Source: Dongia rigui
GTDB lineage: Bacteria > Pseudomonadota > Alphaproteobacteria > Dongiales > Dongiaceae
Length of the DNA: 64,000 bases
Assembly: GCF_034044635.1 (NCBI RefSeq)
Contig: NZ_JAXCLX010000001.1
Location: forward strand, 806,001 to 870,000
Reading direction: 5' to 3'
Shown here: in pieces, positions 1 to 64,000 of the stretch
Layout of the letters: the number at the start of each line of letters is the position of its first letter
Numbering within the stretch: position 1 is the stretch's first letter
Made by a program: the position numbers and the translations under genes
Notes under the pieces: generated by a model
Told to the model about the DNA's origin: nothing
The model's database searches: none
The model's input: the letters and a program-made list of their open reading frames with translations, nothing else

Positions 1-321
1 GTCGCGGCGATCGTGACGCTCGGCCGCGCGACTCTAGACGCCATCCGGTCGGATGGTACGGCGGCGATTCTCGAAACAGCGGGGGTGAAGATCGTTCCCG
101 ACCTCTGCTGGTGTTCGATCTCGGAACCCGTCTTTCCACCGGCGGCCAGGGTATTGATGACCAATTCCGGCAAGTACGCGCATTATGCCCCTGGCCTCTC
201 CAAGCGTGCCGTCCGGTTCGGCAGTCTGGCGCAATGCGCCACGGCCGCGATCACCGGGATGGCGGCCAGCGCGCCGCCGCATTGGCTGACGCCGACTCCG
301 CGCCCAGTCATTTCGACATAG
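1..321 (+). CDS. Aconitase X (AcnX), C-terminal fragment
   Basis: This is the 3' end of a gene that begins before the window; the frame is open from base 1 to the TAG at 319-321, about 106 residues. The stretch [14 protein letters not shown] followed by [14 protein letters not shown] and [11 protein letters not shown] matches the C-terminal end of the aconitase X (former DUF521) catalytic domain as I know the family. Characterised members are dehydratases, for example of cis-3-hydroxy-L-proline, or phosphomevalonate dehydratases in archaea. The substrate cannot be told from this fragment. The two cysteines and the NSGKYAHY motif are typical of the family. The gene has no evident link to the DMT transporter that follows 49 bp downstream. 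Confidence 0.8.
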
Positions 322-370
322 GCGGCACGCAGCCGGGGCTATGGTCTAATCCCGGTTTCGCGGCTAGAAA

Positions 371-1267
371 ATGAGCATGAAATCCAAGGCTCACGGCTAC
401 CTTTTCGCCCTCGCGGCAACGACGATCTTCTCGTTCCAGGATGCCGTTTCTAAGCATCTCGGCGACCATTACCCGCCGATCTTCATCACCATGATCCGTT
501 ATTGGGCATTCGGCGCCTTCTGCATTCTGATTGCCTCGCGCCGGCCCGGCGGTCTCAGGGCAGCGGCACAGACGACGCGGCCGGTGCTCCAGATCATGCG
601 CGGCGTGCTGCTGGCGACGGAAATCATGATCGTCATCACGTCCTTTGCCCATGCGGGCCTCGCACATTCGACCGCCGTCCTGTCGGCGACGCCACTGGTC
701 GTGACCTTGCTGTCGATCCCGCTGCTCGGCGAGCATGTCGGCTGGCGACGCTGGTCGGCGATCATCGTTGGGCTGATCGGCGTTCTGCTCATCCTCAAGC
801 CCGATGCCGGCGGCTTCCTCGATCTCTGGCTGCTTCTGCCCGTCGTCTGCTGCTTCATGTATGCGATCTATCTGATCGCGACCCGGCTGGTGAGCCGCAC
901 CGACACACCGGCAACCAGCTTCTTCTATATCGGCGTCGCGGGCGCCGCGACAGCAACACTTGTCGGTCCGTTTTTCTGGACCAGCCTCGAAGGCTGGGAC
1001 AAGGCATGGATGGCCCTTCTCTGCGTCACCGGCATGACCGGCCACTACCTGGTGATCCGCGCCTATGAATTGCTCGACGCATCGGCGGCGCAGCCGATCA
1101 GCTATCTTGGCCTCGTCTACGCGTCACTGTTCGGCGTTCTGCTCTATGGCGAGACATTGACCTGGAACATCCTGGCCGGCTCCATCATCGTCGTCGCCGC
1201 CGGCATCTTCACCTTCTGGCGCGAATACCGCCTGCGCCACCAAATTCCCGACCAAGCCGCCCGGTAG
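371..1267 (+). CDS. EamA/DMT-superfamily transporter
   Basis: A 298-residue integral membrane protein with about ten hydrophobic segments, arranged as two EamA repeats (roughly residues 8-140 and 150-285). This is the usual size of inner-membrane drug/metabolite exporters of the RhaT/YdcZ type. The N-terminal helix carries the family-like FSFQDAVSKHL. Substrate is unknown; relatives export amino acids, purines or other small metabolites. The start is ATG at 371, but a second ATG at 377 is equally possible because neither has a clear ribosome-binding site. The gene converges on the GatZ-family gene with two bases between stops and has no clear functional partner. It is one of three EamA genes in the window. 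Confidence 0.85.
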   Translation: MSMKSKAHGYLFALAATTIFSFQDAVSKHLGDHYPPIFITMIRYWAFGAFCILIASRRPGGLRAAAQTTRPVLQIMRGVLLATEIMIVITSFAHAGLAHSTAVLSATPLVVTLLSIPLLGEHVGWRRWSAIIVGLIGVLLILKPDAGGFLDLWLLLPVVCCFMYAIYLIATRLVSRTDTPATSFFYIGVAGAATATLVGPFFWTSLEGWDKAWMALLCVTGMTGHYLVIRAYELLDASAAQPISYLGLVYASLFGVLLYGETLTWNILAGSIIVVAAGIFTFWREYRLRHQIPDQAAR

Positions 1268-1269
1268 CG

Positions 1270-2544
1270 TCAGCCGGCGGCATCCGGTAAACACGCCGCG
1301 GCATAGCTTTTAAGCACACGCCGGATTGCCGCCTGCACCAAGGCCGGTGCGGTGGGTCGCGTGACGCCGGACATGACTTCCGGCCAAGCCGCCGCCAGGT
1401 ACTGGCTGATGAGCGTCTCCGGCAACGCGGCATCGCCCAGTCGCGCCATTAGCGCGGCCACGGCCTTCTGCGCCACGGGATGCGCCCAGTAATAGCGGAT
1501 GCGGTCAGAATAGCTGTAATGGCGCTGAAGGCGCTGCTCGCCCGCCGTTCCGGGATAGTATTTCTCCCAGTGAGCCGGCTCGGCAGTCATCAGCGCTTCC
1601 ATTGCCGGCTGCAGTGTGGGTGATGCGTTGTCACGCTGGGCGGCAATCAAATCGAGACCATAAAGCGCTTCCCTGAGGGCGAAAGTAAGGCCGGGACCGA
1701 CCTTGAGAATGGCAAAGCCATCCCGCACCAGGGCGCGCAGCGCTTGCGGTGTCTGATAGTCGGTCGAATGGGCCTCGAACACCAGGTGCGGCAACTGTTG
1801 CAGACTTTGCGACAGGGCCGCCGCTGCCGCTGGGACATAGGCGACCACATTCTGATTGCCGAATTCGACGCCTGGCTGGACGACAAGGCCGATGACGCGT
1901 GAAAGTGCCGCTTGCAGACCGTGTGCCTCGAAAACAGACCGATGCACCTCGACGGTGGTCCGGGCGGCTTCTGGGGATGTCACTTCAAGGGCCGCTACCT
2001 CTTCAAGCGCACCGCCGGGCACCGGCACTTCCGTGCCGACGACATAGACTGGCGGCACGGCGCTTTGCGCCTCGCTCACCGCGGCAAGTTGCGCCGCGCG
2101 TCGCGCTGTCGTTGCGTCATCGAGGGCGATCGGGTCGCCGGCACAGCCCATCGAGCAATCGAGATGGATCTTTTCAAAGCCGGCTGCGGCGTAGCCAGCG
2201 ACCATTGCCTGTGCCTTGGCCATGGCCTGGTCTGCCGGCAAATGCTTCCACGGATTGGGTCCGAGATGATCGCCGCCCAGAATCAGATGGCTTCGATCGA
2301 AACCGGTTGCATCCGCGATCCCCTCGACGAACCGGCGGAAATCGACCGGCGTCATTCCGGTATAGCCGCCATCCTGGTTGACCTGGTTACACGTCGCTTC
2401 AATCAGCACCGGCTGTCCCAGATCGCGCCCGAGTTCCAGCGCCGCGCGGATGACCGCCGGATGCGCCGAGCAGACCGAGGTAATGCCGGCCTGCACGCCT
2501 TGGCGGTGAAGCTGCGGCAGCGCCAGCAGTGCTTTCGTCGACAT
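1270..2544 (-). CDS. kbaZ: GatZ/KbaZ-family protein (tagatose-bisphosphate aldolase subunit or tagatose-6-phosphate kinase)
   Basis: This 424-residue protein is full length for the GatZ/KbaZ family. Visible family hallmarks include ITSVCSAHPAVI near the N-terminus and GGDHLGPNPW at residues 90-99, followed by KIHLDCSMGCAG. In E. coli GatZ/KbaZ is the non-catalytic partner of the class II tagatose-1,6-bisphosphate aldolase GatY/KbaY; the related AgaZ has been reported to act as a tagatose-6-phosphate kinase. No GatY/KbaY gene is in the window, so either role is open. A strong ribosome-binding site (GGGAGA) precedes the ATG at 2544. The gene is divergent from the DeoR regulator and shares its operator region, which ties it to the sugar ABC locus. 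Confidence 0.85.
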   Translation of the reverse strand: MSTKALLALPQLHRQGVQAGITSVCSAHPAVIRAALELGRDLGQPVLIEATCNQVNQDGGYTGMTPVDFRRFVEGIADATGFDRSHLILGGDHLGPNPWKHLPADQAMAKAQAMVAGYAAAGFEKIHLDCSMGCAGDPIALDDATTARRAAQLAAVSEAQSAVPPVYVVGTEVPVPGGALEEVAALEVTSPEAARTTVEVHRSVFEAHGLQAALSRVIGLVVQPGVEFGNQNVVAYVPAAAAALSQSLQQLPHLVFEAHSTDYQTPQALRALVRDGFAILKVGPGLTFALREALYGLDLIAAQRDNASPTLQPAMEALMTAEPAHWEKYYPGTAGEQRLQRHYSYSDRIRYYWAHPVAQKAVAALMARLGDAALPETLISQYLAAAWPEVMSGVTRPTAPALVQAAIRRVLKSYAAACLPDAAG

Positions 2545-2562
2545 TTGGGTCTCCCTGACAGC

Positions 2563-2623
2563 GTCAATTCAATCAATATCGATCAGAAATATGATTGACA
2601 ATAGTTCTTTTGGCTGCAAATTT
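2563..2623. promoter_or_regulatory. Divergent promoter/operator between kbaZ and the DeoR gene
   Basis: The short intergenic space contains the inverted repeat TCAATCA (2569-2575) and TGATTGA (2592-2598), with ATAT-type bases extending both arms inward. On the plus strand TTGACA (2595-2600) is a consensus -35 box. A weak AAATTT lies 17 bases further at 2618-2623 and would serve as -10, putting transcription start near 2630. That favours the ATG at 2656 over the TTG at 2623 as the regulator start. The repeat overlaps the -35 box and lies beside a DeoR-family gene, so it is a good candidate operator for autoregulation and for control of kbaZ. This is inferred; no binding data exist here. Confidence 0.55.
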
Positions 2624-2655
2624 TGACCAAACTTGATCACCAACTGGGCAGCTGG

Positions 2656-3441
2656 ATGAAAATCGACCGTAGCCAAGCTATCCGCCAGTTCCTGTTCTCG
2701 AACGGGGCGTCGTCGATTACCGCGATCGCTGCGGCCGTTGGCGCGTCGGTCCCGACTCTGCGCCGCGACTTGGTCGCGTTGGAGGGGCAAGGCGTGGTGG
2801 TTCGCACCCATGGCGGTGCGCGTCTTGCAGATCAGTTCGAAGTCGAAGTGGCGTTCGAGCAGCGCGAAGCCCATGCGCTGCCAGCCAAGCGGGCGATCGG
2901 CGATGTGGCCTACGACATGCTGCAGCCAGGGTCGTCGATCTTCCTCGATTCCGGTACGACGGTCCTGCAACTCGCCCGCCGCATCCGCCTCAATCCCCTG
3001 CCACTCAACGTCTTCACGAATTGCCTGCCGGCGGCGCAGATGCTGATCGATGTCGCGGGGGTCAAGATGACCCTCCTCGGTGGCCAGCTGCGCAAGGAGA
3101 ATTCCTCGGTCGTCGGCCCACTTGCCGAAGAAATGCTGGACCGCTTGTGGTTCAAGCAATTGTTCCTGGGCGCCGGCGCCATTGCCGATGACTGTTTCCT
3201 GAGTTCGATCGACGAGAGTGAGGCGCGCCTCAATGCCGTGATGCTGTCACGTGCCGAACAGCGCGTTCTTCTCGCCGATTCCGGCAAGTTCGGCCAGCGC
3301 CTGACTTACCGCGTGGCGTCTCTGTCGGACATGCATGAGGTGGTGACCGACGATGCGATCTCGGCTGAATGGGCGGAGCGCGTTGAAACGGCTGGGGCAC
3401 GATTGCACCGCGCCGGGCGATTGGACGAGGATGTCGGCTGA
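2656..3441 (+). CDS. DeoR/GlpR-family sugar-phosphate-responsive repressor
   Basis: A 261-residue regulator. The N-terminal winged helix-turn-helix (about residues 5-57) includes SVPTLRRDLVALEGQG and VVRTHGGARL, the standard DeoR pattern. The C-terminal DeoRC sensor domain starts with a KRAIGDVAYDML helix and contains IFLDSGTT, the phosphosugar-binding loop with its conserved Asp. The family normally represses sugar catabolic operons until a phosphorylated sugar binds. A TTG at 2623 would add 11 residues, but it would lie inside the predicted -10 box, so ATG 2656 is preferred. The stop overlaps the kinase start by one base (TGATG), showing translational coupling. Its place beside GatZ, SIS and kinase genes suggests an AgaR-like role. 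Confidence 0.9.
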   Translation: MKIDRSQAIRQFLFSNGASSITAIAAAVGASVPTLRRDLVALEGQGVVVRTHGGARLADQFEVEVAFEQREAHALPAKRAIGDVAYDMLQPGSSIFLDSGTTVLQLARRIRLNPLPLNVFTNCLPAAQMLIDVAGVKMTLLGGQLRKENSSVVGPLAEEMLDRLWFKQLFLGAGAIADDCFLSSIDESEARLNAVMLSRAEQRVLLADSGKFGQRLTYRVASLSDMHEVVTDDAISAEWAERVETAGARLHRAGRLDEDVG

Positions 3442-4358
3442 TGGCCATCGTCCTGGGCCTGGATGCAGGTGGCAGCAAGACGGTGGCGGCGATCGCCGAC
3501 GAGTCGGGGCGAATCCTGCAGCGCTGGGCCGGGCCTGGCTTCGACCCGATTGCCCGCGCGCATTGGGCGAGCGATCTCACCGCAGCCGTCGCCACCCTCT
3601 GTGGTGCTGAAGCGCCGGCCGCCGCTGCGATCGGCCTGCCGTTTCACGGCGAAGTGCCGGCGATTACCGAGGCACAGCTGCAAGCGGCAAAGACCGTTAT
3701 CTCTGCCCCGCATCTGGTGCTTAACGACGTCGAAATCGCCTATGACGGTGCGTTTCTGGGCAGTGAAGGCGTCCTGATACTGGCTGGCACCGGCAGCATG
3801 GCCTGGGCCAAGATCAGGGGCGAAAGCACCAGGGTTGGCGGCTGGGGTGAAGCCTTCGGCGATGAAGGCTCGGCCTATTGGATCGGGCGCGAGGCGCTTT
3901 CTTTGGCCTCGCAGAGCCTCGATGGGCGCATCTCGGCACCATCCTTGGCCAAGGCGATCCTCGACGCTTGCGGCGTCGGTCCGCAGCACCTGATCGATTG
4001 GGCCTACACCCAGCAAGGTGCCCGCGCTGCCTATGCAGCCCTTGCCGAGACAGTGAGCAAGGCGGCCAATGCCGGCGATCGAGATGCTGTCGGCGTGCTC
4101 ACGGCCGCAGCCGCCCATCTCGCGCGTCACGCCGATGCCGTCCGGCGCAAATTCGCGCGACCGACACTCGCCTGGTCTCATGCCGGCAGCGTCTTCCGCT
4201 CGCCCACGATTCTGCAGGAAACGGCCCGATTGTTGGGTCAACCCCAAAGGCCGATCTTGTCGCCTTTGGGTGGCGCCCTGTGGCGTGCAGCCGGTTTGGC
4301 GGGCTGGGAGGCCGACAACCGCTTCATCCAATCGCTTGCTACTTCGCTTCAACAATAA
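3441..4358 (+). CDS. BadF/BcrA-type sugar kinase (N-acetylhexosamine kinase-like)
   Basis: This 305-residue protein belongs to the ASKHA ATPase fold. The phosphate-1 loop GLDAGGSKT is at residues 6-14, the second phosphate loop AGTGS at 115-119, and GGWGEAFGDEGSAYWIG follows at 133-149, the pattern of BadF/BadG-annotated N-acetylglucosamine kinases. It would phosphorylate an imported hexose or hexosamine with ATP in the cytoplasm. It sits between the DeoR regulator (one-base overlap) and the sugar-binding protein gene. A kinase is expected here because the locus imports sugar through an ABC system rather than a phosphotransferase system, leaving the sugar unphosphorylated. Galactosamine or N-acetylgalactosamine is the best guess from the GatZ and SIS neighbours. 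Confidence 0.85.
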   Translation: MAIVLGLDAGGSKTVAAIADESGRILQRWAGPGFDPIARAHWASDLTAAVATLCGAEAPAAAAIGLPFHGEVPAITEAQLQAAKTVISAPHLVLNDVEIAYDGAFLGSEGVLILAGTGSMAWAKIRGESTRVGGWGEAFGDEGSAYWIGREALSLASQSLDGRISAPSLAKAILDACGVGPQHLIDWAYTQQGARAAYAALAETVSKAANAGDRDAVGVLTAAAAHLARHADAVRRKFARPTLAWSHAGSVFRSPTILQETARLLGQPQRPILSPLGGALWRAAGLAGWEADNRFIQSLATSLQQ

Positions 4359-4378
4359 ACCTCAAGGGAGACGAAAGA

Positions 4379-5620
4379 ATGAAACATCGCGCATTGTTCC
4401 CCGTTGCCGTCGCTCTCGCCGCGGCCCTGCCGCTTGCCGTGATCGCAGCGGAACCGCTTTCCGTCCTGCTGCCGCCCTGGGTTACGCTGCCGAAGGACAT
4501 GACCGACAAGTACACCGAGAAAACCAAGGGCACGCTCGATATCCAGACCCTGGGCTGGGACGAGATCCGGACCAAGATCGTCACCTCGATGGTGGCGAAT
4601 ACCGCACCGGCCTCGGCCACGGAAATGGATTGGTCCTGGGTCGGCCAATTCGGCAGCGCCGGCTGGTATGATGACCTGTCCGGCATCCTCTCCGACGATC
4701 TGAAGAAGGACCTGCCGACGACCTCCATCTTCACCTATGACGGCAAGCTGATAGGTGTTCCCTACAACAACGACTTCCGCGTCCTGATCTACAACAAGGG
4801 CCACCTCGCAAAGGCCGGTATCGGAGAAGCACCGAAGACGCCGGACGAATTGCTGGCGGATGCAAAGGCCGTCAAGGAAAAGGCCGGCGTCGCATATCCG
4901 ATCGGCTTGCCGCTCTCGGCGACCGAAGGCTCGGCCACGGCCTGGTATCTGCTCACCAAGGCCTTCGGCGGCGAGTTGTTCGACGCGGAGTTCAAGCCGC
5001 TCTTCGTCGATCCCGGTAGCGCCGGCTACAAGGCAATGGCATTCGAGATCAGCGCCTTGAAGGACGGACTGATCGATCCCGCCTCGACCTCGCTCAAGGA
5101 TGTCGAGATCCAGGAACTGTTCAAAGCGGGCAAGATCACCTTCGATGTCGCCGGTTGGGCCGGCAATCTCGCGGTCTATACCGACGCAACGAAGTCGCAG
5201 GTTGCCGATGATACGGCGGCCGCCCTGGTGCCGAATGTCGATGGCAAATCGCGCACCATCGGCCTGCCGGGTGCGCTGGGTGTCCCGGTTTCCGCCAAGG
5301 ACAAGGAAACAGCCCATGCCTTCATCAACTGGATGCTCGACCCCGACACCATGGTCGACAACTATGTGAAGCTCGGCAACCTGCCGACACGCATCTCGGT
5401 GCTCGACAAGCTCAACAAGGAAGGCAAGCTTAAGCAGGGTGATGTCTTGATCGCACAGGCTGCCGTCGTGGAGCCGCTGTTCGTCGGTGGCGCGCCCGGC
5501 TGGTATCCGGAATTCTCGGCGGCCGTCGCTACCAATCTCAATGCCGCTGCCAAGGGCGAAGTGACGGTCGATCAGGCGGTCGCTGCCATCGCGGCTGCGG
5601 CTGAGGAGGCGCGGCAGTAA
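4379..5620 (+). CDS. ABC sugar transporter, extracellular solute-binding protein (family 1)
   Basis: A 413-residue periplasmic protein. The Sec signal peptide covers about residues 1-23 (MKHRALFPVAVALAAALP... ending in AAE). The mature part has the family 1 (MalE/UgpB-like) layout, including GVPYNNDFRVLIYNK and, near the C-terminus, AHAFINWMLDPD. The ATG at 4379 has AAGGGAG upstream at 4364-4370; the open frame extends further 5' but overlaps the kinase gene in another frame and lacks signal-peptide character. The stop overlaps the next ATG by one base. It captures the sugar for the two permeases downstream. The ligand is unproven, but the gene's place in an AgaR-like locus suggests an amino sugar or related hexose. 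Confidence 0.9.
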   Translation: MKHRALFPVAVALAAALPLAVIAAEPLSVLLPPWVTLPKDMTDKYTEKTKGTLDIQTLGWDEIRTKIVTSMVANTAPASATEMDWSWVGQFGSAGWYDDLSGILSDDLKKDLPTTSIFTYDGKLIGVPYNNDFRVLIYNKGHLAKAGIGEAPKTPDELLADAKAVKEKAGVAYPIGLPLSATEGSATAWYLLTKAFGGELFDAEFKPLFVDPGSAGYKAMAFEISALKDGLIDPASTSLKDVEIQELFKAGKITFDVAGWAGNLAVYTDATKSQVADDTAAALVPNVDGKSRTIGLPGALGVPVSAKDKETAHAFINWMLDPDTMVDNYVKLGNLPTRISVLDKLNKEGKLKQGDVLIAQAAVVEPLFVGGAPGWYPEFSAAVATNLNAAAKGEVTVDQAVAAIAAAAEEARQ

Positions 5621-6522
5621 TGCCGCACCGCTTCATCGAGAAGCGTCTGTTATGGGGACGGGAGGCACGGCTCGGGCTGGGCCTCTCGGCACCCACGATT
5701 GTGATCATGGGCGGGCTGGTTCTCCTGCCCCTGGTCATTACCGTTATCGACAGTTTCTTTCGTATCGAACCGATGAAGCCGGGCACGCCCTTCGTCGGCC
5801 TCAAGAACTATGTCAACCTGATGGTGGACAGCAATGTCCTGCAGAGTTGGCTCAACACCTTCATCTATGTGCTGGTGGCAGTAGCCATCGAGACGCTGGG
5901 TGGGCTGGGCGCCGCTCTGGTGTTGCACAATGTCAAGCGTGGCCGCAAATGGCTCCTCGCTGCAGTGGTGCTGCCCTGGTGCCTGCCGCCCGTGATCAAT
6001 GCCATCATCTGGCTGTGGATCTACAATCCGAGCTACGGCCTCCTCAACGGCCTGCTTCGGGCTGCCGGATTGATCTCGGAGAACCAGGTCTGGTTCAACG
6101 ACCGCTTGACCGGTCTGCTGTTGATTTCGGTCGTGCATGCCTGGCGCATGCTGCCACTCACCGCCATCATTTTGCTGGCGGCCCTGCAATCCATTCCCGC
6201 CAATCTTTATGAGGCGGCACGGCTCGACGGTGCCTCGCCCTGGCGCCAATTCACCTCCGTCACATTGCCGCTCATATCCAGCGGCCTCGCGATTGCGCTG
6301 TGCCAGTCGACCGTCTTTGCCTTCAACCTGTTCGACGAAGCCTGGATATTGAATGGCAGTTCGCTGGGCACCCGCAGCATCATGGTGCAGGTCTATATGG
6401 CGGCCTTCCAGAACATGAAATTCTCGCTGGGCATGGCGCTCTCCATCCTGGCGATGGTCGCCTCATTGGCGGTCTCGGCCATCTATGTCTTCCGCGTCTA
6501 TCGGGAAACGAGGTTCGATTGA
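5620..6522 (+). CDS. ABC sugar transporter permease, MalF/UgpA-like
   Basis: A 300-residue inner-membrane permease with six predicted spans. It carries the cytoplasmic EAA loop EAARLDGASPWRQFTSVTLP near residue 198, where the ATPase docks. It starts with ATG overlapping the binding-protein stop and ends overlapping the next permease start (TGATG), so the three genes should be translated together. It pairs with the MalG-like permease to form the heterodimeric channel. Nothing looks damaged; length and loop placement are normal for carbohydrate CUT1 importers. Confidence 0.92.
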   Translation: MPHRFIEKRLLWGREARLGLGLSAPTIVIMGGLVLLPLVITVIDSFFRIEPMKPGTPFVGLKNYVNLMVDSNVLQSWLNTFIYVLVAVAIETLGGLGAALVLHNVKRGRKWLLAAVVLPWCLPPVINAIIWLWIYNPSYGLLNGLLRAAGLISENQVWFNDRLTGLLLISVVHAWRMLPLTAIILLAALQSIPANLYEAARLDGASPWRQFTSVTLPLISSGLAIALCQSTVFAFNLFDEAWILNGSSLGTRSIMVQVYMAAFQNMKFSLGMALSILAMVASLAVSAIYVFRVYRETRFD

Positions 6523-7373
6523 TGCGCCGCCTCGGTCTCTATCTTGCGGTGGCGACGCTGCTCGTCTGGTCGCTGGGCCCGGTCTATTGGTCGCTTGTGA
6601 CCTCCGTGACGCCGCCCAATGCCCTGGTCAGCGACCAGCTGCGTCTGTGGCCCGAACATATGACCTTCGAGCATTACGCCAAGCTTTTTGGCGCCACGTC
6701 GACCAGCCAGGGCAACGAGGTGCAATCGGTCTGGCCGCAATTCTCCCGCGCCTTCATCAACAGCCTGTTGACGTCGCTGGCCGCCACCATCGTCACGGTG
6801 ATCATCGCTGCCTTCGGCGCCTGGGCCTTCGTCCGCCTGCGATTTCCCGGGCGCGATTCGATGTTCGTTCTGGTTGTCGCAACGCTGGGCGTGCCGGCCT
6901 ATACGGTGATGATCCCGCTCTACCGGATCATGATCGCCGCCGGGCTGGTCGACACTTATGTCGGCGTGACACTCATCTATGTTTCGGCCTTTCTGCCCCT
7001 GGCTTTGTGGCTGATGCGCAGTTTCTATCAGTCGATGCCACTGTCCCTCGAGGAGGCGGCCTGGCTCGATGGCGCCTCCAAGCTCTATACGCTGGTGCGC
7101 ATCGTGCTGCCGCTGGCTGGGCCGGGGCTTGTCGCGGCGGCGATCCTCACCTTCCTTTCCGCCTGGGGCCAGTTCATGGTGCCGCTTGTCTTCTCGCCGA
7201 CATTGGCGACCAAGCCGCTGACCGTCCTCATCCCGGAATTCGTCACGCGCAATTATGTCGATTACGGCCTGATGAACGCCGCCGGCATCCTTGCGATCGT
7301 GCCGCCCGTCCTGTTGGTGATCTTTCTGAACCGCTTCCTCGTGCAGGGCCTGATGGCCGGCGCGAGCAAATAG
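6522..7373 (+). CDS. ABC sugar transporter permease, MalG/UgpE-like
   Basis: A 283-residue permease beginning at the ATG at 6522, which overlaps the stop of the first permease by one base. The frame is open further upstream, but that part runs inside the previous gene. The sequence shows the N-terminal span, a long first periplasmic loop, and the EAA motif EEAAWLDGASKLYTLVRIVLP in the last third. This is the second half of the CUT1 channel. It is followed after six bases by the SIS-domain gene, so transport and metabolism are encoded in one transcript. Confidence 0.92.
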   Translation: MRRLGLYLAVATLLVWSLGPVYWSLVTSVTPPNALVSDQLRLWPEHMTFEHYAKLFGATSTSQGNEVQSVWPQFSRAFINSLLTSLAATIVTVIIAAFGAWAFVRLRFPGRDSMFVLVVATLGVPAYTVMIPLYRIMIAAGLVDTYVGVTLIYVSAFLPLALWLMRSFYQSMPLSLEEAAWLDGASKLYTLVRIVLPLAGPGLVAAAILTFLSAWGQFMVPLVFSPTLATKPLTVLIPEFVTRNYVDYGLMNAAGILAIVPPVLLVIFLNRFLVQGLMAGASK

Positions 7374-7379
7374 AGGAAA

Positions 7380-8333
7380 ATGAAGAGAATGAATCTGACC
7401 GAGAAAGTGATCAAAGAGCAGTTCCCCTTCTGGGAAAAGGCGCTGGCCACGGCCCTGCCCGAACTGCCAGGCAAATCGGTCGTGGTGACGGGCTGCGGGA
7501 CGTCATTCTACCTCGCCCAGGCAATCGCGACGGCGTTCAACATGAACGGGCGCAATGCCATCGCGGTGCCCGGCGCCGAATGGGCACGCCGCATGGACCA
7601 GTATCTCGCCGATCGGGAGGATGCCGTCGTCATCGGCCTGTCCCGCTCCGGCACCACGACCGAGACGGTCCAGGCGATCGAGGCATCAAAGCAGGCTGGA
7701 TTGCAGACGATCGCCATCTCCTGCGAACCGGATACGACACTGCTGAAGATCGCCGACACGGCCGTCTATCTTCCGACCCACCCGCAAGAAGGGATCGTGA
7801 TGACGGTCTCCGCCTCGCTGATGCTGCTGGCCGGCCTGCGCATGGCGGGCGTGAAAATGGGCACCGTTGCGGAAGGCGAAGCCGTCCTGCGTGCGGCGGA
7901 AGGCGTCGTGCCGCTGATCAAGGGGCGCTCGCATTTCGTCTATCTCGGCGCCGGGACGCTCTATGGCATGGCGACCGAGGGCTGCTTGAAACTGCAGGAG
8001 ATGTCGATCACCTTCAGCCAGGCCTTTCATCCGCTCGAATATCGCCACGGACCAATCAGCCTGATCGACGACAAATCCGTCGTCGTCATGCTCTATTCCG
8101 AGGATACGCTGGCGGACGAAGCCAAGGTTGCCAAGGAAGTGCAGGCCATGGGCGCCAAGGTCATCGGCCTGGGCGGACCTGGCGATCTATCGATCCCTTT
8201 GGCGCAAAAGGGTCCGGCGCGGGCGCTGGAACTGTTCCCGGCGCTGCAACTTCTCGGTGAGCGTGTCGCCAACCAGAAGAATGTCGACACCGCCCAGCCG
8301 CGCCACCTTTCCAAAGTCGTGGTCCTGCAATGA
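7380..8333 (+). CDS. SIS-domain sugar-phosphate isomerase/deaminase (AgaS/NagB-II-like)
   Basis: A 317-residue protein with two SIS domains. GCGTS (residues 38-42) and GLSRSGTTTET (86-96) form the phosphosugar-binding loops, and FHPLEYRHGP in the second half contains the Glu-His pair usual in GlmS-like isomerase domains. Relatives include AgaS (galactosamine-6-phosphate deaminase/isomerase), NagB-II and FrlB. With the GatZ-family protein and a hexosamine-type kinase nearby, conversion of galactosamine 6-phosphate to tagatose 6-phosphate plus ammonia is the most economical role. A glucosamine substrate is the main alternative. The start may be ATG 7380 or ATG 7389; AGAGGA at 7372-7377 favours 7389 slightly by spacing. 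Confidence 0.82.
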   Translation: MKRMNLTEKVIKEQFPFWEKALATALPELPGKSVVVTGCGTSFYLAQAIATAFNMNGRNAIAVPGAEWARRMDQYLADREDAVVIGLSRSGTTTETVQAIEASKQAGLQTIAISCEPDTTLLKIADTAVYLPTHPQEGIVMTVSASLMLLAGLRMAGVKMGTVAEGEAVLRAAEGVVPLIKGRSHFVYLGAGTLYGMATEGCLKLQEMSITFSQAFHPLEYRHGPISLIDDKSVVVMLYSEDTLADEAKVAKEVQAMGAKVIGLGGPGDLSIPLAQKGPARALELFPALQLLGERVANQKNVDTAQPRHLSKVVVLQ

Positions 8334-8369
8334 ACGCAAGCGCTACGCCCGCGCCGAAAGAGTGACGAT

Positions 8370-9425
8370 ATGGCCCAGGTTTCGCTCAAGAACGTGATCA
8401 AGCACTATGACGGCATGCAGGTGCTGCACGACGTCTCCATCGATGTGGCCGACGGTGAATTTGTGGCACTCGTCGGCCCCTCGGGTTGCGGCAAATCCAC
8501 CATGCTGCGCATGATTGCGGGGCTTGAGGACATCAACGGCGGCACGATTTCGATTGCCGGCCGTGTCGTCAACGATCTGGAGCCGGCGGAACGCGACCTT
8601 GCCATGGTGTTCCAGAACTACGCGCTCTATCCGCACATGAACGTCCGCGAGAATATGAGCTTCTCGCTCAAGGTCCGGAAGGCGCCGAAGGCCGAAATCG
8701 ACGCCCGAATTGCGGAGGCCGCCGCCATCCTGGGCCTCACCGACTATCTCGACCGCCTGCCCAAGCAATTGTCCGGCGGCCAGCGGCAGCGGGTGGCGAT
8801 GGGACGGGCGATCGTGCGGCATCCGGCGGTCTTCCTGTTCGACGAGCCATTGTCGAATCTGGACGCCGCCTTGCGCGTGCAGATGCGTGCGGAAATCCGT
8901 GGGCTCCACGACCGCCTGCATTCGACCTCCATCTTCGTCACCCATGACCAGGTCGAGGCGATGACGATGGCTGACCGCATCGTCGTATTGCGTGCCGGTC
9001 GTCTGGAGCAGGCCGGTGCCCCTCTAGAGCTTTATGACAAGCCGGCCAATGTCTTCGTCGCCGGCTTCATCGGATCGCCAGCGATGAACCTGCTGAAGGG
9101 CGAGGCGCTGGATGGCACGATCACTCTCGGCACCCATGTTCACGTGCCGGCACCCGCTGGACTCGACGGCGACATCGTGTGGGGTGTGCGGCCGGAACAT
9201 CTCGACCTCGTGCCGCCCGGCACCGCGGGCGCGATCGGCATGCGTGTGACGGCCGTGGAGACAACCGGGCATGCGACACTCGTCACCGGGATGGCTGGGC
9301 AGCTTGTGCTGACGGCCCTCTTCACCGACCGCCCGAACATCGTCCGTGGCGCCGAGATCGATCTCAAACCCCGCGCCGACAAGCAGCACTTCTTCGACGC
9401 ATCGACCGGCGCCCGGTGCGCCTGA
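8370..9425 (+). CDS. ABC sugar transporter ATP-binding protein, MsmK/UgpC-like
   Basis: A 351-residue ATPase of the CUT1 type. Walker A is GPSGCGKST (residues 37-45), the signature is [14 protein letters not shown], Walker B is [12 protein letters not shown], and the H-loop [10 protein letters not shown] follows. A C-terminal TOBE/MalK-like regulatory region starts near residue 240. It energises the two permeases and closes the sugar operon. Such ATPases are often shared among several CUT1 systems, so it may not be specific to this importer. The 36-base gap from the SIS gene holds no obvious terminator. Confidence 0.93.
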
Positions 9426-9476
9426 CCGGCGGACGCTGTCTCGCTCGGACGCTCGAAAATTGAACCTTGGGAAAGG

Positions 9477-9551
9477 TGGCTGGGGCGCCAGGGATCGAAC
9501 CTGGGAATGGCGGTACCAAAAACCGCTGCCTTACCGCTTGGCTACGCCCCA
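9477..9551 (-). tRNA. tRNA-Gln (anticodon UUG)
   Basis: Read on the minus strand from 9551 to 9477, the sequence folds as a complete cloverleaf. The acceptor TGGGGCG pairs with CGCCCCA, and the D arm is GCCAAGCGGTAAGGC. The anticodon stem GCGGT/ACCGC encloses TTTTGGT with anticodon TTG. The T arm is CCAGG-TTCGATC-CCTGG, the discriminator base is G, and CCA is encoded. Glutamine tRNAs commonly start with T-G in bacteria, and the UUG anticodon reads CAA and CAG. It stands alone between the sugar operon and a small membrane protein gene. No integrase or attachment-site repeat was seen beside it. Confidence 0.95.
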
Positions 9552-9795
9552 ATCCTGCTGGCGACGGGGGATCCCCGGTCGCGCGGCGGGCGTAACATAG
9601 GGAAAGTGCCGGGGAAGAGCAAGCAGCGTAGAAGTGCCGTCTGCTGGTCGCGAAAAAGGGCCGCAGAGTGCCAAAAAACGCCCCCCCCGACACATCTTTT
9701 GGGACATATTCCGGTCTTGCGAATCTTGCCTCTGATGGCACCGGCACCTATGCTCCGCCGCATGGGTTTTTGGGGATCAGCGGGAGTATTGGCGG

Positions 9796-10206
9796 ATGGA
9801 CGAGGTGCGGAGCCAGAGGCCTGGTGTGAAGGTCAGCCCGGCCGATCGCTTTTCGTCCAGCATGCGGCGCGAGGAAGATGGCGCCAGGGCCGAAGCCAAG
9901 CGCCTGATGGTGAGCTTTGGGGTCGTGGCCGCGGTGCTCGCTGTCGCCGTTGGACTGACCCTCTATATTTGGCACGACGTCGGCGCCCCGAGCGATGTGA
10001 GCGACGCCCCATCGGCCAGCGCCCAGGTGCAACAAATCGAAAAACTGCTCGCCGATCTGGGGTTTGCCCCGGGACCGCAGGATGGCGTCATGGACGAGGC
10101 CACCGCCGAGGCCATTCGCAGCTATCAGCAGGCGGCTGGCCTGCCGGAGGACGGTGCGGCGACCCCGGCCCTGCTCGAAGAACTGAAAGCCGTCGCCGGC
10201 CAATAA
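9796..10206 (+). CDS. Membrane-anchored peptidoglycan-binding-domain protein
   Basis: A 136-residue protein. A cytoplasmic N-terminal stretch of about 37 residues is followed by one transmembrane helix (residues 39-58). A single PG_binding_1-like domain (77-133) contains the tell-tale LLADLGFAPGPQDGVMDEAT and AIRSYQQAAGLPEDG. The topology places the wall-binding domain in the periplasm. There is no catalytic domain, so it is probably a structural or anchoring factor. The start ATG 9796 has GGGAG 11 bases upstream. The 244 bases before it, back to the tRNA gene, contain a C-tract but no other gene that I can support. Confidence 0.75.
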   Translation: MDEVRSQRPGVKVSPADRFSSSMRREEDGARAEAKRLMVSFGVVAAVLAVAVGLTLYIWHDVGAPSDVSDAPSASAQVQQIEKLLADLGFAPGPQDGVMDEATAEAIRSYQQAAGLPEDGAATPALLEELKAVAGQ

Positions 10207-10222
10207 CGAGCCGTCGCGGCGA

Positions 10223-10729
10223 TCAGCCGCGCCGATTGCTGATCGAGATCGTTCGTCCGAGTGGTACCGGCAGCGCCAACGACGCGTGCGCCGCCTTCAC
10301 CCGCTCCATCTGGACAAAGATGTCGTCGGGCATGCTGCCGACTTTCCGTTTGCTCATATCGATGAAGAGGATGAGCCATTCGGCGGTCGCCGCCAGATAG
10401 CCCTCCTCGGCGTGGTACATTGCCTGTATCCAATGCGCGCGCTTGCGATCGCAATCGACCAGTTGGCAGGTGATGCGCAGCGGTGCGTCCAGCAACAGTT
10501 CGCGGTGATAGGAGACGTGCGTATCGACCGTCATGGTCGAGAAGCCGCGCGTTTCGATAAGATCGTAGCCGAGACCAAGCGCCTCATAAGTCGTGTCGAA
10601 GCCCTGATCAAAGGCACGCAGGTAAAAGCCCACATTCATATGGTCATTGCCATCGATCCATTCGGGCAGAACCCTCTGGCCGAGGCTCACAAAGGGGGCG
10701 GGGATCGGGGAATCGGGGCTGAGTTTCAT
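10223..10729 (-). CDS. Hot-dog fold acyl-CoA thioesterase (4-hydroxybenzoyl-CoA thioesterase-like)
   Basis: A protein of about 168 residues with the single hot-dog domain of small thioesterases. The early motif WIDGNDHMNVGFYLRAFD contains the Asp and Asn-His region typical of the 4-hydroxybenzoyl-CoA thioesterase/YbgC group. A later AEWLILFIDM strand and a C-terminal region close the fold. It should hydrolyse acyl-CoA, but which acyl chain cannot be told. A TTG at 10753 would extend the protein by eight residues; the ATG at 10729 is preferred, although neither has a strong ribosome-binding site. It converges with the peptidoglycan-binding gene (16-base gap). Carnitine-related thioesterases share this fold, so the annotation stays generic. 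Confidence 0.75.
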   Translation of the reverse strand: MKLSPDSPIPAPFVSLGQRVLPEWIDGNDHMNVGFYLRAFDQGFDTTYEALGLGYDLIETRGFSTMTVDTHVSYHRELLLDAPLRITCQLVDCDRKRAHWIQAMYHAEEGYLAATAEWLILFIDMSKRKVGSMPDDIFVQMERVKAAHASLALPVPLGRTISISNRRG

Positions 10730-11015
10730 GGCTCGGACGATGCCCTTGGGCAACGGGTCGGGTCAAGCTGCGGGTTAACCTTTGGCGCCGTGTGGAGACA
10801 TTGCTTGCGTCCCCGGCAATTGGTCGGCAAGGCCCTGCGATTGGCCGGATGCGCCGGACGGGCGCCGGAATTGTAACCATACGGTCAAGCGCGTCGTTGA
10901 CTTCGGACTTTCATACCGCTTACGGTTTTCCTCAAGGCAGCCCCTTAATTAACTAACAGATGGGGCCATCAAATGTGGGCTGTCCTGCCACTGCTTTATA
11001 TTTGGGAGAATCCAG

Positions 11016-12614
11016 ATGAAACATCGCCTGCTTGGGGCCGTCGCGGCCGCAGCGCTTGTCGTTGGCTTCGGCGCCGCCGCGGCGCAAGCCAAGACACTCG
11101 TCTATTGCTCGGAAGGTAGCCCCGAGAACTTCAACCCGCAGATCAACACCACCGGCACCAGCTTCGATACGGCTTACCCGATCTTCAATCGTCTGGTCGA
11201 ATTCGAACCCGGCACCACCAACGTCAAGCCGGGCCTCGCCAAGTCCTGGGAAGTGTCGGATGACGGCTTGACCTACACCTTCCACCTGCAAGAAGGTGTC
11301 AAGTTCCACGCCCGCAAGGATTTCTCGCCGACGCGTGATTTCAACGCGGACGATGTGATCACCTCCTTCAACCGCATGTGGAAAGCGGATGACGCGTATG
11401 CCAAGGTTTCCGGCGGCGCCTATGACTACTTCAACGACATGGGCATGCCGGACCTCCTCAAGTCGATCGACAAGGTCGACGATCTGACGGTGAAGTTCAC
11501 GCTGACCAAGCCCAACGCGCCCTTCATTGCCAATCTGGCGATGGACTTCGCTGCCATTCATTCCAAGGAATACATGGACGCGATGCTGAAGGCCGGCACG
11601 CCCGAACGCGTCGACCAGGAACCGATCGGCACCGGGCCGTTCATCTGGCAAGCCTATGAAAAGGACGCCCGCATCCTTTACAAGGCCAACGCCAACTACT
11701 TCCGCGGCAAGCAGCCGATCGACAAGCTGGTCTTCGCCATCACCCCGGACCAGGCCGTCCGTACCGCCAAGCTGATCGCCGGCGAGTGCGACATTGCGCC
11801 TTATCCGGGTCCGGCCGACATCGAGAAGCTGAAGGCCGATCCGAACCTCAACGTTCAGGAACAGGAAGGCCTCAATGTCGGCTACCTCGCCCTCAATGTG
11901 AAGAAGGCGCCGTTCGACAATGTGAAGGTCCGCCAGGCTTTCAACATGGCGTTCGACAAGGACGCGATCGTGAAGGCGGTCTATCAGGGCGCCGGCCAGC
12001 CGGCGAAGAACCCGATTCCGCCGACCATCTGGTCGTATAACGATGCGGTCGAGCCTTATCCGTATGATCCGGAAAAGGCCAAGGCCCTCCTCGCCGAAGC
12101 CGGCGTGAAGGACCTCTCGATCGACCTCTGGTACATGCCGGTGCAGCGTCCCTACAACCCGGACGCCAAGAAAGTGGCCGAGTTGATGCAGGCGGATCTC
12201 GCCAAGATCGGCGTCACGGCCGAGCTCAAGACCTACGAGTGGGGCGAGTATCGCAAGCGTCTGCAGGCGGGCGAGCACCAGACGGGTATGCTGGGCTGGA
12301 CCGGCGACAACGGCGATCCCGACAACTTCATGGGCGTGCTGCTTTCTTGCGGCTCGGCGCGTGAAGGCGGTCAGAACATCGCCAAGTGGTGCAACGAAGA
12401 CTTCACCAAGCTGATCGACGAAGCGGCGGCGACCGCCGATGTCGCCAAGCGCACCGAGCTTTACAAGCAGGCGCAGGTGATCTTCCACGATCAGGCCCCC
12501 TGGGTTCCGATCGCCCACTCGGTCGTCTACATGCCGATGAGCAAGAAGGTTAAGGGTTACAAGATCCACCCGCTGGGCACCCATATCTTCGAAGGCGTCG
12601 ATATCGACGAATAA
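11016..12614 (+). CDS. ABC dipeptide/peptide transporter, periplasmic binding protein (DppA-like)
   Basis: A 532-residue family 5 solute-binding protein with a Sec signal peptide (about residues 1-24, ending AAAQA). The mature N-terminus reads LVYCSEGSPENFNPQ, the classic start of DppA-type proteins, followed by GLAKSWEVSDDGLTYTF. The C-terminal part contains LGWTGDNGDPDNF, the family's substrate-pocket segment. A ribosome-binding site GGGAGA precedes the ATG. It is separated from the permease genes by a strong intrinsic terminator at 12630-12670, so this gene should be expressed above the rest of its operon. Di- or oligopeptides are the likely ligand; haem or glutathione are known alternatives in the family. 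Confidence 0.93.
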   Translation: MKHRLLGAVAAAALVVGFGAAAAQAKTLVYCSEGSPENFNPQINTTGTSFDTAYPIFNRLVEFEPGTTNVKPGLAKSWEVSDDGLTYTFHLQEGVKFHARKDFSPTRDFNADDVITSFNRMWKADDAYAKVSGGAYDYFNDMGMPDLLKSIDKVDDLTVKFTLTKPNAPFIANLAMDFAAIHSKEYMDAMLKAGTPERVDQEPIGTGPFIWQAYEKDARILYKANANYFRGKQPIDKLVFAITPDQAVRTAKLIAGECDIAPYPGPADIEKLKADPNLNVQEQEGLNVGYLALNVKKAPFDNVKVRQAFNMAFDKDAIVKAVYQGAGQPAKNPIPPTIWSYNDAVEPYPYDPEKAKALLAEAGVKDLSIDLWYMPVQRPYNPDAKKVAELMQADLAKIGVTAELKTYEWGEYRKRLQAGEHQTGMLGWTGDNGDPDNFMGVLLSCGSAREGGQNIAKWCNEDFTKLIDEAAATADVAKRTELYKQAQVIFHDQAPWVPIAHSVVYMPMSKKVKGYKIHPLGTHIFEGVDIDE

Positions 12615-12629
12615 GCAGCTATCAACCAT

Positions 12630-12670
12630 GAGCGGCGGGGAGTGAACACTCCCCGCCGCTCGTTTTTTTT
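12630..12670 (+). terminator. Strong intrinsic terminator between dppA-like and dppB-like genes
   Basis: A perfect 14-bp stem (12630-12643 with 12648-12661) encloses a GAAC tetraloop and is followed by G and eight T residues (12663-12670). It begins 15 bases after the binding-protein stop and ends 15 bases before the dppB-like ATG. This makes it a partial terminator or RNA-stabilising hairpin inside the operon. The second peptide operon in the window has the same arrangement at 46029-46067. Confidence 0.92.
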
Positions 12671-12685
12671 GTGATATAGTCTCCC

Positions 12686-13696
12686 ATGATCCGTTTTCTG
12701 CTGACCCGCGCCAGTCTCGTCATTCCGACCTTCCTCGGAATCGTCTTCCTGGCCTTCATCCTGATCCGCCTGGTCCCGGGCGACCCGGTCGAAGTACGCG
12801 TCGGCGAACGCGGCATCTCTCCTGAGCGCCACGCGCAGCTGCTCCACGACATGGGCCTCGACCGGCCGTTCTACGTACAGTTCTTCGATTATGTGGGCGG
12901 CGTTCTTCAGGGCGATCTCGGCATCTCTGTCGTCACGCACCGCCCGGTTCTGGACGAATTTTTCACGCTCTTCCCAGCCACCCTGGAACTTTCATTCTTC
13001 GCCATCATGCTCGCCATCACGATCGGCCTTCCAGCCGGGGTGATCGCCGCGATGAAGCGCGGCTCCGCCGTCGACTACACCATCATGGGCGTATCCCTTA
13101 CCGGCTATTCCATGCCGATCTTCTGGTGGGGCCTGCTGCTCATTCTGACCTTCTCGGTGAGCCTTGGCTGGACACCCGTCTCCGGCCGTATCGGCAACGA
13201 CTTCTTCTTCGAAGGCACCTCCGGCTTCATGATCTATGACGCGATCATGAGCGGGGAGGAAGGCGCCGTGAAATCCGCCCTTTCGCATCTCATCCTGCCG
13301 ACCATCGTACTCGGTACCATTCCGCTGGCCGTGATCGCGCGCATGACGCGCTCCGCGATGCTGGAAGTGCTGGGCGAAGACTATATCCGCACCGCCCGCG
13401 CCAAGGGCCTGTCTGCCTGGCGTGTGGTCGGTGTACACGCGCTCCGCAACGCGCTCATCCCCGTCGTCACGGTCATCGGCCTACAGGTCGGCACGCTGAT
13501 GGCGGGTGCTATCCTGACAGAGACCACCTTCTCCTGGCCGGGCATCGGCAAGTGGCTGGTCGAAAGCATCAACCGCCGCGACTACCCCGCCCTGCAAGGC
13601 GGCGTGCTCCTGATCGCCACCCTCGTCATGACGATCAATCTCGGGGTCGATCTGCTCTATGGGCTGATCAATCCGCGCATCCGTCATAAGCGTTGA
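12686..13696 (+). CDS. ABC peptide transporter permease, DppB-like
   Basis: A 336-residue permease that starts with the family's LTRASLVIPTFLGIVFLAF helix and continues with LIRLVPGDPVEVRVGERG. The EAA-type cytoplasmic loop appears as YIRTARAKGLSAWRVVGVHALRNAL. Six spans are predicted. The ATG at 12686 has no good ribosome-binding site, which, with the upstream terminator, suggests modest expression relative to the binding protein. It works with the DppC-like permease encoded next. Confidence 0.93.
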   Translation: MIRFLLTRASLVIPTFLGIVFLAFILIRLVPGDPVEVRVGERGISPERHAQLLHDMGLDRPFYVQFFDYVGGVLQGDLGISVVTHRPVLDEFFTLFPATLELSFFAIMLAITIGLPAGVIAAMKRGSAVDYTIMGVSLTGYSMPIFWWGLLLILTFSVSLGWTPVSGRIGNDFFFEGTSGFMIYDAIMSGEEGAVKSALSHLILPTIVLGTIPLAVIARMTRSAMLEVLGEDYIRTARAKGLSAWRVVGVHALRNALIPVVTVIGLQVGTLMAGAILTETTFSWPGIGKWLVESINRRDYPALQGGVLLIATLVMTINLGVDLLYGLINPRIRHKR

Positions 13697-13707
13697 GGGT
13701 GACCGAT

Positions 13708-14634
13708 ATGTCTCAATCCGCCGCCACCCCAGCCGACAAAGCCGCCCAGAAGGCAGTTGATGCTCCCCATCTCATTTCGCCGACCCGCGAAGTGTGGCTG
13801 TCGCTGCGCGCCAACCGCGGTGCCATGGCCGGCCTTGCCGTCCTGGTCGTGCTGGTATTCGTCGCCGTCTTCGCCGATATCGTCGCCCCGCACAGCCCGA
13901 TCGAGCAGTTCCGCGAGAACTTCCTGCAGCCGCCGGCCTGGGCCGAGGGCGGATCCTGGGCGTTTCCGCTCGGAACCGACGACGTCGGCCGAGACGTGCT
14001 CTCGCGCCTCATTTTCGGTGCGCGCCTGTCACTTATCATCGGCACCATTGTTGTGACCTTGTCGCTGGCACTTGGCATCGGCTTCGGCCTCTTTGCCGGC
14101 TTCTACCGCGGCCCGGTCGATATCGGCATCATGCGCCTTATGGACATTGTGATGGCCGTCCCCAGCCTACTGCTGTCGATTGTGATCGTCGCGATCCTAG
14201 GCCCAAGCCTCCTCAACGCGATGATCGCCGTCGCCATCACCTATGTGCCGCATTACGCGCGCCTCACGCGCGCCGCCGTCATCACCGAACTCTCCAAGGA
14301 ATATGTGACGGCATCCCGCGTCGCTGGTGCGTCGACCACACGCCTGATGCTGGATACCGTGCTGCCCAATTGCATGGCGCCGCTCATTATCCAGGCGACG
14401 CTCTCCTTCTCGACCGCGATCCTCGATGCAGCAGCGCTCGGCTTCCTGGGGTTGGGCGCCCAGGCGCCGACACCGGAATGGGGCACCATGCTGGCCGACA
14501 GCCTGAAGTTCCTGCAGCGGGCACCCTGGGTCGTGACCTTCCCGGGCCTTGCCATTCTCATCACCGTGCTGGCCATCAATGTCATGGGCGACGGGCTGCG
14601 CGATGCCCTCGACCCCAAGCTGAAGAGGTCGTGA
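13708..14634 (+). CDS. ABC peptide transporter permease, DppC-like
   Basis: A 308-residue permease with an N-terminal cytoplasmic tail followed by a first helix (MAGLAVLVVLVFVAVFADI) and the usual FPLGTDDVGRDVLSRLIFGAR loop. The EAA motif is represented by YVTASRVAGASTTRLMLDTVLP. The ATG at 13708 is chosen because GAGGGTGA lies just upstream; a TTG at 13693 overlapping the previous stop would add five residues. This is the second channel half of the first peptide importer. Confidence 0.93.
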   Translation: MSQSAATPADKAAQKAVDAPHLISPTREVWLSLRANRGAMAGLAVLVVLVFVAVFADIVAPHSPIEQFRENFLQPPAWAEGGSWAFPLGTDDVGRDVLSRLIFGARLSLIIGTIVVTLSLALGIGFGLFAGFYRGPVDIGIMRLMDIVMAVPSLLLSIVIVAILGPSLLNAMIAVAITYVPHYARLTRAAVITELSKEYVTASRVAGASTTRLMLDTVLPNCMAPLIIQATLSFSTAILDAAALGFLGLGAQAPTPEWGTMLADSLKFLQRAPWVVTFPGLAILITVLAINVMGDGLRDALDPKLKRS

Positions 14635-14636
14635 CC

Positions 14637-15503
14637 ATGGCCCTCCTCGACATCCAGAACCTCGTCGTCGAGTTCCAGACCGCGACCGGCTGGTTCCGTG
14701 CCGTCGACGGCATCACGCTCAGCGTCCATGAGCGCGAGGTCTTGGCGATCGTCGGCGAAAGCGGCTCTGGCAAATCCGTTTCGATGCTGGCTGTGATGGG
14801 CCTGCTGCCCTGGACCGCCAAGGTGACGGCAGACCGCATGACCTTTGCCGGCCAAGACTTGCTGAAGATCACGCCGGCCGAGCGGCGCCGGATCATCGGC
14901 AAGGACGTGGCGATGATCTTCCAGGAACCCGTTGCCAGCCTCAACCCGTGTTTCACCGTCGGTTTCCAGATCGAGGAGACGCTGCGGCTGCACCTGAAGA
15001 TGGACCGCAAGGCACGCCGTGCCCGTGCCATCGAATTGCTGACGCAGGTCGGCATTCCGGATCCGGCGGCGCGACTTGCCGCCTACCCGCACCAGATGTC
15101 AGGCGGCCAGTGTCAGCGCGTGATGATCGCGATGGCGCTCTCCTGCAACCCCAAGCTCCTCATCGCCGACGAACCGACGACGGCACTCGACGTCACGATC
15201 CAGAACCAGATCCTCGAACTGCTCATGCGCCTGCAGGCCGAGCATGGCATGGGCCTCATCATGATCACCCACAATATGGGTGTCGTCGCCGAGACGGCCG
15301 ACCGCGTCATCGTCCAGTATAAGGGCCGCAAGATGGAAGAAGCCGACGTGCTGTCGCTCTTCGAGAACCCGCAGAGCAACTACACCCGAGCCCTCCTCTC
15401 CGCCTTGCCCGAAAATGCCGTCGGCGACCGCCTGCCGACCATCGCCGGGTTGATGGAGGAATTCACGCCCGCCCCCGCTCTTGCCTCGGGAGAAACGCGA
15501 TGA
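14637..15503 (+). CDS. ABC peptide transporter ATP-binding protein, DppD-like
   Basis: A 288-residue ATPase with Walker A GESGSGKS, the Q-loop followed by PVASLNPCFTVGFQI, signature MSGGQCQRVMIAMAL and Walker B LLIADEPTTALD. It ends about 40 residues earlier than typical DppD/OppD proteins. It lacks the Cys-containing C-terminal domain (the CxxRCP-type signature) that the second operon's OppD retains. It starts two bases after the DppC-like stop and overlaps the next gene by four bases (ATGA), so coupling with its partner ATPase is strong. The reading frame is intact, so this is a natural short form rather than obvious damage. Confidence 0.92.
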   Translation: MALLDIQNLVVEFQTATGWFRAVDGITLSVHEREVLAIVGESGSGKSVSMLAVMGLLPWTAKVTADRMTFAGQDLLKITPAERRRIIGKDVAMIFQEPVASLNPCFTVGFQIEETLRLHLKMDRKARRARAIELLTQVGIPDPAARLAAYPHQMSGGQCQRVMIAMALSCNPKLLIADEPTTALDVTIQNQILELLMRLQAEHGMGLIMITHNMGVVAETADRVIVQYKGRKMEEADVLSLFENPQSNYTRALLSALPENAVGDRLPTIAGLMEEFTPAPALASGETR

Positions 15504-16327
15504 GCGACGTCATCCTCGCAGCACGGGATCTGAAGCGCGAATACCGCTTGGGCGGCGGCCTGTTCTCTCCCGCCCGCACGATTCATGCGGTGAAGGGCGT
15601 CAGCTTCGACGTCGAACGTGGCAAGACTCTGGCCGTCGTCGGTGAGAGCGGCTGCGGCAAGTCCACCCTCGCCCGCATGATCACCATGATCGAATCGCCC
15701 ACGGGTGGCGAATTCATGATCGATGGTGTGAAGATCGACATGGTCAAGGACGGCATCACGCCAGAGTTGCGACGTAAAGTTCAGATCGTCTTTCAGAACC
15801 CCTACGGTTCCCTCAACCCGCGCAAGAAGGTGGGCGATGTGCTGGGCGAGCCGCTCCTCATCAACACCAGCATGTCCAAATCCGAGCGCGACGACCGGGC
15901 GGCGGAAATGCTCAAAAAAGTCGGCCTGCAGGCGGAGCATTTCAACCGCTACCCGCACATGTTCTCCGGTGGGCAGCGACAGCGCATCGCGATTGCCCGC
16001 GCGCTCATGCTCAATCCCAAGCTGCTGGTCCTCGACGAGCCAGTCTCAGCGCTCGATCTCTCGGTCCAGGCCCAGGTCCTGAACCTGCTGGCCGACCTCC
16101 AGGACGAGTTCAACCTCACCTATGTCTTCATCAGCCACGACCTGTCGGTGGTGCGTTACATCGCCGACGAGGTGATGGTGATGTATTTCGGCGAGGCAGT
16201 GGAATACGGCACCCGCGATGCGGTCTTTGGAAACCCGCAACACGCCTATACCAAGACCCTCTTTGCGGCGACGCCCCGCGCCGACGTCGCCTCGATCAAG
16301 GCTCGGCTGGCGCGGCGGGCGGCTTAG
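15500..16327 (+). CDS. ABC peptide transporter ATP-binding protein, DppF-like
   Basis: A 275-residue ATPase overlapping the DppD-like gene by ATGA. Walker A GESGCGKSTLARM, the Q-loop region FQNPYGSLNPRKKVG, signature FSGGQRQRIAIARAL and Walker B LLVLDEPVSALD are all intact. Like its partner it is short: family members run to about 325 residues and finish with a Cys-rich oligopeptide/dipeptide C-terminal domain, absent here. It forms the ATPase heterodimer of the first peptide importer and is the last gene of the operon. Confidence 0.92.
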   Translation: MSDVILAARDLKREYRLGGGLFSPARTIHAVKGVSFDVERGKTLAVVGESGCGKSTLARMITMIESPTGGEFMIDGVKIDMVKDGITPELRRKVQIVFQNPYGSLNPRKKVGDVLGEPLLINTSMSKSERDDRAAEMLKKVGLQAEHFNRYPHMFSGGQRQRIAIARALMLNPKLLVLDEPVSALDLSVQAQVLNLLADLQDEFNLTYVFISHDLSVVRYIADEVMVMYFGEAVEYGTRDAVFGNPQHAYTKTLFAATPRADVASIKARLARRAA

Positions 16328-16928
16328 AGAATCGGGCTGGCGAGCGGCGTGGCGGATTCTTTCTGCCAAGCGCGTTTTGCCTTCGCTTTTGCTTCGTCGT
16401 GAAGATTGCCGCCGCCCTTTTTCGGACGTCTTTTCCACAAATTCTGACCGCAGCACTTGGAAATACCACGGCGCAGTCGCCTGTTTTTGTGGCAATGCAC
16501 AAGGAATTAAAGCCGTTTCGCCTGGTGAAAACGACCGATTTCCGTGCGATTTAGGAAATCTTGCCAGCCGGATGGCGCCTTCTGCGTCATTTATGCCACA
16601 GCCGCAAACGGCTCTGCCACGACCCCTTAGTGACTCATCTTTCACTTTGAAAATGCGTGTGTTATCAAAGCGCACGGGTTGACCGGTCGGACTCCGCGGC
16701 AGCGTGGATAAGGGTCGGTTAAGGTTTTAGCCGTGACAATGTGACAAAGGCGATGTGGCTGGGCCGCACCGTCAGATGGATGCAAGTCACGACTGAGAGC
16801 TTGAGGCACGTTCAAGATTCCGCGGCCGGGGACAAGATGGAGGCCGCTTTCGGGGGACGGTGCAACGGTTCGCTAGAAGAGCAGATCAACTTTTCGAAAC
16901 CGGGCTACCGGAAAGGGTTAGGGGTTCT
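16328..16928. other. 601-base intergenic region before mlaA
   Basis: No gene is supported here. Short open frames exist (for example 16741-16944) but have no ribosome-binding site or recognisable sequence. The composition is less GC-rich than the flanking genes around 16400-16660. It must hold the end of the dpp transcript and the promoter of mlaA. I see a short inverted CTTTGA/TCAAAG pair near 16642-16670 but no convincing sigma-70 boxes. Confidence 0.4.
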
Positions 16929-17816
16929 ATGTTTAAGGTCATGAATTTCACCAAGACGACGCTGGCTGTCACATCCGTGGCCCTCGGTTTGCTGGCCAGT
17001 GGCTGCGCCACGCCGCCCGATCCCAGCGACGAAGCCGCCGTCCAGGCGTTCAACGAAGCCAACGATCCGTTGGAGCCGATGAACCGCTACTTCTTCGAAG
17101 TGAACCACGGGCTCGACGAATTGCTCGTGAAGCCGTTTGCCGGCTACTACAACATTGCGCTGCCCGATCCGGCCAAGGACGGCATTCGCAATTTCCTGCG
17201 CAACCTGCATGCGCCGGTCATTCTGGCGAACGACCTGTTCCAGGGTGAAGGTGGCCGCGCCGGCACGACCGCGTCGCGCTTCCTCATCAACTCGACGCTG
17301 GGCATCGGCGGCATTCTCGATGCAGCCAGCTGGTTCGGCATCAACTACCACGACGAAGACTTCGGCCAGACGCTCGCGGTCTGGGGCTCGGGCGAGGGCA
17401 TCTATCTGCACCTGCCGCTCCTCGGCCCATCGAATCCGCGCGACGTCGGCGGCAAGCTGGTCGATTACGTGCTCGATCCGCTCACCTGGGTCGGCTACGT
17501 CTATAATGTCTCGTGGATCAACACGACCCGCTTTGCGGTCGAGGGCATCGACACCCGCGCCCGCAATCTCGAGACAATCGCCGAACTGCAAAAGGGCTCG
17601 GTCGATTTCTATGCGACCATCCGCAGCCTCTATCGCCAGCACCGCAACGACGCCATCAAGAATGGCGAAGATCCGGATGCGGCGGTCAGCAAGGTCACCT
17701 CGGAAGAGATGATCCCGGAAGACGGCGCAGAACTCCCCAGCGTCCTGCTGCAGCCGCAACCCTCTGCCGCGACCCAGGTCCCGGCCGGTGGCGACCAGCT
17801 CTCGGAGGCCAACTGA
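16929..17816 (+). CDS. mlaA: MlaA/VacJ outer-membrane lipoprotein, phospholipid retrograde transport
   Basis: A 295-residue lipoprotein. The signal peptide ends in the lipobox LLASGC with Cys26 as the lipidated residue. The MlaA domain follows at once with NDPLEPMNRYFFEVNHGLD, the conserved core that inserts into the outer leaflet, and continues through RFLINSTLGIGG and DFGQTLAVWG. In E. coli MlaA removes misplaced phospholipids from the outer leaflet and hands them to MlaC. The C-terminal tail after residue 245 is low-complexity. The ATG at 16929 is chosen because it gives a proper lipoprotein signal; an ATG at 16941 would also work. The downstream mlaC start lies five bases after this stop, so the two are one unit. 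Confidence 0.93.
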   Translation: MFKVMNFTKTTLAVTSVALGLLASGCATPPDPSDEAAVQAFNEANDPLEPMNRYFFEVNHGLDELLVKPFAGYYNIALPDPAKDGIRNFLRNLHAPVILANDLFQGEGGRAGTTASRFLINSTLGIGGILDAASWFGINYHDEDFGQTLAVWGSGEGIYLHLPLLGPSNPRDVGGKLVDYVLDPLTWVGYVYNVSWINTTRFAVEGIDTRARNLETIAELQKGSVDFYATIRSLYRQHRNDAIKNGEDPDAAVSKVTSEEMIPEDGAELPSVLLQPQPSAATQVPAGGDQLSEAN

Positions 17817-17821
17817 GTTCC

Positions 17822-18421
17822 ATGCTGACGCGTAGGACTTTCATGGCGGCGGCGGCATTTGCCGCCGCCGTTTCCGTTTCCGCCCCGTCGGCGTTTGCCG
17901 ACCAGGCTGAACTCGAAGCGTTCATCCAGTCGCTGTCGCAGAAGGCGATCACCGAGCTTTCCTCGGCGACCAGCGACAAAGCACGCGCGGAAAAACTGCT
18001 GCCGATCCTGCAGCAGTTCTTCGACATGCCAAAGCTCGCCAAGCATACGCTGGGCCTCTATTGGAAACGCGCAACGCCGGAAGAGCAGTCGGCCTATGTC
18101 GATGTCTTTACCCAGTATATGAGTGCCGTCTACGGCAAGCGCTTCGCTGAATATTCCGGCCAGTCGCTGGCCATACAGAAGGTGCGGGAGACGGGTGATG
18201 TTTCAACCGTCTTCACCATCGTCAAGGGCGCCGAAGGCGAGCCGCGCGTCGATTGGGACGTCTCCACCGCCGGCGGCAACAAGATGATCACCGACGTGCG
18301 CGTCGAGGGCCTGAGCCTTGCCGAAACGCACCGCCAGGAATTCTCCTCGGTCATCAGTTCGAACGGCGGCAAGGTTTCCGCCCTCATCGATATCCTGAAG
18401 AAGAAGGTCGGCTCGCTCTAA
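17822..18421 (+). CDS. mlaC: MlaC/Ttg2D-type periplasmic phospholipid-binding protein
   Basis: A 199-residue protein. Its signal region MLTRRTFMAAAAF has a twin-arginine-like TRRTFM motif, so export may be by Tat rather than Sec. The mature part matches the MlaC/toluene-tolerance Ttg2 family: FDMPKLAKHTLGLYWKRATP, YVDVFTQYMSAVYGKRF and a C-terminal FSSVISSNGGKVSALIDILKKK. It ferries phospholipid between MlaA and the inner-membrane MlaFEDB complex, which is not in this window. A clear terminator follows, ending the mlaA-mlaC transcript. Length is normal for the family. Confidence 0.92.
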   Translation: MLTRRTFMAAAAFAAAVSVSAPSAFADQAELEAFIQSLSQKAITELSSATSDKARAEKLLPILQQFFDMPKLAKHTLGLYWKRATPEEQSAYVDVFTQYMSAVYGKRFAEYSGQSLAIQKVRETGDVSTVFTIVKGAEGEPRVDWDVSTAGGNKMITDVRVEGLSLAETHRQEFSSVISSNGGKVSALIDILKKKVGSL

Positions 18422-18448
18422 GGGGCGACACCTCTTCACTGGTACAAG

Positions 18449-18481
18449 ATCCCCGCAGCCCCTAAGGTCGCGGGGATTTTT
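18449..18481 (+). terminator. Intrinsic terminator after mlaC
   Basis: The stem ATCCCCGC (18449-18456) pairs with GCGGGGAT (18470-18477) around a 13-base loop and is followed by a run of five T residues, then GTTT. It lies 27 bases after the mlaC stop and just before the FAD oxidoreductase gene, separating the two transcripts. Confidence 0.85.
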
Positions 18482-18505
18482 GTTTGCGAGCAAGGGGACA
18501 TCGCC

Positions 18506-19585
18506 ATGGCAGATCGGCCGCATGTGATCGTGGTGGGCGCCGGCATCATCGGCGCATCGATCGCCTGGCATCTGGCGCGCGACGGCGCCAAGGTCACCAT
18601 TATCGAGGCCGACCAGCCGGGCGGCATTGCCACGCGTCATTCCTGGGCCTGGCTCAATGCCAGTTGGGGCAATCCGGAACCCTATTTCCGCCTGCGCATC
18701 CGCGCCATGGCGGAATGGAAGCGCCTCGCCAAAGAAGTCCCAGCCATCCGCCTGCATTGGCTGGGCGGCCTGATCTACGACCTGCCGCCAGGCGAACTCG
18801 ACGCCTATGCCACCCAGCATAGCACCTGGGGTTATGGCATCCGCCGCGTGACCGCCGACGAGATCAGCCGCATGGAGCCGGCGCTGAAGGCACCTCCAGC
18901 CATGGCGCTGCATGTTGCGGAAGAAGGCGCGCTTGAGCCGCTCGCCACGGCCCAGGCATTGCTTGCCGCCGCCGTGGGCCTCGGTGCCGAGTTGCAACAC
19001 GCCTCCGTCACCGGCATCGATATGGCGGCCGGCAACATCGTCGGAATCGTCACGGCACAGCGTCGCATCGCCGCCGATCAGGTGGTGGTTGCCGCGGGCA
19101 CCGCGACGACGGCTTTGGCGGCCACCGCCGGTGTCAATGTGCCGACCTCGGCCCCGCCCGGCTTGCTCGTGGCGACCAAGCCGACGACGACGCGATTGAA
19201 CGGCCTGGTGATGGCGCCGGACATGCATGTGCGGCAATTGGAGGATGGGCGCCTGCTCGCTGGCGCCCATTTTGGCGGATCGGATCCCGGCAGCGATGCG
19301 GCGGGGACGGCGCGCACGGTCTTCACCGGCCTGCAGGCAATGCTGACGGGCGGTGACACCCTCGCCTTCGACCGCTATCAGATCGGCCACCGGCCGATGC
19401 CGGCAGATGGCTTCCCCATTGTCGGCCCGGCGCCGGATCGGCCCGGTCTATACCTCGCCGTGACCCATTCCGGCATCACGCTCGCCCCGGCGATCGGCCT
19501 CTTTGCTGCCGCCGAAATCCTGGGCCGCCAGCGCGATCCGCTGCTCGCCCCCTATGGACCGGGGCGTTTTGGGATCAGCCGATAA
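18506..19585 (+). CDS. FAD-dependent oxidoreductase, DAO (glycine/D-amino acid oxidase-like) family
   Basis: A 359-residue flavoprotein. The Rossmann dinucleotide loop VVGAGIIGAS lies at residues 9-18, and an acidic IIEAD follows about 18 residues later. The C-terminal part contains HRPMPADGFPIVGPAPDRPGLY, the usual second FAD-contacting segment of DAO proteins, then a VTHSGITLAPAIG helix. It would oxidise an amine or amino acid, but the substrate cannot be told. A ribosome-binding site (AAGGGGA) precedes the ATG at 18506. The gene stands alone between the mla terminator and a MarR gene. Confidence 0.88.
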   Translation: MADRPHVIVVGAGIIGASIAWHLARDGAKVTIIEADQPGGIATRHSWAWLNASWGNPEPYFRLRIRAMAEWKRLAKEVPAIRLHWLGGLIYDLPPGELDAYATQHSTWGYGIRRVTADEISRMEPALKAPPAMALHVAEEGALEPLATAQALLAAAVGLGAELQHASVTGIDMAAGNIVGIVTAQRRIAADQVVVAAGTATTALAATAGVNVPTSAPPGLLVATKPTTTRLNGLVMAPDMHVRQLEDGRLLAGAHFGGSDPGSDAAGTARTVFTGLQAMLTGGDTLAFDRYQIGHRPMPADGFPIVGPAPDRPGLYLAVTHSGITLAPAIGLFAAAEILGRQRDPLLAPYGPGRFGISR

Positions 19586-19700
19586 GTCGGCCGAGCCAGA
19601 CCGGACGACGGCCGGTCGAGGACATGCGCCACAAGGTCCACAGCAGGAATGCGCTGTTCACGGTCGCGACGGCCAAGCATGCGATAGCGATAGTTTGCAT
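19575..19700 (-). CDS. Possible 41-residue single-span membrane protein
   Basis: A short frame on the minus strand begins at ATG 19700 with AGGGGA about ten bases upstream. It encodes one hydrophobic helix (IAIACLAVATVNSAFLLW) followed by a basic tail. It overlaps the 3' end of the FAD oxidoreductase gene by 11 bases. The size and topology are typical of small membrane peptides, but I recognise no family. It could be chance; conservation in related genomes would decide. Confidence 0.35.
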   Translation of the reverse strand: MQTIAIACLAVATVNSAFLLWTLWRMSSTGRRPVWLGRLIG

Positions 19701-19862
19701 TTTAAATAATCCCCTATTGGTTGTGGCCCGGACCCATCGTGTGAGGTCGCCAATAAGTGGGCAAGTGACAAATCGTCGGACTGCCCAGCGCGGCGCCCAA
19801 AAATTCGCGAATAATAGATAAGGGTGTGATCCGGCCGATGGTTTCGGCAAAAGGCGTCGGGT

Positions 19863-20354
19863 TCAGGACAGGATGGTCAGGTCCCGCCGCAGGCGATCCG
19901 GGTCACCGAGACCCGATTCGATCGCCGCGTGATGCGATTTCCAGATCGGCACGGCCTTGGCCAGCAGTTTGCGTCCGGCGGGCGTCAGCGTCAGCAGCCG
20001 TCCGCGCTTGTCGGCGAGGTCGACGCTGACCTTGAGCAGACCACGCCTTTCCAGCGGCTTCAGGGCGGCCGTCAGGGTGGTGCGGTCCATGGCGAGGAGC
20101 TGCGCTACCGACCCCATCCCCGCCGGCTGCGGCCGATTGAGCGACATCAGCAGCGAGAACTGGCCATTGGTAAGGTCGAGCGGCCGCAGGGCATCGTCGA
20201 ACCGCCGGGCCAGGGCACGGGCCGCGCGCTGCACGTGCAGGCACAGGCAATGATCGCGCACGAACAGTGTCGTCGTGAAACTTGTCTCGCCCTCGGCGCT
20301 TTCACTGGGAGGCGTCTGCGCGAGGCGCCGGCCACGCATAAGCTGATTTGTCAT
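19863..20354 (-). CDS. MarR-family transcriptional regulator
   Basis: A 163-residue regulator. The winged-helix region includes LTNGQFSLLMSL, LLAMDRTTLTAALKPLERRGLL and DKRGRLLTLTPAGRKLL, the standard MarR recognition helix and wing. The N-terminal dimerisation helix contains a Cys pair (HCLCLHVQRAAR), which might sense oxidants, although this is speculative. A perfect 12-bp palindrome lies 10 bases upstream of its start (20365-20376) and is probably its operator. No divergent target gene is adjacent, so it may mainly autoregulate or act elsewhere. Confidence 0.88.
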   Translation of the reverse strand: MTNQLMRGRRLAQTPPSESAEGETSFTTTLFVRDHCLCLHVQRAARALARRFDDALRPLDLTNGQFSLLMSLNRPQPAGMGSVAQLLAMDRTTLTAALKPLERRGLLKVSVDLADKRGRLLTLTPAGRKLLAKAVPIWKSHHAAIESGLGDPDRLRRDLTILS

Positions 20355-20364
20355 GTCGCTTCAT

Positions 20365-20376
20365 GTTGATATCAAC
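20365..20376. promoter_or_regulatory. Perfect 12-bp palindrome, candidate MarR operator
   Basis: GTTGATATCAAC is a perfect palindrome centred 16 bases upstream of the MarR start codon. MarR dimers bind palindromes of this size. Its place in the regulator's 5' region suggests autoregulation. The assignment rests on position and symmetry only. Confidence 0.55.
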
Positions 20377-20633
20377 GTAACGGAAAGTCAAGCCGCGGCG
20401 CGTTTGCGTCTCGGTCACTCACTGAACAGGGCGTTACCGGGCGAGAGGGATAACCCACCCACCGTCAGGACCAAGAACCTTTTGATGAGGGATTGCAAGA
20501 CTGCATTGCTAGGATCACCCCTGCCGCGGTTAACGCCTCTCTAACTCTCGGCCGCTAACATGGGGCAAATTAGGTGAGGTAGTTCGGCAGGCATTGAACG
20601 ACACGCCGCGCCGGCACCTCGGAAAGATGGAGC

Positions 20634-22601
20634 ATGCCGCCGACTGCGGTCATCGATGGCGCCGAGAAGGCCAAAGCAGCACAGATTGCCGCTGTACCGG
20701 CCACCATTCGCGCCCTGCTCGCAGACCTGATGCTGAGCAACACCACGGAAACCATCATCGTCACGGATGGCGATCTGACATCCGCACTCGGTCCCCGCAT
20801 CGAGTTTGCCAATTCAGTGATCACCGCCATCTGGGATCACCCAGAGAAGAGCCTTGTTGGCCAGCCGGTATCCTGCCTGTGGAAGAAGGGAACCCATCAA
20901 GCTGAAATCGCTCGGCTGCAGGATGCGGCCCAAGCGCGCCAAGCCACTATTTCAGAAGTCGAAACGGTAACCCCGGCAGGAAAGGTGCTGTGGCTCGAAG
21001 TCAGCACCACGCCGATGTTCGGCACCGACGGAACGCTCAAGCATTTCGTCCGCGTCGGCCGCGACATCACCGAGCGCAAGAAGGCAGATCTCTACCGCGA
21101 ATCCACCCAGCGGCTGCTGGCATCGGTCTTCGGCGTCATCAACCAGGCGCTGGCCGTGGCCGATGATGCCGGCAACATCCTGATGGCAAACACCGCCCTC
21201 ACCCGCCGCTTCGGCTGGAGCGTGTTCGATCTCACCGGCAAGCCGTTCACGACGCTGCTCGGCGCCGAGGACGGGCCGCGCATGCTCAAGATGATGCGCT
21301 CGGGCGAAGCACTCGACCAGACGCGGCACGCCGGCGCGATGCTGCGGGTCAAGAACAAGCCCGAGCAGGATGGCGAGGTCGAACTCACCACGGTGCTGCA
21401 GGGCGACGGCAAGCATTGCCACATCCTGGTGCTGCGGCCGAGCGAGGCGCAGCAGACCAAGCAGCAATGGGATCTTGAAATGGCGATGCGCGATGCGCTC
21501 AACGCCGACAAGGACAAGCCGCAGCTTGTGGCAGGCAAGCTGCAGCTGGTGGGACTGCAGGACATCAAGGAGGCGCTGGGCGAAAAGTGGCCGTCGATCG
21601 CCGAGCGCGCCTACAGCGTTGCCGAGCGCACGATCGAAAAGCATATGCGCAGCGGCGACATCTTCCGCCGCTCGGCCGATGACGGCTATCTGGTACTCTT
21701 CGCCAATCTCACCGAGACCGAGGCGCAGTTCAAGGCGCGCGCCATCGCTAACGAAATCAAGGCGCGGCTGACCGGCGTCGACCCGGTCCTGGTCGATGCC
21801 CAGGTCTCCAGCGTGACGAAACAGGTGCCGCTCGCCGATCATATCGGCAAGCCGGAAGAAACGATCGTGGCCGCCATCGAGCGGCGCCTCAAGACCGAGC
21901 GCGAACGGGTGCGCCTCGAAGCCACGGAGCGCATGGAACAGGGCCTGCGCAACGAGCGGGCGATCATCCTCAACGCCACCAATGTCAAAGGCGAAGCGTC
22001 GGCGATCAGTTTCATGCGCCTGCCCAAGGCGCTGCGCACCGCCACCGATTCACTGGTGGCCCTGGGCGAGGTGAAATACGCGCTGGAGTCCGAGACCTTT
22101 CTGCTGGCAGGCGCCGCGGAGCGAGTCCTCTCGTCTCTCGGCGAGAACGCCTCGGAATTGCTGGTGGCGCCGGTGCGGCTGGAAACGCTCACCCGCCCCA
22201 AGGACGCGCTGGGCTGGTTCAACGTCGCCCGCACGCTCGGCGACAGCTGCAAACGCAATATCATCGCGGAAATCCGCCATGCGCCTCGCGACATCGCCGC
22301 CTCTCTGCTGGAGGATCTGGTGATGCGCCTGTCGCCCCTCTTTAAATCGGTGGCGGTGGAGCTGCCCGGCCTCGACGCCGCTTTCATCGGGCGGCTGCCG
22401 CGCCATGTCCGCTTGGTGACGCTGGCCGCAAGGACGGTGCCGATGGGCGCCGACAAGAAGCCGACACCGGCCTTCGGCAAGCTGGCCCAGATGCTGGAAC
22501 TGCATCAGCGCCGGCTCATCCTCCGCAATCCCGCGACACCTGAGCAGATGAAGGCGCTGGCGGCGGGCAGCGCCACCCTCTTCCTGCGCGACCAGGTCTG
22601 A
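20634..22601 (+). CDS. Two-PAS signalling protein with degenerate GGDEF-like and C-terminal regions
   Basis: A 655-residue protein without membrane helices. PAS-A spans about residues 32-148 and ends in the usual HFVRVGRDITERKK; PAS-B spans about 160-268. Residues 300-395 resemble a GGDEF fold (RSGDIFRRSADDGYLVLF in place of GGDEF-type residues) without the catalytic motif. Residues 430-655 may be a decayed EAL-like domain without the EAL signature. I infer a cytoplasmic sensor that no longer makes or breaks c-di-GMP and works by protein contacts or nucleotide binding. The start ATG 20634 has GGAAAG seven bases upstream. It stands alone, about 280 bases from the divergent MarR gene. Confidence 0.7.
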   Translation: MPPTAVIDGAEKAKAAQIAAVPATIRALLADLMLSNTTETIIVTDGDLTSALGPRIEFANSVITAIWDHPEKSLVGQPVSCLWKKGTHQAEIARLQDAAQARQATISEVETVTPAGKVLWLEVSTTPMFGTDGTLKHFVRVGRDITERKKADLYRESTQRLLASVFGVINQALAVADDAGNILMANTALTRRFGWSVFDLTGKPFTTLLGAEDGPRMLKMMRSGEALDQTRHAGAMLRVKNKPEQDGEVELTTVLQGDGKHCHILVLRPSEAQQTKQQWDLEMAMRDALNADKDKPQLVAGKLQLVGLQDIKEALGEKWPSIAERAYSVAERTIEKHMRSGDIFRRSADDGYLVLFANLTETEAQFKARAIANEIKARLTGVDPVLVDAQVSSVTKQVPLADHIGKPEETIVAAIERRLKTERERVRLEATERMEQGLRNERAIILNATNVKGEASAISFMRLPKALRTATDSLVALGEVKYALESETFLLAGAAERVLSSLGENASELLVAPVRLETLTRPKDALGWFNVARTLGDSCKRNIIAEIRHAPRDIAASLLEDLVMRLSPLFKSVAVELPGLDAAFIGRLPRHVRLVTLAARTVPMGADKKPTPAFGKLAQMLELHQRRLILRNPATPEQMKALAAGSATLFLRDQV

Positions 22602-22638
22602 TACCGCAACGCGCCCGCGCAGACTGGGCCGAGATGGA

Positions 22639-23205
22639 TCAGCCCGAGATATAGGCTTCCCACGTCATCTCCGGCGTGAAACCGTCATTGCAGGGCAGCA
22701 CCAGGAGCTTCCCCGGCCAGCGCTTGTCCTTGGCCAGACAATCGATGAAGTCATCGAGGAACGGCCCCACCACGCTCTCGCTGCGGCGGAAGACGACGCG
22801 GTTGCCGGGAAACGGAATCTTCTGCCACAGCGTGATGGGATCGGAGCAGGGCCGCAGCACCGCCTGGCCGGTATTGTCCTGCGGCATGCCGAGGCACTGG
22901 CCGGTCAGCTTGTTCCGGATGCGGATGACGTCGATCGTGCCGTTCCGCGGGAAGATCTCCTGCCACAGCTGCGAATCCTTGGCGAAGGTCGTGGCGTTCA
23001 GCCGCACATAGCCGCTGACGCGCTGGTCCTTATCGACCGCATCCCAGGCGCGCAAGGCACCGCCCAGATAATCGTCATGCACCGAGCCGCGTAGATGGAA
23101 ATAGCCGGCGGGCAGCGCAAAGGCCGGCATGATAAACTCAAACGACACCAGCAGGCCGGCAGCGACACCGCAGGCAAGACCGACACGCTTTAAGAACGAC
23201 CGCAT
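22639..23205 (-). CDS. Secreted ricin-B-like (beta-trefoil) protein of unknown function
   Basis: A 188-residue protein with a signal peptide (about residues 1-30, ending AFA). The mature part has three similarly spaced aromatic motifs: QLW at 79-81, TLW at 125-127 and MTW at 180-182. Cysteine pairs occur at 104/120 and 156/172 within NKLTGQCLG...LRPC and DCLAKD...LPC. This resembles the QxW repeats of ricin-type beta-trefoil carbohydrate-binding domains. There is no catalytic domain. The ATG at 23205 is chosen because GGAGGGAAT lies just upstream; a frame extending to 23244 is possible. The gene is encoded opposite both neighbours and shows no operon partners. A periplasmic or extracellular binding role is inferred. 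Confidence 0.6.
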   Translation of the reverse strand: MRSFLKRVGLACGVAAGLLVSFEFIMPAFALPAGYFHLRGSVHDDYLGGALRAWDAVDKDQRVSGYVRLNATTFAKDSQLWQEIFPRNGTIDVIRIRNKLTGQCLGMPQDNTGQAVLRPCSDPITLWQKIPFPGNRVVFRRSESVVGPFLDDFIDCLAKDKRWPGKLLVLPCNDGFTPEMTWEAYISG

Positions 23206-23552
23206 ATTCCCTCCGTGATCGAAGCAGCGCGAGAACCGCGCCACCGATGGAGATGAACCTGCGCACGCCTTGCCGTGCCGACAAGGGCTGCGATCTCCGC
23301 AAGGCGCGGACCTGTGATGCCGCGCACGCGGTCGGGCATCTTCTTACCCAGCCACCCACCTCGCTGCGACCTCGCCGAAGCGCGGCCCCCGCAGCCAATA
23401 GGTGTTCAGTCTTGCGTCGATGACGACTTTTGCAGCCAATCTGCGCGCCAATCGCCCAAGAGTCGGTGAATCCAGCATAGTTTGCTTGCCCCCGCCTCGA
23501 TGGGCCGTACAATCTCGTGTCGTTGTCCTGGATAATTTCTAACCGGCGACAC

Positions 23553-25124
23553 ATGCACGAAGCACCGCGCCAGCTGATCTCGGCCCATCTCTCCAGCGAG
23601 CCCGCGGGGGCACGGGAGTTCCGCGCGGCCTGGATCATGATCGCCGCCTCGGCCGCGGTCTTTGTGGTGGCCATCTGTTTTGCGCGTCAGCCGCTCGTCG
23701 AGTTTCCCGTCTTCATCCCGATCTATGTCACCACCTTGGTGCTGTGCGACCTCGTCACCGCCGTGCTGCTCTTTGGCCAGTACCGCGCGCGGATGTCGCC
23801 GGGCCTTCTCATGCTGGCCGGTGGATACTTCTTCACCGCCACGGCGACCGCCGCCTATGCGCTGATCTTCCCCGGCCTCTTCGCGCCCACCGGGCTGTTC
23901 GGCGCCGGGCCGCAGACATCCTCGGCCATGTACATGTTCTGGCATGCGGGCTTCCCGATGCTGGTGATGCTCTATGCCCTCACCAAGCGCCCGCAAGCTG
24001 AAGCCGGAAGGGCGCAACGTGCCGATGCCGATGCCGAGAGCGCGGCACCACGGCTCAACCACGCCAAGGCCCGCGCGCGGATCTGGACCGTCATCGCCGC
24101 CGTGCTGCTGGCGGTCGCCGCATTCACGGCGTTTGCGACACAGGGGCAGGAGCTGCTGCCGGTCTTCCTCGACGTCAACCGCACCACGGTCACGGGCAAG
24201 GTCTTCCTCATCGGCATCTGGCTGCTGGCGCTCGTTGCGCTCATCCTGCATTGGCAGCGCAGGCCGCATGCCGTGCTCGATGTGTGGCTCTATGTCGTGC
24301 TCAGTGCCTGGCTGTTCGACATCGCGCTCTCGGCGGTGCTCAACACCGGGCGCTATGATCTTGGCTGGTATGCCGGCCGCATCTATGGCCTGGTCGCGGC
24401 CTGCTATCTGCTGATCGTGCTGCTCAGCGAGAACGCGCGCCATTATGACCGGCTGGTGCAGAACAGCGCCGACCTCCGGACCGCCAATGAGACGCTGCTG
24501 CAGATGTCGATGCAGGATGGCCTCACCGGCCTTGCCCACCGGCGCGCCTTCGACACCTATCTGGCCGAGCAGATGGCGATCGCCCAGCGCCACAAGCGGG
24601 CATTGACGCTGTTGGTGGTCGATGCCGACCACTTCAAGGCCTATAACGACCAATACGGCCATCAGGCCGGCGACGATTGCCTGAAGGCCATCGCCGACGC
24701 CTTGCGCACCAGCTGCCACCGCCCGGGCGACCTGGCCGCCCGCCATGGCGGCGAGGAGTTCTCACTGATCCTGCCCGATACCGACCGCGCCGGCGCCGCC
24801 CATATGGCCGCCGCCGTGCTGGATGCCGTGGCACGGCTCGGCATACCGCATGCCCGCAGCACGAGCGCCCCTTGTGTCAGCGTCAGCATCGGCGCCGCCA
24901 TCCTGCCGACAGAAGCCAGCACCCGCATCACCCCCGCCCAGCTCAGCGCCCAAGCCGACGCCGCCCTCTACCGCGCCAAGGCGAACGGCCGGAACCAGGC
25001 CGTGATCAGCGATGGCGAGGAAGCCTGGGCAGCCCCCGCCCGCCATGCCGCCCCACCAGCGCCAGATAGCGGCGCCCTCTCAACAACGATGCCCACGCAA
25101 GCCCTGCAACCGCGCACGACGTGA
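23553..25124 (+). CDS. MASE4-like membrane diguanylate cyclase (GGDEF)
   Basis: A 523-residue protein. The N-terminal half has about eight hydrophobic helices and resembles the MASE4 sensory domain (IPIYVTTLVLCDLVTAVLLFGQ). The C-terminal half is a GGDEF domain with DGLTGLAHRRAF, metal-binding VVDADHFKAYND and the active-site ARHGGEEFSLIL, so catalysis should be intact. There is no clear I-site (RxxD) five residues before GGEEF, where LAARH is seen. It would make c-di-GMP in response to a membrane-associated or small-molecule signal. The start may be ATG 23553 or GTG 23517. The last 30 residues are low-complexity. Confidence 0.88.
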   Translation: MHEAPRQLISAHLSSEPAGAREFRAAWIMIAASAAVFVVAICFARQPLVEFPVFIPIYVTTLVLCDLVTAVLLFGQYRARMSPGLLMLAGGYFFTATATAAYALIFPGLFAPTGLFGAGPQTSSAMYMFWHAGFPMLVMLYALTKRPQAEAGRAQRADADAESAAPRLNHAKARARIWTVIAAVLLAVAAFTAFATQGQELLPVFLDVNRTTVTGKVFLIGIWLLALVALILHWQRRPHAVLDVWLYVVLSAWLFDIALSAVLNTGRYDLGWYAGRIYGLVAACYLLIVLLSENARHYDRLVQNSADLRTANETLLQMSMQDGLTGLAHRRAFDTYLAEQMAIAQRHKRALTLLVVDADHFKAYNDQYGHQAGDDCLKAIADALRTSCHRPGDLAARHGGEEFSLILPDTDRAGAAHMAAAVLDAVARLGIPHARSTSAPCVSVSIGAAILPTEASTRITPAQLSAQADAALYRAKANGRNQAVISDGEEAWAAPARHAAPPAPDSGALSTTMPTQALQPRTT

Positions 25125-25354
25125 CGGGGCGAGGGTGGCGACAAGCGCGAAAAAGAAGAAGCAAAGCCTCACGCCCCTCCCCAGCGCCAGTACCGGCGAA
25201 ACGTGCCGATGTCGGCCGCCATTTCGGCAAGACCTTCCGCTTCTACCTGGGTGAGTGCTGAGCCGATGTCAGCTTCAATGAGAATCACGGACGCAGACTG
25301 AATTTATGATGCACGTCTTAGACAATGGGTGGATATCATTTTGTTGGAACAGAA

Positions 25355-25653
25355 ATGGCTGCGACAAAATCAAAATCGACACTTTCTGATGCTTCACGCT
25401 GCGCCGTGGGTCGCGCGCCTACTCACCCGGGAGTAATCTTAAAGCACGAAGCCTTGGACGTGCGGATTCTTTCGCAGCAAGAACTCGCTGCCTCCATGAA
25501 CTCTCTAGGCTCACCGTTAATGAGCTAATTAAAGGAAAGCGTGAAAATAAAAGAAAGCAGGCATGTAGGCTGGAACGGCTAACCGATATCCGTACAGAGA
25601 CTTGCCTAGAAATGCAGCGCGGCTTCAATCTCCGGCACGCGGCAAATCAGTAA
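25355..25653 (+). pseudogene. HigA-family antitoxin gene inactivated by a frameshift
   Basis: The first part reads GRAPTHPGVILKHEALDV...LSQQELAASMN, the start of a HigA/VapI-type helix-turn-helix antitoxin (usual pattern RPTHPGE, then a Ser-Gln-containing helix). After codon AAC near 25500 the original frame stops at 25528. Reading in the -1 frame from about 25502 restores LSRLTVNELIKGKREN and then RLERLTDIRTETCLEMQRGFNLR, the expected recognition helix and C-terminal helices, ending at TAA 25651-25653. Together they give about 99 residues, the family's normal length. A one-base deletion best explains this. No HigB toxin gene is recognisable on either side. Confidence 0.65.
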
Positions 25654-25789
25654 ACCGAAGTGCTTGCTGTTATCATACATTTAGAGCAGTCATGATACAA
25701 AGAGGCTGCGGTCGCAGACCCGCTCGTGGTTTAGTACGCTGTGCGAAAGCACTATGCCAACTTCACCTTAGACTGCTCTGCGAGATCGT

Positions 25790-26188
25790 CTATTCAAGTT
25801 CAAGTCGGACCTTCTCTCGTGCGGCGTTAATAGTATCTACTGCCTTCTGTCGACATGGAGGTAATGGCCCACATGTAGAGATCAGGTCCGCAGCCTGCAC
25901 TAAAATCGAGTCTTGATATCGAATGATTTCTGCCAGCGCCCCACTCTTATCGGAAGACGCGCCAGTTTCCGATCCTCCAAACAAACCTGATATTACAATG
26001 CCCGCTAAAATAACCAGCACGGCAAGTAAGCCAACCTTCCAATCTCGACGAACACGTTCCATAGGATTAATTGGGGAGGTCGCAACGAACCTCCTTATAT
26101 CTCTTGCAAGACTAATCAATTTAGCGCTGGCATCCTGAAGAGACGAAGGATTCACTGCACCTTGGTCTGCATTGTCATTGACGTTCAT
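25790..26188 (-). CDS. Unknown single-span membrane protein, second gene of a pair
   Basis: A 132-residue protein of no recognised family. A hydrophilic N-terminal half of about 50 residues is followed by one transmembrane helix (KVGLLAVLVILAGIVISGLF). A short outer domain contains two cysteines in a STCGPLPPCR loop, which could form a disulfide in the periplasm, and ends in a charged helix. It overlaps the upstream gene by 14 bases, so the two are probably co-translated. ATG 26188 is chosen because GGTGAGG precedes it; ATG 26200 is the alternative. Its DNA is AT-richer than the flanking chromosome and lies in an accessory patch. Confidence 0.6.
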   Translation of the reverse strand: MNVNDNADQGAVNPSSLQDASAKLISLARDIRRFVATSPINPMERVRRDWKVGLLAVLVILAGIVISGLFGGSETGASSDKSGALAEIIRYQDSILVQAADLISTCGPLPPCRQKAVDTINAAREKVRLELE

Positions 26189-26837
26189 CTGCCTCACCAT
26201 CAGCCGTTAAGCGGGGCGCTGCGAGCGCTGGATCACTCGGCAGGCTCGCGACCCTAGGCGCATGCCCTGTCTCGATACCCCTCGTTGAGGAAAAGAACTG
26301 TTCAACAATTCGATTGGCCGCTTCAATCTCTTCGAGAATTCCCCGGAACGCTGCTTCGTCTCCGACCCTGGGTTGAAGATCCCGGACTCGCGACTTTATA
26401 GCATCATTTACGGATTGCACTGTAGCGGCGTAAGCTCGGATTTGGGTGTCAACCACTCGTCTCGCCGCGTCATTTCCGACCACCTCAGGGGCATCAGCAA
26501 TTGGTTTGATGAAGTTTGCGAAGCTCTTGGTAAGGGCGTGCAGATAGTCAAGGACACTAACAAGGGTGCGAACATCATCCTTTGCACTTTGTCTCTTCGA
26601 CAACTCAGAAATTGAATTTGTTACGTCGATGATAGAATCGACTTTCTTTTCGACTTCCGCGTAATGCTCCGATCGCGCATCAAAGGAAATAAGGTAGGTA
26701 AAGGCAATAATCATCGCCTGCGCCAGCCCTTTGATCGCGACATTCGCGACGTCACTGTCCAACTTGAACTGAGGCCAATCTAGAACAAAGAGCACCCCCA
26801 GCAGCACGAGCCATACAACCACCAAAAAGATTCTCAT
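26175..26837 (-). CDS. Unknown two-span membrane protein with long helical cytoplasmic domain
   Basis: A 220-residue protein. Two N-terminal hydrophobic helices (about residues 3-20 and 33-51) form a hairpin. A long, charged, probably coiled-coil region (55-190) follows, with heptad-like stretches such as VEKKVDSIIDVTNSISEL. The last 30 residues are acidic and Pro/Ala-rich. No enzyme motif is visible. It is the first gene of a two-gene unit with the single-span protein at 25790-26188. Both point away from the small ORF at 27059. Membrane-anchored coiled-coil pairs occur in several stress or phage-defence systems, but nothing here proves such a role. Confidence 0.6.
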   Translation of the reverse strand: MRIFLVVVWLVLLGVLFVLDWPQFKLDSDVANVAIKGLAQAMIIAFTYLISFDARSEHYAEVEKKVDSIIDVTNSISELSKRQSAKDDVRTLVSVLDYLHALTKSFANFIKPIADAPEVVGNDAARRVVDTQIRAYAATVQSVNDAIKSRVRDLQPRVGDEAAFRGILEEIEAANRIVEQFFSSTRGIETGHAPRVASLPSDPALAAPRLTADGEADERQ

Positions 26838-27058
26838 TCGACCCTACCTACGCGCGAAACAACCTCACATACCTTTATACTAGACAAATACACTTTATAG
26901 GAGTCAAACTCTTTTAGTATCTGCGACTAAGTGCTCTGTCAGCTCGCCGGAAAGAAAGGTCGGCGATCACGACTTAAACCATGCGTCATGCGCCTAGCTT
27001 GGCTAAACCGTAGCCGCCCTCCTAAGTTGTTCATGTATCGCTGCAAAGGATCGCTACT

Positions 27059-27316
27059 ATGCAACCGCAGGACTTGTGCAATGCAATAAAAACAGCTTCA
27101 AATGGAAGCTCTATCGTTGGGAACGCTAGTGTCCAGCAAGCCGCCACATCACTTCTTCGGGTAGCAGAATTGTTCTCGCAGTCAGGTGGCTTCAGCGTTC
27201 ATAACGATCCTGTCAGCGGCGAAGAGTTTGTAATGAATGTTATGAACTCCGAAAAGCTGGTCGTGCGATATGCCGCGGACGACGGCTCCGGTGGGAGCTT
27301 GATCGTAGTTATATAG
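27059..27316 (+). CDS. Small hypothetical protein
   Basis: An 85-residue frame starts at ATG 27059 with AAAGGA eight bases upstream. It has a mixed, protein-like composition with an amphipathic N-terminal half (VQQAATSLLRVAELFSQ) and a C-terminal part rich in Val, Gly and Asp. There is no signal peptide, membrane helix or known motif. It lies in the AT-richer patch, divergent from the membrane-protein pair. It may be a real accessory gene or chance. Confidence 0.4.
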   Translation: MQPQDLCNAIKTASNGSSIVGNASVQQAATSLLRVAELFSQSGGFSVHNDPVSGEEFVMNVMNSEKLVVRYAADDGSGGSLIVVI

Positions 27317-27694
27317 CTGGCATCAGATTGCTTGGTTGTAGCAGAGTGCAGGCCGAGTGATGGCGCTTTGCTTCGTAACGAGAGCGTCCTTGCCTAGTAG
27401 AGTTGTAACCGAGCGGGGTCGACAAAACCTCCCCTTCAGATCAACGTTCCGACCATCTTGTTACCTACCGGCTCGAATTTCTTGCCTTGAACCCGTTCAT
27501 CGTCCCGTCATAATCCCGGAAGGTATCAACGACTTGAGCATGGGTAGGGGAGCACTGCGAACCCAAGGTCACTCCAGTTAAATCTAGTGGCTTGGAGAAC
27601 AGCACAAAGCAGAGGCCGTACACATCCGCAGGCTAAACAGGAAGCGCGCCCACCCGAAGCCGACGCGACTATTCCTCAACTCATCTCATCACCC
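27317..27694. other. Gene-poor end of the accessory patch
   Basis: This stretch joins the accessory patch to the gabT region. A 74-codon frame at 27357-27581 exists, but it lacks a ribosome-binding site and recognisable sequence, so I do not call it. No direct repeat marking an insertion boundary was found by eye. Confidence 0.4.
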
Positions 27695-27720
27695 CAGAGG
27701 TCGGGCCTGCCCGACCTCTG
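27695..27720 (-). terminator. Terminator-like hairpin downstream of gabT
   Basis: CAGAGGTCGGGC (27695-27706) and GCCCGACCTCTG (27709-27720) form a perfect 12-bp stem with almost no loop, beginning 11 bases after the gabT stop on the minus strand. No T-run follows on either side, so it is at best a Rho-assisted or RNA-stabilising hairpin. Confidence 0.55.
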
Positions 27721-27731
27721 AAGCGATAGTG

Positions 27732-29033
27732 TTACGCCGCCTTCGTCGCACCCTCGATCGCCTGGGCGATCGTTTTTTCGAGGATGTCGAAGCCTTCGTT
27801 GATGATCTTGTCCTCAGACGTCAAGGGCATCAGGAAGCGCAGCGTGTTGGCGTTGACACCGCAGGAGAGCAGGATGAGGCCGTTCTCGCCGGCCTTCGCG
27901 GTGATCGCCTTGGTGAGGTCCGCGTCGGGCGAGCCGTCGGCCTTGATGATGTCGCAGGCGACCATGGCGCCGAGGCCACGGATGTCACCAATACGATTGC
28001 CGGTGGTGTTGCGCTTCTTCATGTCGGCCAAGCGGTCCTTCATCAGCTTGCCGATGACATTGGCGCGCTCGACCAGCTTTTCCTCTTCCATGACATCGAG
28101 CACCGCATTGGCCGCAGCGCAGCCGATGGGCGAGCCGCCATAGGTGCCACCCAAACCGCCGGCGGACGGGGCGTCCATGATCTCGGCCTTGCCGATGACG
28201 CCGGAGAGCGGGAAGCCGCCGGCCAGCGATTTGGCGACCGTGATGAGGTCGGCTTCGATGCCGCTATGCTCATGGGCGAACATCTTGCCGGTGCGGCCGA
28301 AGCCGGTCTGGATCTCGTCGACGATCAGCATGATGCCGTGTTGCGTGCAGATCTCGCGCAGCTTTTTCATCAGCTCGAAGGGGACCGGGTTGAAACCGCC
28401 CTCGCCCTGCACCGGCTCGATGATGATGGCGGCGATGTTGTCCGGGCCGATATCGGCCTTGAACAGCGTCTCCAGGGTCTTCAGGGATTGCTGCACGCCG
28501 TCGGCCTGGGTGGGGTCGGGGAACGGCACGTGATAGACGTCGGTCGGGAACGGGCCGAAGCCCTTCTTATAGGGCAGGTACTTGCCGGTGAGCGCCATGC
28601 CCATCAGCGTGCGGCCGTGGAAGGCGCCGCTGAAGGCGATGATGCCGGCTCGCTTGGTGTGCGCGCGCGCAATCTTCACCGCGTTCTCGACCGCTTCGGC
28701 ACCGGTGGTCAGAAAGATGGTCTTCTTCGGCGTCGACCCGGGGGCGAGCTTGTTGAGGCGCTCCGCGAGGCGGATATAGCTCTCATAGGGGTTCACCTGG
28801 AAGCAGGTGTGGCTGAACTTGTCGAGCTGGTCCTTCACCGCGGCGATGATCTTGGGGTGGCCATGGCCGGTGTTCATGACGGCGATGCCGCCCGCAAAGT
28901 CGATATGACGCTTGCCCTCGACATCGGTGATCTCGGCGTTCTTGGCCTTCTCGGCAAAGATCGCATAGGCATTGCCAACACCGCGCGGCACGGCCGCTTC
29001 GCGGCGCTTCTGCAGGTTCGCATTCGACGTCAT
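27732..29033 (-). CDS. gabT: 4-aminobutyrate aminotransferase (class III, PLP-dependent)
   Basis: A 433-residue enzyme, normal for GabT. Class III hallmarks are FLTTGAEAVENAVKIAR for PLP phosphate binding, FSGAFHGRT, IVDEIQTGFGRTGKMF with the Asp that contacts the pyridine ring, and VAKSLAGGFPLSGV with the Schiff-base lysine. It transfers the amino group of GABA to 2-oxoglutarate, giving succinate semialdehyde. No succinate-semialdehyde dehydrogenase gene is adjacent. ATG 29033 is chosen for its GAGGG ribosome-binding site and family length. Other omega-aminotransferases share the motifs, so substrate is likely but not certain. A hairpin follows the stop. Confidence 0.88.
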   Translation of the reverse strand: MTSNANLQKRREAAVPRGVGNAYAIFAEKAKNAEITDVEGKRHIDFAGGIAVMNTGHGHPKIIAAVKDQLDKFSHTCFQVNPYESYIRLAERLNKLAPGSTPKKTIFLTTGAEAVENAVKIARAHTKRAGIIAFSGAFHGRTLMGMALTGKYLPYKKGFGPFPTDVYHVPFPDPTQADGVQQSLKTLETLFKADIGPDNIAAIIIEPVQGEGGFNPVPFELMKKLREICTQHGIMLIVDEIQTGFGRTGKMFAHEHSGIEADLITVAKSLAGGFPLSGVIGKAEIMDAPSAGGLGGTYGGSPIGCAAANAVLDVMEEEKLVERANVIGKLMKDRLADMKKRNTTGNRIGDIRGLGAMVACDIIKADGSPDADLTKAITAKAGENGLILLSCGVNANTLRFLMPLTSEDKIINEGFDILEKTIAQAIEGATKAA

Positions 29034-29187
29034 CGCATATCCCTCTTCGTTCATGATGATGAAGGGCGGCCGATGCGTTTCCGGCCCCCTCGGAAAGTCG
29101 GGCGGGACTATAGCGGGTGGTGGGCCACGCTTAAACCCCACACCCCGCAGGGCTGGGCTGTGCCGGATTCATGCGCATACCCCCACT

Positions 29188-29220
29188 GGGATAGCGGGGC
29201 GGGATAGCGGGGCGGGATAG
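29188..29220. repeat. Short 13-bp tandem repeat
   Basis: The unit GGGATAGCGGGGC occurs two and a half times in a row, in the spacer between gabT and a small minus-strand gene. It looks like a slippage-prone G-rich microsatellite with no evident function. Confidence 0.8.
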
Positions 29221-29263
29221 GGCCGCGTGAGACTCAGGAAAAGTTGGGCTGGAGGCGACGGTG

Positions 29264-29524
29264 TTAGCGGCGGCTCATCATGGAGCGCATGACATCGGTC
29301 ATGTTCTGGGCGCCGCTGGTATCGCGGAGTTGCCGGTCGATGCGCTGGCGGGCAGCCTGGGCCTCGAACGCGTCGGCCAGGCGGTCGCGGGTCTCGGCGC
29401 TCACATTCCCCACCTGACGGCGGGCTTCGGCGATAAGCTGAGCGCGGGACTGGGCGCGAACGGGAATGGGCTGCAAGGCCGGCTGGCCGACCACCAATTC
29501 CGTTAACCATTTGCCGATGCTCAT
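29264..29524 (-). CDS. Small conserved-looking hypothetical protein
   Basis: An 86-residue cytoplasmic protein. It begins MSIGKWLTELVVGQP and continues with a helical, charged middle (AQLIAEARRQVGNVSAETRDRLADAF) and a Met/Arg-rich end (MTDVMRSMMSRR). The start at ATG 29524 has a strong GGAGGGTG ribosome-binding site, which supports a real gene. I recognise no family. It lies between gabT and another small gene on the same strand. Confidence 0.6.
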   Translation of the reverse strand: MSIGKWLTELVVGQPALQPIPVRAQSRAQLIAEARRQVGNVSAETRDRLADAFEAQAARQRIDRQLRDTSGAQNMTDVMRSMMSRR

Positions 29525-29618
29525 GACACCCTCCACCAGACGGTCATTTGACCTGTCGATGCTAGGGGTATCCCGTTAAGGAAGTCTAAAAGGCGCCGGC
29601 GTCGCGCCCGATCCGCCC

Positions 29619-29840
29619 TCAGGCGGCGCGGACGCGGTCGAGGCGCGGCTGGCCGGTCACCTCGAAATCATGGGCGACGAGGCCGCGGATCATCTGGTTG
29701 CCTTCCAGCATGGCGTCATATTCCTCGACCCCGCGACGAACGTTCCAGCAACGGCCGGAGATATAGCCCGTGACGCCATTCTTCAGGCGGATCGGCGTGG
29801 TGAGTTCGATGACATCGTCGAAAACGTAACGACTACGCAT
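29619..29840 (-). CDS. Small hypothetical protein
   Basis: A 73-residue protein starting MRSRYVFDDVIELTTP, with a compact central part (NGVTGYISGRCWNVRRGVEEYDAM) that looks like a small beta-rich domain. There is no signal peptide or membrane helix. An upstream ATG at 29921 would add 27 residues, but neither start has a strong ribosome-binding site. I recognise no family. The gene is on the same strand as the leucine-degradation operon and about 120 bases beyond its last gene. Confidence 0.5.
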   Translation of the reverse strand: MRSRYVFDDVIELTTPIRLKNGVTGYISGRCWNVRRGVEEYDAMLEGNQMIRGLVAHDFEVTGQPRLDRVRAA

Positions 29841-29963
29841 GGTGCAACCCAATCTCTCTCGCAAGTTGGCCGGATGAGCCCGGCTGAACGACTTGCCCAA
29901 ATAGATATGTTTAGATTCCATAAATGGCGAGTGACGGCAATCACCAATCGCATCACATGCGAG

Positions 29964-30881
29964 TTATGCCTGTGATTTCTGCGCTTTCTGCCAAAGCGCG
30001 CGCGAGACGCCAGCTTGCGGCGCACGGTCAAAGTGCCGCAGGACTCGCCAGCCGGCCTCGGCCAATCGCGTGAGATCGATTCCCGATTGGATGCCCATGC
30101 CGTCGAGCATGAAGACGACATCTTCGGTAGCGACATTGCCTGTCGCCCCCTTGGCATAAGGGCAGCCGCCGAGGCCAGCGACCGAGGAATCGATGACCGA
30201 TATACCCATCTGCATGGCGGCCAGCAGATTGGCCAGCGCCTGGCCGTAGGTGTCGTGGAAATGGGCGGCGAGCTGCGGAATCGGCACCGCTTCCGCCACC
30301 GCGCCGATCATGCGCTGGGTGGCAAGGGGGGTTCCGACACCAATCGTGTCGCCCAGCGAGATCTCATGGCAACCGATATCGATCAGGGACTTAGCGACGC
30401 GTGCCACGGCCTCTGGGGCGATCTCCCCCTCATAGGGGCAGCCCAGGACGCAGGAGACATAGCCCCGAACCGGAACACCTGCCGAACGGGCGCGGGAGAG
30501 GACGGGCTCGAAGCGCGCGATGCTGTCGTCGATCGAGCAGTTCGTGTTCTTCCTGGAAAAGCTCTCAGAAGCCGCAGCAAAGACCGCCACGTCGCGGGCA
30601 CCGGCCGTCAGCGCCGCTTCCAACCCCTGCAGATTGGGAACGAGGACCGGATAGCGCTTCCTGGGGTCGCGCGTGAGGCCGGCAAGGACGGCAGCAGAAT
30701 CCGCCATCTGCGGGACCCATTTCGGCGAGACGAAGGCCCCGGCCTCGATCTCCGACAAACCCGCTGCCGCCAGATCCTCGATGAGGCGGATCTTCACCGC
30801 CGTTGGGATGGGTGCCGCTTCATTCTGCAGGCCGTCGCGGGGGCCGACCTCGACGATGCGGACTGTGGCCGGCAGGTTCAT
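29964..30881 (-). CDS. mvaB: Hydroxymethylglutaryl-CoA lyase
   Basis: A 305-residue enzyme of the DRE-TIM metallolyase family. VEVGPRDGLQNE near residue 11 carries the catalytic Arg-Asp. AHFHDTYGQALAN carries the metal-binding His-x-His, and AGLGGCPYAKGATGN holds the active-site Cys loop. It splits 3-hydroxy-3-methylglutaryl-CoA into acetoacetate and acetyl-CoA, the last step of leucine degradation. Its ATG overlaps the mccA stop by four bases (ATGA). It ends the operon mccB-liuC-mccA-mvaB. Length and motifs are complete. Confidence 0.95.
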   Translation of the reverse strand: MNLPATVRIVEVGPRDGLQNEAAPIPTAVKIRLIEDLAAAGLSEIEAGAFVSPKWVPQMADSAAVLAGLTRDPRKRYPVLVPNLQGLEAALTAGARDVAVFAAASESFSRKNTNCSIDDSIARFEPVLSRARSAGVPVRGYVSCVLGCPYEGEIAPEAVARVAKSLIDIGCHEISLGDTIGVGTPLATQRMIGAVAEAVPIPQLAAHFHDTYGQALANLLAAMQMGISVIDSSVAGLGGCPYAKGATGNVATEDVVFMLDGMGIQSGIDLTRLAEAGWRVLRHFDRAPQAGVSRALWQKAQKSQA

Positions 30882-32866
30882 GCGCCGGCCTCAATGCGGA
30901 TGAGTTCCGCCCCCTCCACCACCTGATCCCCAGGCGCCACCAACACGGCGGCGATCTTGCCGGCGGAGCCGGCGACGAGATTGTGCTCCATCTTCATGGC
31001 TTCCAGCCGCAGCAAGATCTGGCCTGCCACGACCATATCGCCGATCGCGGCCTGGACCGAGACGATGCGACCGGGCATGGGGGCGCTGACGCTTCCGCCG
31101 TGCCCCCCCGCCTGGTCGCGCCGTTCCGGCGGGCGGCCAAAGGCACCCAGCGCCCGCACGCGCCAGCGCGTCGGCCCCACTTTGAGCCAGCGCGTGGCAC
31201 CGTCGGCATGGAGATGGGCGTGATATTGCCGGTCACCCAGCTCGATCGTGAAGGAATCCGCCCGGCGTTCGACCAGGCGCAGCGGCAAGGCCTCATCCCG
31301 CCAGCTGACCAGCCAGTGATCGCCCTGGGCCAGCAGCGAGACCGCGTGGTCGACGCCGTCATACTCGAAATGCCAGACGAGCGGCGCCAGCCCACCCAGG
31401 CGCCAGTTGTCGGTAGCGGCCCAGGGCGAGGCGTCTGTTGCGCGCGCGGCCGCGAGGTCAAGTTGTTCGGCCAGAGCGAGGCACGCCCAGCCGGGGAAAT
31501 CTGGGGCCGTATGGCGCAGCAAGGCTGGATGCGCCGCGATGAAGCCCGTGTCGATGTGGCCAGTGCCAAAATCAAGCTCGCCAGCCGCGCGGGTCAGCAG
31601 ATTGAGGTTGCTGGCGATACCGGCGACATGGGAACGGCCGAGGGCGGCGCGCAGGCGCGCCAACGCGTCGTCGCGGTCGGCACCGCCGACGATCAGCTTG
31701 CCGATGAGGGAGTCGTAATGGACGGAGATCTCGTCGCCCTGCCCGAAACCGGAATCGAGCCGGATAAAAGGCCCTTCCGGTACGCTGAATTGCAGCAGCC
31801 GGCCCGTCTCCGGCCGGTAGTCGCGGGCCGGATCCTCGGCACAGATGCGCGCCTCGAAGGCGTGGCCACAAAGTGCGATCTCATCCTGCAATTTCGGCAG
31901 TCGCTCACCGGCAGCGACGCAAAGCTGCCATTCGACGAGATCGAGGCCGGTTACCATCTCGGTCACCGGATGCTCGACCTGGAGGCGGGTATTCATCTCC
32001 ATGAAGTAGAAATTGTCGAGATTGTCGCCCTCGGCGATGAACTCGACCGTGCCGGCGCTGACATAGTCGATGGCCCTTGCGGCAGCAATCGCCGCATCGG
32101 TCATGCGTTTCCGCATGGCCTCGGTCATGCCAGGGGCCGGCGCTTCCTCGATCACCTTTTGATGGCGCCGCTGCAGCGAACAGTCGCGCTCGAAGAGGTG
32201 CACGACATTGCCATGCCCATCGGCAAAGACCTGTACTTCGATATGGCGCGGCCGGGTGAGATATTTCTCGATCAGGACCGTGCTGTCGCCAAAGGCCGAT
32301 TGCGCCTCGCGCTGCGCCGATTCCAGGCTTTCCGCAAAGTCGGCATCCTTGTCGACCTTGCGCATGCCGCGTCCACCACCACCCATCACGGCCTTGATGA
32401 GGATTGGATAGCCGATCTTGTCGGCTTGCCTTTGCAAGGTCGCCGCATCCTGCGCCTTGCCTTCATAGCCGGGGACCACGGGCACACCCGCCTTGCGCAT
32501 CAGCACCTTGGCCGCATCCTTGGCGCCCATCGCCTCGATCGATTTCGCCGGCGGGCCGATGAAGACAAGCCCGGCCTCCGTCACCGCCTTTGCAAAGGCC
32601 GCGTTCTCCGAAAGGAATCCGTAGCCCGGATGGATCGCCTGGGCGCCCGCCGATTTCGCGGCGGCAATGATGCGCTCGCCCTTCAGATAGCTCTCGCGCG
32701 CCGGCGCGGGGCCGATATGAATCGCCTCATCGGCCAGCTGCGTGTGGCGGGCATGCCGGTCGGCATCGGAATAGATGGCAACCGTCTTCACCCCCATCGC
32801 GCGCGCAGTCCGGATGACGCGGCAGGCGATCTCACCCCGATTGGCGATGAGGATCTTGGTGAACAT
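30878..32866 (-). CDS. mccA: Methylcrotonyl-CoA carboxylase, biotin carboxylase/carrier subunit
   Basis: A 662-residue protein. The N-terminal biotin carboxylase domain begins KILIANRGEIACRVIRTA and has the ATP-grasp loop GGGGRGMRKV and EMNTRLQVEHPVTE. The C-terminal biotinyl domain contains the biotinylated Lys in EAMKMEH near residue 625. It carboxylates biotin with bicarbonate and ATP, and MccB transfers the carboxyl to 3-methylcrotonyl-CoA. The pairing with mccB, an enoyl-CoA hydratase and HMG-CoA lyase makes the leucine/isovalerate assignment strong over propionyl-CoA or geranyl-CoA carboxylase, although geranyl-CoA carboxylase is a related alternative. Confidence 0.93.
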   Translation of the reverse strand: MFTKILIANRGEIACRVIRTARAMGVKTVAIYSDADRHARHTQLADEAIHIGPAPARESYLKGERIIAAAKSAGAQAIHPGYGFLSENAAFAKAVTEAGLVFIGPPAKSIEAMGAKDAAKVLMRKAGVPVVPGYEGKAQDAATLQRQADKIGYPILIKAVMGGGGRGMRKVDKDADFAESLESAQREAQSAFGDSTVLIEKYLTRPRHIEVQVFADGHGNVVHLFERDCSLQRRHQKVIEEAPAPGMTEAMRKRMTDAAIAAARAIDYVSAGTVEFIAEGDNLDNFYFMEMNTRLQVEHPVTEMVTGLDLVEWQLCVAAGERLPKLQDEIALCGHAFEARICAEDPARDYRPETGRLLQFSVPEGPFIRLDSGFGQGDEISVHYDSLIGKLIVGGADRDDALARLRAALGRSHVAGIASNLNLLTRAAGELDFGTGHIDTGFIAAHPALLRHTAPDFPGWACLALAEQLDLAAARATDASPWAATDNWRLGGLAPLVWHFEYDGVDHAVSLLAQGDHWLVSWRDEALPLRLVERRADSFTIELGDRQYHAHLHADGATRWLKVGPTRWRVRALGAFGRPPERRDQAGGHGGSVSAPMPGRIVSVQAAIGDMVVAGQILLRLEAMKMEHNLVAGSAGKIAAVLVAPGDQVVEGAELIRIEAGA

Positions 32867-32895
32867 CGGTTAGGCCCCACCAGACAGCAACAAAG

Positions 32896-33004
32896 ACCCC
32901 TCACCCCGCCCCTCTTCCCACTGCGTGGGGCGAGGGAGTTCCGATCGAGCGTCGCAAAAAGCCCCTCGCCCCGCTTGCGGGGAGAGGGGTTGGGGTGAGG
33001 GGTG
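32896..33004. repeat. Palindromic intergenic repeat (REP-like) between mccA and liuC
   Basis: The spacer contains CCCCTCACCCCGCCCCT near 32897 and AGGGGTTGGGGTGAGGGG near 32986, which are inverted to one another. A second nested arm pair, CCCCTCGCCCCGC and GCGGGGAGAGGGG, lies near 32962-32988. This layout matches bacterial REP/BIME-type units. The element sits inside an operon and may affect transcript stability. Related C/G-rich palindromes occur at 42694-42813. Confidence 0.6.
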
Positions 33005-33025
33005 TGTCGACGCATTCATCGCCGC

Positions 33026-33808
33026 CTATTCCTTGCGCCAGGCAGGTGTGCGCTTTTCCAGGAACGCCGTGAGGCCTTCCTTGCCTTCGGCACTGGCGCG
33101 ACGGGCGGCGATGCGGTCGGCCGTACCAGCGATGACGTCCGGTCCCAAGGGCTTCGATGCCACGAACTGCACCAGCTCCTTTGCCGCCGCCATCGCTTCA
33201 GGGGCGTTGTCGAGCAGCTGCCGGGTCAGCGCATTCACCGCCTCATCGAGCTTCTCCGGTGCCACGATTTCGGCAAGGAGGCCGAGGCGCTCGGCCTCGG
33301 CCGCATCGAATTTCCGGCCGGAGAGGAAGAGGCGCTTGGCTGCGTGCGGGCCGATGGCGCGGATGATATGCGGGCTGATTACCGCCGGAATGAGGCCGAG
33401 CTTCACCTCCGACAGCACGAAATCAGCCTGCGGCACGGCAATGGCGAAGTCACAGGCCGCGACAATGCCGATGCCGCCGCCATAGGCCGGGCCGTTGACC
33501 GCGACAACCGTCGGCAGGGGCAGAAAAGCGATCTTCTCGAAAAGGCCCGCAAGGCGCTTGGCGTCGGCGATGTTGCTGGCAGCGTCATATTCCGCCATGC
33601 GCCGCATCCAATTGATGTCGGCACCGGCGCAGAAGGACTCCCCACGGGCGCGAATCTCCAGCACCCGGGCCGACTTATCCACTGCCACCTTATCAAGCGC
33701 CGCATGAAAGGCATCGATCATGGCGATATCGAGCGCGTTGTGCCGATCCGGCCGGTTGATGGTGATGCGGGCGACACGGCCGGCAATTTCAAGTTCGATA
33801 TCGGTCAT
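33026..33808 (-). CDS. liuC: Enoyl-CoA hydratase family, probable methylglutaconyl-CoA hydratase
   Basis: A 260-residue crotonase. The acyl-CoA binding loop GESFCAGADINWM and the oxyanion segment NGPAYGGGIGIVAACDFAIA are intact. The Glu-containing FVLSEVKLGLIPAVISP is in place. As the only hydratase between mccB and mccA it should convert 3-methylglutaconyl-CoA to HMG-CoA. It starts 12 bases after the mccB stop and is followed by a 159-base spacer with a palindromic repeat. The family is broad, so the specific substrate is inferred from context. Confidence 0.88.
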   Translation of the reverse strand: MTDIELEIAGRVARITINRPDRHNALDIAMIDAFHAALDKVAVDKSARVLEIRARGESFCAGADINWMRRMAEYDAASNIADAKRLAGLFEKIAFLPLPTVVAVNGPAYGGGIGIVAACDFAIAVPQADFVLSEVKLGLIPAVISPHIIRAIGPHAAKRLFLSGRKFDAAEAERLGLLAEIVAPEKLDEAVNALTRQLLDNAPEAMAAAKELVQFVASKPLGPDVIAGTADRIAARRASAEGKEGLTAFLEKRTPAWRKE

Positions 33809-33820
33809 GATCTTTTTCTT

Positions 33821-35431
33821 TCACATACGGAAGAGGCCGAAGCGGGTTTCACCGATCGGCTGCTGCAACGCGGCCTCGAGGCTGAGGCCCAATACGCGGC
33901 GGGTATCGGCGGGCGCGATGATGCCGTCATCCCACAGCCTTGCCGAGGCGTAATAGGGGTGGCCCTGACGTTCATATTGATCGCGGATCGGCTGCTTGAA
34001 TTTCTCCTCCTCCTCAGGCGGCCAGGCGTCGCCCTTGGCCTCGATATTGTCGCGCTTCACTTGCGCCAGCACCGAGGCCGCCTGTTCACCGCCCATCACC
34101 GAGATGCGGGCATTGGGCCACATATAGAGGAAGCGTGGCCCGAAAGCGCGCCCGCACATGCCGTAATTCCCGGCGCCAAAGGATCCGCCGATGATGACGG
34201 TAAGCTTGGGCACGGCGACGGTGGAGACGGCCGTCACCAGCTTGGCGCCGTCCTTGGCGATGCCGCCGGCTTCGTATTTCTTTCCCACCATGAAGCCCGT
34301 GATGTTCTGCAGGAACACGAGCGGGATCTTGCGCTGGCCGCATAGCTCGACGAAATGCGCCCCCTTGAGGGCCGATTCCGAAAACAGAATGCCGTTATTG
34401 GCGATGATGCCGATCTGATGGCCATAGAGGTGCGCAAAACCGCAGACCAGCGTTTCGCCGTAATGCTGCTTGAATTCGTCGAAGGCCGACGCATCGACAA
34501 TGCGGGCGATGATGTCGCGGACATCATAGGGCTTGCGGGTATCGACCGGGACGATGGCGCCAAGCTCGGCTGGGTCATAAAGTGGTTCACGCGAGGCGAT
34601 GCTTGGCGCGAGCGGTGCGCCGGCCCCGCGCCCCAAGCGCGCCACCATATCGCGGCACCGCTGCAAGGCATCCCAATCATTCTCGGCCAGATGATCGACG
34701 ACGCCGGACCGGCGGGCATGGAGATCGCCACCGCCCAGATCCTCGGCACTCACCACCTCACCCGTCGCCGCCTTCACCAGCGGTGGGCCGCCGAGAAAGA
34801 TGGTACCCTGGTTCTTGACGATGATGCTTTCGTCCGACATGGCCGGCACGTAAGCGCCGCCCGCCGTGCAGGACCCCATGACGACGGCGATCTGTGGGAT
34901 ACCGGCTGCCGACATGTTCGCCTGGTTGAAGAAGATGCGGCCGAAGTGATCGCGATCGGGAAAGACCTGATCCTGGTTGGGCAGGTTGGCGCCGCCGGAA
35001 TCAACGAGATAGATGCAAGGCAAGCCGTTCTCCGCCGCGATCTCCTGGGCGCGCAGGTGCTTCTTGACGGTCAGCGGATAGTAGGTGCCCCCCTTCACCG
35101 TGGCATCGTTGCAGACGATGACGGCGAGCCGTCCGGCGATGCGGCCGATGCCGGTGAGCAAGCCTGCCGCCGGCACATGATCGTCATAGACGCCATACGC
35201 CGCGAGACTCGATAGCTCCAGAAAGGGGGTACCCGGATCAAGCAGAAGCTGGATGCGTTCGCGCGGCAGCAGCTTGCCCCGCGCGGTATGCCGCGCGCGC
35301 GCTTCACGTCCACCGCCTTCGCCAATCTCCGCCAGCAGGCGCTGCAAGGCGGCGACCTGCTCCGCCATGGCGGCAGCGTTGGCCCGGCATTCCGTAGATT
35401 GAAGATTGAGCGCCGATTTCAAAACCGGCAT
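33821..35431 (-). CDS. mccB: Methylcrotonyl-CoA carboxylase, carboxyltransferase subunit
   Basis: A 536-residue protein of the acyl-CoA carboxyltransferase family, normal for MccB. It has [19 protein letters not shown] and [24 protein letters not shown] in the N-terminal half. [21 protein letters not shown] and [20 protein letters not shown] follow in the C-terminal half, where the acyl-CoA pocket lies. It transfers CO2 from biotin on MccA to 3-methylcrotonyl-CoA. It is the first gene of the operon. The isovaleryl-CoA dehydrogenase gene (liuA/ivd) that usually leads this operon is not in the window. Confidence 0.93.
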
Positions 35432-35848
35432 GACGAATGGGCCATGAAGTTTCCCTGTGGCGGGAGAGAATTAGCTTTGTTGAAGTCGATCATCCCGGCT
35501 TCGCAATCGCTTGGGTAGTCTTTTCTGAAAGACATTAGGCTTTGCAAAAACATGGCGAGGCGAGACGGGTGATCGCTCAAATCTGTCCTGGGTGAGCGAC
35601 AAGACGCAGCTTTATTGCAGGGCACCAGCGCGAATGAGCCCGGCATCCAGTACTGGACTCGACCGGCCCGCCGCTTCGCTGCGACGCAGCATAAACAGCG
35701 CGGATAGGCGACCATCCACCGGCCTGGCGCGAAGCAATAACGGCCTCCACTATCGTAAAGAGTTGTTAATCAACGCCTCCCTAGTATGAGGTCCCGTTGC
35801 CGTGCCCGGGTGTGGGCGCGCAGCCAATCGTGGCGATCAATTCGGATC
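35432..35848. other. 417-base divergent spacer between mccB and a histidine kinase gene
   Basis: No gene is supported. The first part must hold the promoter of the leucine-degradation operon (minus strand) and the later part the promoter of the kinase gene (plus strand). No isovaleryl-CoA dehydrogenase sequence or regulator gene is present. I see no strong palindrome. Confidence 0.4.
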
Positions 35849-38119
35849 ATGATGGGCGAAGGCAGAGCGAGAAGAGACGAGAGAGGTGTGGCTTACGGCA
35901 CTTCGACTGCGGCACCGCGGTCGACAAGCCAACCCGCGCGCGCCGGCAGCGCATTGTCGACTCTGTGGGGATCGCAGTCGCGCAGCGTCGCGCGCCGCTG
36001 GGTTGCCTGCGCCCTGTTCGGGCTGATGGCATTGGCCAGCATCGCCACGATCTTCGTCGCGGGATCACCCGCCATCGAAGGCGCTCTTTATGTTCTGATC
36101 GTGGTCCTGGCCGTCACCGGCATCGCCGTGGTTCTGCGCATGGGCAAGGCCAGCGACGCGACCATCGCTGCCCAGCGGCAGCTGGTCGATGCCGGCTTCG
36201 AGACGGCCGACGCCATCGTTATCCTGCGCAACCATGACGGCCATATGCTGCAGGCCAATGCCGTGGCCGAGCGCGTTTCGGGCTTCACCAGCCGCGAACT
36301 GATGGAACAGACCGTGTGGCAAAGCCGCTTCCCCGCCGACGATTGGGAAGCCGAGCAAATGGTCGAACTGCAAGCACTGCGCAGCGACCGGCCAGTCTTT
36401 CGCGAAAGCGCCTGGATATCGAAATCGGGCGAGCGGCGGGTCATTCGCTGGTCGAACGTCGCCCTGCGCCACGGCACCGGCACGCAACCGGCATTGCTGA
36501 AGATCGGCCTCGACATCACCGAATTGCGCCGCCATGAGATGTCGCTGCTGCGCAACGAGACGTATCTGCGTCTGGCGCATCGCCTCGCCAAGCTATGCCA
36601 TTGGCATTGGCAGTCGGACAATCCGCTGCGGCCAATGGATCCAGGTCATCGTACCGGCCGCTTCATCTATTCCGAGGAGGCGCAGGACATCTTCGGCTAT
36701 CCGGCCGACGAATTGCCCGGCTATGGCGACGATTTTGCCGCCATGATCATCCACCCCGATGACCGCACCGACGTGTTCGCCAAGTACAAGGCGTTCCGCA
36801 CGCGTGCCAGCAGCTCTTATTCGATCGAGTACCGCGCGATCCACCGGGATGGGCATATCCTTTATATCCGCGAAAATGCCGAGTGGATTCTGGATGACGA
36901 TGAAAATGTCATCCAAATCGTAGGCACTTTCCAGGACGTGACCGAGCTGCGCGCATCGGAACGCCAGCTGAAACGCGCGCAAACCGATTTGCGACGCTCG
37001 CTGCGCATGTCGGGCCTGTGCCATTGGTCGTGGCAACTGTCGCTGGACAGCGTCGACGGGTTGCCGGGCATCTATCAATCCTCGGGTGATACCGCCGATC
37101 TGCTGGGTCTGGCACCCGAGGATGTGGCGCTCAACGACTACGATTGGCATCAGCGGATCGTGCATCCCGAAGACGCCAAGTCGAGCTGGGACCGTTACGA
37201 ATCCTTCCTGCGCGGACCAGAGACCAGTTTAATCCAGGATTACCGCATCCTGTCGCGCTATCGCGGCATCCGCTATGTGCGGTCATTCTGCGAGAAGACG
37301 ATCGATGCGCAGGGCCGCGTCGTCGAGGTGGCCGGCGCGCTGCAGGATGTCACCGAACAGCGCCAGCGCGAGGCTGAACTGATCAGGGCGAAGAATGCCG
37401 CTGAGATCGCCAACCGTTCGAAGACCGAGTTCCTGGCCAATATGAGCCACGAGTTGCGGACACCGCTCAATGCGGTGATCGGCTTCTCGCAGGTCATCCG
37501 CGATCGCCATTTCGGCGATGCTCCCGACCGCTACTCGGCTTATGCCGACGACATCCACAAAAGCGGTCAGTTGCTGCTGAAGCTGATCAGCGACGTCCTC
37601 GACATGTCGAAATTGGAAGCGGGCAAGGTCGATCTGTTCGAAGAGATGGTCGACATACCCACCATCGCCGCGGATTGCCTGCGCATGCTGCAGGCCCGTG
37701 CGGACGAAGGCAATGTGCGGATCGAGCAGAACTGGGAGCGTGATCTGCCGGCACTGTTTGCCGATGCACGCGCCGTGGCGCAGGTGCTGCTCAACGTTCT
37801 GACCAACGCGGTCAAATTCTCACCGCCAGAGCGCAGCATCTACCTTACCGGACGGCTGGGTGATGGCGGCGACTATGTCATCGTGATCCGTGATACCGGC
37901 ATCGGCATGTCGGCCGAGGCGATGCAGAACCTTTTTTCAGCCTTCCATCAGGCGGATGCCACCATCAGCCGGCGTTTCGGCGGCACGGGCCTTGGCCTTG
38001 CCATCACCAAGCGACTGATGGAGCTTCATGGCGGGTCGATCGACCTCAGCAGCGAGCCGGGTCAAGGCACCCGGGTCGTGCTGCGCTTCCCGCAGGCCCG
38101 CGTGCGCATGCGCGATTGA
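35849..38119 (+). CDS. Membrane-anchored hybrid-free histidine kinase with three PAS domains
   Basis: A 756-residue kinase. Two hydrophobic helices lie at about residues 52-72 and 76-96. Three PAS domains follow at about 114-226, 241-367 and 384-503. The HisKA domain carries NMSHELRTPLNAVIGF with the phosphoaccepting His at 534. The HATPase domain has NVLTNAVKFSPPE, VIRDTGIGMS and GGTGLGLAI. No receiver domain is attached. PAS-B and PAS-C both begin with a CHWxWQ motif, suggesting duplication. The start is uncertain: ATG 35849 is used, but the frame is open to ATG 35786. No response regulator gene is adjacent. Confidence 0.88.
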   Translation: MMGEGRARRDERGVAYGTSTAAPRSTSQPARAGSALSTLWGSQSRSVARRWVACALFGLMALASIATIFVAGSPAIEGALYVLIVVLAVTGIAVVLRMGKASDATIAAQRQLVDAGFETADAIVILRNHDGHMLQANAVAERVSGFTSRELMEQTVWQSRFPADDWEAEQMVELQALRSDRPVFRESAWISKSGERRVIRWSNVALRHGTGTQPALLKIGLDITELRRHEMSLLRNETYLRLAHRLAKLCHWHWQSDNPLRPMDPGHRTGRFIYSEEAQDIFGYPADELPGYGDDFAAMIIHPDDRTDVFAKYKAFRTRASSSYSIEYRAIHRDGHILYIRENAEWILDDDENVIQIVGTFQDVTELRASERQLKRAQTDLRRSLRMSGLCHWSWQLSLDSVDGLPGIYQSSGDTADLLGLAPEDVALNDYDWHQRIVHPEDAKSSWDRYESFLRGPETSLIQDYRILSRYRGIRYVRSFCEKTIDAQGRVVEVAGALQDVTEQRQREAELIRAKNAAEIANRSKTEFLANMSHELRTPLNAVIGFSQVIRDRHFGDAPDRYSAYADDIHKSGQLLLKLISDVLDMSKLEAGKVDLFEEMVDIPTIAADCLRMLQARADEGNVRIEQNWERDLPALFADARAVAQVLLNVLTNAVKFSPPERSIYLTGRLGDGGDYVIVIRDTGIGMSAEAMQNLFSAFHQADATISRRFGGTGLGLAITKRLMELHGGSIDLSSEPGQGTRVVLRFPQARVRMRD

Positions 38120-38130
38120 TCCGGGTGTGG

Positions 38131-39549
38131 TTATTCGCTGGCCAGGGAATAGGGCTGCTTCTGCTCACCGCGTATCAGCACGATGACGCATTCCTGCTTC
38201 GAGACGCTGGCGCATTTCTGCAGCGCTGCATTACGGGGGAAACGCGGGTCGGTATTCTGCCGCTGGCCCTTCTTGCCCGGTATGCACTGGCCCACTTCCT
38301 CGCAGGTGAAGGAACCAGAAAAACGCCCGTCCGGCGACACGGCAAAGGCACCGTTGCGGTTCTGCAGCTGCGACAGATAAGCCTTGAGCTGGCCGCTGAC
38401 TTTGGCGGAAAGCAGCAGCCCGTCGCCGGCATTTGAGGGCTGCGGCGCCGGCTCGGCATCTGCCGCAGGGAGAGACGCGACCTGCGTTTCTGGTTCTGCG
38501 GCCGGTTCGGGACTGCGCTCTGCTTGTTGTTGGGCTGCTGGTTGCGAGTCTGGTGCCGCTGCGGCCGTCTTCACCTTGCCGCCATAGCGATCGAGCTTGT
38601 CACGGGCGACATCGGCATAGAGGCCATCCGGAAACTTGGCGAGATAGGCCTGATAGTCGTCCGCATCCTTGCTGTCCTTGATGCCGTCCCAATAGGCCTT
38701 CTCCTTGGCCGCATTGGCGATCGGCTTGGCAGCGGGGGCCGCCGCGGCGACGGCGGCGGGCGCGGCCTGTTGTTCGTTGAAATAGAAGGCGCCGGTCAGC
38801 GAGGAGGAATCCCACGGCACCTGCTGCTTCGAGGTGGTCTGCATGACCTTGACGCGGACATTGCGAAACGCTTCCTCGATGGCGACACCTGGCTTCGACA
38901 TCTCGCTCACCAGGGCGGCGGTATAGGGAGAGTTCTTGCCGTCGCCGTCATTGGCGACATCGCCGGGCGAGGTCGAATAGCCGATGAAGGATCCGGCCGG
39001 CGCATCCATGCGCGCCAGGCCCCGATCGGCGCCGCGCATCGAGCGTGGCAGCGGGTTGTTCCGGCAGGCATCGAGAATGACAATGTTGACCCGGGCGCCG
39101 GCATATTCCATCTGCTTCAGCACCGTTTCGGCAGAGACGGCCTCGAGATCGACGTCAGCCTCGGCGGCGATCGCAGCGCCCACGGGGATCAGGTAATTGG
39201 TCCCATCGACCTGGATGCCATGGCCCGCATAGAAGAACAGGCCGACAGCCTCGGGACCCGCAGCGCTGAGGGCCTGGCCGAAGGTCGAGATGGCCCGCTT
39301 CATCGCCTTCTGGTCCCCATTGACGAGCTTGGTCACCTTGAAGCCCAGCTTGGCCAAGCTGTCGGCAACCAGGTTAGCGTCATTGGGCGGGTTGATCAGG
39401 GAACCGATTTCCTTGCCATATTTGCCGTTGCCGATGACCAGCGCCAGGCGCGGTTCGGCGGCGGCGGGCGCCAGGCAAAACAACAACGCCAGCAGCGCCA
39501 GGAAGGCGGCCGGAAGCGTGGAGCGAATGCGGATCAGCTTCTGTGTCAT
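38131..39549 (-). CDS. Secreted metacaspase-like (peptidase C14) protein
   Basis: A 472-residue protein with a Sec signal peptide (about residues 1-31, ending AAA). The caspase-like domain spans about 33-255. The catalytic His is in FFYAGHGIQVDG (His110) and the catalytic Cys in VILDACRNNP (Cys162), both intact. A low-complexity Ala/Pro/Glu region (about 275-385) links to a C-terminal domain with four cysteines (TCEEVGQC, CASVSKQEC). Bacterial members are usually thought to process periplasmic or surface proteins. ATG 39549 is preferred because TAGGAG lies upstream; ATG 39561 is possible. It converges on the kinase gene with an 11-base gap. Confidence 0.85.
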   Translation of the reverse strand: MTQKLIRIRSTLPAAFLALLALLFCLAPAAAEPRLALVIGNGKYGKEIGSLINPPNDANLVADSLAKLGFKVTKLVNGDQKAMKRAISTFGQALSAAGPEAVGLFFYAGHGIQVDGTNYLIPVGAAIAAEADVDLEAVSAETVLKQMEYAGARVNIVILDACRNNPLPRSMRGADRGLARMDAPAGSFIGYSTSPGDVANDGDGKNSPYTAALVSEMSKPGVAIEEAFRNVRVKVMQTTSKQQVPWDSSSLTGAFYFNEQQAAPAAVAAAAPAAKPIANAAKEKAYWDGIKDSKDADDYQAYLAKFPDGLYADVARDKLDRYGGKVKTAAAAPDSQPAAQQQAERSPEPAAEPETQVASLPAADAEPAPQPSNAGDGLLLSAKVSGQLKAYLSQLQNRNGAFAVSPDGRFSGSFTCEEVGQCIPGKKGQRQNTDPRFPRNAALQKCASVSKQECVIVLIRGEQKQPYSLASE

Positions 39550-39964
39550 CGCTCCTATCATATAAGCGACCGGCCGAGAGTGGCAGTGCGCGCGCGCACA
39601 TATTGTGTAGCGACATAAAATGTAGCGCCGGGAAAACCGCAGCCTGGCGCCCCGTCCGGCACGTCCCGCGGTCAAGCGAAGAAAGTGAAGCCCGACCCGA
39701 AAACGTCATTTTGTCTTAAACCCACTGCATTTAGTCCGCACCATGGTTAGCTAACATTCATCTTGTGGTTATATTGCATTTTATTTAAAAAAATACTCTT
39801 ACAAATCATACACCTACGGATCAAAGTTCCGAAATTAGGTTGACTTTAACCATTCTCCGCATTTAGCCTCGACTATCCGGGGCTTTTTCGGGGGAACTGC
39901 GCGGGATTTGGGGTGGGATGTGCCGGTATTTGTAAGGCACCCTTGAATCTCTTGCACAGCGGTG
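39550..39964. other. 415-base AT-rich divergent spacer
   Basis: No gene is supported. The middle (about 39720-39840) is markedly AT-rich, with runs such as TTTATTTAAAAAAATA, typical of a strong promoter or UP-element region. It serves the DUF2336 gene to the right and the metacaspase gene to the left. No clear operator palindrome was seen. Confidence 0.45.
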
Positions 39965-41104
39965 ATGGCAAACGAAAGCATCGACGGCGAGCAATTGCTG
40001 GCTTTAGCGCGGCTCCGCTCCGACGAAGGGCGGGCAGAGCTATTTGCCGTCATGGGCGATCTTTTCCACGACCGCAGTGATGTCCTCTCCGCGCAAGAGC
40101 GCGCGCTCATGCTCGACATTCTGGAAAAACTGATCGGCGAAGTGGCGCGCGACGTCAAACGCAAGCTGGCCTTGCGTCTGGCCGATGCGCCGGGCCTGCC
40201 GCGCGAATTGGCGGTTCTCCTCGCCAATGACGAGATCGACGTGGCGACACCTATTCTCCTGCGCTCGGCGGTGCTGCAGGATGTCGACCTCATCGAAGTG
40301 ATCCGCCATCGCTCACGCCAGCACATTCTCACCGTCGCCATGCGGCGCGACATCTCCAGCACCGTCTCGGACGCGCTGGTCGAAACCGGCGACCGCGACG
40401 TCATCCGCACCCTGCTGGAAAACCAGGACGCCGGTATTGCCAAGGTGACACTCGCCTACCTGGTCGAACAGTCGAAGACGGTCGACGAATTTCAGGAACC
40501 GCTGGTGCGCCGCCGCGATCTGCCGGCCGATCTGGCGCGCCGCATGATCTATTGGGTGGCAGCGGGCCTGCGCCAGGCCCTGCTCGACCGGTTCGACATC
40601 GATCCCGCCATCCTCGACGACCGGCTGGAACCGCTGGTCAAGGAAGAAGTGGCCGAAGCCGTTGCCCAGGCCGAGATGGACGAGGCCTCTGCGGTCCTCG
40701 CCCGTGCCTTGGGCGCCGGTCGGCAATTGACGCCGCGTTTGCTGTTGCAAACCCTGCGCAAGGGCGAGATCCAGCTTTTCGAAGCGATGTTTGCGGAAAT
40801 GAGCGGGCTGCGATTCAGGCTCATCACCCGCATCGCCTATGAACCGGGCGGCCAGGGCCTTGCCGTTGCCGCCCGCGGCATGGGGCTCAACCGCGAGGAA
40901 TTCGCGACCATCTATCTGCTGACCCGCCGCGCCCGCAATGCGCAGGCGACCTTCGCGCCAGCCGAGCTCGGCCGGGCGCTGGAATTTTTCGACCGCCTCT
41001 CGCATGCTGCGGCTGAGACGGTGCTGACGCGCTGGCGGCGCGACCCTGATTACCTGTTTGCCATTCGCTCGATCGAAGAAGGGCAGGAGAAGAAACGCGC
41101 ATGA
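39965..41104 (+). CDS. DUF2336 protein, first copy
   Basis: A 379-residue cytoplasmic, all-helical protein of the DUF2336 family. The helical repeats look HEAT-like: short alternating helices with stretches such as LPRELAVLLANDEIDVATPIL and LPADLARRMIYWVAAGLRQALL. There is no enzyme motif or membrane helix. It overlaps the next gene, a PAS histidine kinase, by four bases (ATGA), so the two are made together. DUF2336 proteins are common beside signalling genes in Alphaproteobacteria. The likely role is a scaffold or kinase partner, which is inference. GTG 39962 is an alternative start one codon earlier. Confidence 0.8.
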   Translation: MANESIDGEQLLALARLRSDEGRAELFAVMGDLFHDRSDVLSAQERALMLDILEKLIGEVARDVKRKLALRLADAPGLPRELAVLLANDEIDVATPILLRSAVLQDVDLIEVIRHRSRQHILTVAMRRDISSTVSDALVETGDRDVIRTLLENQDAGIAKVTLAYLVEQSKTVDEFQEPLVRRRDLPADLARRMIYWVAAGLRQALLDRFDIDPAILDDRLEPLVKEEVAEAVAQAEMDEASAVLARALGAGRQLTPRLLLQTLRKGEIQLFEAMFAEMSGLRFRLITRIAYEPGGQGLAVAARGMGLNREEFATIYLLTRRARNAQATFAPAELGRALEFFDRLSHAAAETVLTRWRRDPDYLFAIRSIEEGQEKKRA

Positions 41105-42684
41105 ACAAGGTCACTCCTCTGGCGCCCAGCTTCGCCTCGGCTAACGTCGTCATCAGCCAGCCCAAGGTCGCTAGTCCGGCCAATGAAGCGGCGCCTTCGC
41201 CCACACGCCTCACCGACCTCTTCCGCCAGGAACTGGTCGAATTCGGCCCGGCCATGATGATGTGCGACCCCAAGGGGCAGATCACCTGGGCCAACGCCGC
41301 CTGCCGCCGCATCAACGAAACCCGCATCGATGGCGGCCTGATCGGCGAAAGGCTGCGATTGGCCGAGATCGCCGAGGAAATCGACCTCCGCCGCGGCACC
41401 GTGTTCCGTGACTGGGATTTCGCCGCCGCCGGCAACATCCAGCGCCTGCGCGCGCGCTTCGAGCCGATGAACGAGGCCAACGGCCAGGCCGGCGGCTTTG
41501 CCGGTCTGTTCACCTTGCTGCAGGATGGTCGCGCTGGCGCCGACGACGCCACGCAGACGGTCGACCGGCATATGGATTTCATCCGCCTCTCCGCCGATTG
41601 GATGTGGGAGACGGATGCGGCGCTCAATTTCAAGCTGGTGACGCAGCGCGTTGTTTCAGCCCTTGGCATGGTGCCGCAGCAGCTGATCGGGCGGAACCTG
41701 CTCGACCTCGTTGCCTCCGATGCCTTGCGCACCAATCTGCAGCGGCGCTTGGCGAAACTGTCGCCCTTCCGTGACCTCCCCTTCGACGCCGAGGACGCAA
41801 CCGGCAAGCGCAAGCTGTTCCTGATGAGCGCCCTGCCGGTCTTTGATCCGGTGAGCGGTGCCCTCATCGGCTATCGCGGTTCAGCCAGCGACATCACCGA
41901 ACTGACCCGACGCGAAGAGAACCTGCGCTCGGCCAAGGAAGCCGCAGAAACTGCGAACCGGGCCAAGAGCCAGTTCCTCGCCAATATGAGCCACGAACTG
42001 ATGACGCCCTTGAACGCCATCATCGGCTTTGCCGACGTCATGCGCATGGGCCTGCTGGGGCCGGTCGAGAACCCCGAATACCGGTCCTATGTGAAGGACA
42101 TTCACGGCAGCGCCATCAATTTGATGGGCATCATCAACGACATCCTCGACGTTTCACGCATCGAGAACGGCCAGGCCGAGATCAATGAAAGCGCCTGCAA
42201 CATCGAGGAATTGTTCGATTCCGTTTCCCGCCTCATCCACGATCGCCTGCAGGCCCAAGGTCTCACCCTCAATGTCGACCTGCCGCTGCGCCTGCCGCGC
42301 ATCCATGCCGACAAGCGCAAGCTGAAGCAGATCCTCGCCAATCTCCTCGCCAATGCCGTGAAATTCACGCCCAAGGGCGGGCGCATCACCCTGTCCGCCA
42401 GCATGGCGCGGAACGGCGACATGGTGCTGGTGGTCAACGACACTGGCATCGGCATCGCCGCCGAGGATATCGACCGCGTGATGCATCCCTTCGCGCAGGC
42501 CGATGGCGGGCTCAATCGCAAATATGAAGGTACCGGCCTGGGCCTGACCCTGTCGCTGGGCCTCGCCCGCCTTCACGGCGGCGATCTGCGGCTGGAAAGC
42601 ACACTGGGCGAGGGCACCCGCGCCATCGTCACCCTGCCCGGCACGCGCGTCATCGACGGTAACCATCTGACCCCGGTGAAGTAG
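41101..42684 (+). CDS. Soluble histidine kinase with two PAS domains
   Basis: A 527-residue kinase without membrane helices. PAS-A spans about residues 43-140 and PAS-B about 156-268 (SASDITELTRREENL marks its end). HisKA carries NMSHELMTPLNAIIGF with the phosphoaccepting His298, and Met replaces the usual Arg after HEL. The HATPase has LLANAVKFTPKG, VVNDTGIGIA and GTGLGLTL. It is coupled by ATGA overlap to the DUF2336 gene before it. It ends without a receiver. The two components are likely to act in one pathway. After it comes a palindromic repeat and a second DUF2336 gene. Confidence 0.9.
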   Translation: MNKVTPLAPSFASANVVISQPKVASPANEAAPSPTRLTDLFRQELVEFGPAMMMCDPKGQITWANAACRRINETRIDGGLIGERLRLAEIAEEIDLRRGTVFRDWDFAAAGNIQRLRARFEPMNEANGQAGGFAGLFTLLQDGRAGADDATQTVDRHMDFIRLSADWMWETDAALNFKLVTQRVVSALGMVPQQLIGRNLLDLVASDALRTNLQRRLAKLSPFRDLPFDAEDATGKRKLFLMSALPVFDPVSGALIGYRGSASDITELTRREENLRSAKEAAETANRAKSQFLANMSHELMTPLNAIIGFADVMRMGLLGPVENPEYRSYVKDIHGSAINLMGIINDILDVSRIENGQAEINESACNIEELFDSVSRLIHDRLQAQGLTLNVDLPLRLPRIHADKRKLKQILANLLANAVKFTPKGGRITLSASMARNGDMVLVVNDTGIGIAAEDIDRVMHPFAQADGGLNRKYEGTGLGLTLSLGLARLHGGDLRLESTLGEGTRAIVTLPGTRVIDGNHLTPVK

Positions 42685-42693
42685 GCCACACCC

Positions 42694-42813
42694 AACCTCC
42701 CCCCTTGAGGGGGAGGTCGCGCGGAACGCGCGGGCGGGGGGTCTCTCTCCACCGCACTGATGCGACTGAAAGATACCCCCCTCCCCGCCCTCCCCCTCAA
42801 AGGGGGAGGGGGA
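42694..42813. repeat. C/G-rich palindromic intergenic repeat (REP-like pair)
   Basis: Two units face each other. The left one (42694-42742) has CCTCCCCC-TTGA-GGGGGAGG followed by a CGCGC/GCGCG arm. The right one (about 42774-42813) has CCTCCCCCTC-AAA-GGGGGAGGG. They flank a 30-base unique core. Such paired palindromes resemble dispersed REP/BIME elements. The repeat separates the kinase gene from the second DUF2336 gene and could act as a weak terminator or mRNA-stability element. Confidence 0.65.
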
Positions 42814-42852
42814 TTTTCTTCACTTATACCCTGTGGCCGAACTCCTTTACCC

Positions 42853-44085
42853 ATGCCTGCTCCGCGGGTTACCAATGATGAGCATCCCCTGCTGAGTCGG
42901 GAGTTAGAGGGCGTGAGCGAGGGGTTCGACCTCAAGGAACTGGCGCTGGTGGCCCGCGACAAGTCGCCGGACGGCCGCTCGAAGATGTTTGCGTTGCTGG
43001 CGCGCCTGTTCTGGCGCCGCGGTGCCATCATGAAGCCCAAGGAAAAGGTCATGCTGGCGGAGATCCTGCGCCTGCTGCGGCCCAAGACCCTGCCACAGGC
43101 CCGCATGGAACTGGCCTATGAGATGGCGGGGTCGACCCTGGCCGAGCCGGATTTGCTGAAAGTCTTTGCCGAGGACGAGATCGAGATCGCCTCGCCGGTC
43201 CTGTTCGCCAACAACCGGTTGGAACCCAGCGACCTTATTGCGGTGATCGACGCCCGCGGCCTCAGCCACGGCGCCGTGATCGCCAAGCGCAATGGCCTTG
43301 GCATTGCCGTGATCGATGCGCTGGCCCGGCTCGAGGATCCTGAAATTCTGCGGCACCTTCTGGAAGACCCGGAGGCTCCCTTCTCCATCCCGGCGCTGTC
43401 ATCAGCGGCGCTGGTGGCGATGACCGATGTCGGCCTGCAGAAGCTGATCGCCGAGCGGCGCGAGCTGCCGGAGAGCCTGGCCGAGGACATGATGACCTGG
43501 GCAGACCCCGAGGTGTGCGAGAGCCTCAATGGCCGCTTCCTGTTCGACGCCATGGTTGCCTCGGCGCAGCAGCCCCTCTATGGACAGAAGGCGACAGCTT
43601 TGCCGGAGGAAGCGGCGGCACCGGCTGCCGCAGAACCGGCAGATATCGAACTGACGCCAAGTTCGATGATCAGCGCGTTGCGCAGCGGCAATCTGGCCCT
43701 GTTTCAGGCGCAAGTGGCACATCTTGCCAATCTGCGCATGGGCCTGGTGCGCAAGCTGATGAATGAGAATGGCGGCGACAGCATCGCCTTCATCGCGCGC
43801 GCGATCGGTCTGCGGCGCGACGAGTTCGCCCAGATCTATCTGCAGGTTCGGAAGCTGCGTACGAAATCGGGCGGCGTCGGGGCTGCCGATCTCGGCCAGG
43901 CGCTCGACTTCTTTGATCGGACCGAGCCTGCGCAGGCCAGCGCGATCATCTCCCGCTGGCGCCGCGAATCAGCGCGTGACGCGTTGACGGAAAGCGAGGA
44001 TGTGGCGGCCCCGGCCCCGCCCGCGGAGGCGTCCGAACCCGTTCCCGAGCCCGAAGAGACCTTGCCAACCGAACCGGCGGCCTGA
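42853..44085 (+). CDS. DUF2336 protein, second copy
   Basis: A 410-residue protein that aligns by eye with the first DUF2336 protein. Shared patterns are LFAEDEIEIASPVL-type (DEIDVATPIL in copy one), LIAVIDARGLSHGAVIA (LIEVIRHRSRQHILTVA), and a C-terminal LGLRRDEFAQIYLQVRKLR (MGLNREEFATIYLLTRRAR) followed by FFDR and SRWRRE. It has a Pro/Ala/Glu-rich tail of about 30 residues. The start is ATG 42853. It is the third gene of the DUF2336-kinase-DUF2336 cluster, after a palindromic repeat. Function unknown. Confidence 0.8.
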   Translation: MPAPRVTNDEHPLLSRELEGVSEGFDLKELALVARDKSPDGRSKMFALLARLFWRRGAIMKPKEKVMLAEILRLLRPKTLPQARMELAYEMAGSTLAEPDLLKVFAEDEIEIASPVLFANNRLEPSDLIAVIDARGLSHGAVIAKRNGLGIAVIDALARLEDPEILRHLLEDPEAPFSIPALSSAALVAMTDVGLQKLIAERRELPESLAEDMMTWADPEVCESLNGRFLFDAMVASAQQPLYGQKATALPEEAAAPAAAEPADIELTPSSMISALRSGNLALFQAQVAHLANLRMGLVRKLMNENGGDSIAFIARAIGLRRDEFAQIYLQVRKLRTKSGGVGAADLGQALDFFDRTEPAQASAIISRWRRESARDALTESEDVAAPAPPAEASEPVPEPEETLPTEPAA

Positions 44086-44421
44086 ACCAGCGCTTTCGTA
44101 CAAGCGTTTACCAAGAGCGCCGATGTCTGTGACAGCCCGGCGCTCCGGCGAAGGGATTGTCGGCAACCCGTCGATGCGCCGGGTCCGCCTCGCGGATCGA
44201 CTGAATTTGATCCGAAAATTGGAACAAAAGCGGCCCTCGCGGAGCCGGCGCATACGCCGGAAAACCGCGACAAATCAGCTATTTCTATTGAACCATGCCA
44301 ATTGTTGAAGAAAGATGACGCCAGCTGAGGGCAAGACGTCGGAAGCGGGCAAGTCGCAAACCTTGCCGCCAAACCGCGCTGCAGTCCTCACGCTTCCGAA
44401 TGACAGAGGAGGTTTCAAAAA
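44086..44421. other. 336-base spacer before the second peptide operon
   Basis: No gene is supported. It contains a small hairpin, CCGGCG-CATA-CGCCGG (44245-44260), without a T-run. The promoter of the peptide operon must lie here, and the region after 44262 is AT-richer. A strong ribosome-binding site (AGAGGAGG, 44405-44412) leads into the binding-protein ATG at 44422. Confidence 0.45.
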
Positions 44422-46014
44422 ATGAACCAGGTAATGAAGAGGCTGGTACTGCCGGCCGTAACCGCTGCCGCGCTGCTGACCAGCACCGCGCTGGCACAGG
44501 CCGAAATGGTGCTGAACCGTGGCAACGGCGCCGAGCCGGAAACGATCAATCCGCATAAATCGACCGGTGTCACCGAAGCCAATATCGAGGCCGATATCTT
44601 CGAAGGCCTCACCACCTATGCCCCGAACGGCGACATCATCCCGGGTGCTGCCGAGAGCTGGGATATCAGCGATGACGGCAAGACCTACACCTTCCATCTG
44701 CGCAAGAATGCGAAGTGGTCCAACGGCGATGCCGTGACGGCGAAAGATTTCGTGTTCGGCTTCCAGGATGCCGTGAACCCGGAAACCGCCGCTGATTACG
44801 CCCCGATCCTCGACGTCATCGTCAATGCGGAAAAGATCCGCAAGGGCGAGGAGAAGGATTTCTCGAAGATCGGCGCCGAAGCCGTCGACGATTACACGCT
44901 GAAGGTCTCCTTGACCGGACCCACCCCCTATTTCCTGGGGCTGCTGCGTCACCCGATCTCCTATCCGGTGCACAAGGCGACGGTGGAAAAGTTCAAGGAC
45001 GACTGGACGAAGCCAGGCAACATCGTCAGCAACGGCGCCTATCAGCTGACCGAATGGACGCCGCAGGCGTCGCTGACCTATGTCAAGAATCCAAATTATT
45101 GGGACGCCACCAATGTGAAGGTCGACAAGGTCGTCATGTATCCGACCGAAGACCTGGCCGAGGAATTGAAGCGGTTCAAGGCTGGCGAACTTCACGTCAC
45201 TTATGACGCGCCGTCCGAGCAGATTCCGGATCTGGAAAAGAATTTCGCTGACGAGTTCAAGAACACGCCCTATCTCGGCACCTATTACTACGTGATCAAC
45301 CTGACCCGCGAACCGCTGGGCGCGCAGGCGGACCTCCGCAAGGCGTTGTCACTGGGCGTCAACCGCGAGGTCCTGGTTTCCAAGATCACGCAAGGCGGCG
45401 AGGCCCCGGCCTATTCGTGGGAACCGCCGATGTCGAACTACAAGCAGGCCTTTGTCGACTTCAAGGACATGCCGCAGAAGCAGCGCCTCGAGGAAGCCAA
45501 GAAGCTGCTTGAGAAGCACGGGTACAACAAGTCGAACCCGCTCAAGGTCGAGTTGCTCTACAACACCAGCGAGAACCACAAGAAGATCGCCGTGGCGGTG
45601 CAGAGCATGTGGAAGCAGATCGGCGTCGACGCCTCGCTGCGCAACGAGGAGTGGAAGGTCTATCTCGAGACCCGCGACAAGAAGCAGTTCGACGTCGCCC
45701 GCGCGGCCTGGATCGCCGACTATGACGATCCCATCAACTTCGCCGATATGTTCCTCTCCGACGCCGGTGAACGTAACGACGCCGGCTACAACAATCCGGA
45801 ATACGACAAGCTGGTGAAGGGTACGGGCACGGAAACCGACCCCGCCAAACGCATGCAGATGTTCCACGACGCGGAACAGATCTTCCTCAACGACTATGCG
45901 ATGATTCCGATCTACCACTACACATCACAGCACATGGTGTCGAAGAAGGTGGCCGGTTGGGAATACAACATTCTCGACTTCCATCTGGCGCGCTTCCTCG
46001 CGGTTGCCGAGTAA
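44422..46014 (+). CDS. ABC oligopeptide transporter, periplasmic binding protein (OppA-like)
   Basis: A 530-residue family 5 binding protein with a signal peptide of about 27 residues (ending ALAQA). The mature start NRGNGAEPETINPHKSTG and the following GLTTYAPNGDIIPGAAESW are OppA/MppA-like. The C-terminal part contains WIADYDDPINFADMFLSDAG. It should capture oligopeptides in the periplasm for the permeases downstream. A strong terminator (46029-46067) follows at once, favouring excess binding protein. AGAGGAGG gives it the best ribosome-binding site in the region. Murein-peptide binding is an alternative specificity. Confidence 0.93.
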   Translation: MNQVMKRLVLPAVTAAALLTSTALAQAEMVLNRGNGAEPETINPHKSTGVTEANIEADIFEGLTTYAPNGDIIPGAAESWDISDDGKTYTFHLRKNAKWSNGDAVTAKDFVFGFQDAVNPETAADYAPILDVIVNAEKIRKGEEKDFSKIGAEAVDDYTLKVSLTGPTPYFLGLLRHPISYPVHKATVEKFKDDWTKPGNIVSNGAYQLTEWTPQASLTYVKNPNYWDATNVKVDKVVMYPTEDLAEELKRFKAGELHVTYDAPSEQIPDLEKNFADEFKNTPYLGTYYYVINLTREPLGAQADLRKALSLGVNREVLVSKITQGGEAPAYSWEPPMSNYKQAFVDFKDMPQKQRLEEAKKLLEKHGYNKSNPLKVELLYNTSENHKKIAVAVQSMWKQIGVDASLRNEEWKVYLETRDKKQFDVARAAWIADYDDPINFADMFLSDAGERNDAGYNNPEYDKLVKGTGTETDPAKRMQMFHDAEQIFLNDYAMIPIYHYTSQHMVSKKVAGWEYNILDFHLARFLAVAE

Positions 46015-46028
46015 GATTTGCGTGATGG

Positions 46029-46067
46029 GCGACCCGGTGGCATCATGCCACCGGGTCGCTTTTCTTT
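46029..46067 (+). terminator. Strong intrinsic terminator between oppA-like and oppB-like genes
   Basis: A perfect 14-bp stem (46029-46042 with 46046-46059) has a TCA loop and is followed by TTTTCTTT. It starts 14 bases after the oppA-like stop and lies 52 bases upstream of the oppB-like start. Its position matches that of the terminator in the first peptide operon. Confidence 0.92.
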
Positions 46068-46118
46068 GACCCGATACGCCTCGGCACCGTTCTTCGGCAC
46101 CGATGGGAGGCGGCTTTT

Positions 46119-47036
46119 ATGCTTAACTACACATTCCGGCGCTTGCTTGGCGCGATACCGACCCTGTTCATCATTCTGGCAGTGTCGTTTTTCATGGTGC
46201 GCTTGGCGCCCGGTGGCCCCTTCGACAAGGAACGCAAGGTTCCGGCCGAAGTCGAAGCCAAGCTCATCCAGCAATACCATTTGGACGAACCCCTGCCGCA
46301 GCAGTTCGCGCGCTATGTCGGCAATCTCGCCCAGGGCGATTTCGGCCCCTCGTTCAAATACAAGGATTTCACGGTTTCCGAACTGATCTGGCAGGGCTTC
46401 CCGACCTCGCTGGCCCTCGGTCTGTCGGCCATCGCCATCGCTCTCGTCATCGGCGTGACCTTAGGGATCTGGTCCGCGCTCAGGCAGAATTCCATCATCG
46501 ACTATCTGAGCGTCGGCACAGCGATGCTCGGTATCGCCGTGCCGAACTTCGTCATCGCCCCGATCATGACGCTGGTGTTCGGGCTGATGCTCAACTGGCT
46601 GCCTGTTGGTGGCTGGGGCAAGCCATCCAATTGGGTGCTGCCGATTGTTGCGCTGGCCATTCCGCAGATCGCCGCCTTCACGCGCCTCACCCGTGGCTCG
46701 ATGCTGGAGATCCTGCGCAGCAATTTCGTGCGCACCGCCCGCGCCAAGGGACTGCCCGAAGTCGTGACGCTGACCCGCCACGCCATTCGCGCCGCACTTA
46801 TGCCAGTCGTCTCCTATATGGGGCCAGCCATTGCCAATATCGTCACCGGCTCGGTCATCATCGAACAGATTTTCGGCATTCCCGGGATCGGCCGCTATTT
46901 CGTGCAAGGCGCCATCAACCGCGACTACACGCTGGTGCTGGGCGTCACCGTCCTATTCGGCGCCCTCGTCATCATCTGCAACCTTATCGCCGACATCTGC
47001 TACGGCCTGCTCGACCCGAAGGTGCGCTATGACTGA
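46119..47036 (+). CDS. ABC oligopeptide transporter permease, OppB-like
   Basis: A 305-residue permease starting LNYTFRRLLGAIPTLFIIL, with FFMVRLAPGGPFD just after the first helix, as in OppB. The EAA-type loop reads FVRTARAKGLPEVVTLTRHAIR. Six spans are predicted. A GGGAGGCGG ribosome-binding site precedes the ATG. It overlaps the OppC-like gene by eight bases, so the channel halves are translated together. Confidence 0.93.
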   Translation: MLNYTFRRLLGAIPTLFIILAVSFFMVRLAPGGPFDKERKVPAEVEAKLIQQYHLDEPLPQQFARYVGNLAQGDFGPSFKYKDFTVSELIWQGFPTSLALGLSAIAIALVIGVTLGIWSALRQNSIIDYLSVGTAMLGIAVPNFVIAPIMTLVFGLMLNWLPVGGWGKPSNWVLPIVALAIPQIAAFTRLTRGSMLEILRSNFVRTARAKGLPEVVTLTRHAIRAALMPVVSYMGPAIANIVTGSVIIEQIFGIPGIGRYFVQGAINRDYTLVLGVTVLFGALVIICNLIADICYGLLDPKVRYD

Positions 47037-47946
47037 TATCACCGCCCTCGCCGTCCAGCCAGAAACCAAGGGCCGCAGCCTCTGGGCCGACGCCCGCCGC
47101 CGCTTTATGCGCAACAAGGCCGCGGTTGTTGGCCTGGCCATTCTCATCGTCGTTGCCTTGCTCTGCTTTGGCGCACCATATCTCGGCCTGCACGATCCTG
47201 AAGAAGTGGACTGGACGCTGGAGTCGATGAGCATCCCGCCCAATTTTGAGCTGGGTTACTACTTTGGCACTGACCAGAATGGTCGAGACTTGTTCGCGCG
47301 AACACTCTACGGCGGTCAGGTCTCACTCTTTGTCGGTCTCGTTGCCACGCTTGTCAGCATTCTCATCGGCACTCTGTGGGGTGCCACGGCCGGCTTTGTC
47401 GGCGGCCGAACGGACAGCGTCATGATGCGCATCGTGGATATACTATATTCCCTGCCCTTCATTTTCTTTGTCATTCTGCTTTCCGCAACGCTTGGCCAAC
47501 GGGCCAAGATGTTGTTTGGCAGTGACATGGTGCTGATCTACCTCGCCATCGGCGCCGTCAGTTGGCTGGACATGGCACGTATCGTTCGCGGCCAGACGAT
47601 CAGCATTCGCCGCAAGGAATTCATCGAGGCCGCCCATGCGAGCGGGGTTTCTAGTTGGCGCATCATCACTCGGCACATCATTCCCAACTGCCTGGGGCCG
47701 GTCGTGGTCTATATGACCTTGACCGTTCCAGCGGTGATTCTGACGGAGAGTTTTCTGTCGTTTCTGGGAATGGGCGTCCAGGAGCCCAATTCGTCTTGGG
47801 GAATGTTGATCAGTGAAGGGGCCCGCGCGATGGACATCGCGCCCTGGGCCGTGGTCTTCCCCAGCGCCGTCATGGTGGTGACGCTGCTGGCACTCAATTT
47901 CGTCGGTGACGGTTTGCGCGACGCCCTCGACCCGAAGGATCGGTGA
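47029..47946 (+). CDS. ABC oligopeptide transporter permease, OppC-like
   Basis: A 305-residue permease with a cytoplasmic N-terminal tail (LWADARRRFMRNKAAV) before the first span, as in OppC. The periplasmic loop holds YYFGTDQNGRDLFARTLYGG and the EAA motif appears as FIEAAHASGVSSWRIITRHIIP. The ATG at 47029 overlaps the OppB-like stop. It ends seven bases before the OppD-like ATG. Confidence 0.93.
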   Translation: MTDITALAVQPETKGRSLWADARRRFMRNKAAVVGLAILIVVALLCFGAPYLGLHDPEEVDWTLESMSIPPNFELGYYFGTDQNGRDLFARTLYGGQVSLFVGLVATLVSILIGTLWGATAGFVGGRTDSVMMRIVDILYSLPFIFFVILLSATLGQRAKMLFGSDMVLIYLAIGAVSWLDMARIVRGQTISIRRKEFIEAAHASGVSSWRIITRHIIPNCLGPVVVYMTLTVPAVILTESFLSFLGMGVQEPNSSWGMLISEGARAMDIAPWAVVFPSAVMVVTLLALNFVGDGLRDALDPKDR

Positions 47947-47953
47947 GGGCGCC

Positions 47954-48954
<1,001 letters not shown>

Positions 48955-48958
<4 letters not shown>

Positions 48959-49947
48959 GCGCGCCCCTGCTTTCCGTCCACGACCTCAAGGTCCATTTCG
49001 ACGTCAGCCGCAAGCGGCTCTTCGGCGGCGGGGTGCCGGCGATCGTCAAGGCGGTCGACGGCGTCACCTTCGATCTCAAGCCCGGCGAGACCTTAGGCTT
49101 GGTCGGTGAATCGGGTTGTGGCAAGTCGACGCTGGGCCGTGCTGTCCTGCGCCTGCTGCCGCTTAAAGGCGGTCGCGCCGTCTGGCTGGGGCAGGATCTC
49201 GCCAAGCTGGACACCCACGCCATGCGGTCCTTAAGGCGCGAAATGCAGATCATCTTCCAGGATCCGCTGGCCAGCCTCAACCCGCGCATGACGGTGGGGC
49301 AGATCATCGCAGAGCCGCTCACCACCTTCCAGCCGAACCTCAGTGCCGATGAGGTCAAGGCCCGCGTCAAGGCAATGATGGCCAAGGTCGGCCTGCTGCC
49401 CAACCAGGTCAATCGCTACCCGCATGAATTCTCCGGCGGCCAGTGCCAGCGCATCGGCATCGCGCGCGCCATCATCAACAACCCGCGTCTCATCGTTTGT
49501 GACGAACCGGTCTCGGCCCTTGATGTCTCGATCCAGGCGCAGATCGTCAATCTGCTGATGGATCTGCAGAAGGAGATGGGCATGTCGCTCATCTTCATCT
49601 CGCACAATCTTGCCATCGTGCGGCATATCAGCCACCGGGTGATGGTGCTCTATCTCGGCAAGGTGATGGAAATCGCAGACCGGGATTCGCTCTACAAGAA
49701 TCCGCTGCATCCCTATACGCAGGCGCTCAATTCGGCCGTGCCGGTGCCGGATCCCGACATCGAGCAGAGCAAGGCACGCATCGTGCTGAAGGGCGACCTG
49801 CCCTCACCGCTCAATCCGCCCTCGGGCTGCCCGTTCCGCACGCGCTGCCCGCGCGCCACGGAAATCTGCGCCCAGGAGATGCCGGAACTGGTTGCGGCAG
49901 GGCCGGATCACATGGTGGCCTGCCACCATGCCGGGCCGATCAGCTAG
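48955..49947 (+). CDS. ABC oligopeptide transporter ATP-binding protein, OppF-like
   Basis: A 330-residue ATPase with Walker A GESGCGKSTLGRA, Q-loop FQDPLASLNPRMTVG, signature FSGGQCQRIGIARAI and Walker B LIVCDEPVSALD. The C-terminal domain ends in CPFRTRCPRATEIC, the intact Cys signature. It is the last gene of the second peptide operon and converges on the gapR-like gene, with four bases between stops. Confidence 0.93.
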
Positions 49948-49951
49948 CGCG

Positions 49952-50200
49952 TCAGGCCACCATGCCGACGGCGCGCATGTAGATGTCGAGCAGTTCTTCC
50001 TGCTCCTGGCGGTCGTTGGGTTCCATTTTGCGCAGCCGGATGATCTGACGCATGATCTTGGTGTCGAAACCGTTGCCCTTGGCCTCGGCATAGACTTCCT
50101 TCACGTCGCCGGCGATGGCGGCCTTTTCCTCTTCCAAGCGCTCAATGCGCTCGATGAAGGATTTGAGGTGGTCTGCAGCAATGCCACCGGAATCGGCCAT
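49952..50200 (-). CDS. gapR: GapR-like DUF2312 nucleoid-associated protein
   Basis: An 82-residue protein nearly identical in layout to the DUF2312 family: [19 protein letters not shown], then [19 protein letters not shown], then [24 protein letters not shown]. In Caulobacter GapR binds AT-rich or overtwisted DNA, tracking replication and transcription. It forms long helices and acts as a tetramer clamp. The ATG at 50200 has AGGAGAT upstream. The gene is found across Alphaproteobacteria, which supports the taxonomic placement. Confidence 0.92.
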
Positions 50201-50383
50201 GGATATCTCCTGAAAATCAGATGCCGCGCGGGAATCGTGGCGCGGTCGAATCGGGCGGGACTTTAGCGGTGCCTCGGGGGTGGAACAAGACGGGAAAGCC
50301 TGTGGATAACGTGGATTGCGGGGCCATCTTGCGGGGCGCCCAGCTTCCGGGCAGAGTGCCGCCGTAATTGGCCCCGGATTCCC

Positions 50384-51265
50384 ATGCCACTCACCCATAT
50401 CGCCCTGGCCGTCTTCATCCAGATTCTCTGGGGCCCGATCTATACCCTCGCCAAACCGGTGGTCGGCGACTGGTTTTCGCCCGTTCTTCTGGTGACAGTC
50501 GTCTATGCGACCGTGGCCCTGCTGCTCTCGCCCTTCTATCCGCGCGCCAAGACGCCCCGGCGAACCCTTTTCATTCTCGCTTTCTTCGGCTGTACCCTGC
50601 AAAGCACCGCGGTCTATTACGGCCTGAAGCTGCTGCCGGCATCGATGGCGGTCCTGTTGATGCAGCTGTCGGTCCCCGTCGCCATCGTCGCCTCCTGGGT
50701 GCTGGGGCGCGACAAGCCCAATCTCAAGAACGGCCTCGGCGCCCTGTTGTGCCTCGCCGGCGTCGCTGTCGTGGTGGGCAAGCCGGACGCCACATCCGCC
50801 TATCTCGGCATTTTCGCGATGCTGGTCTGTGCGATCTCCTGGGCAACGACCCAGGCGGTCATCCCGGTGGTTGCCAAGGATCACGGCACCGCGCTCTATG
50901 CGGCCCTTGCCCGCTATGCGACACCGCAGATGATCGTTGCGGCCCTCCTGCTCGAGGGGCAGGGCCTCATCCCCACCATCCAGGCGATCCCGCTGCAGGG
51001 CTGGCTGGGCGTGGTGGGAATCGCGGCCTTCGGCTTCGCCCTTCCCTATTCCATCTGGTATTGGCTGCTGATGCGTCACCGGGTGGATGAGCTCACCCCC
51101 TTCACCCTCCTCATGCCGGTCTTCGGCGTGGTGACAGCCACGTGGCACCTGGGCGAGCCGCTTTCCGAAGGAATTATCCTTGGCGGCGGCATCATCCTGC
51201 TGGGCCTTGGCATCATCGTGTGGCGCGGCCGGCCGCGGATCGCCCCCATCCCGCCCGCGCAGTAA
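50384..51265 (+). CDS. EamA/DMT-superfamily transporter, second copy
   Basis: A 293-residue protein with about ten spans and two EamA repeats. It starts [20 protein letters not shown], like RhaT/YdcZ-type transporters. The C-terminal helix pair reads [16 protein letters not shown]. Substrate unknown. It shows no conserved pairing with its neighbours, the gapR-like gene (divergent) and the small exported-protein gene. No good ribosome-binding site precedes ATG 50384. Confidence 0.85.
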
Positions 51266-51373
51266 AGGCGCCGGATAAACCGCCCGGATCTCCGCCCCGT
51301 TAAGACTGTATTCGTACCTGACGTGTAGTCTTTTCCCATAACGGACAGCCAGAACGGCGTCGGGGGAGGGAAA

Positions 51374-51697
51374 ATGCGTTCCAGAACAGACACATGGCGA
51401 TGCTGCTTGCCTGCTGCCGCCCTGGCGGCGCTGGGACTCGCCATGGTTGCCGGCGTGCAAATGATGCCGCGCGCGGTGGCGAATGCACCCGTTGCCGTTT
51501 TCGTCTGGCAGGGCGATGCCCTGGCCAGCGTCATCGGAGCCGGCGGGCGAATGCTAGGCCCGGGCGGCTTGCCGGGATCGATTATCGCCATCGGCGACAC
51601 ACCTGACTTTGCCAATCGCCTCTATGCGTCCGGCGCCAGCCTCGTGCTGCGCGCGGATGCCTCTCTCGGCTGCTCAGCAGAAAGGATCGGGTCATGA
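51374..51697 (+). CDS. Small exported or membrane-anchored protein coupled to a chemoreceptor
   Basis: A 107-residue protein. The N-terminal part has a basic start, then one hydrophobic helix ([18 protein letters not shown]), so it is either a signal peptide or an anchor. About 70 periplasmic residues with Gly-rich and Val-rich strands ([19 protein letters not shown]) follow. No family is recognised. A strong GGGGAGGG ribosome-binding site precedes it and its stop overlaps the chemoreceptor ATG by four bases (ATGA). This suggests that it feeds ligand information to, or stabilises, that receptor. Confidence 0.6.
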
Positions 51698-53148
51698 ACT
51701 CCATCGACAGCTTGCGCGCACGCGTGGCGCGGATCCTTGCCATCTATATCGGGCTGCATTTGCCGCTGATCGCCGCCATCGAAGGGCTGGTCGGCGGTGG
51801 CATCGGCTGGCTCACCGGTATCGCGCTGGCAGTCACCATCGTCATCGCGGTGGCGAGCCTTGTGACATCGGGATTGAGCCTCCATCTCCTGCTCTCGACC
51901 GCACTCATGCTGATGATCGGCCTCATCGTTGCCGCCATGGAGGGCCAGGTCTGGCAGATCGACATTCACATGTATTTCTTCGCGGCGCTTGCCATGCTGA
52001 CAGCCTTCTGCGACTGGCGGGCGATTCTTGCAGCGACGCTGACCATCGCGCTCCATCATCTGCTGCTCAACTTTATTTTGCCCGAAGCCGTTTTCCCTGG
52101 CGGTGCTGATTTCTTCCGCGTGGTCCTTCATGCCGTCATCGTGCTCATCGAAGCGGGTGTGCTGATCTGGGTCTCGCAGCATCTGGCGCGCGCCCTTGAC
52201 CAGGCCGCCATCTCGCTCGATCAGGCGGAATCGGCGCGTCAGCAGGCCGAACACGCAGCCCAGCATGAGCGGGAAACCGAGGCCCGCACCAAGCAGGAAC
52301 AACGCGAGATCCTCGCCCGCGTCGCCCGTGATTTCGAGCGCGCGGTGCAATCGGTGATCAACGAAGTGACCGCGCGCACCGGCCAGGCGGCCACCATGGC
52401 CGATGGCATGACACTCGTCGCCCGCGACAATGCGGCAAAGGCCGCCCAGGCCGCCGAGGCCTCCGGCGCCACCACCGGTGATGCGCAAGCAATCGCCGCG
52501 GCCGCTGAGGAACTCACAGCCTCCGTTGCTGAAATCCAGCGCCAGGCGCAACGGTCGAACGAGATCACGGCCCGCGCCGTGGAGCAGGCGGGCCTTACCT
52601 CCTCCTCCGTGGCGGAGCTTACCAGCGCCGCGCAGAAAATCGGCGACATCATCCATCTCATCAACGACATCGCCAGCCAGACCAATCTGCTGGCCCTGAA
52701 TGCGACCATCGAAGCCGCGCGCGCGGGTGAAGCCGGCAAGGGTTTCGCCGTGGTGGCGGGCGAGGTGAAGTCCCTTGCCGGACAGACGGCCAAGGCGACC
52801 GAAGAAATCTCGGCCCAGATCGGCGCCATCCAGGTGGCGACCAGCAAATCAGCCGAAGCCATTCGCTCCATCGCCGACATCATTGGCGAGATCAGCGGCA
52901 TCGCACAGGAGATCAGCTCGTCGGTCGAGCAGCAGAACCAAGCCACCCGCGAGATCGCCAATTCGGCGCAGAGCGTGTCGCTACGTACCGGCGAGACGAC
53001 CGAGATCATCAGCAATGTGCAGGCCGCTGCCAGCGACACCGGGAGCACGGCGACCGAGGTTTCGACCGCCGTGCAGAGCCTTGTCGCACAATCAACACAC
53101 CTCCAGGAGGAAGTGCAGCGGTTCCTGCGCTCACTGCCGACGCACTGA
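51694..53148 (+). CDS. Methyl-accepting chemotaxis protein with multi-span membrane sensor
   Basis: A 484-residue receptor. The N-terminal region of about 150 residues is polytopic (five to six helices) rather than a periplasmic loop with HAMP. It contains conserved-looking intramembrane histidines in [19 protein letters not shown] and LHAVIV. The cytoplasmic part is a long coiled coil with the hairpin tip [21 protein letters not shown]. No C-terminal CheR-binding pentapeptide is seen. It should signal through CheA/CheW encoded elsewhere. The small exported protein upstream is translationally coupled to it. Confidence 0.9.
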
Positions 53149-53157
53149 CTCTTGGCC

Positions 53158-53454
53158 TCAGTGCTGGGGCTTGTTCTTTTCGTAAGCAGTCTTCTTGTCG
53201 GCCGACGCCTCGGACTGATACTTCGCCTTCCAGTCGTCATAAGGCATGCCATAGACGATTTCGCGTGCCGCCGGATCGGTGATGGCAACGCCCTTTGCCT
53301 CGGCTGCCTCGCGGTACCAGCGCGACAGGCAGTTGCGGCAGAAGCCAGCGAGGTTCATCAGGTCGATGTTCTGCACATCGGTTCGTTCGCGCAAGTGCTG
53401 CACCAGGCGCCGGAAGGCAGCCGCTTCGAGTTCGGTCTTGGTCGGTTGATCCAT
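53158..53454 (-). CDS. DUF1244 protein
   Basis: A 98-residue protein of the DUF1244 family. The diagnostic part is LAGFCRNCLSRWYREAAE, followed by YGMPYDDWKAKYQSEA. There is no signal peptide. The two Cys in CRNC may bind metal. Its structure-solved relatives have no known function. It starts 12 bases downstream of the GCS2-type ligase stop and faces the chemoreceptor gene. ATG 53454 is preferred over an upstream GTG-type start at 53469. Confidence 0.85.
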   Translation of the reverse strand: MDQPTKTELEAAAFRRLVQHLRERTDVQNIDLMNLAGFCRNCLSRWYREAAEAKGVAITDPAAREIVYGMPYDDWKAKYQSEASADKKTAYEKNKPQH

Positions 53455-53465
53455 GGCACACACCT

Positions 53466-54593
53466 TCAAAAAGTCGTCGTTTCCTCGATCAGGCGGTCAA
53501 CCACCCGCTGCAGCGCCGCGCGCGGTTCGAGACCGGCCTTGATGGCGGCAGTATAGACCGCCAATTGTCGATGTGCACTGGTACCGCGCTGCAGAATGAC
53601 CCTGGCATGCGCCAGCTCCGCCGAGCAGCCAAAGAACGCCGCATCTTCGGACAGGAGATCGATCAGCTCCTCGATGAGATCGTGCATCGGCACGATGCGA
53701 CCCTTGCCGAAATCGACCAGTCCTTCGTCCAAACCGTAACGCTGTGCCCGCCACCGGTTCTCGTTGATCAGCATCGCGTTATAGCGCCGCCAACGCTGAT
53801 TGCTGCGGCGCAGGCGATAGAGCATGCGCAGGATGCAGCGATACATGGCCGCGATACTGAGCGTATCCTCGAGCAGCGTGCAGGCGTCGGATATGCGCAT
53901 CTCCAAGGTGGGGAAGCGCGCCGAGGGGCGCAGGTCCCACCAGATCTTGCTGCCATCCTCGATCAAACCGGCACTGATGAGCACATCGAGATGGCGCTGA
54001 TATTCGCCGAATGAGTCGAATATCTCCGGCAGGCCCGTGCGCGGGAGTTCGTTGAAGACGGCGAGGCGATAGGATTTGAGCCCGGTATCGGCGCCGCGCC
54101 AGAAGGGCGATGACGTCGAAAGGGCCAGCAGATGCGGCAGGAAATAGCTGGCCTGGCTCATCAGATCGATGCGCAGTTCCGGATCCTCTATGCCGATATG
54201 GACATGCATCCCGCAAATGAGCAGACGCCGGACAGGTCCGCCGATGTCGCGGGCCAAGGCGTTGTAGCGTTCCTTGTCGGTATGTTTTTGCCCGCCCCAA
54301 TCGGCAAAGGGATGGGTCGAAGCTGCAACGATGGCAAGTCCGTGTTTGGCCGTTACTTCGGCGAGCGTTCCCCGGAAGTGTTTCAATTGTGATCGGGCCT
54401 CGGCAAGGCTGCTGCAGATGCCCGTGCCGATCTCGATCTGCGAGCGCATGAATTCGGGGCTGACGTGCAGGCCCAAAGCCGCCTGCGCCTCCTCGAAAAG
54501 CGCTGGTGATGGGTCAGCGACCAGGTCGCGGCTCACGCGATCGACCAGGAGGTATTCCTCCTCGATCCCCAGCGTGAAAGCCGGATCGCTCAT
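53466..54593 (-). CDS. YbdK-type carboxylate-amine ligase (glutamate-cysteine ligase family 2)
   Basis: A 375-residue ATP-dependent ligase of the GCS2 family, with GIEEEYLLVD at residues 9-18, GMHVHIGIEDPELRIDLMSQ in the middle and ENRWRAQRYGLDEGLVDF near the end. E. coli YbdK has weak glutamate-cysteine ligase activity and its true substrate is unclear. Here it is encoded with an N-formylglutamate amidohydrolase (seven bases upstream) and DUF1244 (downstream). The three-gene order suggests a shared task around glutamate or peptide-like amides. The specific reaction is inferred only. Confidence 0.87.
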   Translation of the reverse strand: MSDPAFTLGIEEEYLLVDRVSRDLVADPSPALFEEAQAALGLHVSPEFMRSQIEIGTGICSSLAEARSQLKHFRGTLAEVTAKHGLAIVAASTHPFADWGGQKHTDKERYNALARDIGGPVRRLLICGMHVHIGIEDPELRIDLMSQASYFLPHLLALSTSSPFWRGADTGLKSYRLAVFNELPRTGLPEIFDSFGEYQRHLDVLISAGLIEDGSKIWWDLRPSARFPTLEMRISDACTLLEDTLSIAAMYRCILRMLYRLRRSNQRWRRYNAMLINENRWRAQRYGLDEGLVDFGKGRIVPMHDLIEELIDLLSEDAAFFGCSAELAHARVILQRGTSAHRQLAVYTAAIKAGLEPRAALQRVVDRLIEETTTF

Positions 54594-54600
54594 CGGCGCC

Positions 54601-55473
54601 TCATTTCCTTTGCGGGAAAATTGTGGGATCGATCAGCAATCCCTTGACCGCAGTCTCTAGCTTGGCGGTCCAGCGGTTGACGCCCGCCTCGTCGCTGATG
54701 AGATCCTGGCGGATTTCAATGAGGGCATGTGGCAGCCCTTGCGCCTCGGCGTGATAGATGATCGAGAAGCCGTGCTCGTCGCGACCCGAATACGGCTCGT
54801 TGTCGCCCACCACCACATGCGGCAGTTGAGCCAGCCGCTGCATCAACGGAATCGGCAGGCGCGCGTCGCGATTCCACAGCACGCCGAAATGCCAGGGCCG
54901 CTTGAAGCCGTTCATCACCGGCGTGAAGCTGTGCAGCGACAGGATCGCTGTCACGGGTCCCGCCTCGCGCTTCTTCTTGATGAGGTCGGCGACGGCGAAA
55001 TGATAAGGCTTGAAGATCTCCTCCGCACGATGTGCACGGGCAAGGCCGTCGAGCCCGCGATTGCCAGGCACAACGATGCGATCGGATTCCTGGGCGATCG
55101 AGGTGGGGTCGTCGAGCCGGCGGTTGCAATCGATGACCAGGCGCGAATAGTTGGAGAGCACGCAAGGGGCATCGAGATTGCGCGCGAGGATGGCGGCCAC
55201 ATTGGCAATGCCGATATCCCAGGCAATATGCTGTGCCAACTCACCCGGCGTCAGCCCCAGATTGCCGAGCTTGCGCGGTATGGCACGCCCGGCATGGTCG
55301 CAGAAGATGACCAGCGGCGCCTGGCCGTTTTCGTTGAGCAGGGTGAAGGGTGGTGGGTCGCCACGACCCAGGAGGGGCTCGGAATCTCTGTTCAAAGACG
55401 TGGTCTCGCCATGCGTTTCGTGCAATTGACCGTCATTCGGCTCCAGCATAGAAGAGGCGGAAGTATCTGTCAT
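54601..55473 (-). CDS. N-formylglutamate amidohydrolase family protein
   Basis: A 290-residue protein with the family's zinc-site motifs: FCDHAGRAIPRKL near residue 58, LVIDCNRRLDDP and ILSLHSFTPVMNG. HutG-type enzymes release formate from N-formylglutamate in histidine degradation, but no hut genes are nearby. ATG 55473 is chosen; the frame is open to 55509. It leads a three-gene unit with YbdK-like and DUF1244 genes. In this context it may act on another N-acyl amino acid. Confidence 0.87.
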   Translation of the reverse strand: MTDTSASSMLEPNDGQLHETHGETTSLNRDSEPLLGRGDPPPFTLLNENGQAPLVIFCDHAGRAIPRKLGNLGLTPGELAQHIAWDIGIANVAAILARNLDAPCVLSNYSRLVIDCNRRLDDPTSIAQESDRIVVPGNRGLDGLARAHRAEEIFKPYHFAVADLIKKKREAGPVTAILSLHSFTPVMNGFKRPWHFGVLWNRDARLPIPLMQRLAQLPHVVVGDNEPYSGRDEHGFSIIYHAEAQGLPHALIEIRQDLISDEAGVNRWTAKLETAVKGLLIDPTIFPQRK

Positions 55474-55532
55474 CCGGGCCCTGTCATCCGGATGCTGTCT
55501 CCCCTGCACCGATTGCCAGATCCAGAAAATTC

Positions 55533-56435
55533 ATGACGAAAACAGGCCATTCCGCCGATCGCTTCGCCCTGCCCATCCTGATTCTGGGGGCGATCATGAT
55601 CTCGTTCTCCGGAATTTTCGTGAAGCTGTCGGAAGTCGGCCCAACCATGACCGGCTTCTACCGCATGTTCCTGGCCCTACCGGTCTTTGCCATCTGGGTG
55701 CTGCTGCACCGGCCAAAACAGGCCCCCAACCGTGACGCGCGGCGGCGCGCGCTGAAGATCACCGGCTTTGCCGGTTTTTCGCTGGCGGTCGATCTCATCG
55801 CCTGGCATTGGTGCCTGCAATTCGCCAGCGTCGCTGCCGCGACCCTCATGGGCAATACCGCGCCACTCTGGGTGGCGCTGGTCGGCTTCCTGTTTTTCGG
55901 CGAACGGTTCGGCCTGCGCTTCATTCTTGGGATGGCGGCGGCATTCGGCGGTGTTTGGTTGCTGCTCGCGGGCGGTGAGAAGCCGCTCGATGTCCATGAC
56001 AGCCTGGCCTTCGTCCTCGGCATGATCGGCGCCATCACCTATGCCGGTTACTTGCGCGGCGGCAAGATGGCGCGGGCACATCTCTCGACGGCCGAGGTAA
56101 TGCTGTGGGGGTCACTGACGGCGAGCCTCATCCTGCTGCCGGTCGGCCTCCTGACCGAAGACAAGATCCTGCCGCAGAGCCTTAATGGCTGGGGCGCTGT
56201 GTTGGGTCTGGCGCTGGTCAGCCAGACCATCGGCCAAAGTCTCATCAACTGGGCGGTAGCACATCTGCCGGCGGCCTTCTCGTCGCTGACCTTGCTCATC
56301 AACCCGCTGGCATCGGCGGTCTTTGCCTGGATTCTGCTGGGCGAGGGTCTGGGGCCCTGGCAGATCCTGGGCGGCGCCATCGTCCTCGGAGGGATCTTCC
56401 TCGCCAAACCGCCTGTGGCGGCGCCCGCGGAATAG
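55533..56435 (+). CDS. EamA/DMT-superfamily transporter, third copy
   Basis: A 300-residue transporter with about ten spans and two EamA repeats. Typical elements are IMISFSGIFVKLSEVGPTMTG near the N-terminus and AAFSSLTLLINPLASAVFAW before the last helix pair (ILGGAIVLGGIFLA). It is divergent from the amidohydrolase gene, sharing a short promoter region. Substrate unknown. Confidence 0.85.
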   Translation: MTKTGHSADRFALPILILGAIMISFSGIFVKLSEVGPTMTGFYRMFLALPVFAIWVLLHRPKQAPNRDARRRALKITGFAGFSLAVDLIAWHWCLQFASVAAATLMGNTAPLWVALVGFLFFGERFGLRFILGMAAAFGGVWLLLAGGEKPLDVHDSLAFVLGMIGAITYAGYLRGGKMARAHLSTAEVMLWGSLTASLILLPVGLLTEDKILPQSLNGWGAVLGLALVSQTIGQSLINWAVAHLPAAFSSLTLLINPLASAVFAWILLGEGLGPWQILGGAIVLGGIFLAKPPVAAPAE

Positions 56436-56536
56436 CCCTTTCACGCCGCAGAAGGGCGCAAAGGCGTCGCCGCCTTGCTTGACCCCCAGCCTCCGGCATT
56501 CCTACTGTCGCCCCACGTTCGAGCAAGGGGAAAACC

Positions 56537-57796
56537 GTGAGCACCACCGAAATCGACCTTTTGCGGCGCATGTTCGCCGCCGCCATCGGCGCCGTTGATC
56601 CGCTGAAGATCCTGGCCCCGCACCTCCCGGCCCGGCCAAAAGGCCGCGTCGTGGTGGTCGGCGCCGGCAAGGCTGCGGCGTCGATGGCCCGGGCGGTCGA
56701 GGCCGCCTGGGAAGGGGCCATCGATGGGCTGGTGGTCACGCGCTATGACCACGGCCTCCCCTGCCGAGCCATCGAGGTGGTCGAGGCATCGCACCCAGTT
56801 CCGGACGCGCAAGGCCAGGAGGCCGCGCGCCGCATCCTCAAGAAGGTCCAGGGCCTCGGTCCCGACGATCTGGTGCTGTGCCTCGTGTCCGGTGGTGCCT
56901 CCGCCTTGCTAGCTGTACCAGGCGACGGCCTTACCCTTGCCGACAAGCAGGCGGTCAACAAGGCGCTGCTGAAATCGGGCGCCAACATTGCCGAGATGAA
57001 CTGCGTGCGCAAACATCTCTCGGCCATCAAGGGTGGGCGTCTTGCAGCGGCCGCCTACCCGGCGAAGGTCGTGACGTTGCTCATTTCCGACGTGCCGGGG
57101 GACGATCCGTCCGTGATCGGTTCAGGCCCCACCGTTGCCGATCCCTCAAGCCGCGAAGACGCCATGGCGGTCTTCAAGAAGTACGGCATGGAGATGCCGC
57201 CGGCCGTGCAGGCGCATCTGGAAAGCCCGGCTTGTGAAACGCCCAAGCCCGGCGACAAACGTTTAGCAAATTGCGAAACACGCATGCTGGGAACGCCCCA
57301 GAATGCTCTGGAGGCAGCCGCCAAGGTGGCCGCCGAAGCCGGCTTCACGCCGCTCATCCTCGGCGATCTCGAGGGCGAGGCTCGGGATGTGGCCCTGGTC
57401 CATGCTGGCATTGCCCGGCAGGTGGCCAAGCACGGCCAACCCGGCAAGCCGCCGCTTGCCCTCATTTCCGGGGGCGAAACCACGGTGACCGTGCGGGGGC
57501 AAGGCCGCGGCGGGCGCAATGCCGAGTTCCTGCTGGCCCTGGCGGTCGCCCTGGGCGGGCAGGCGGGAATCTATGCCGCAGCCGGCGACAGTGATGGGAT
57601 CGATGGGACCGAGGACAATGCCGGAGCCGTGCTGACCCCCGACAGTATCGCCCGGGCCGCCGATAAGGGCTTGAGTGCAAAGGCCATGCTGGCCAACAAT
57701 GACGGCTATGGATTCTTCTCGGGCCTGGGGGATCTGATTGTCACGGGGCCGACGCGAACCAATGTCAATGATATCCGTATCATCCTGATCAAGTAA
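56537..57796 (+). CDS. ttuD: Glycerate 2-kinase (MOFRL family, TtuD/GckA-like)
   Basis: A 419-residue protein of the MOFRL/DUF4147 family. The N-terminal domain has VVGAGKAAASMARAVE and LVSGGASALL. The C-terminal MOFRL part contains LISGGETTVTVRGQGRGGRNAEF and AGDSDGIDGTEDNAGA. These proteins, once called hydroxypyruvate reductase (ttuD), phosphorylate D-glycerate to 2-phosphoglycerate. A pyruvate kinase gene follows after 37 bases, so with enolase the pair turns glycerate into pyruvate. This matches the ttuD-ttuE order known from tartrate-utilising bacteria, but no tartrate dehydrogenase is in the window. Confidence 0.9.
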   Translation: MSTTEIDLLRRMFAAAIGAVDPLKILAPHLPARPKGRVVVVGAGKAAASMARAVEAAWEGAIDGLVVTRYDHGLPCRAIEVVEASHPVPDAQGQEAARRILKKVQGLGPDDLVLCLVSGGASALLAVPGDGLTLADKQAVNKALLKSGANIAEMNCVRKHLSAIKGGRLAAAAYPAKVVTLLISDVPGDDPSVIGSGPTVADPSSREDAMAVFKKYGMEMPPAVQAHLESPACETPKPGDKRLANCETRMLGTPQNALEAAAKVAAEAGFTPLILGDLEGEARDVALVHAGIARQVAKHGQPGKPPLALISGGETTVTVRGQGRGGRNAEFLLALAVALGGQAGIYAAAGDSDGIDGTEDNAGAVLTPDSIARAADKGLSAKAMLANNDGYGFFSGLGDLIVTGPTRTNVNDIRIILIK

Positions 57797-57833
57797 GAAG
57801 AAAGAAGCGGTTCCAACCCATGAGATTTGAACC

Positions 57834-59252
57834 ATGAGACGTCAGCGCAAGGCCAAGATCGTCGCGACCCTGGGTCCCGCTACGTCAACACAAGCAGAGA
57901 TCGAAGGTCTCTTCCTGGCCGGGGTCGACGTCTTCCGTCTCAATTTTTCCCACGGCAGCCACGCCGATCACAAAAAGCGCTATGACATCATCCGCTATAT
58001 CGAGCAGTCGACGAAGCGGCCGATCGGCGTGCTGGTCGATCTGCAGGGACCAAAGCTGCGCGTCGGCCAGTTTGAGAATGGCTCGGTCACCCTGGAACCG
58101 GGGCAGAAATTCCGCTTCGATCTCGACCCCGCTTTGGGCAATGAGCATCGTGCGCCGTTGCCGCATCCCGAGATTCTCTCGGCCCTGCGGCCGGGTGTGA
58201 CGCTGCTGCTCGACGACGGCAAGCTGCGCATGCGTGTGCGCAAGGCCGCCAAGGATGCGGCCGAATGCGAGGTCGAAATTGGCGGCACGCTATCCGACCG
58301 CAAGGGCGTCAATGTGCCTGACGTGGTCTTGCCGCTGTCGCCCTTGACCAAGAAGGACCGGACCGACCTCACATTCGCGCTGGATCTCGGCGCGGATTGG
58401 ATCGCCCTCTCTTTCGTGCAGCGACCGGAAGATGTCGCCGAGGCGCGAAAGCTGATCCAGGGTCGTGCCCGCATCATCTCGAAGCTGGAGAAGCCCGCGG
58501 CGATCGAGCGGTTGGACGAAATCGTCGAATTGTCGGATGCCGTCATGGTGGCACGCGGCGATCTCGGTGTCGAAATGCCGGCCGAAGACGTGCCGGGCCT
58601 GCAGAAGCGCATCATTGCCGCCTGTCGCCTCGCCGGCAAGCCCGTGGTGGTGGCGACGCAGATGCTGGACTCGATGGTCAACGCACCGACGCCGACCCGC
58701 GCCGAAGCCTCTGACGTGGCAACGGCCGTCTATGACGGCGCCGATGCGGTGATGCTGTCGGCGGAAACCGCCAGCGGCCGGTTCCCGCTGGAATCCGTCA
58801 GCATGATGAATCGCATCGCCGAGCGCGTGGAGCGCGATCCGTTCTACCGCCGTATCCTCGAGGCGCAACGCCTCGACCACGAAGCCACAGCCTCGGATGC
58901 GATCAGCCAGGCGGCGGCCCAGGTGGCGCACACATTGTCGGCGGCGGCCATCTGCACCTACACCACCTCTGGCTCGACCGGATTGCGCATGGCGCGCGAA
59001 AGGCCGGATGCGCCGATCCTGTGCCTGACGTCGAAACTGCAGACCGCCCGCAACATGGCCCTGGTCTGGGGCACGCATTGCGTGGTGACCGCCGACATCA
59101 AGCGCTTTTCAGAGATGGCCGAAAAGGCCTGCCGCATCGCGCTGCGTGAGGATTTCGCCAAGGCCGGCGAGCGCATTGTGGTGACCGCCGGCGTGCCTTT
59201 GGGAACGCCCGGCTCCACCAACATCCTGCGCGTGGCCTGGGTCGAAGAATAG
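57834..59252 (+). CDS. pyk: Pyruvate kinase
   Basis: A 472-residue enzyme of normal length. RRQRKAKIVATLGPATST opens the barrel. FRLNFSHG, LVDLQGPKLRVG, ISKLEKPAAIERLDEIV and VMVARGDLGVEMP carry the phosphoenolpyruvate, K+ and Mg2+ ligands. KPVVVATQMLDSMVNAPTPTRAE is the family signature and the C-terminal allosteric domain is present. It makes ATP and pyruvate from phosphoenolpyruvate. It follows the glycerate kinase gene, probably in one operon. Confidence 0.95.
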   Translation: MRRQRKAKIVATLGPATSTQAEIEGLFLAGVDVFRLNFSHGSHADHKKRYDIIRYIEQSTKRPIGVLVDLQGPKLRVGQFENGSVTLEPGQKFRFDLDPALGNEHRAPLPHPEILSALRPGVTLLLDDGKLRMRVRKAAKDAAECEVEIGGTLSDRKGVNVPDVVLPLSPLTKKDRTDLTFALDLGADWIALSFVQRPEDVAEARKLIQGRARIISKLEKPAAIERLDEIVELSDAVMVARGDLGVEMPAEDVPGLQKRIIAACRLAGKPVVVATQMLDSMVNAPTPTRAEASDVATAVYDGADAVMLSAETASGRFPLESVSMMNRIAERVERDPFYRRILEAQRLDHEATASDAISQAAAQVAHTLSAAAICTYTTSGSTGLRMARERPDAPILCLTSKLQTARNMALVWGTHCVVTADIKRFSEMAEKACRIALREDFAKAGERIVVTAGVPLGTPGSTNILRVAWVEE

Positions 59253-59255
59253 GCG

Positions 59256-59708
59256 TCAGCTGAGCAGGGCGCGCAGTTCCGCCGTAATCTCTGCCGCCAA
59301 CGCCGGCTGGCCATGGAAGGCCGCCGGCGTGTTCTGGAACAACTCGATCCGCCATCCGTCGCTCTGGTTGCGCACCAGCAGCGACTGGATGGCATTGAGG
59401 CCAGGGGTGATGTCGCCGGCACCGCGCGGGATCAGACCGGCGATGGCGCGGAGCAACACGACATCGGCCGCCAGCAACCGGACCTCGCGAATCTTGGCGA
59501 CATAGACGGGCGTCGGATGATCGGCGAAGATCGATGCCAAATGGGCCGCGATCTCGCGACGGCCGTTCACGCTGCTGCCGTCGAAGCCGACAATGCTGCC
59601 TTCGGACGAAAAGAGTGCCGCAAAGCCCAGCCCGTCGCGCCGGTCCCAGCAATCCAGCAGCCGTCGATAGAGCGCACGCACCGCGGCATCAGGTGAATGA
59701 TCCGTCAT
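59256..59708 (-). CDS. SnoaL/DUF4440-type NTF2-fold protein (SgcJ/EcaC-like)
   Basis: A 150-residue protein with the cone-shaped NTF2-like fold pattern: an N-terminal helix pair (AVRALYRRLLDCWDRRDGLGFAALFSSEGSIVGF), then NGRREIAAHLASIF and strands ending in a WRIELFQNTPAAF motif. This resembles SgcJ/EcaC or DUF4440 proteins, which have no fixed activity. It converges on the pyruvate kinase gene with a three-base gap. Role unknown. Confidence 0.75.
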   Translation of the reverse strand: MTDHSPDAAVRALYRRLLDCWDRRDGLGFAALFSSEGSIVGFDGSSVNGRREIAAHLASIFADHPTPVYVAKIREVRLLAADVVLLRAIAGLIPRGAGDITPGLNAIQSLLVRNQSDGWRIELFQNTPAAFHGQPALAAEITAELRALLS

Positions 59709-59767
59709 ACCGTGACTTTAGTGGCGACCCCGCGACTGCGGCAACATCAACTCCTCCGACAGAAGGC

Positions 59768-62428
59768 CTATTCCGCTTTCACACGGAACAGAATCCGCTG
59801 GTAGAGATATCCGATACCGATCAATGCGACACCGAGGCCAAGGAAGCTCGCGACACGGTAGAGTCCGGTGAGATCGGATGCATCGACCAGTCCCACCTTC
59901 AGCACGGTCAGCAGCACGACAACCGCCGAGGCATAGCGCAGCGGTTGCGAACGCATCTTGACCCCGAGCCCCAGCAACGCCACGCCGTAAAGCGTCCAGG
60001 CGGCGGAATAGCCATAGAGTTCGCCATCGGTCGTGGTGGGTCCGCTGAAGAACGATATTGCGATGTAGCCGCCATGGAACAGCTGCCGCACCAGCAGACT
60101 GACGGTGATGAAGCCAAGGACCAAGCCGTAAACCCCCGCCACCCGATAGCCGATGCTGCCCTTCCACCCCAGTTCGGGGCGCCGCATCAGCACGGCGGCG
60201 AATCCCAGGCTGAGCAATGTCGGCAAGCCATAGATGGCGCTGATGCGATTGATGAAGGCCGTGTCACCGACGTAAATGTGGTTGAACAGCGGATGCTCGA
60301 AGAAGAGGGGGAACAGGAGCAGCCACAAGCCGGCGATGCCGGCCACCACCAGCGCGGCATCATAAAGCACCGGCGCGCGACGCCGGTCGCCGATCGGGAA
60401 CAGCGCCAGCGCCACCAGCAGCCAGGCGATTGCCTGCACACCATGGGCGAGGAATTCCGGATCCGCCACATCGATATGGGCGAAGAAATGATCCACCTCG
60501 AGCCCGATCAGGCCGAAACCGAGCGCTGCTGCCAGGACCTGCAGCACGCGGCGCAGCTTTTGTTCCGGCGTCTGCGCCAGCAGGTAGGCTGTGACGATGA
60601 AGCTTGCCATCGGCAAACCCAGGCCATAGAGCAGCCAGTTGAAAACCAACATGTCGCCCGCCGGAAAATGGGAGAACCAGATGCCGCCCAGGATAAGTGC
60701 TGCACCCACCCAGATGGCCCGCCGCAGCCAGGCAACATCAAGCCGGTTCGCCACCCAGGCGATGATGGGAAGCTCGAGCGACCAGGCGACAGGCACCCAG
60801 GCATTCTCCAATTGCATCGGGATGGCAATGGCGATGAAACCGGAAACGGCCAGGCAATGCAGCGCGAAGGCGCCGACATAGCGATCGTCGGAGCGGCGCA
60901 GATGATCGAGGCGCTGGGCGAGCCCCATATGAATGGCAGCCAGCGCGACGGCCAGAACCGGCCAGGACAGCAGGAATTGCTGGTCGCGCAGCACCCAATA
61001 AGCGGCACCGAAGACGAAGCCGGACCCCAACGTGGACAGCGCCGCCCAGCGGGTCGGATACCGTGCGCCATGGATGAAGTACCAGCCGCCAAGCAACAGG
61101 GCGCCACCGAAAACGAGACCGACACCGATGATCTCGCCACTGCGCGTCGCCACGGCACCCAGCGCGTAATCCCAGCTGTTGCCCGGCCACAGAGCAAAGG
61201 CCGCAATCAGGATCGCGGTGCCGAGATAGGCCGGCACATCCTCCGCCGTCCACAGCCGCGCGACGACGAGATGGCTGAAGACGAGCGTCAGCGCGAAGAC
61301 CCAGTTGAGCAGCGTGAAGTCGGTGACGGCCAGCAGAAAGGCCACAGCCAGGAAGCAGGCGATGGAGGTGCCACGGGTGGTCCACAGCATGGCTGACGAG
61401 CGCACGGCGCCGCCGCCGCGTTCCATCGCCCAGATCGCCGTCCAGGAGGTGGCGATGATAAAGAGTGGGATGCTGTAGGCGCGGACGATGCCGTGATCGA
61501 AGATGAGCCCGACCATGGAGACGAAGGCCCAGATGAGGCCGCCGGCATTGGCAATCGCCGCCTGGTACCACCAGCCGCGCTTGTTGAGAAGGGTGAGGCC
61601 ACCCAGCTGCAGCAGATAGAGGAAGACGAACAGGACCGGCAGATTGGGTTCGCTGCTCGAGACGAAGAGTGGTGTGAGAAAACCGCCGGCAAAGGCCACC
61701 AGTGCCACGAATGGCCCCTCGCGCAGTGCCAGGGCGATGGCAGCGAAGGTGAGTGCCGCCAGGGTGACGAAGGCCAGCGCGGGCGGAATCAGGTCGTAAA
61801 GGGCGGTTGCCGAGAAAAGGCTGGCATAGAGGACCGCGACGGAAGCGGCGGTGAGGGCCTGGCCGAGATTGTTGGATTGCGTGCGCATCCACTGCGCAAC
61901 ACCCAGCAGCACCAAGCCGAAAAGAATGCCAAGACCGATACGCACGCCGGGCGACAGCCATCCCTGCTCGATCGAATATTTGACGAGGAAGATGCCAGCC
62001 AGCGCCAAGGCAATGCCGCCCAGCCAGCCATAGATGCGCCCACCCAGGCGCCCTTCGAAATCCTTGGGGGCAGCGGGTTCCGGAGTCGCCGGCGCAGCCA
62101 CGGGTTCTTCGACGCTAGGGACGTGAGGGACAGCGGCCACAGCAGCGACCGCTACCGCGGCGGGGATCTCGGCGGGCACGTCCAGAGGCACGTCAGGCCG
62201 CACCTCGGGGACTGACACGACAACGGCTTCAGGCGCCGGCGCTGGAACCGGCACAGCGGCAACGCCGCGTTTGAGAACGGCCACTTCCTGGCGGAGGGCT
62301 GCAAGTTCGCGGTCCAACCGCACGCCGCGCCGCCACGAGATGAAGGACACGAAGGGCATGACGAAGATGGCAAAGCCACCAACGGCAAAGCCGATCAGCC
62401 CCAAGAGGATTTCCAAGGCGTCGTCCAT
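59768..62428 (-). CDS. DUF2339 polytopic membrane protein
   Basis: An 886-residue protein. A first helix near the N-terminus (LLGLIGFAVGGFAIFVMPF) and a short coiled coil (LDRELAALRQEVAVLKRG) are followed by a Pro/Ala/Val-rich linker. Then come about 25 hydrophobic segments. The start of the DUF2339 domain, LGGRIYGWLGGIALALAGIFLVKYSIEQGWLSP, is clear near residue 128. The family is widespread and unassigned; a transport or envelope role is guessed from topology. Its 3' end lies 60 bases from the SnoaL-like gene start. Confidence 0.85.
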   Translation of the reverse strand: MDDALEILLGLIGFAVGGFAIFVMPFVSFISWRRGVRLDRELAALRQEVAVLKRGVAAVPVPAPAPEAVVVSVPEVRPDVPLDVPAEIPAAVAVAAVAAVPHVPSVEEPVAAPATPEPAAPKDFEGRLGGRIYGWLGGIALALAGIFLVKYSIEQGWLSPGVRIGLGILFGLVLLGVAQWMRTQSNNLGQALTAASVAVLYASLFSATALYDLIPPALAFVTLAALTFAAIALALREGPFVALVAFAGGFLTPLFVSSSEPNLPVLFVFLYLLQLGGLTLLNKRGWWYQAAIANAGGLIWAFVSMVGLIFDHGIVRAYSIPLFIIATSWTAIWAMERGGGAVRSSAMLWTTRGTSIACFLAVAFLLAVTDFTLLNWVFALTLVFSHLVVARLWTAEDVPAYLGTAILIAAFALWPGNSWDYALGAVATRSGEIIGVGLVFGGALLLGGWYFIHGARYPTRWAALSTLGSGFVFGAAYWVLRDQQFLLSWPVLAVALAAIHMGLAQRLDHLRRSDDRYVGAFALHCLAVSGFIAIAIPMQLENAWVPVAWSLELPIIAWVANRLDVAWLRRAIWVGAALILGGIWFSHFPAGDMLVFNWLLYGLGLPMASFIVTAYLLAQTPEQKLRRVLQVLAAALGFGLIGLEVDHFFAHIDVADPEFLAHGVQAIAWLLVALALFPIGDRRRAPVLYDAALVVAGIAGLWLLLFPLFFEHPLFNHIYVGDTAFINRISAIYGLPTLLSLGFAAVLMRRPELGWKGSIGYRVAGVYGLVLGFITVSLLVRQLFHGGYIAISFFSGPTTTDGELYGYSAAWTLYGVALLGLGVKMRSQPLRYASAVVVLLTVLKVGLVDASDLTGLYRVASFLGLGVALIGIGYLYQRILFRVKAE

Positions 62429-62528
62429 GAATGCACCTGCGCCGGACCAGATTCGATTCCCGCAACACTACCACGCCGCCATGGCGTCCATGATGGCGTG
62501 AATGCGAGAGCGATTCACATGGCGCTTG

Positions 62529-63113
62529 TCAGTTGTTGGTGGGTTGCCAGGCCTGTAGCAGGCCTTGCGCGCGTGCCTGCTCGGCAGGAGTCATTTCCTT
62601 GGCGAGGACATTCACCATCTGCTGCCCTTCCGGATCGCCTTGCTTGGCTGCGAGGGCGGCGTAAAGGAAGCTCTGTGCCAGGTCGCGCGGCACGCCGAGG
62701 CCGCCATAGAAGCGTTGCGCCATGAAGCGCTGCGACTGACGCACATTCTGATTGGCGGCCTTCAGCAGCCAATAGGATGCCTTCATCTCGTCCTGCGTTA
62801 CACCCGTTCCCGTGGCATAGAGCGCGCCGATTTGCGCCCGGGCACGCGCATTGCCGCCGCCAGCCGCCTTTTCCAACCAGATCGCGGCCAGGGCCGGATC
62901 CTGCGGCACGCCGTGGCCGTCGAGATACATCTGGCCGATAGCAGCCTGGGCCGAGGGCTGGCCGGCTTCGGCGAGGGGCACGAATTCCTTGAGTGCCGTC
63001 GCATAGTCGCCCGCCTCATAGGCCTTCAGACCGGCATTGCCGTCGGCCTGCGCCGACGGCGTCGAGAGTGCCAGGACGGCAAGGGCTGCAAGCGTTGCTT
63101 GGCGCAGCATCAT
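62529..63113 (-). CDS. Secreted Sel1-repeat protein
   Basis: A 194-residue protein with a signal peptide (about residues 1-23, ending AQA). Three to four Sel1-type repeats follow: AQAAIGQMYLDGHGVPQDPA, then ARAQIGALYATGTGVTQDEM and MAQRFYGGLGVPRDLAQ. Such repeats form helical scaffolds for protein contacts. Its start overlaps the stop of the L,D-transpeptidase gene by four bases (ATGA), so it probably assists that enzyme in the periplasm. Confidence 0.85.
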   Translation of the reverse strand: MMLRQATLAALAVLALSTPSAQADGNAGLKAYEAGDYATALKEFVPLAEAGQPSAQAAIGQMYLDGHGVPQDPALAAIWLEKAAGGGNARARAQIGALYATGTGVTQDEMKASYWLLKAANQNVRQSQRFMAQRFYGGLGVPRDLAQSFLYAALAAKQGDPEGQQMVNVLAKEMTPAEQARAQGLLQAWQPTNN

Positions 63114-64000
63114 TTACCCCTGCCCTCGTTCAGGTCCGGGGGGTTCAGTTTGGCCGCCGGCACCAGATTCACCGCCACCATCTGCTGGGTGATGTTGCTG
63201 GGCAACTTGGGCAGGTCGTCATAGCTGTAGGCATCCTTGCGGAACTGCATGACGCCATCCTCGTCGACCCAGGCGGTGACATAGGTGATGTGCACCGGCA
63301 GCGGGTTCTTCAACTTGACCAGCGTGGTCTTCGCCGTCTTCAGCACCTCGTCGATGCGTGCCGCCGGCCATTCCGGATCGTCCTTGAGGACGAATTTCGC
63401 AAGATCCACCGGCTTCTGCGTGCGCACGCAACCCGAGCTGAAAAAGCGATCCTGCTTGTCGAACAGCTTCACCGTCGGGGTGCCGTGGATGAAGACCGAA
63501 TGGTCATTGGGGAAATCGAACTTCACCGGACCCAGGGCATTCTCCGGTCCCGGGGCCTGGCGCAGGGTATAGGGGAAGTTGCCGGGACCGACCGAATGCC
63601 AGTCGATGGCATAGGGGCTGACGGGATTGCCGCTGCGGTCATAGATGGTGAAGCCCTTGGCTTCCAGGAAGCCGGGATTGTTCCGCTCGCGCTTCACCTC
63701 ATCGATCGCGGCGATCTTGGCAGGCGCGGTCCAGTCCGGATTGAGCTTCACCGTATGGATGACCGATGAGAGGGTCGGCGATTTGCGCTCGAGCTTCCCG
63801 AAGATGGCCTTGGTATAGAAGGTCACCTTGCCGTCCTCGATGATCTTCACTTCCTGCGAGGGAATGTTGGCAATGAGGTGGCGGTCTTCGAAGTTTGATC
63901 CGTCGGCGCGCATCCGCTCCAGGTTAAGGAGAATCTGGCGGACTCGCTCCTCGGCACTGACATTCAGCTCTTCGATCGTGCGGCCACCGATGACGCCATC
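63110..64000 (-). CDS. YcbB-type L,D-transpeptidase, C-terminal part
   Basis: The gene runs off the right edge; 296 codons are visible on the minus strand, including the residues before the Met at 63913 (EELNVSAEERVRQILLNLER, typical of the segment before the YcbB catalytic domain). The YkuD domain carries the His of SVFIHGTPTVKLF and the catalytic Cys of FFSSGCVRTQKPVDLA near 63430. These enzymes make 3-3 cross-links in peptidoglycan or attach proteins to it in the periplasm. It is coupled to the Sel1-repeat gene by ATGA overlap. The N-terminal half is outside the window. Confidence 0.9.
   Translation of the reverse strand, partial: DGVIGGRTIEELNVSAEERVRQILLNLERMRADGSNFEDRHLIANIPSQEVKIIEDGKVTFYTKAIFGKLERKSPTLSSVIHTVKLNPDWTAPAKIAAIDEVKRERNNPGFLEAKGFTIYDRSGNPVSPYAIDWHSVGPGNFPYTLRQAPGPENALGPVKFDFPNDHSVFIHGTPTVKLFDKQDRFFSSGCVRTQKPVDLAKFVLKDDPEWPAARIDEVLKTAKTTLVKLKNPLPVHITYVTAWVDEDGVMQFRKDAYSYDDLPKLPSNITQQMVAVNLVPAAKLNPPDLNEGRGK

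Follow-up and report, generated by a model that had tools for sequence, protein, structure and literature searches.

In Rz/Rz1 spanins, as in superinfection-exclusion proteins, small genes for membrane proteins overlap and a one-span protein carries a periplasmic helical part; spanins in addition lie in a lysis-gene context and have a lipoprotein partner in the outer membrane. The SLATT effectors of conflict systems follow another plan, in which two spans are followed by cytosolic helices. SLATT is predicted to act as a pore-forming effector (PMC7159879). ZorAB, a stator of the MotAB/ExbBD type in the anti-phage system Zorya, combines a membrane protein that has a cytoplasmic helical extension with a one-span protein that has a periplasmic C-terminal part. 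In ZorAB, MotAB and ExbBD, the one-span subunit requires a conserved Asp within its span (PMC11890865).

Here we describe a pair of overlapping genes, A and B, in a window of 64,000 nucleotides from Dongia rigui. What is new about the pair is its place: the AT-rich insert that carries it ends at the gabT terminator, where the sister species has a Lamassu operon instead. The coordinates of the features are collected in Table 1, and the two genes and their overlap of 14 bases lie exactly where the first-pass annotation had put them. The strand upstream of the gene B ATG at 26188 reads GGTGAGGCAG, a Shine-Dalgarno-like run. An in-frame ATG further upstream, at 26200, would give a protein of 136 aa and an overlap of 26 bases with A.

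Table 1. Features of the insert and its edges (positions in the window)
Feature	Position	Strand	Description
Gene remnant, insert left edge	25158..25284	+	Small secreted-looking protein; open in L026 (15679-16002) and L027 (7777-8313)
AT-rich insert carrying the pair	about 25285..27691	.	Left edge in broken host gene, right edge at gabT terminator
HigA-type antitoxin, frameshifted	25325..25650	+	In two frames; NCBIfam TIGR02607
Gene B	25790..26188	-	132 aa; one membrane span, predicted C-terminal helical hairpin with Cys pair at turn
A/B overlap	26175..26188	-	14 bases, A 3' end over B start; SD-like GGTGAGG just upstream of B ATG
Gene A	26175..26837	-	220 aa; two membrane spans (about 2-19, 29-52), predicted helical bundle (85-187), Pro/Ala-rich tail
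Orphan 85-aa ORF, divergent from A	27059..27316	+	Coding support weak (96/2000 shuffles)
Terminator-like hairpin just after gabT	27688..27727	-	Insert right edge

Are A and B real genes? When 25300-27700 was simulated 2000 times with a first-order Markov model, the longest ORF had at least 220 aa in 0.6% of the simulations and at least 136 aa in 21%, so that the length of gene A is significant while that of gene B by itself is not. Codon use was then scored with a table built on the Lamassu genes, low in GC, that the sister genome (G005) carries. For each gene its own frame was the sole positive one of the six, and base shuffles scored as high in 0/2000 cases for A and 1/2000 for B (26188 start). 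Both are thus supported as coding genes by the codon tests.

Membrane spans were called from 19-residue hydropathy windows with a threshold of at least 1.6. In gene A, which starts with ATG and encodes no Cys, windows over the threshold begin at residues 1-8 and 33. The first span is strong and lies at the extreme N-terminus; a short loop joins it to a weaker second span, barely above threshold (best hydropathy 1.64, window starting at 33), and the remainder is helical. A single-sequence AlphaFold2 model places helices at 58-79, 85-114, 123-158 and 161-187. Its pLDDT averages 71-80 per block over residues 81 to 180 and 61 overall, which is low confidence. In this model the helices would form a bundle rather than one rod, and the bundle (85-187) is probably cytosolic. 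Of the earlier description of A as a two-span protein with a long coiled coil, the two spans therefore stand, the second marginally, and the coiled coil gives way to the modelled bundle.

For gene B (136-aa numbering throughout), windows of at least 1.6 begin at 52-61, in agreement with the single span previously proposed. The span lies at about 56-75, and residues 56 to 77 contain no charged residue. Because a basic stretch precedes the span, the positive-inside rule suggests an N-in/C-out topology, and the C-terminal hairpin is thus read as periplasmic. AlphaFold2 models this part as two helices, 85-110 and 114-135, in a poor model (mean pLDDT 52). The only Cys residues, 110 and 116, are at the modelled hairpin turn, a position which fits the disulfide suggested by the first-pass annotation; the bond would form in the periplasm.

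The insert is distinct in composition. GC is 0.47-0.56 in 400-base windows starting 25200 to 27400 versus 0.575-0.71 elsewhere in 18-34 kb, which bears out the view of the region as an accessory patch. At its left edge, the remnant shows 74-75% identity to part of a gene of congeners (L026, L027), and the likeness ends at 25284. At its right edge, the gabT hairpin folds far better than shuffles both in the window and in the sister species (0/200 each). The decayed toxin-antitoxin gene noticed earlier is indeed present: the two pieces of HigA cover TIGR02607 positions 2-31 in one frame and 33-80 in the other, each alone under cut-off, and visual inspection of all six frames of 25285-25790 showed no HigB. 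The dead HigA is another mark of accessory turnover in the insert. No ORF of the insert is longer than A. Among the four insert ORFs scanned, there was no match to a nuclease, nucleotide-signal, protease or peptidoglycan-binding family, no kinase, cyclase, sigma or DNA-binding partner, and no toxin, antitoxin or immunity family above cut-off. A scan limited to the sigma-70 consensus gave no promoter-like site on the minus strand of 25250-27750, and Rfam gave nothing over 24900-28000 at gathering score. AlpA, a mobile-element marker, was found at two places on contig C2 of the same genome and nowhere on C1, the contig of the window. The 85-aa ORF has a weak PHROGs match (phrog_11937, E 0.015), and its protein (P0004) matched nothing in plasmids. 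To the left of the insert, the variable stretch between marR and gabT holds genes for a PAS-domain protein (20634-22601) and a MASE4-GGDEF diguanylate cyclase (23517-25124). Between these lies a gene for a secreted-looking protein (22639-23244) with weak, sub-cut-off beta-trefoil matches (ricin-B-lectin, CDtoxinA), a hint of a lectin-like fold only.

What is found at the same place in related genomes? A gabT match is present in 15 of the 17 family genomes, own genome included, and neighbourhoods were compared for 10, that is, the window and 9 others (G001, G006, G013, G014 and G015 are outside the comparison). The nearest sister species is G005, whose GabT, 97% identical, is the closest of the 14 others found. 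Similarity between the two resumes at window position 27692 (L025 14651), beside the gabT terminator. Across the junction, directly downstream of gabT, the sister species has a Lamassu operon (ABC-3C) of LmuA, LmuC and LmuB at L025 11178-14516, with PADLOC E values of 9.6e-87, 6.8e-50 (Pfam MC2 1.3e-44) and 1.8e-150, respectively. The GC3 of these genes is 0.48-0.51 versus 0.88 in gabT, and the reading frame nearest to the junction, LmuA, starts 135 bases away. This LmuA also carries a sub-cut-off Mrr-like match. In G002 a single low-GC3 ORF (P0011, 0.51; L028 6125-7528) lies roughly 100 bases from gabT, while in G003 there are two (P0009, 0.52, and P0010, 0.49; L027 6267-7650) at a distance of about 2.4 kb; none of the three matched a family above cut-off in the libraries tried. 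By heuristic ORF picks, no gene with GC3 below 0.6 lies beside gabT in G007, G004, G008, G009, G011 or G012. Low-GC3 cargo is thus at or near gabT in 4 of the 10 neighbourhoods, all of the window's genus, and one of the four is a recognised defence system. The window and the sister species have the right junction alone in common; since their left edges differ, a common mode of insertion is not demonstrated. The gabT junction is thus a site of accessory-gene turnover where at least one cargo is anti-phage; the term defence hotspot would claim more than this evidence shows.

Do A and B have relatives elsewhere? No credible one was detected in Pfam, PHROGs, NCBIfam, PADLOC, PDB sequences, phages, plasmids, viral contigs or GTDB contigs, or in 17 family, 385 class and 398 phylum genomes (the class and phylum draws overlap in genomes). 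The best profile rows for A are sub-cut-off, at E 0.032 (Pfam HBM; NCBIfam SapS) and E 0.05 (PHROGs); HBM, a helical sensor domain, scored 14.1 bits versus a cut-off of 29.8. A further sub-cut-off match of A, to the ABC-3C middle component 7 of Pfam (E 0.072, 13.6 bits against 27), was taken as chance. The best row for B is at E 0.053 (NCBIfam), and PHROGs gave nothing for it. No PADLOC profile matched either protein at E up to 1; among PDB sequences, A had a single row, the RecN coiled coil (E 0.27), and B had none at E up to 1. Plasmids and phages gave no match to A or B by tblastn and none to the insert DNA, and viral and GTDB contigs gave none to 8-residue peptide patterns, which reach close relatives only. 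Compared with nine other proteins (cargo, neighbours and the Lmu proteins of the sister species), A or B reached at best E 0.36, which is chance level.

In the family, A and B each occur in 1 of the 17 genomes, their own, and are absent from the 16 others. At E up to 0.01, A was matched in 5 and B in 4 of the 385 class genomes, and likewise in 5 and 4 of the 398 phylum genomes, own genome included each time. The 14 matches outside the own genome have E values of 7.7e-4 to 0.0093 per genome and are about as many as expected by chance. All 14 were rejected as relatives after the stretch and open frame of each had been inspected. A Pfam scan of ten of the frames placed every one in a known family unrelated to A and B: SecD/SecF, Band 7, histidine kinase, PIN_3, dehydroquinate synthase (where the match itself passes a stop and continues in the following gene), UPF0014 (two frames), LolA, DctM and SPOR. 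The other four were judged by eye: L039 is nearly identical to the L036 stretch, L004 reads as a frame antisense to an AhcY-like gene, L037 resembles L004, and L008 has no assigned identity.

A fold search was made for A alone, with its low-confidence model. Foldseek gave no match at E <=0.001 in PDB or BFVD, the best BFVD row being an uncharacterised Pandoravirus protein (E 0.12, TM 0.37). In VIA-align, where 490 of 492 chains were aligned, the best Z was 12.3 (1o5h_B, rmsd 4.1 over 167), within the range given for helical bundles; no row was distinct from helical bundles, and such a result excludes no family. The best reading is that A and B are a lineage-restricted orphan pair, for which the collections searched gave no relatives. 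The earlier statement that neither protein belongs to a known family agrees with the profile and sequence searches of both and with the fold search of A.

There is a further question, what such a pair might do. The pair is a real orphan at an informative site, and the sequence holds nothing that fixes its function. We tentatively favour, as a possibility drawn wholly from site and anatomy, that A and B form one inner-membrane complex, carried as accessory cargo and most likely serving phage defence or entry exclusion. Phage defence is preferred because of the site and of the general plan, a small membrane pair with a periplasmic sensor-like part and a cytosolic bundle. In such a complex A and B would bind each other, and translational coupling would fix their ratio. 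A would be a two-span hairpin gated by its own cytosolic helical bundle, while B would anchor or sense through its periplasmic, probably disulfide-stapled helical hairpin. When the entry of phage DNA disturbs the envelope, B might shift, and A might then block injection or make the membrane leak. Counting against this reading are the lack of any homologue that would show co-occurrence or conservation, the absence of a PADLOC match, the single recognised defence system among the cargoes, the absence from the scanned insert ORFs of nuclease, nucleotide-signal, protease and peptidoglycan-binding matches and of any ORF longer than A, the left edges that differ between the window and the sister species, and the low confidence of the models. 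The first-pass annotation had suggested a small undescribed system such as a phage-defence pair or a membrane stress sensor; the former gained indirect support from the Lamassu operon at the same gabT-side junction, and the latter gained nothing specific.

Might the genes instead be mere passengers, foreign and of no lasting function here, heading for loss like the neighbouring HigA? The dead HigA within the insert, the gene remnant at its left edge, the restriction of the pair to one species among the family genomes searched, and the lack of a sigma-70-like promoter on the minus strand all point that way. But both frames are intact with coding-type codon use, and the promoter scan was limited to the sigma-70 consensus, so we regard this as somewhat unlikely; if it were so, the locus would be nothing more unusual than an accessory patch that holds orphan genes. 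Envelope-stress or periplasmic redox sensing, with the Cys hairpin of B reading the periplasm and A relaying to the cytosol, would suit the one span and Cys pair of B, the cytosolic helical region of its partner, the PAS-domain and MASE4-GGDEF genes to the left and the HBM match of A (E 0.032). We consider it distinctly unlikely: no partner of the kinase, cyclase, sigma or DNA-binding kind was matched in the insert, the GGDEF gene is located beyond the insert where GC is host-like, and a host-wide sensor would be expected in congeners, yet is absent from those searched. Small overlapping genes beside a dead antitoxin gene also recall a membrane toxin with a neutralising partner, either a toxin-antitoxin system or immunity to a rival's toxin, but no toxin, antitoxin or immunity family was found above cut-off, and this is very unlikely.

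Returning to phage defence, a bolder form of it is that A-B is the founding case of a membrane-only anti-phage module that alternates with Lamassu at the genus's gabT site. In it, a cytosolic helical bundle would gate a two-span effector, and this effector would be joined to a one-span periplasmic hairpin sensor. We hold this bolder form to be unlikely. If it is true, there is a membrane-only defence module invisible to the profile libraries used here, and the gabT terminator in the genus would be a place to seek further defence modules.

How does the pair then compare with the described systems? The tests made here place it outside Zorya/MotAB, SLATT, Lamassu and the spanins. Like the Rz/Rz1 spanins, A and B are encoded by small overlapping membrane-protein genes, and B has one span and a helical part read as periplasmic. 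The insert ORFs scanned, however, match no phage or lysis family (in PHROGs, A best E 0.05 and B nothing), and neither A nor B begins with a lipoprotein-type Cys. The likeness to SLATT lies in A, with two spans (the second marginal, 1.64) and then helices on what is probably the cytosolic side, but A has no SLATT profile match in Pfam at E up to 1, and no nucleotide-signal partner was matched in the insert. SLATT_4 gave 2 weak matches in 327 class genomes, 0 over cut-off and none in the own genome; the other SLATT models were tested solely through hmmscan of A. Lamassu, or ABC-3C, is found in the sister species at this very junction beside gabT, whereas neither A nor B gave a match to an Lmu profile at E up to 1, and no ORF in the insert is as large as LmuB. 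As for Zorya, HMMER searches of Pfam and PADLOC at E up to 1, which may miss very distant relatives, matched neither A nor B to a MotA/ExbB, OmpA-like or Zor model. The span of B has no charged residue, and hence no Asp, and B has no peptidoglycan-binding match; A has two spans only, and the insert has no ZorC/D/E. In its two-protein membrane plan, ZorAB is nevertheless like A and B, and it is their nearest analogue at the level of the plan.
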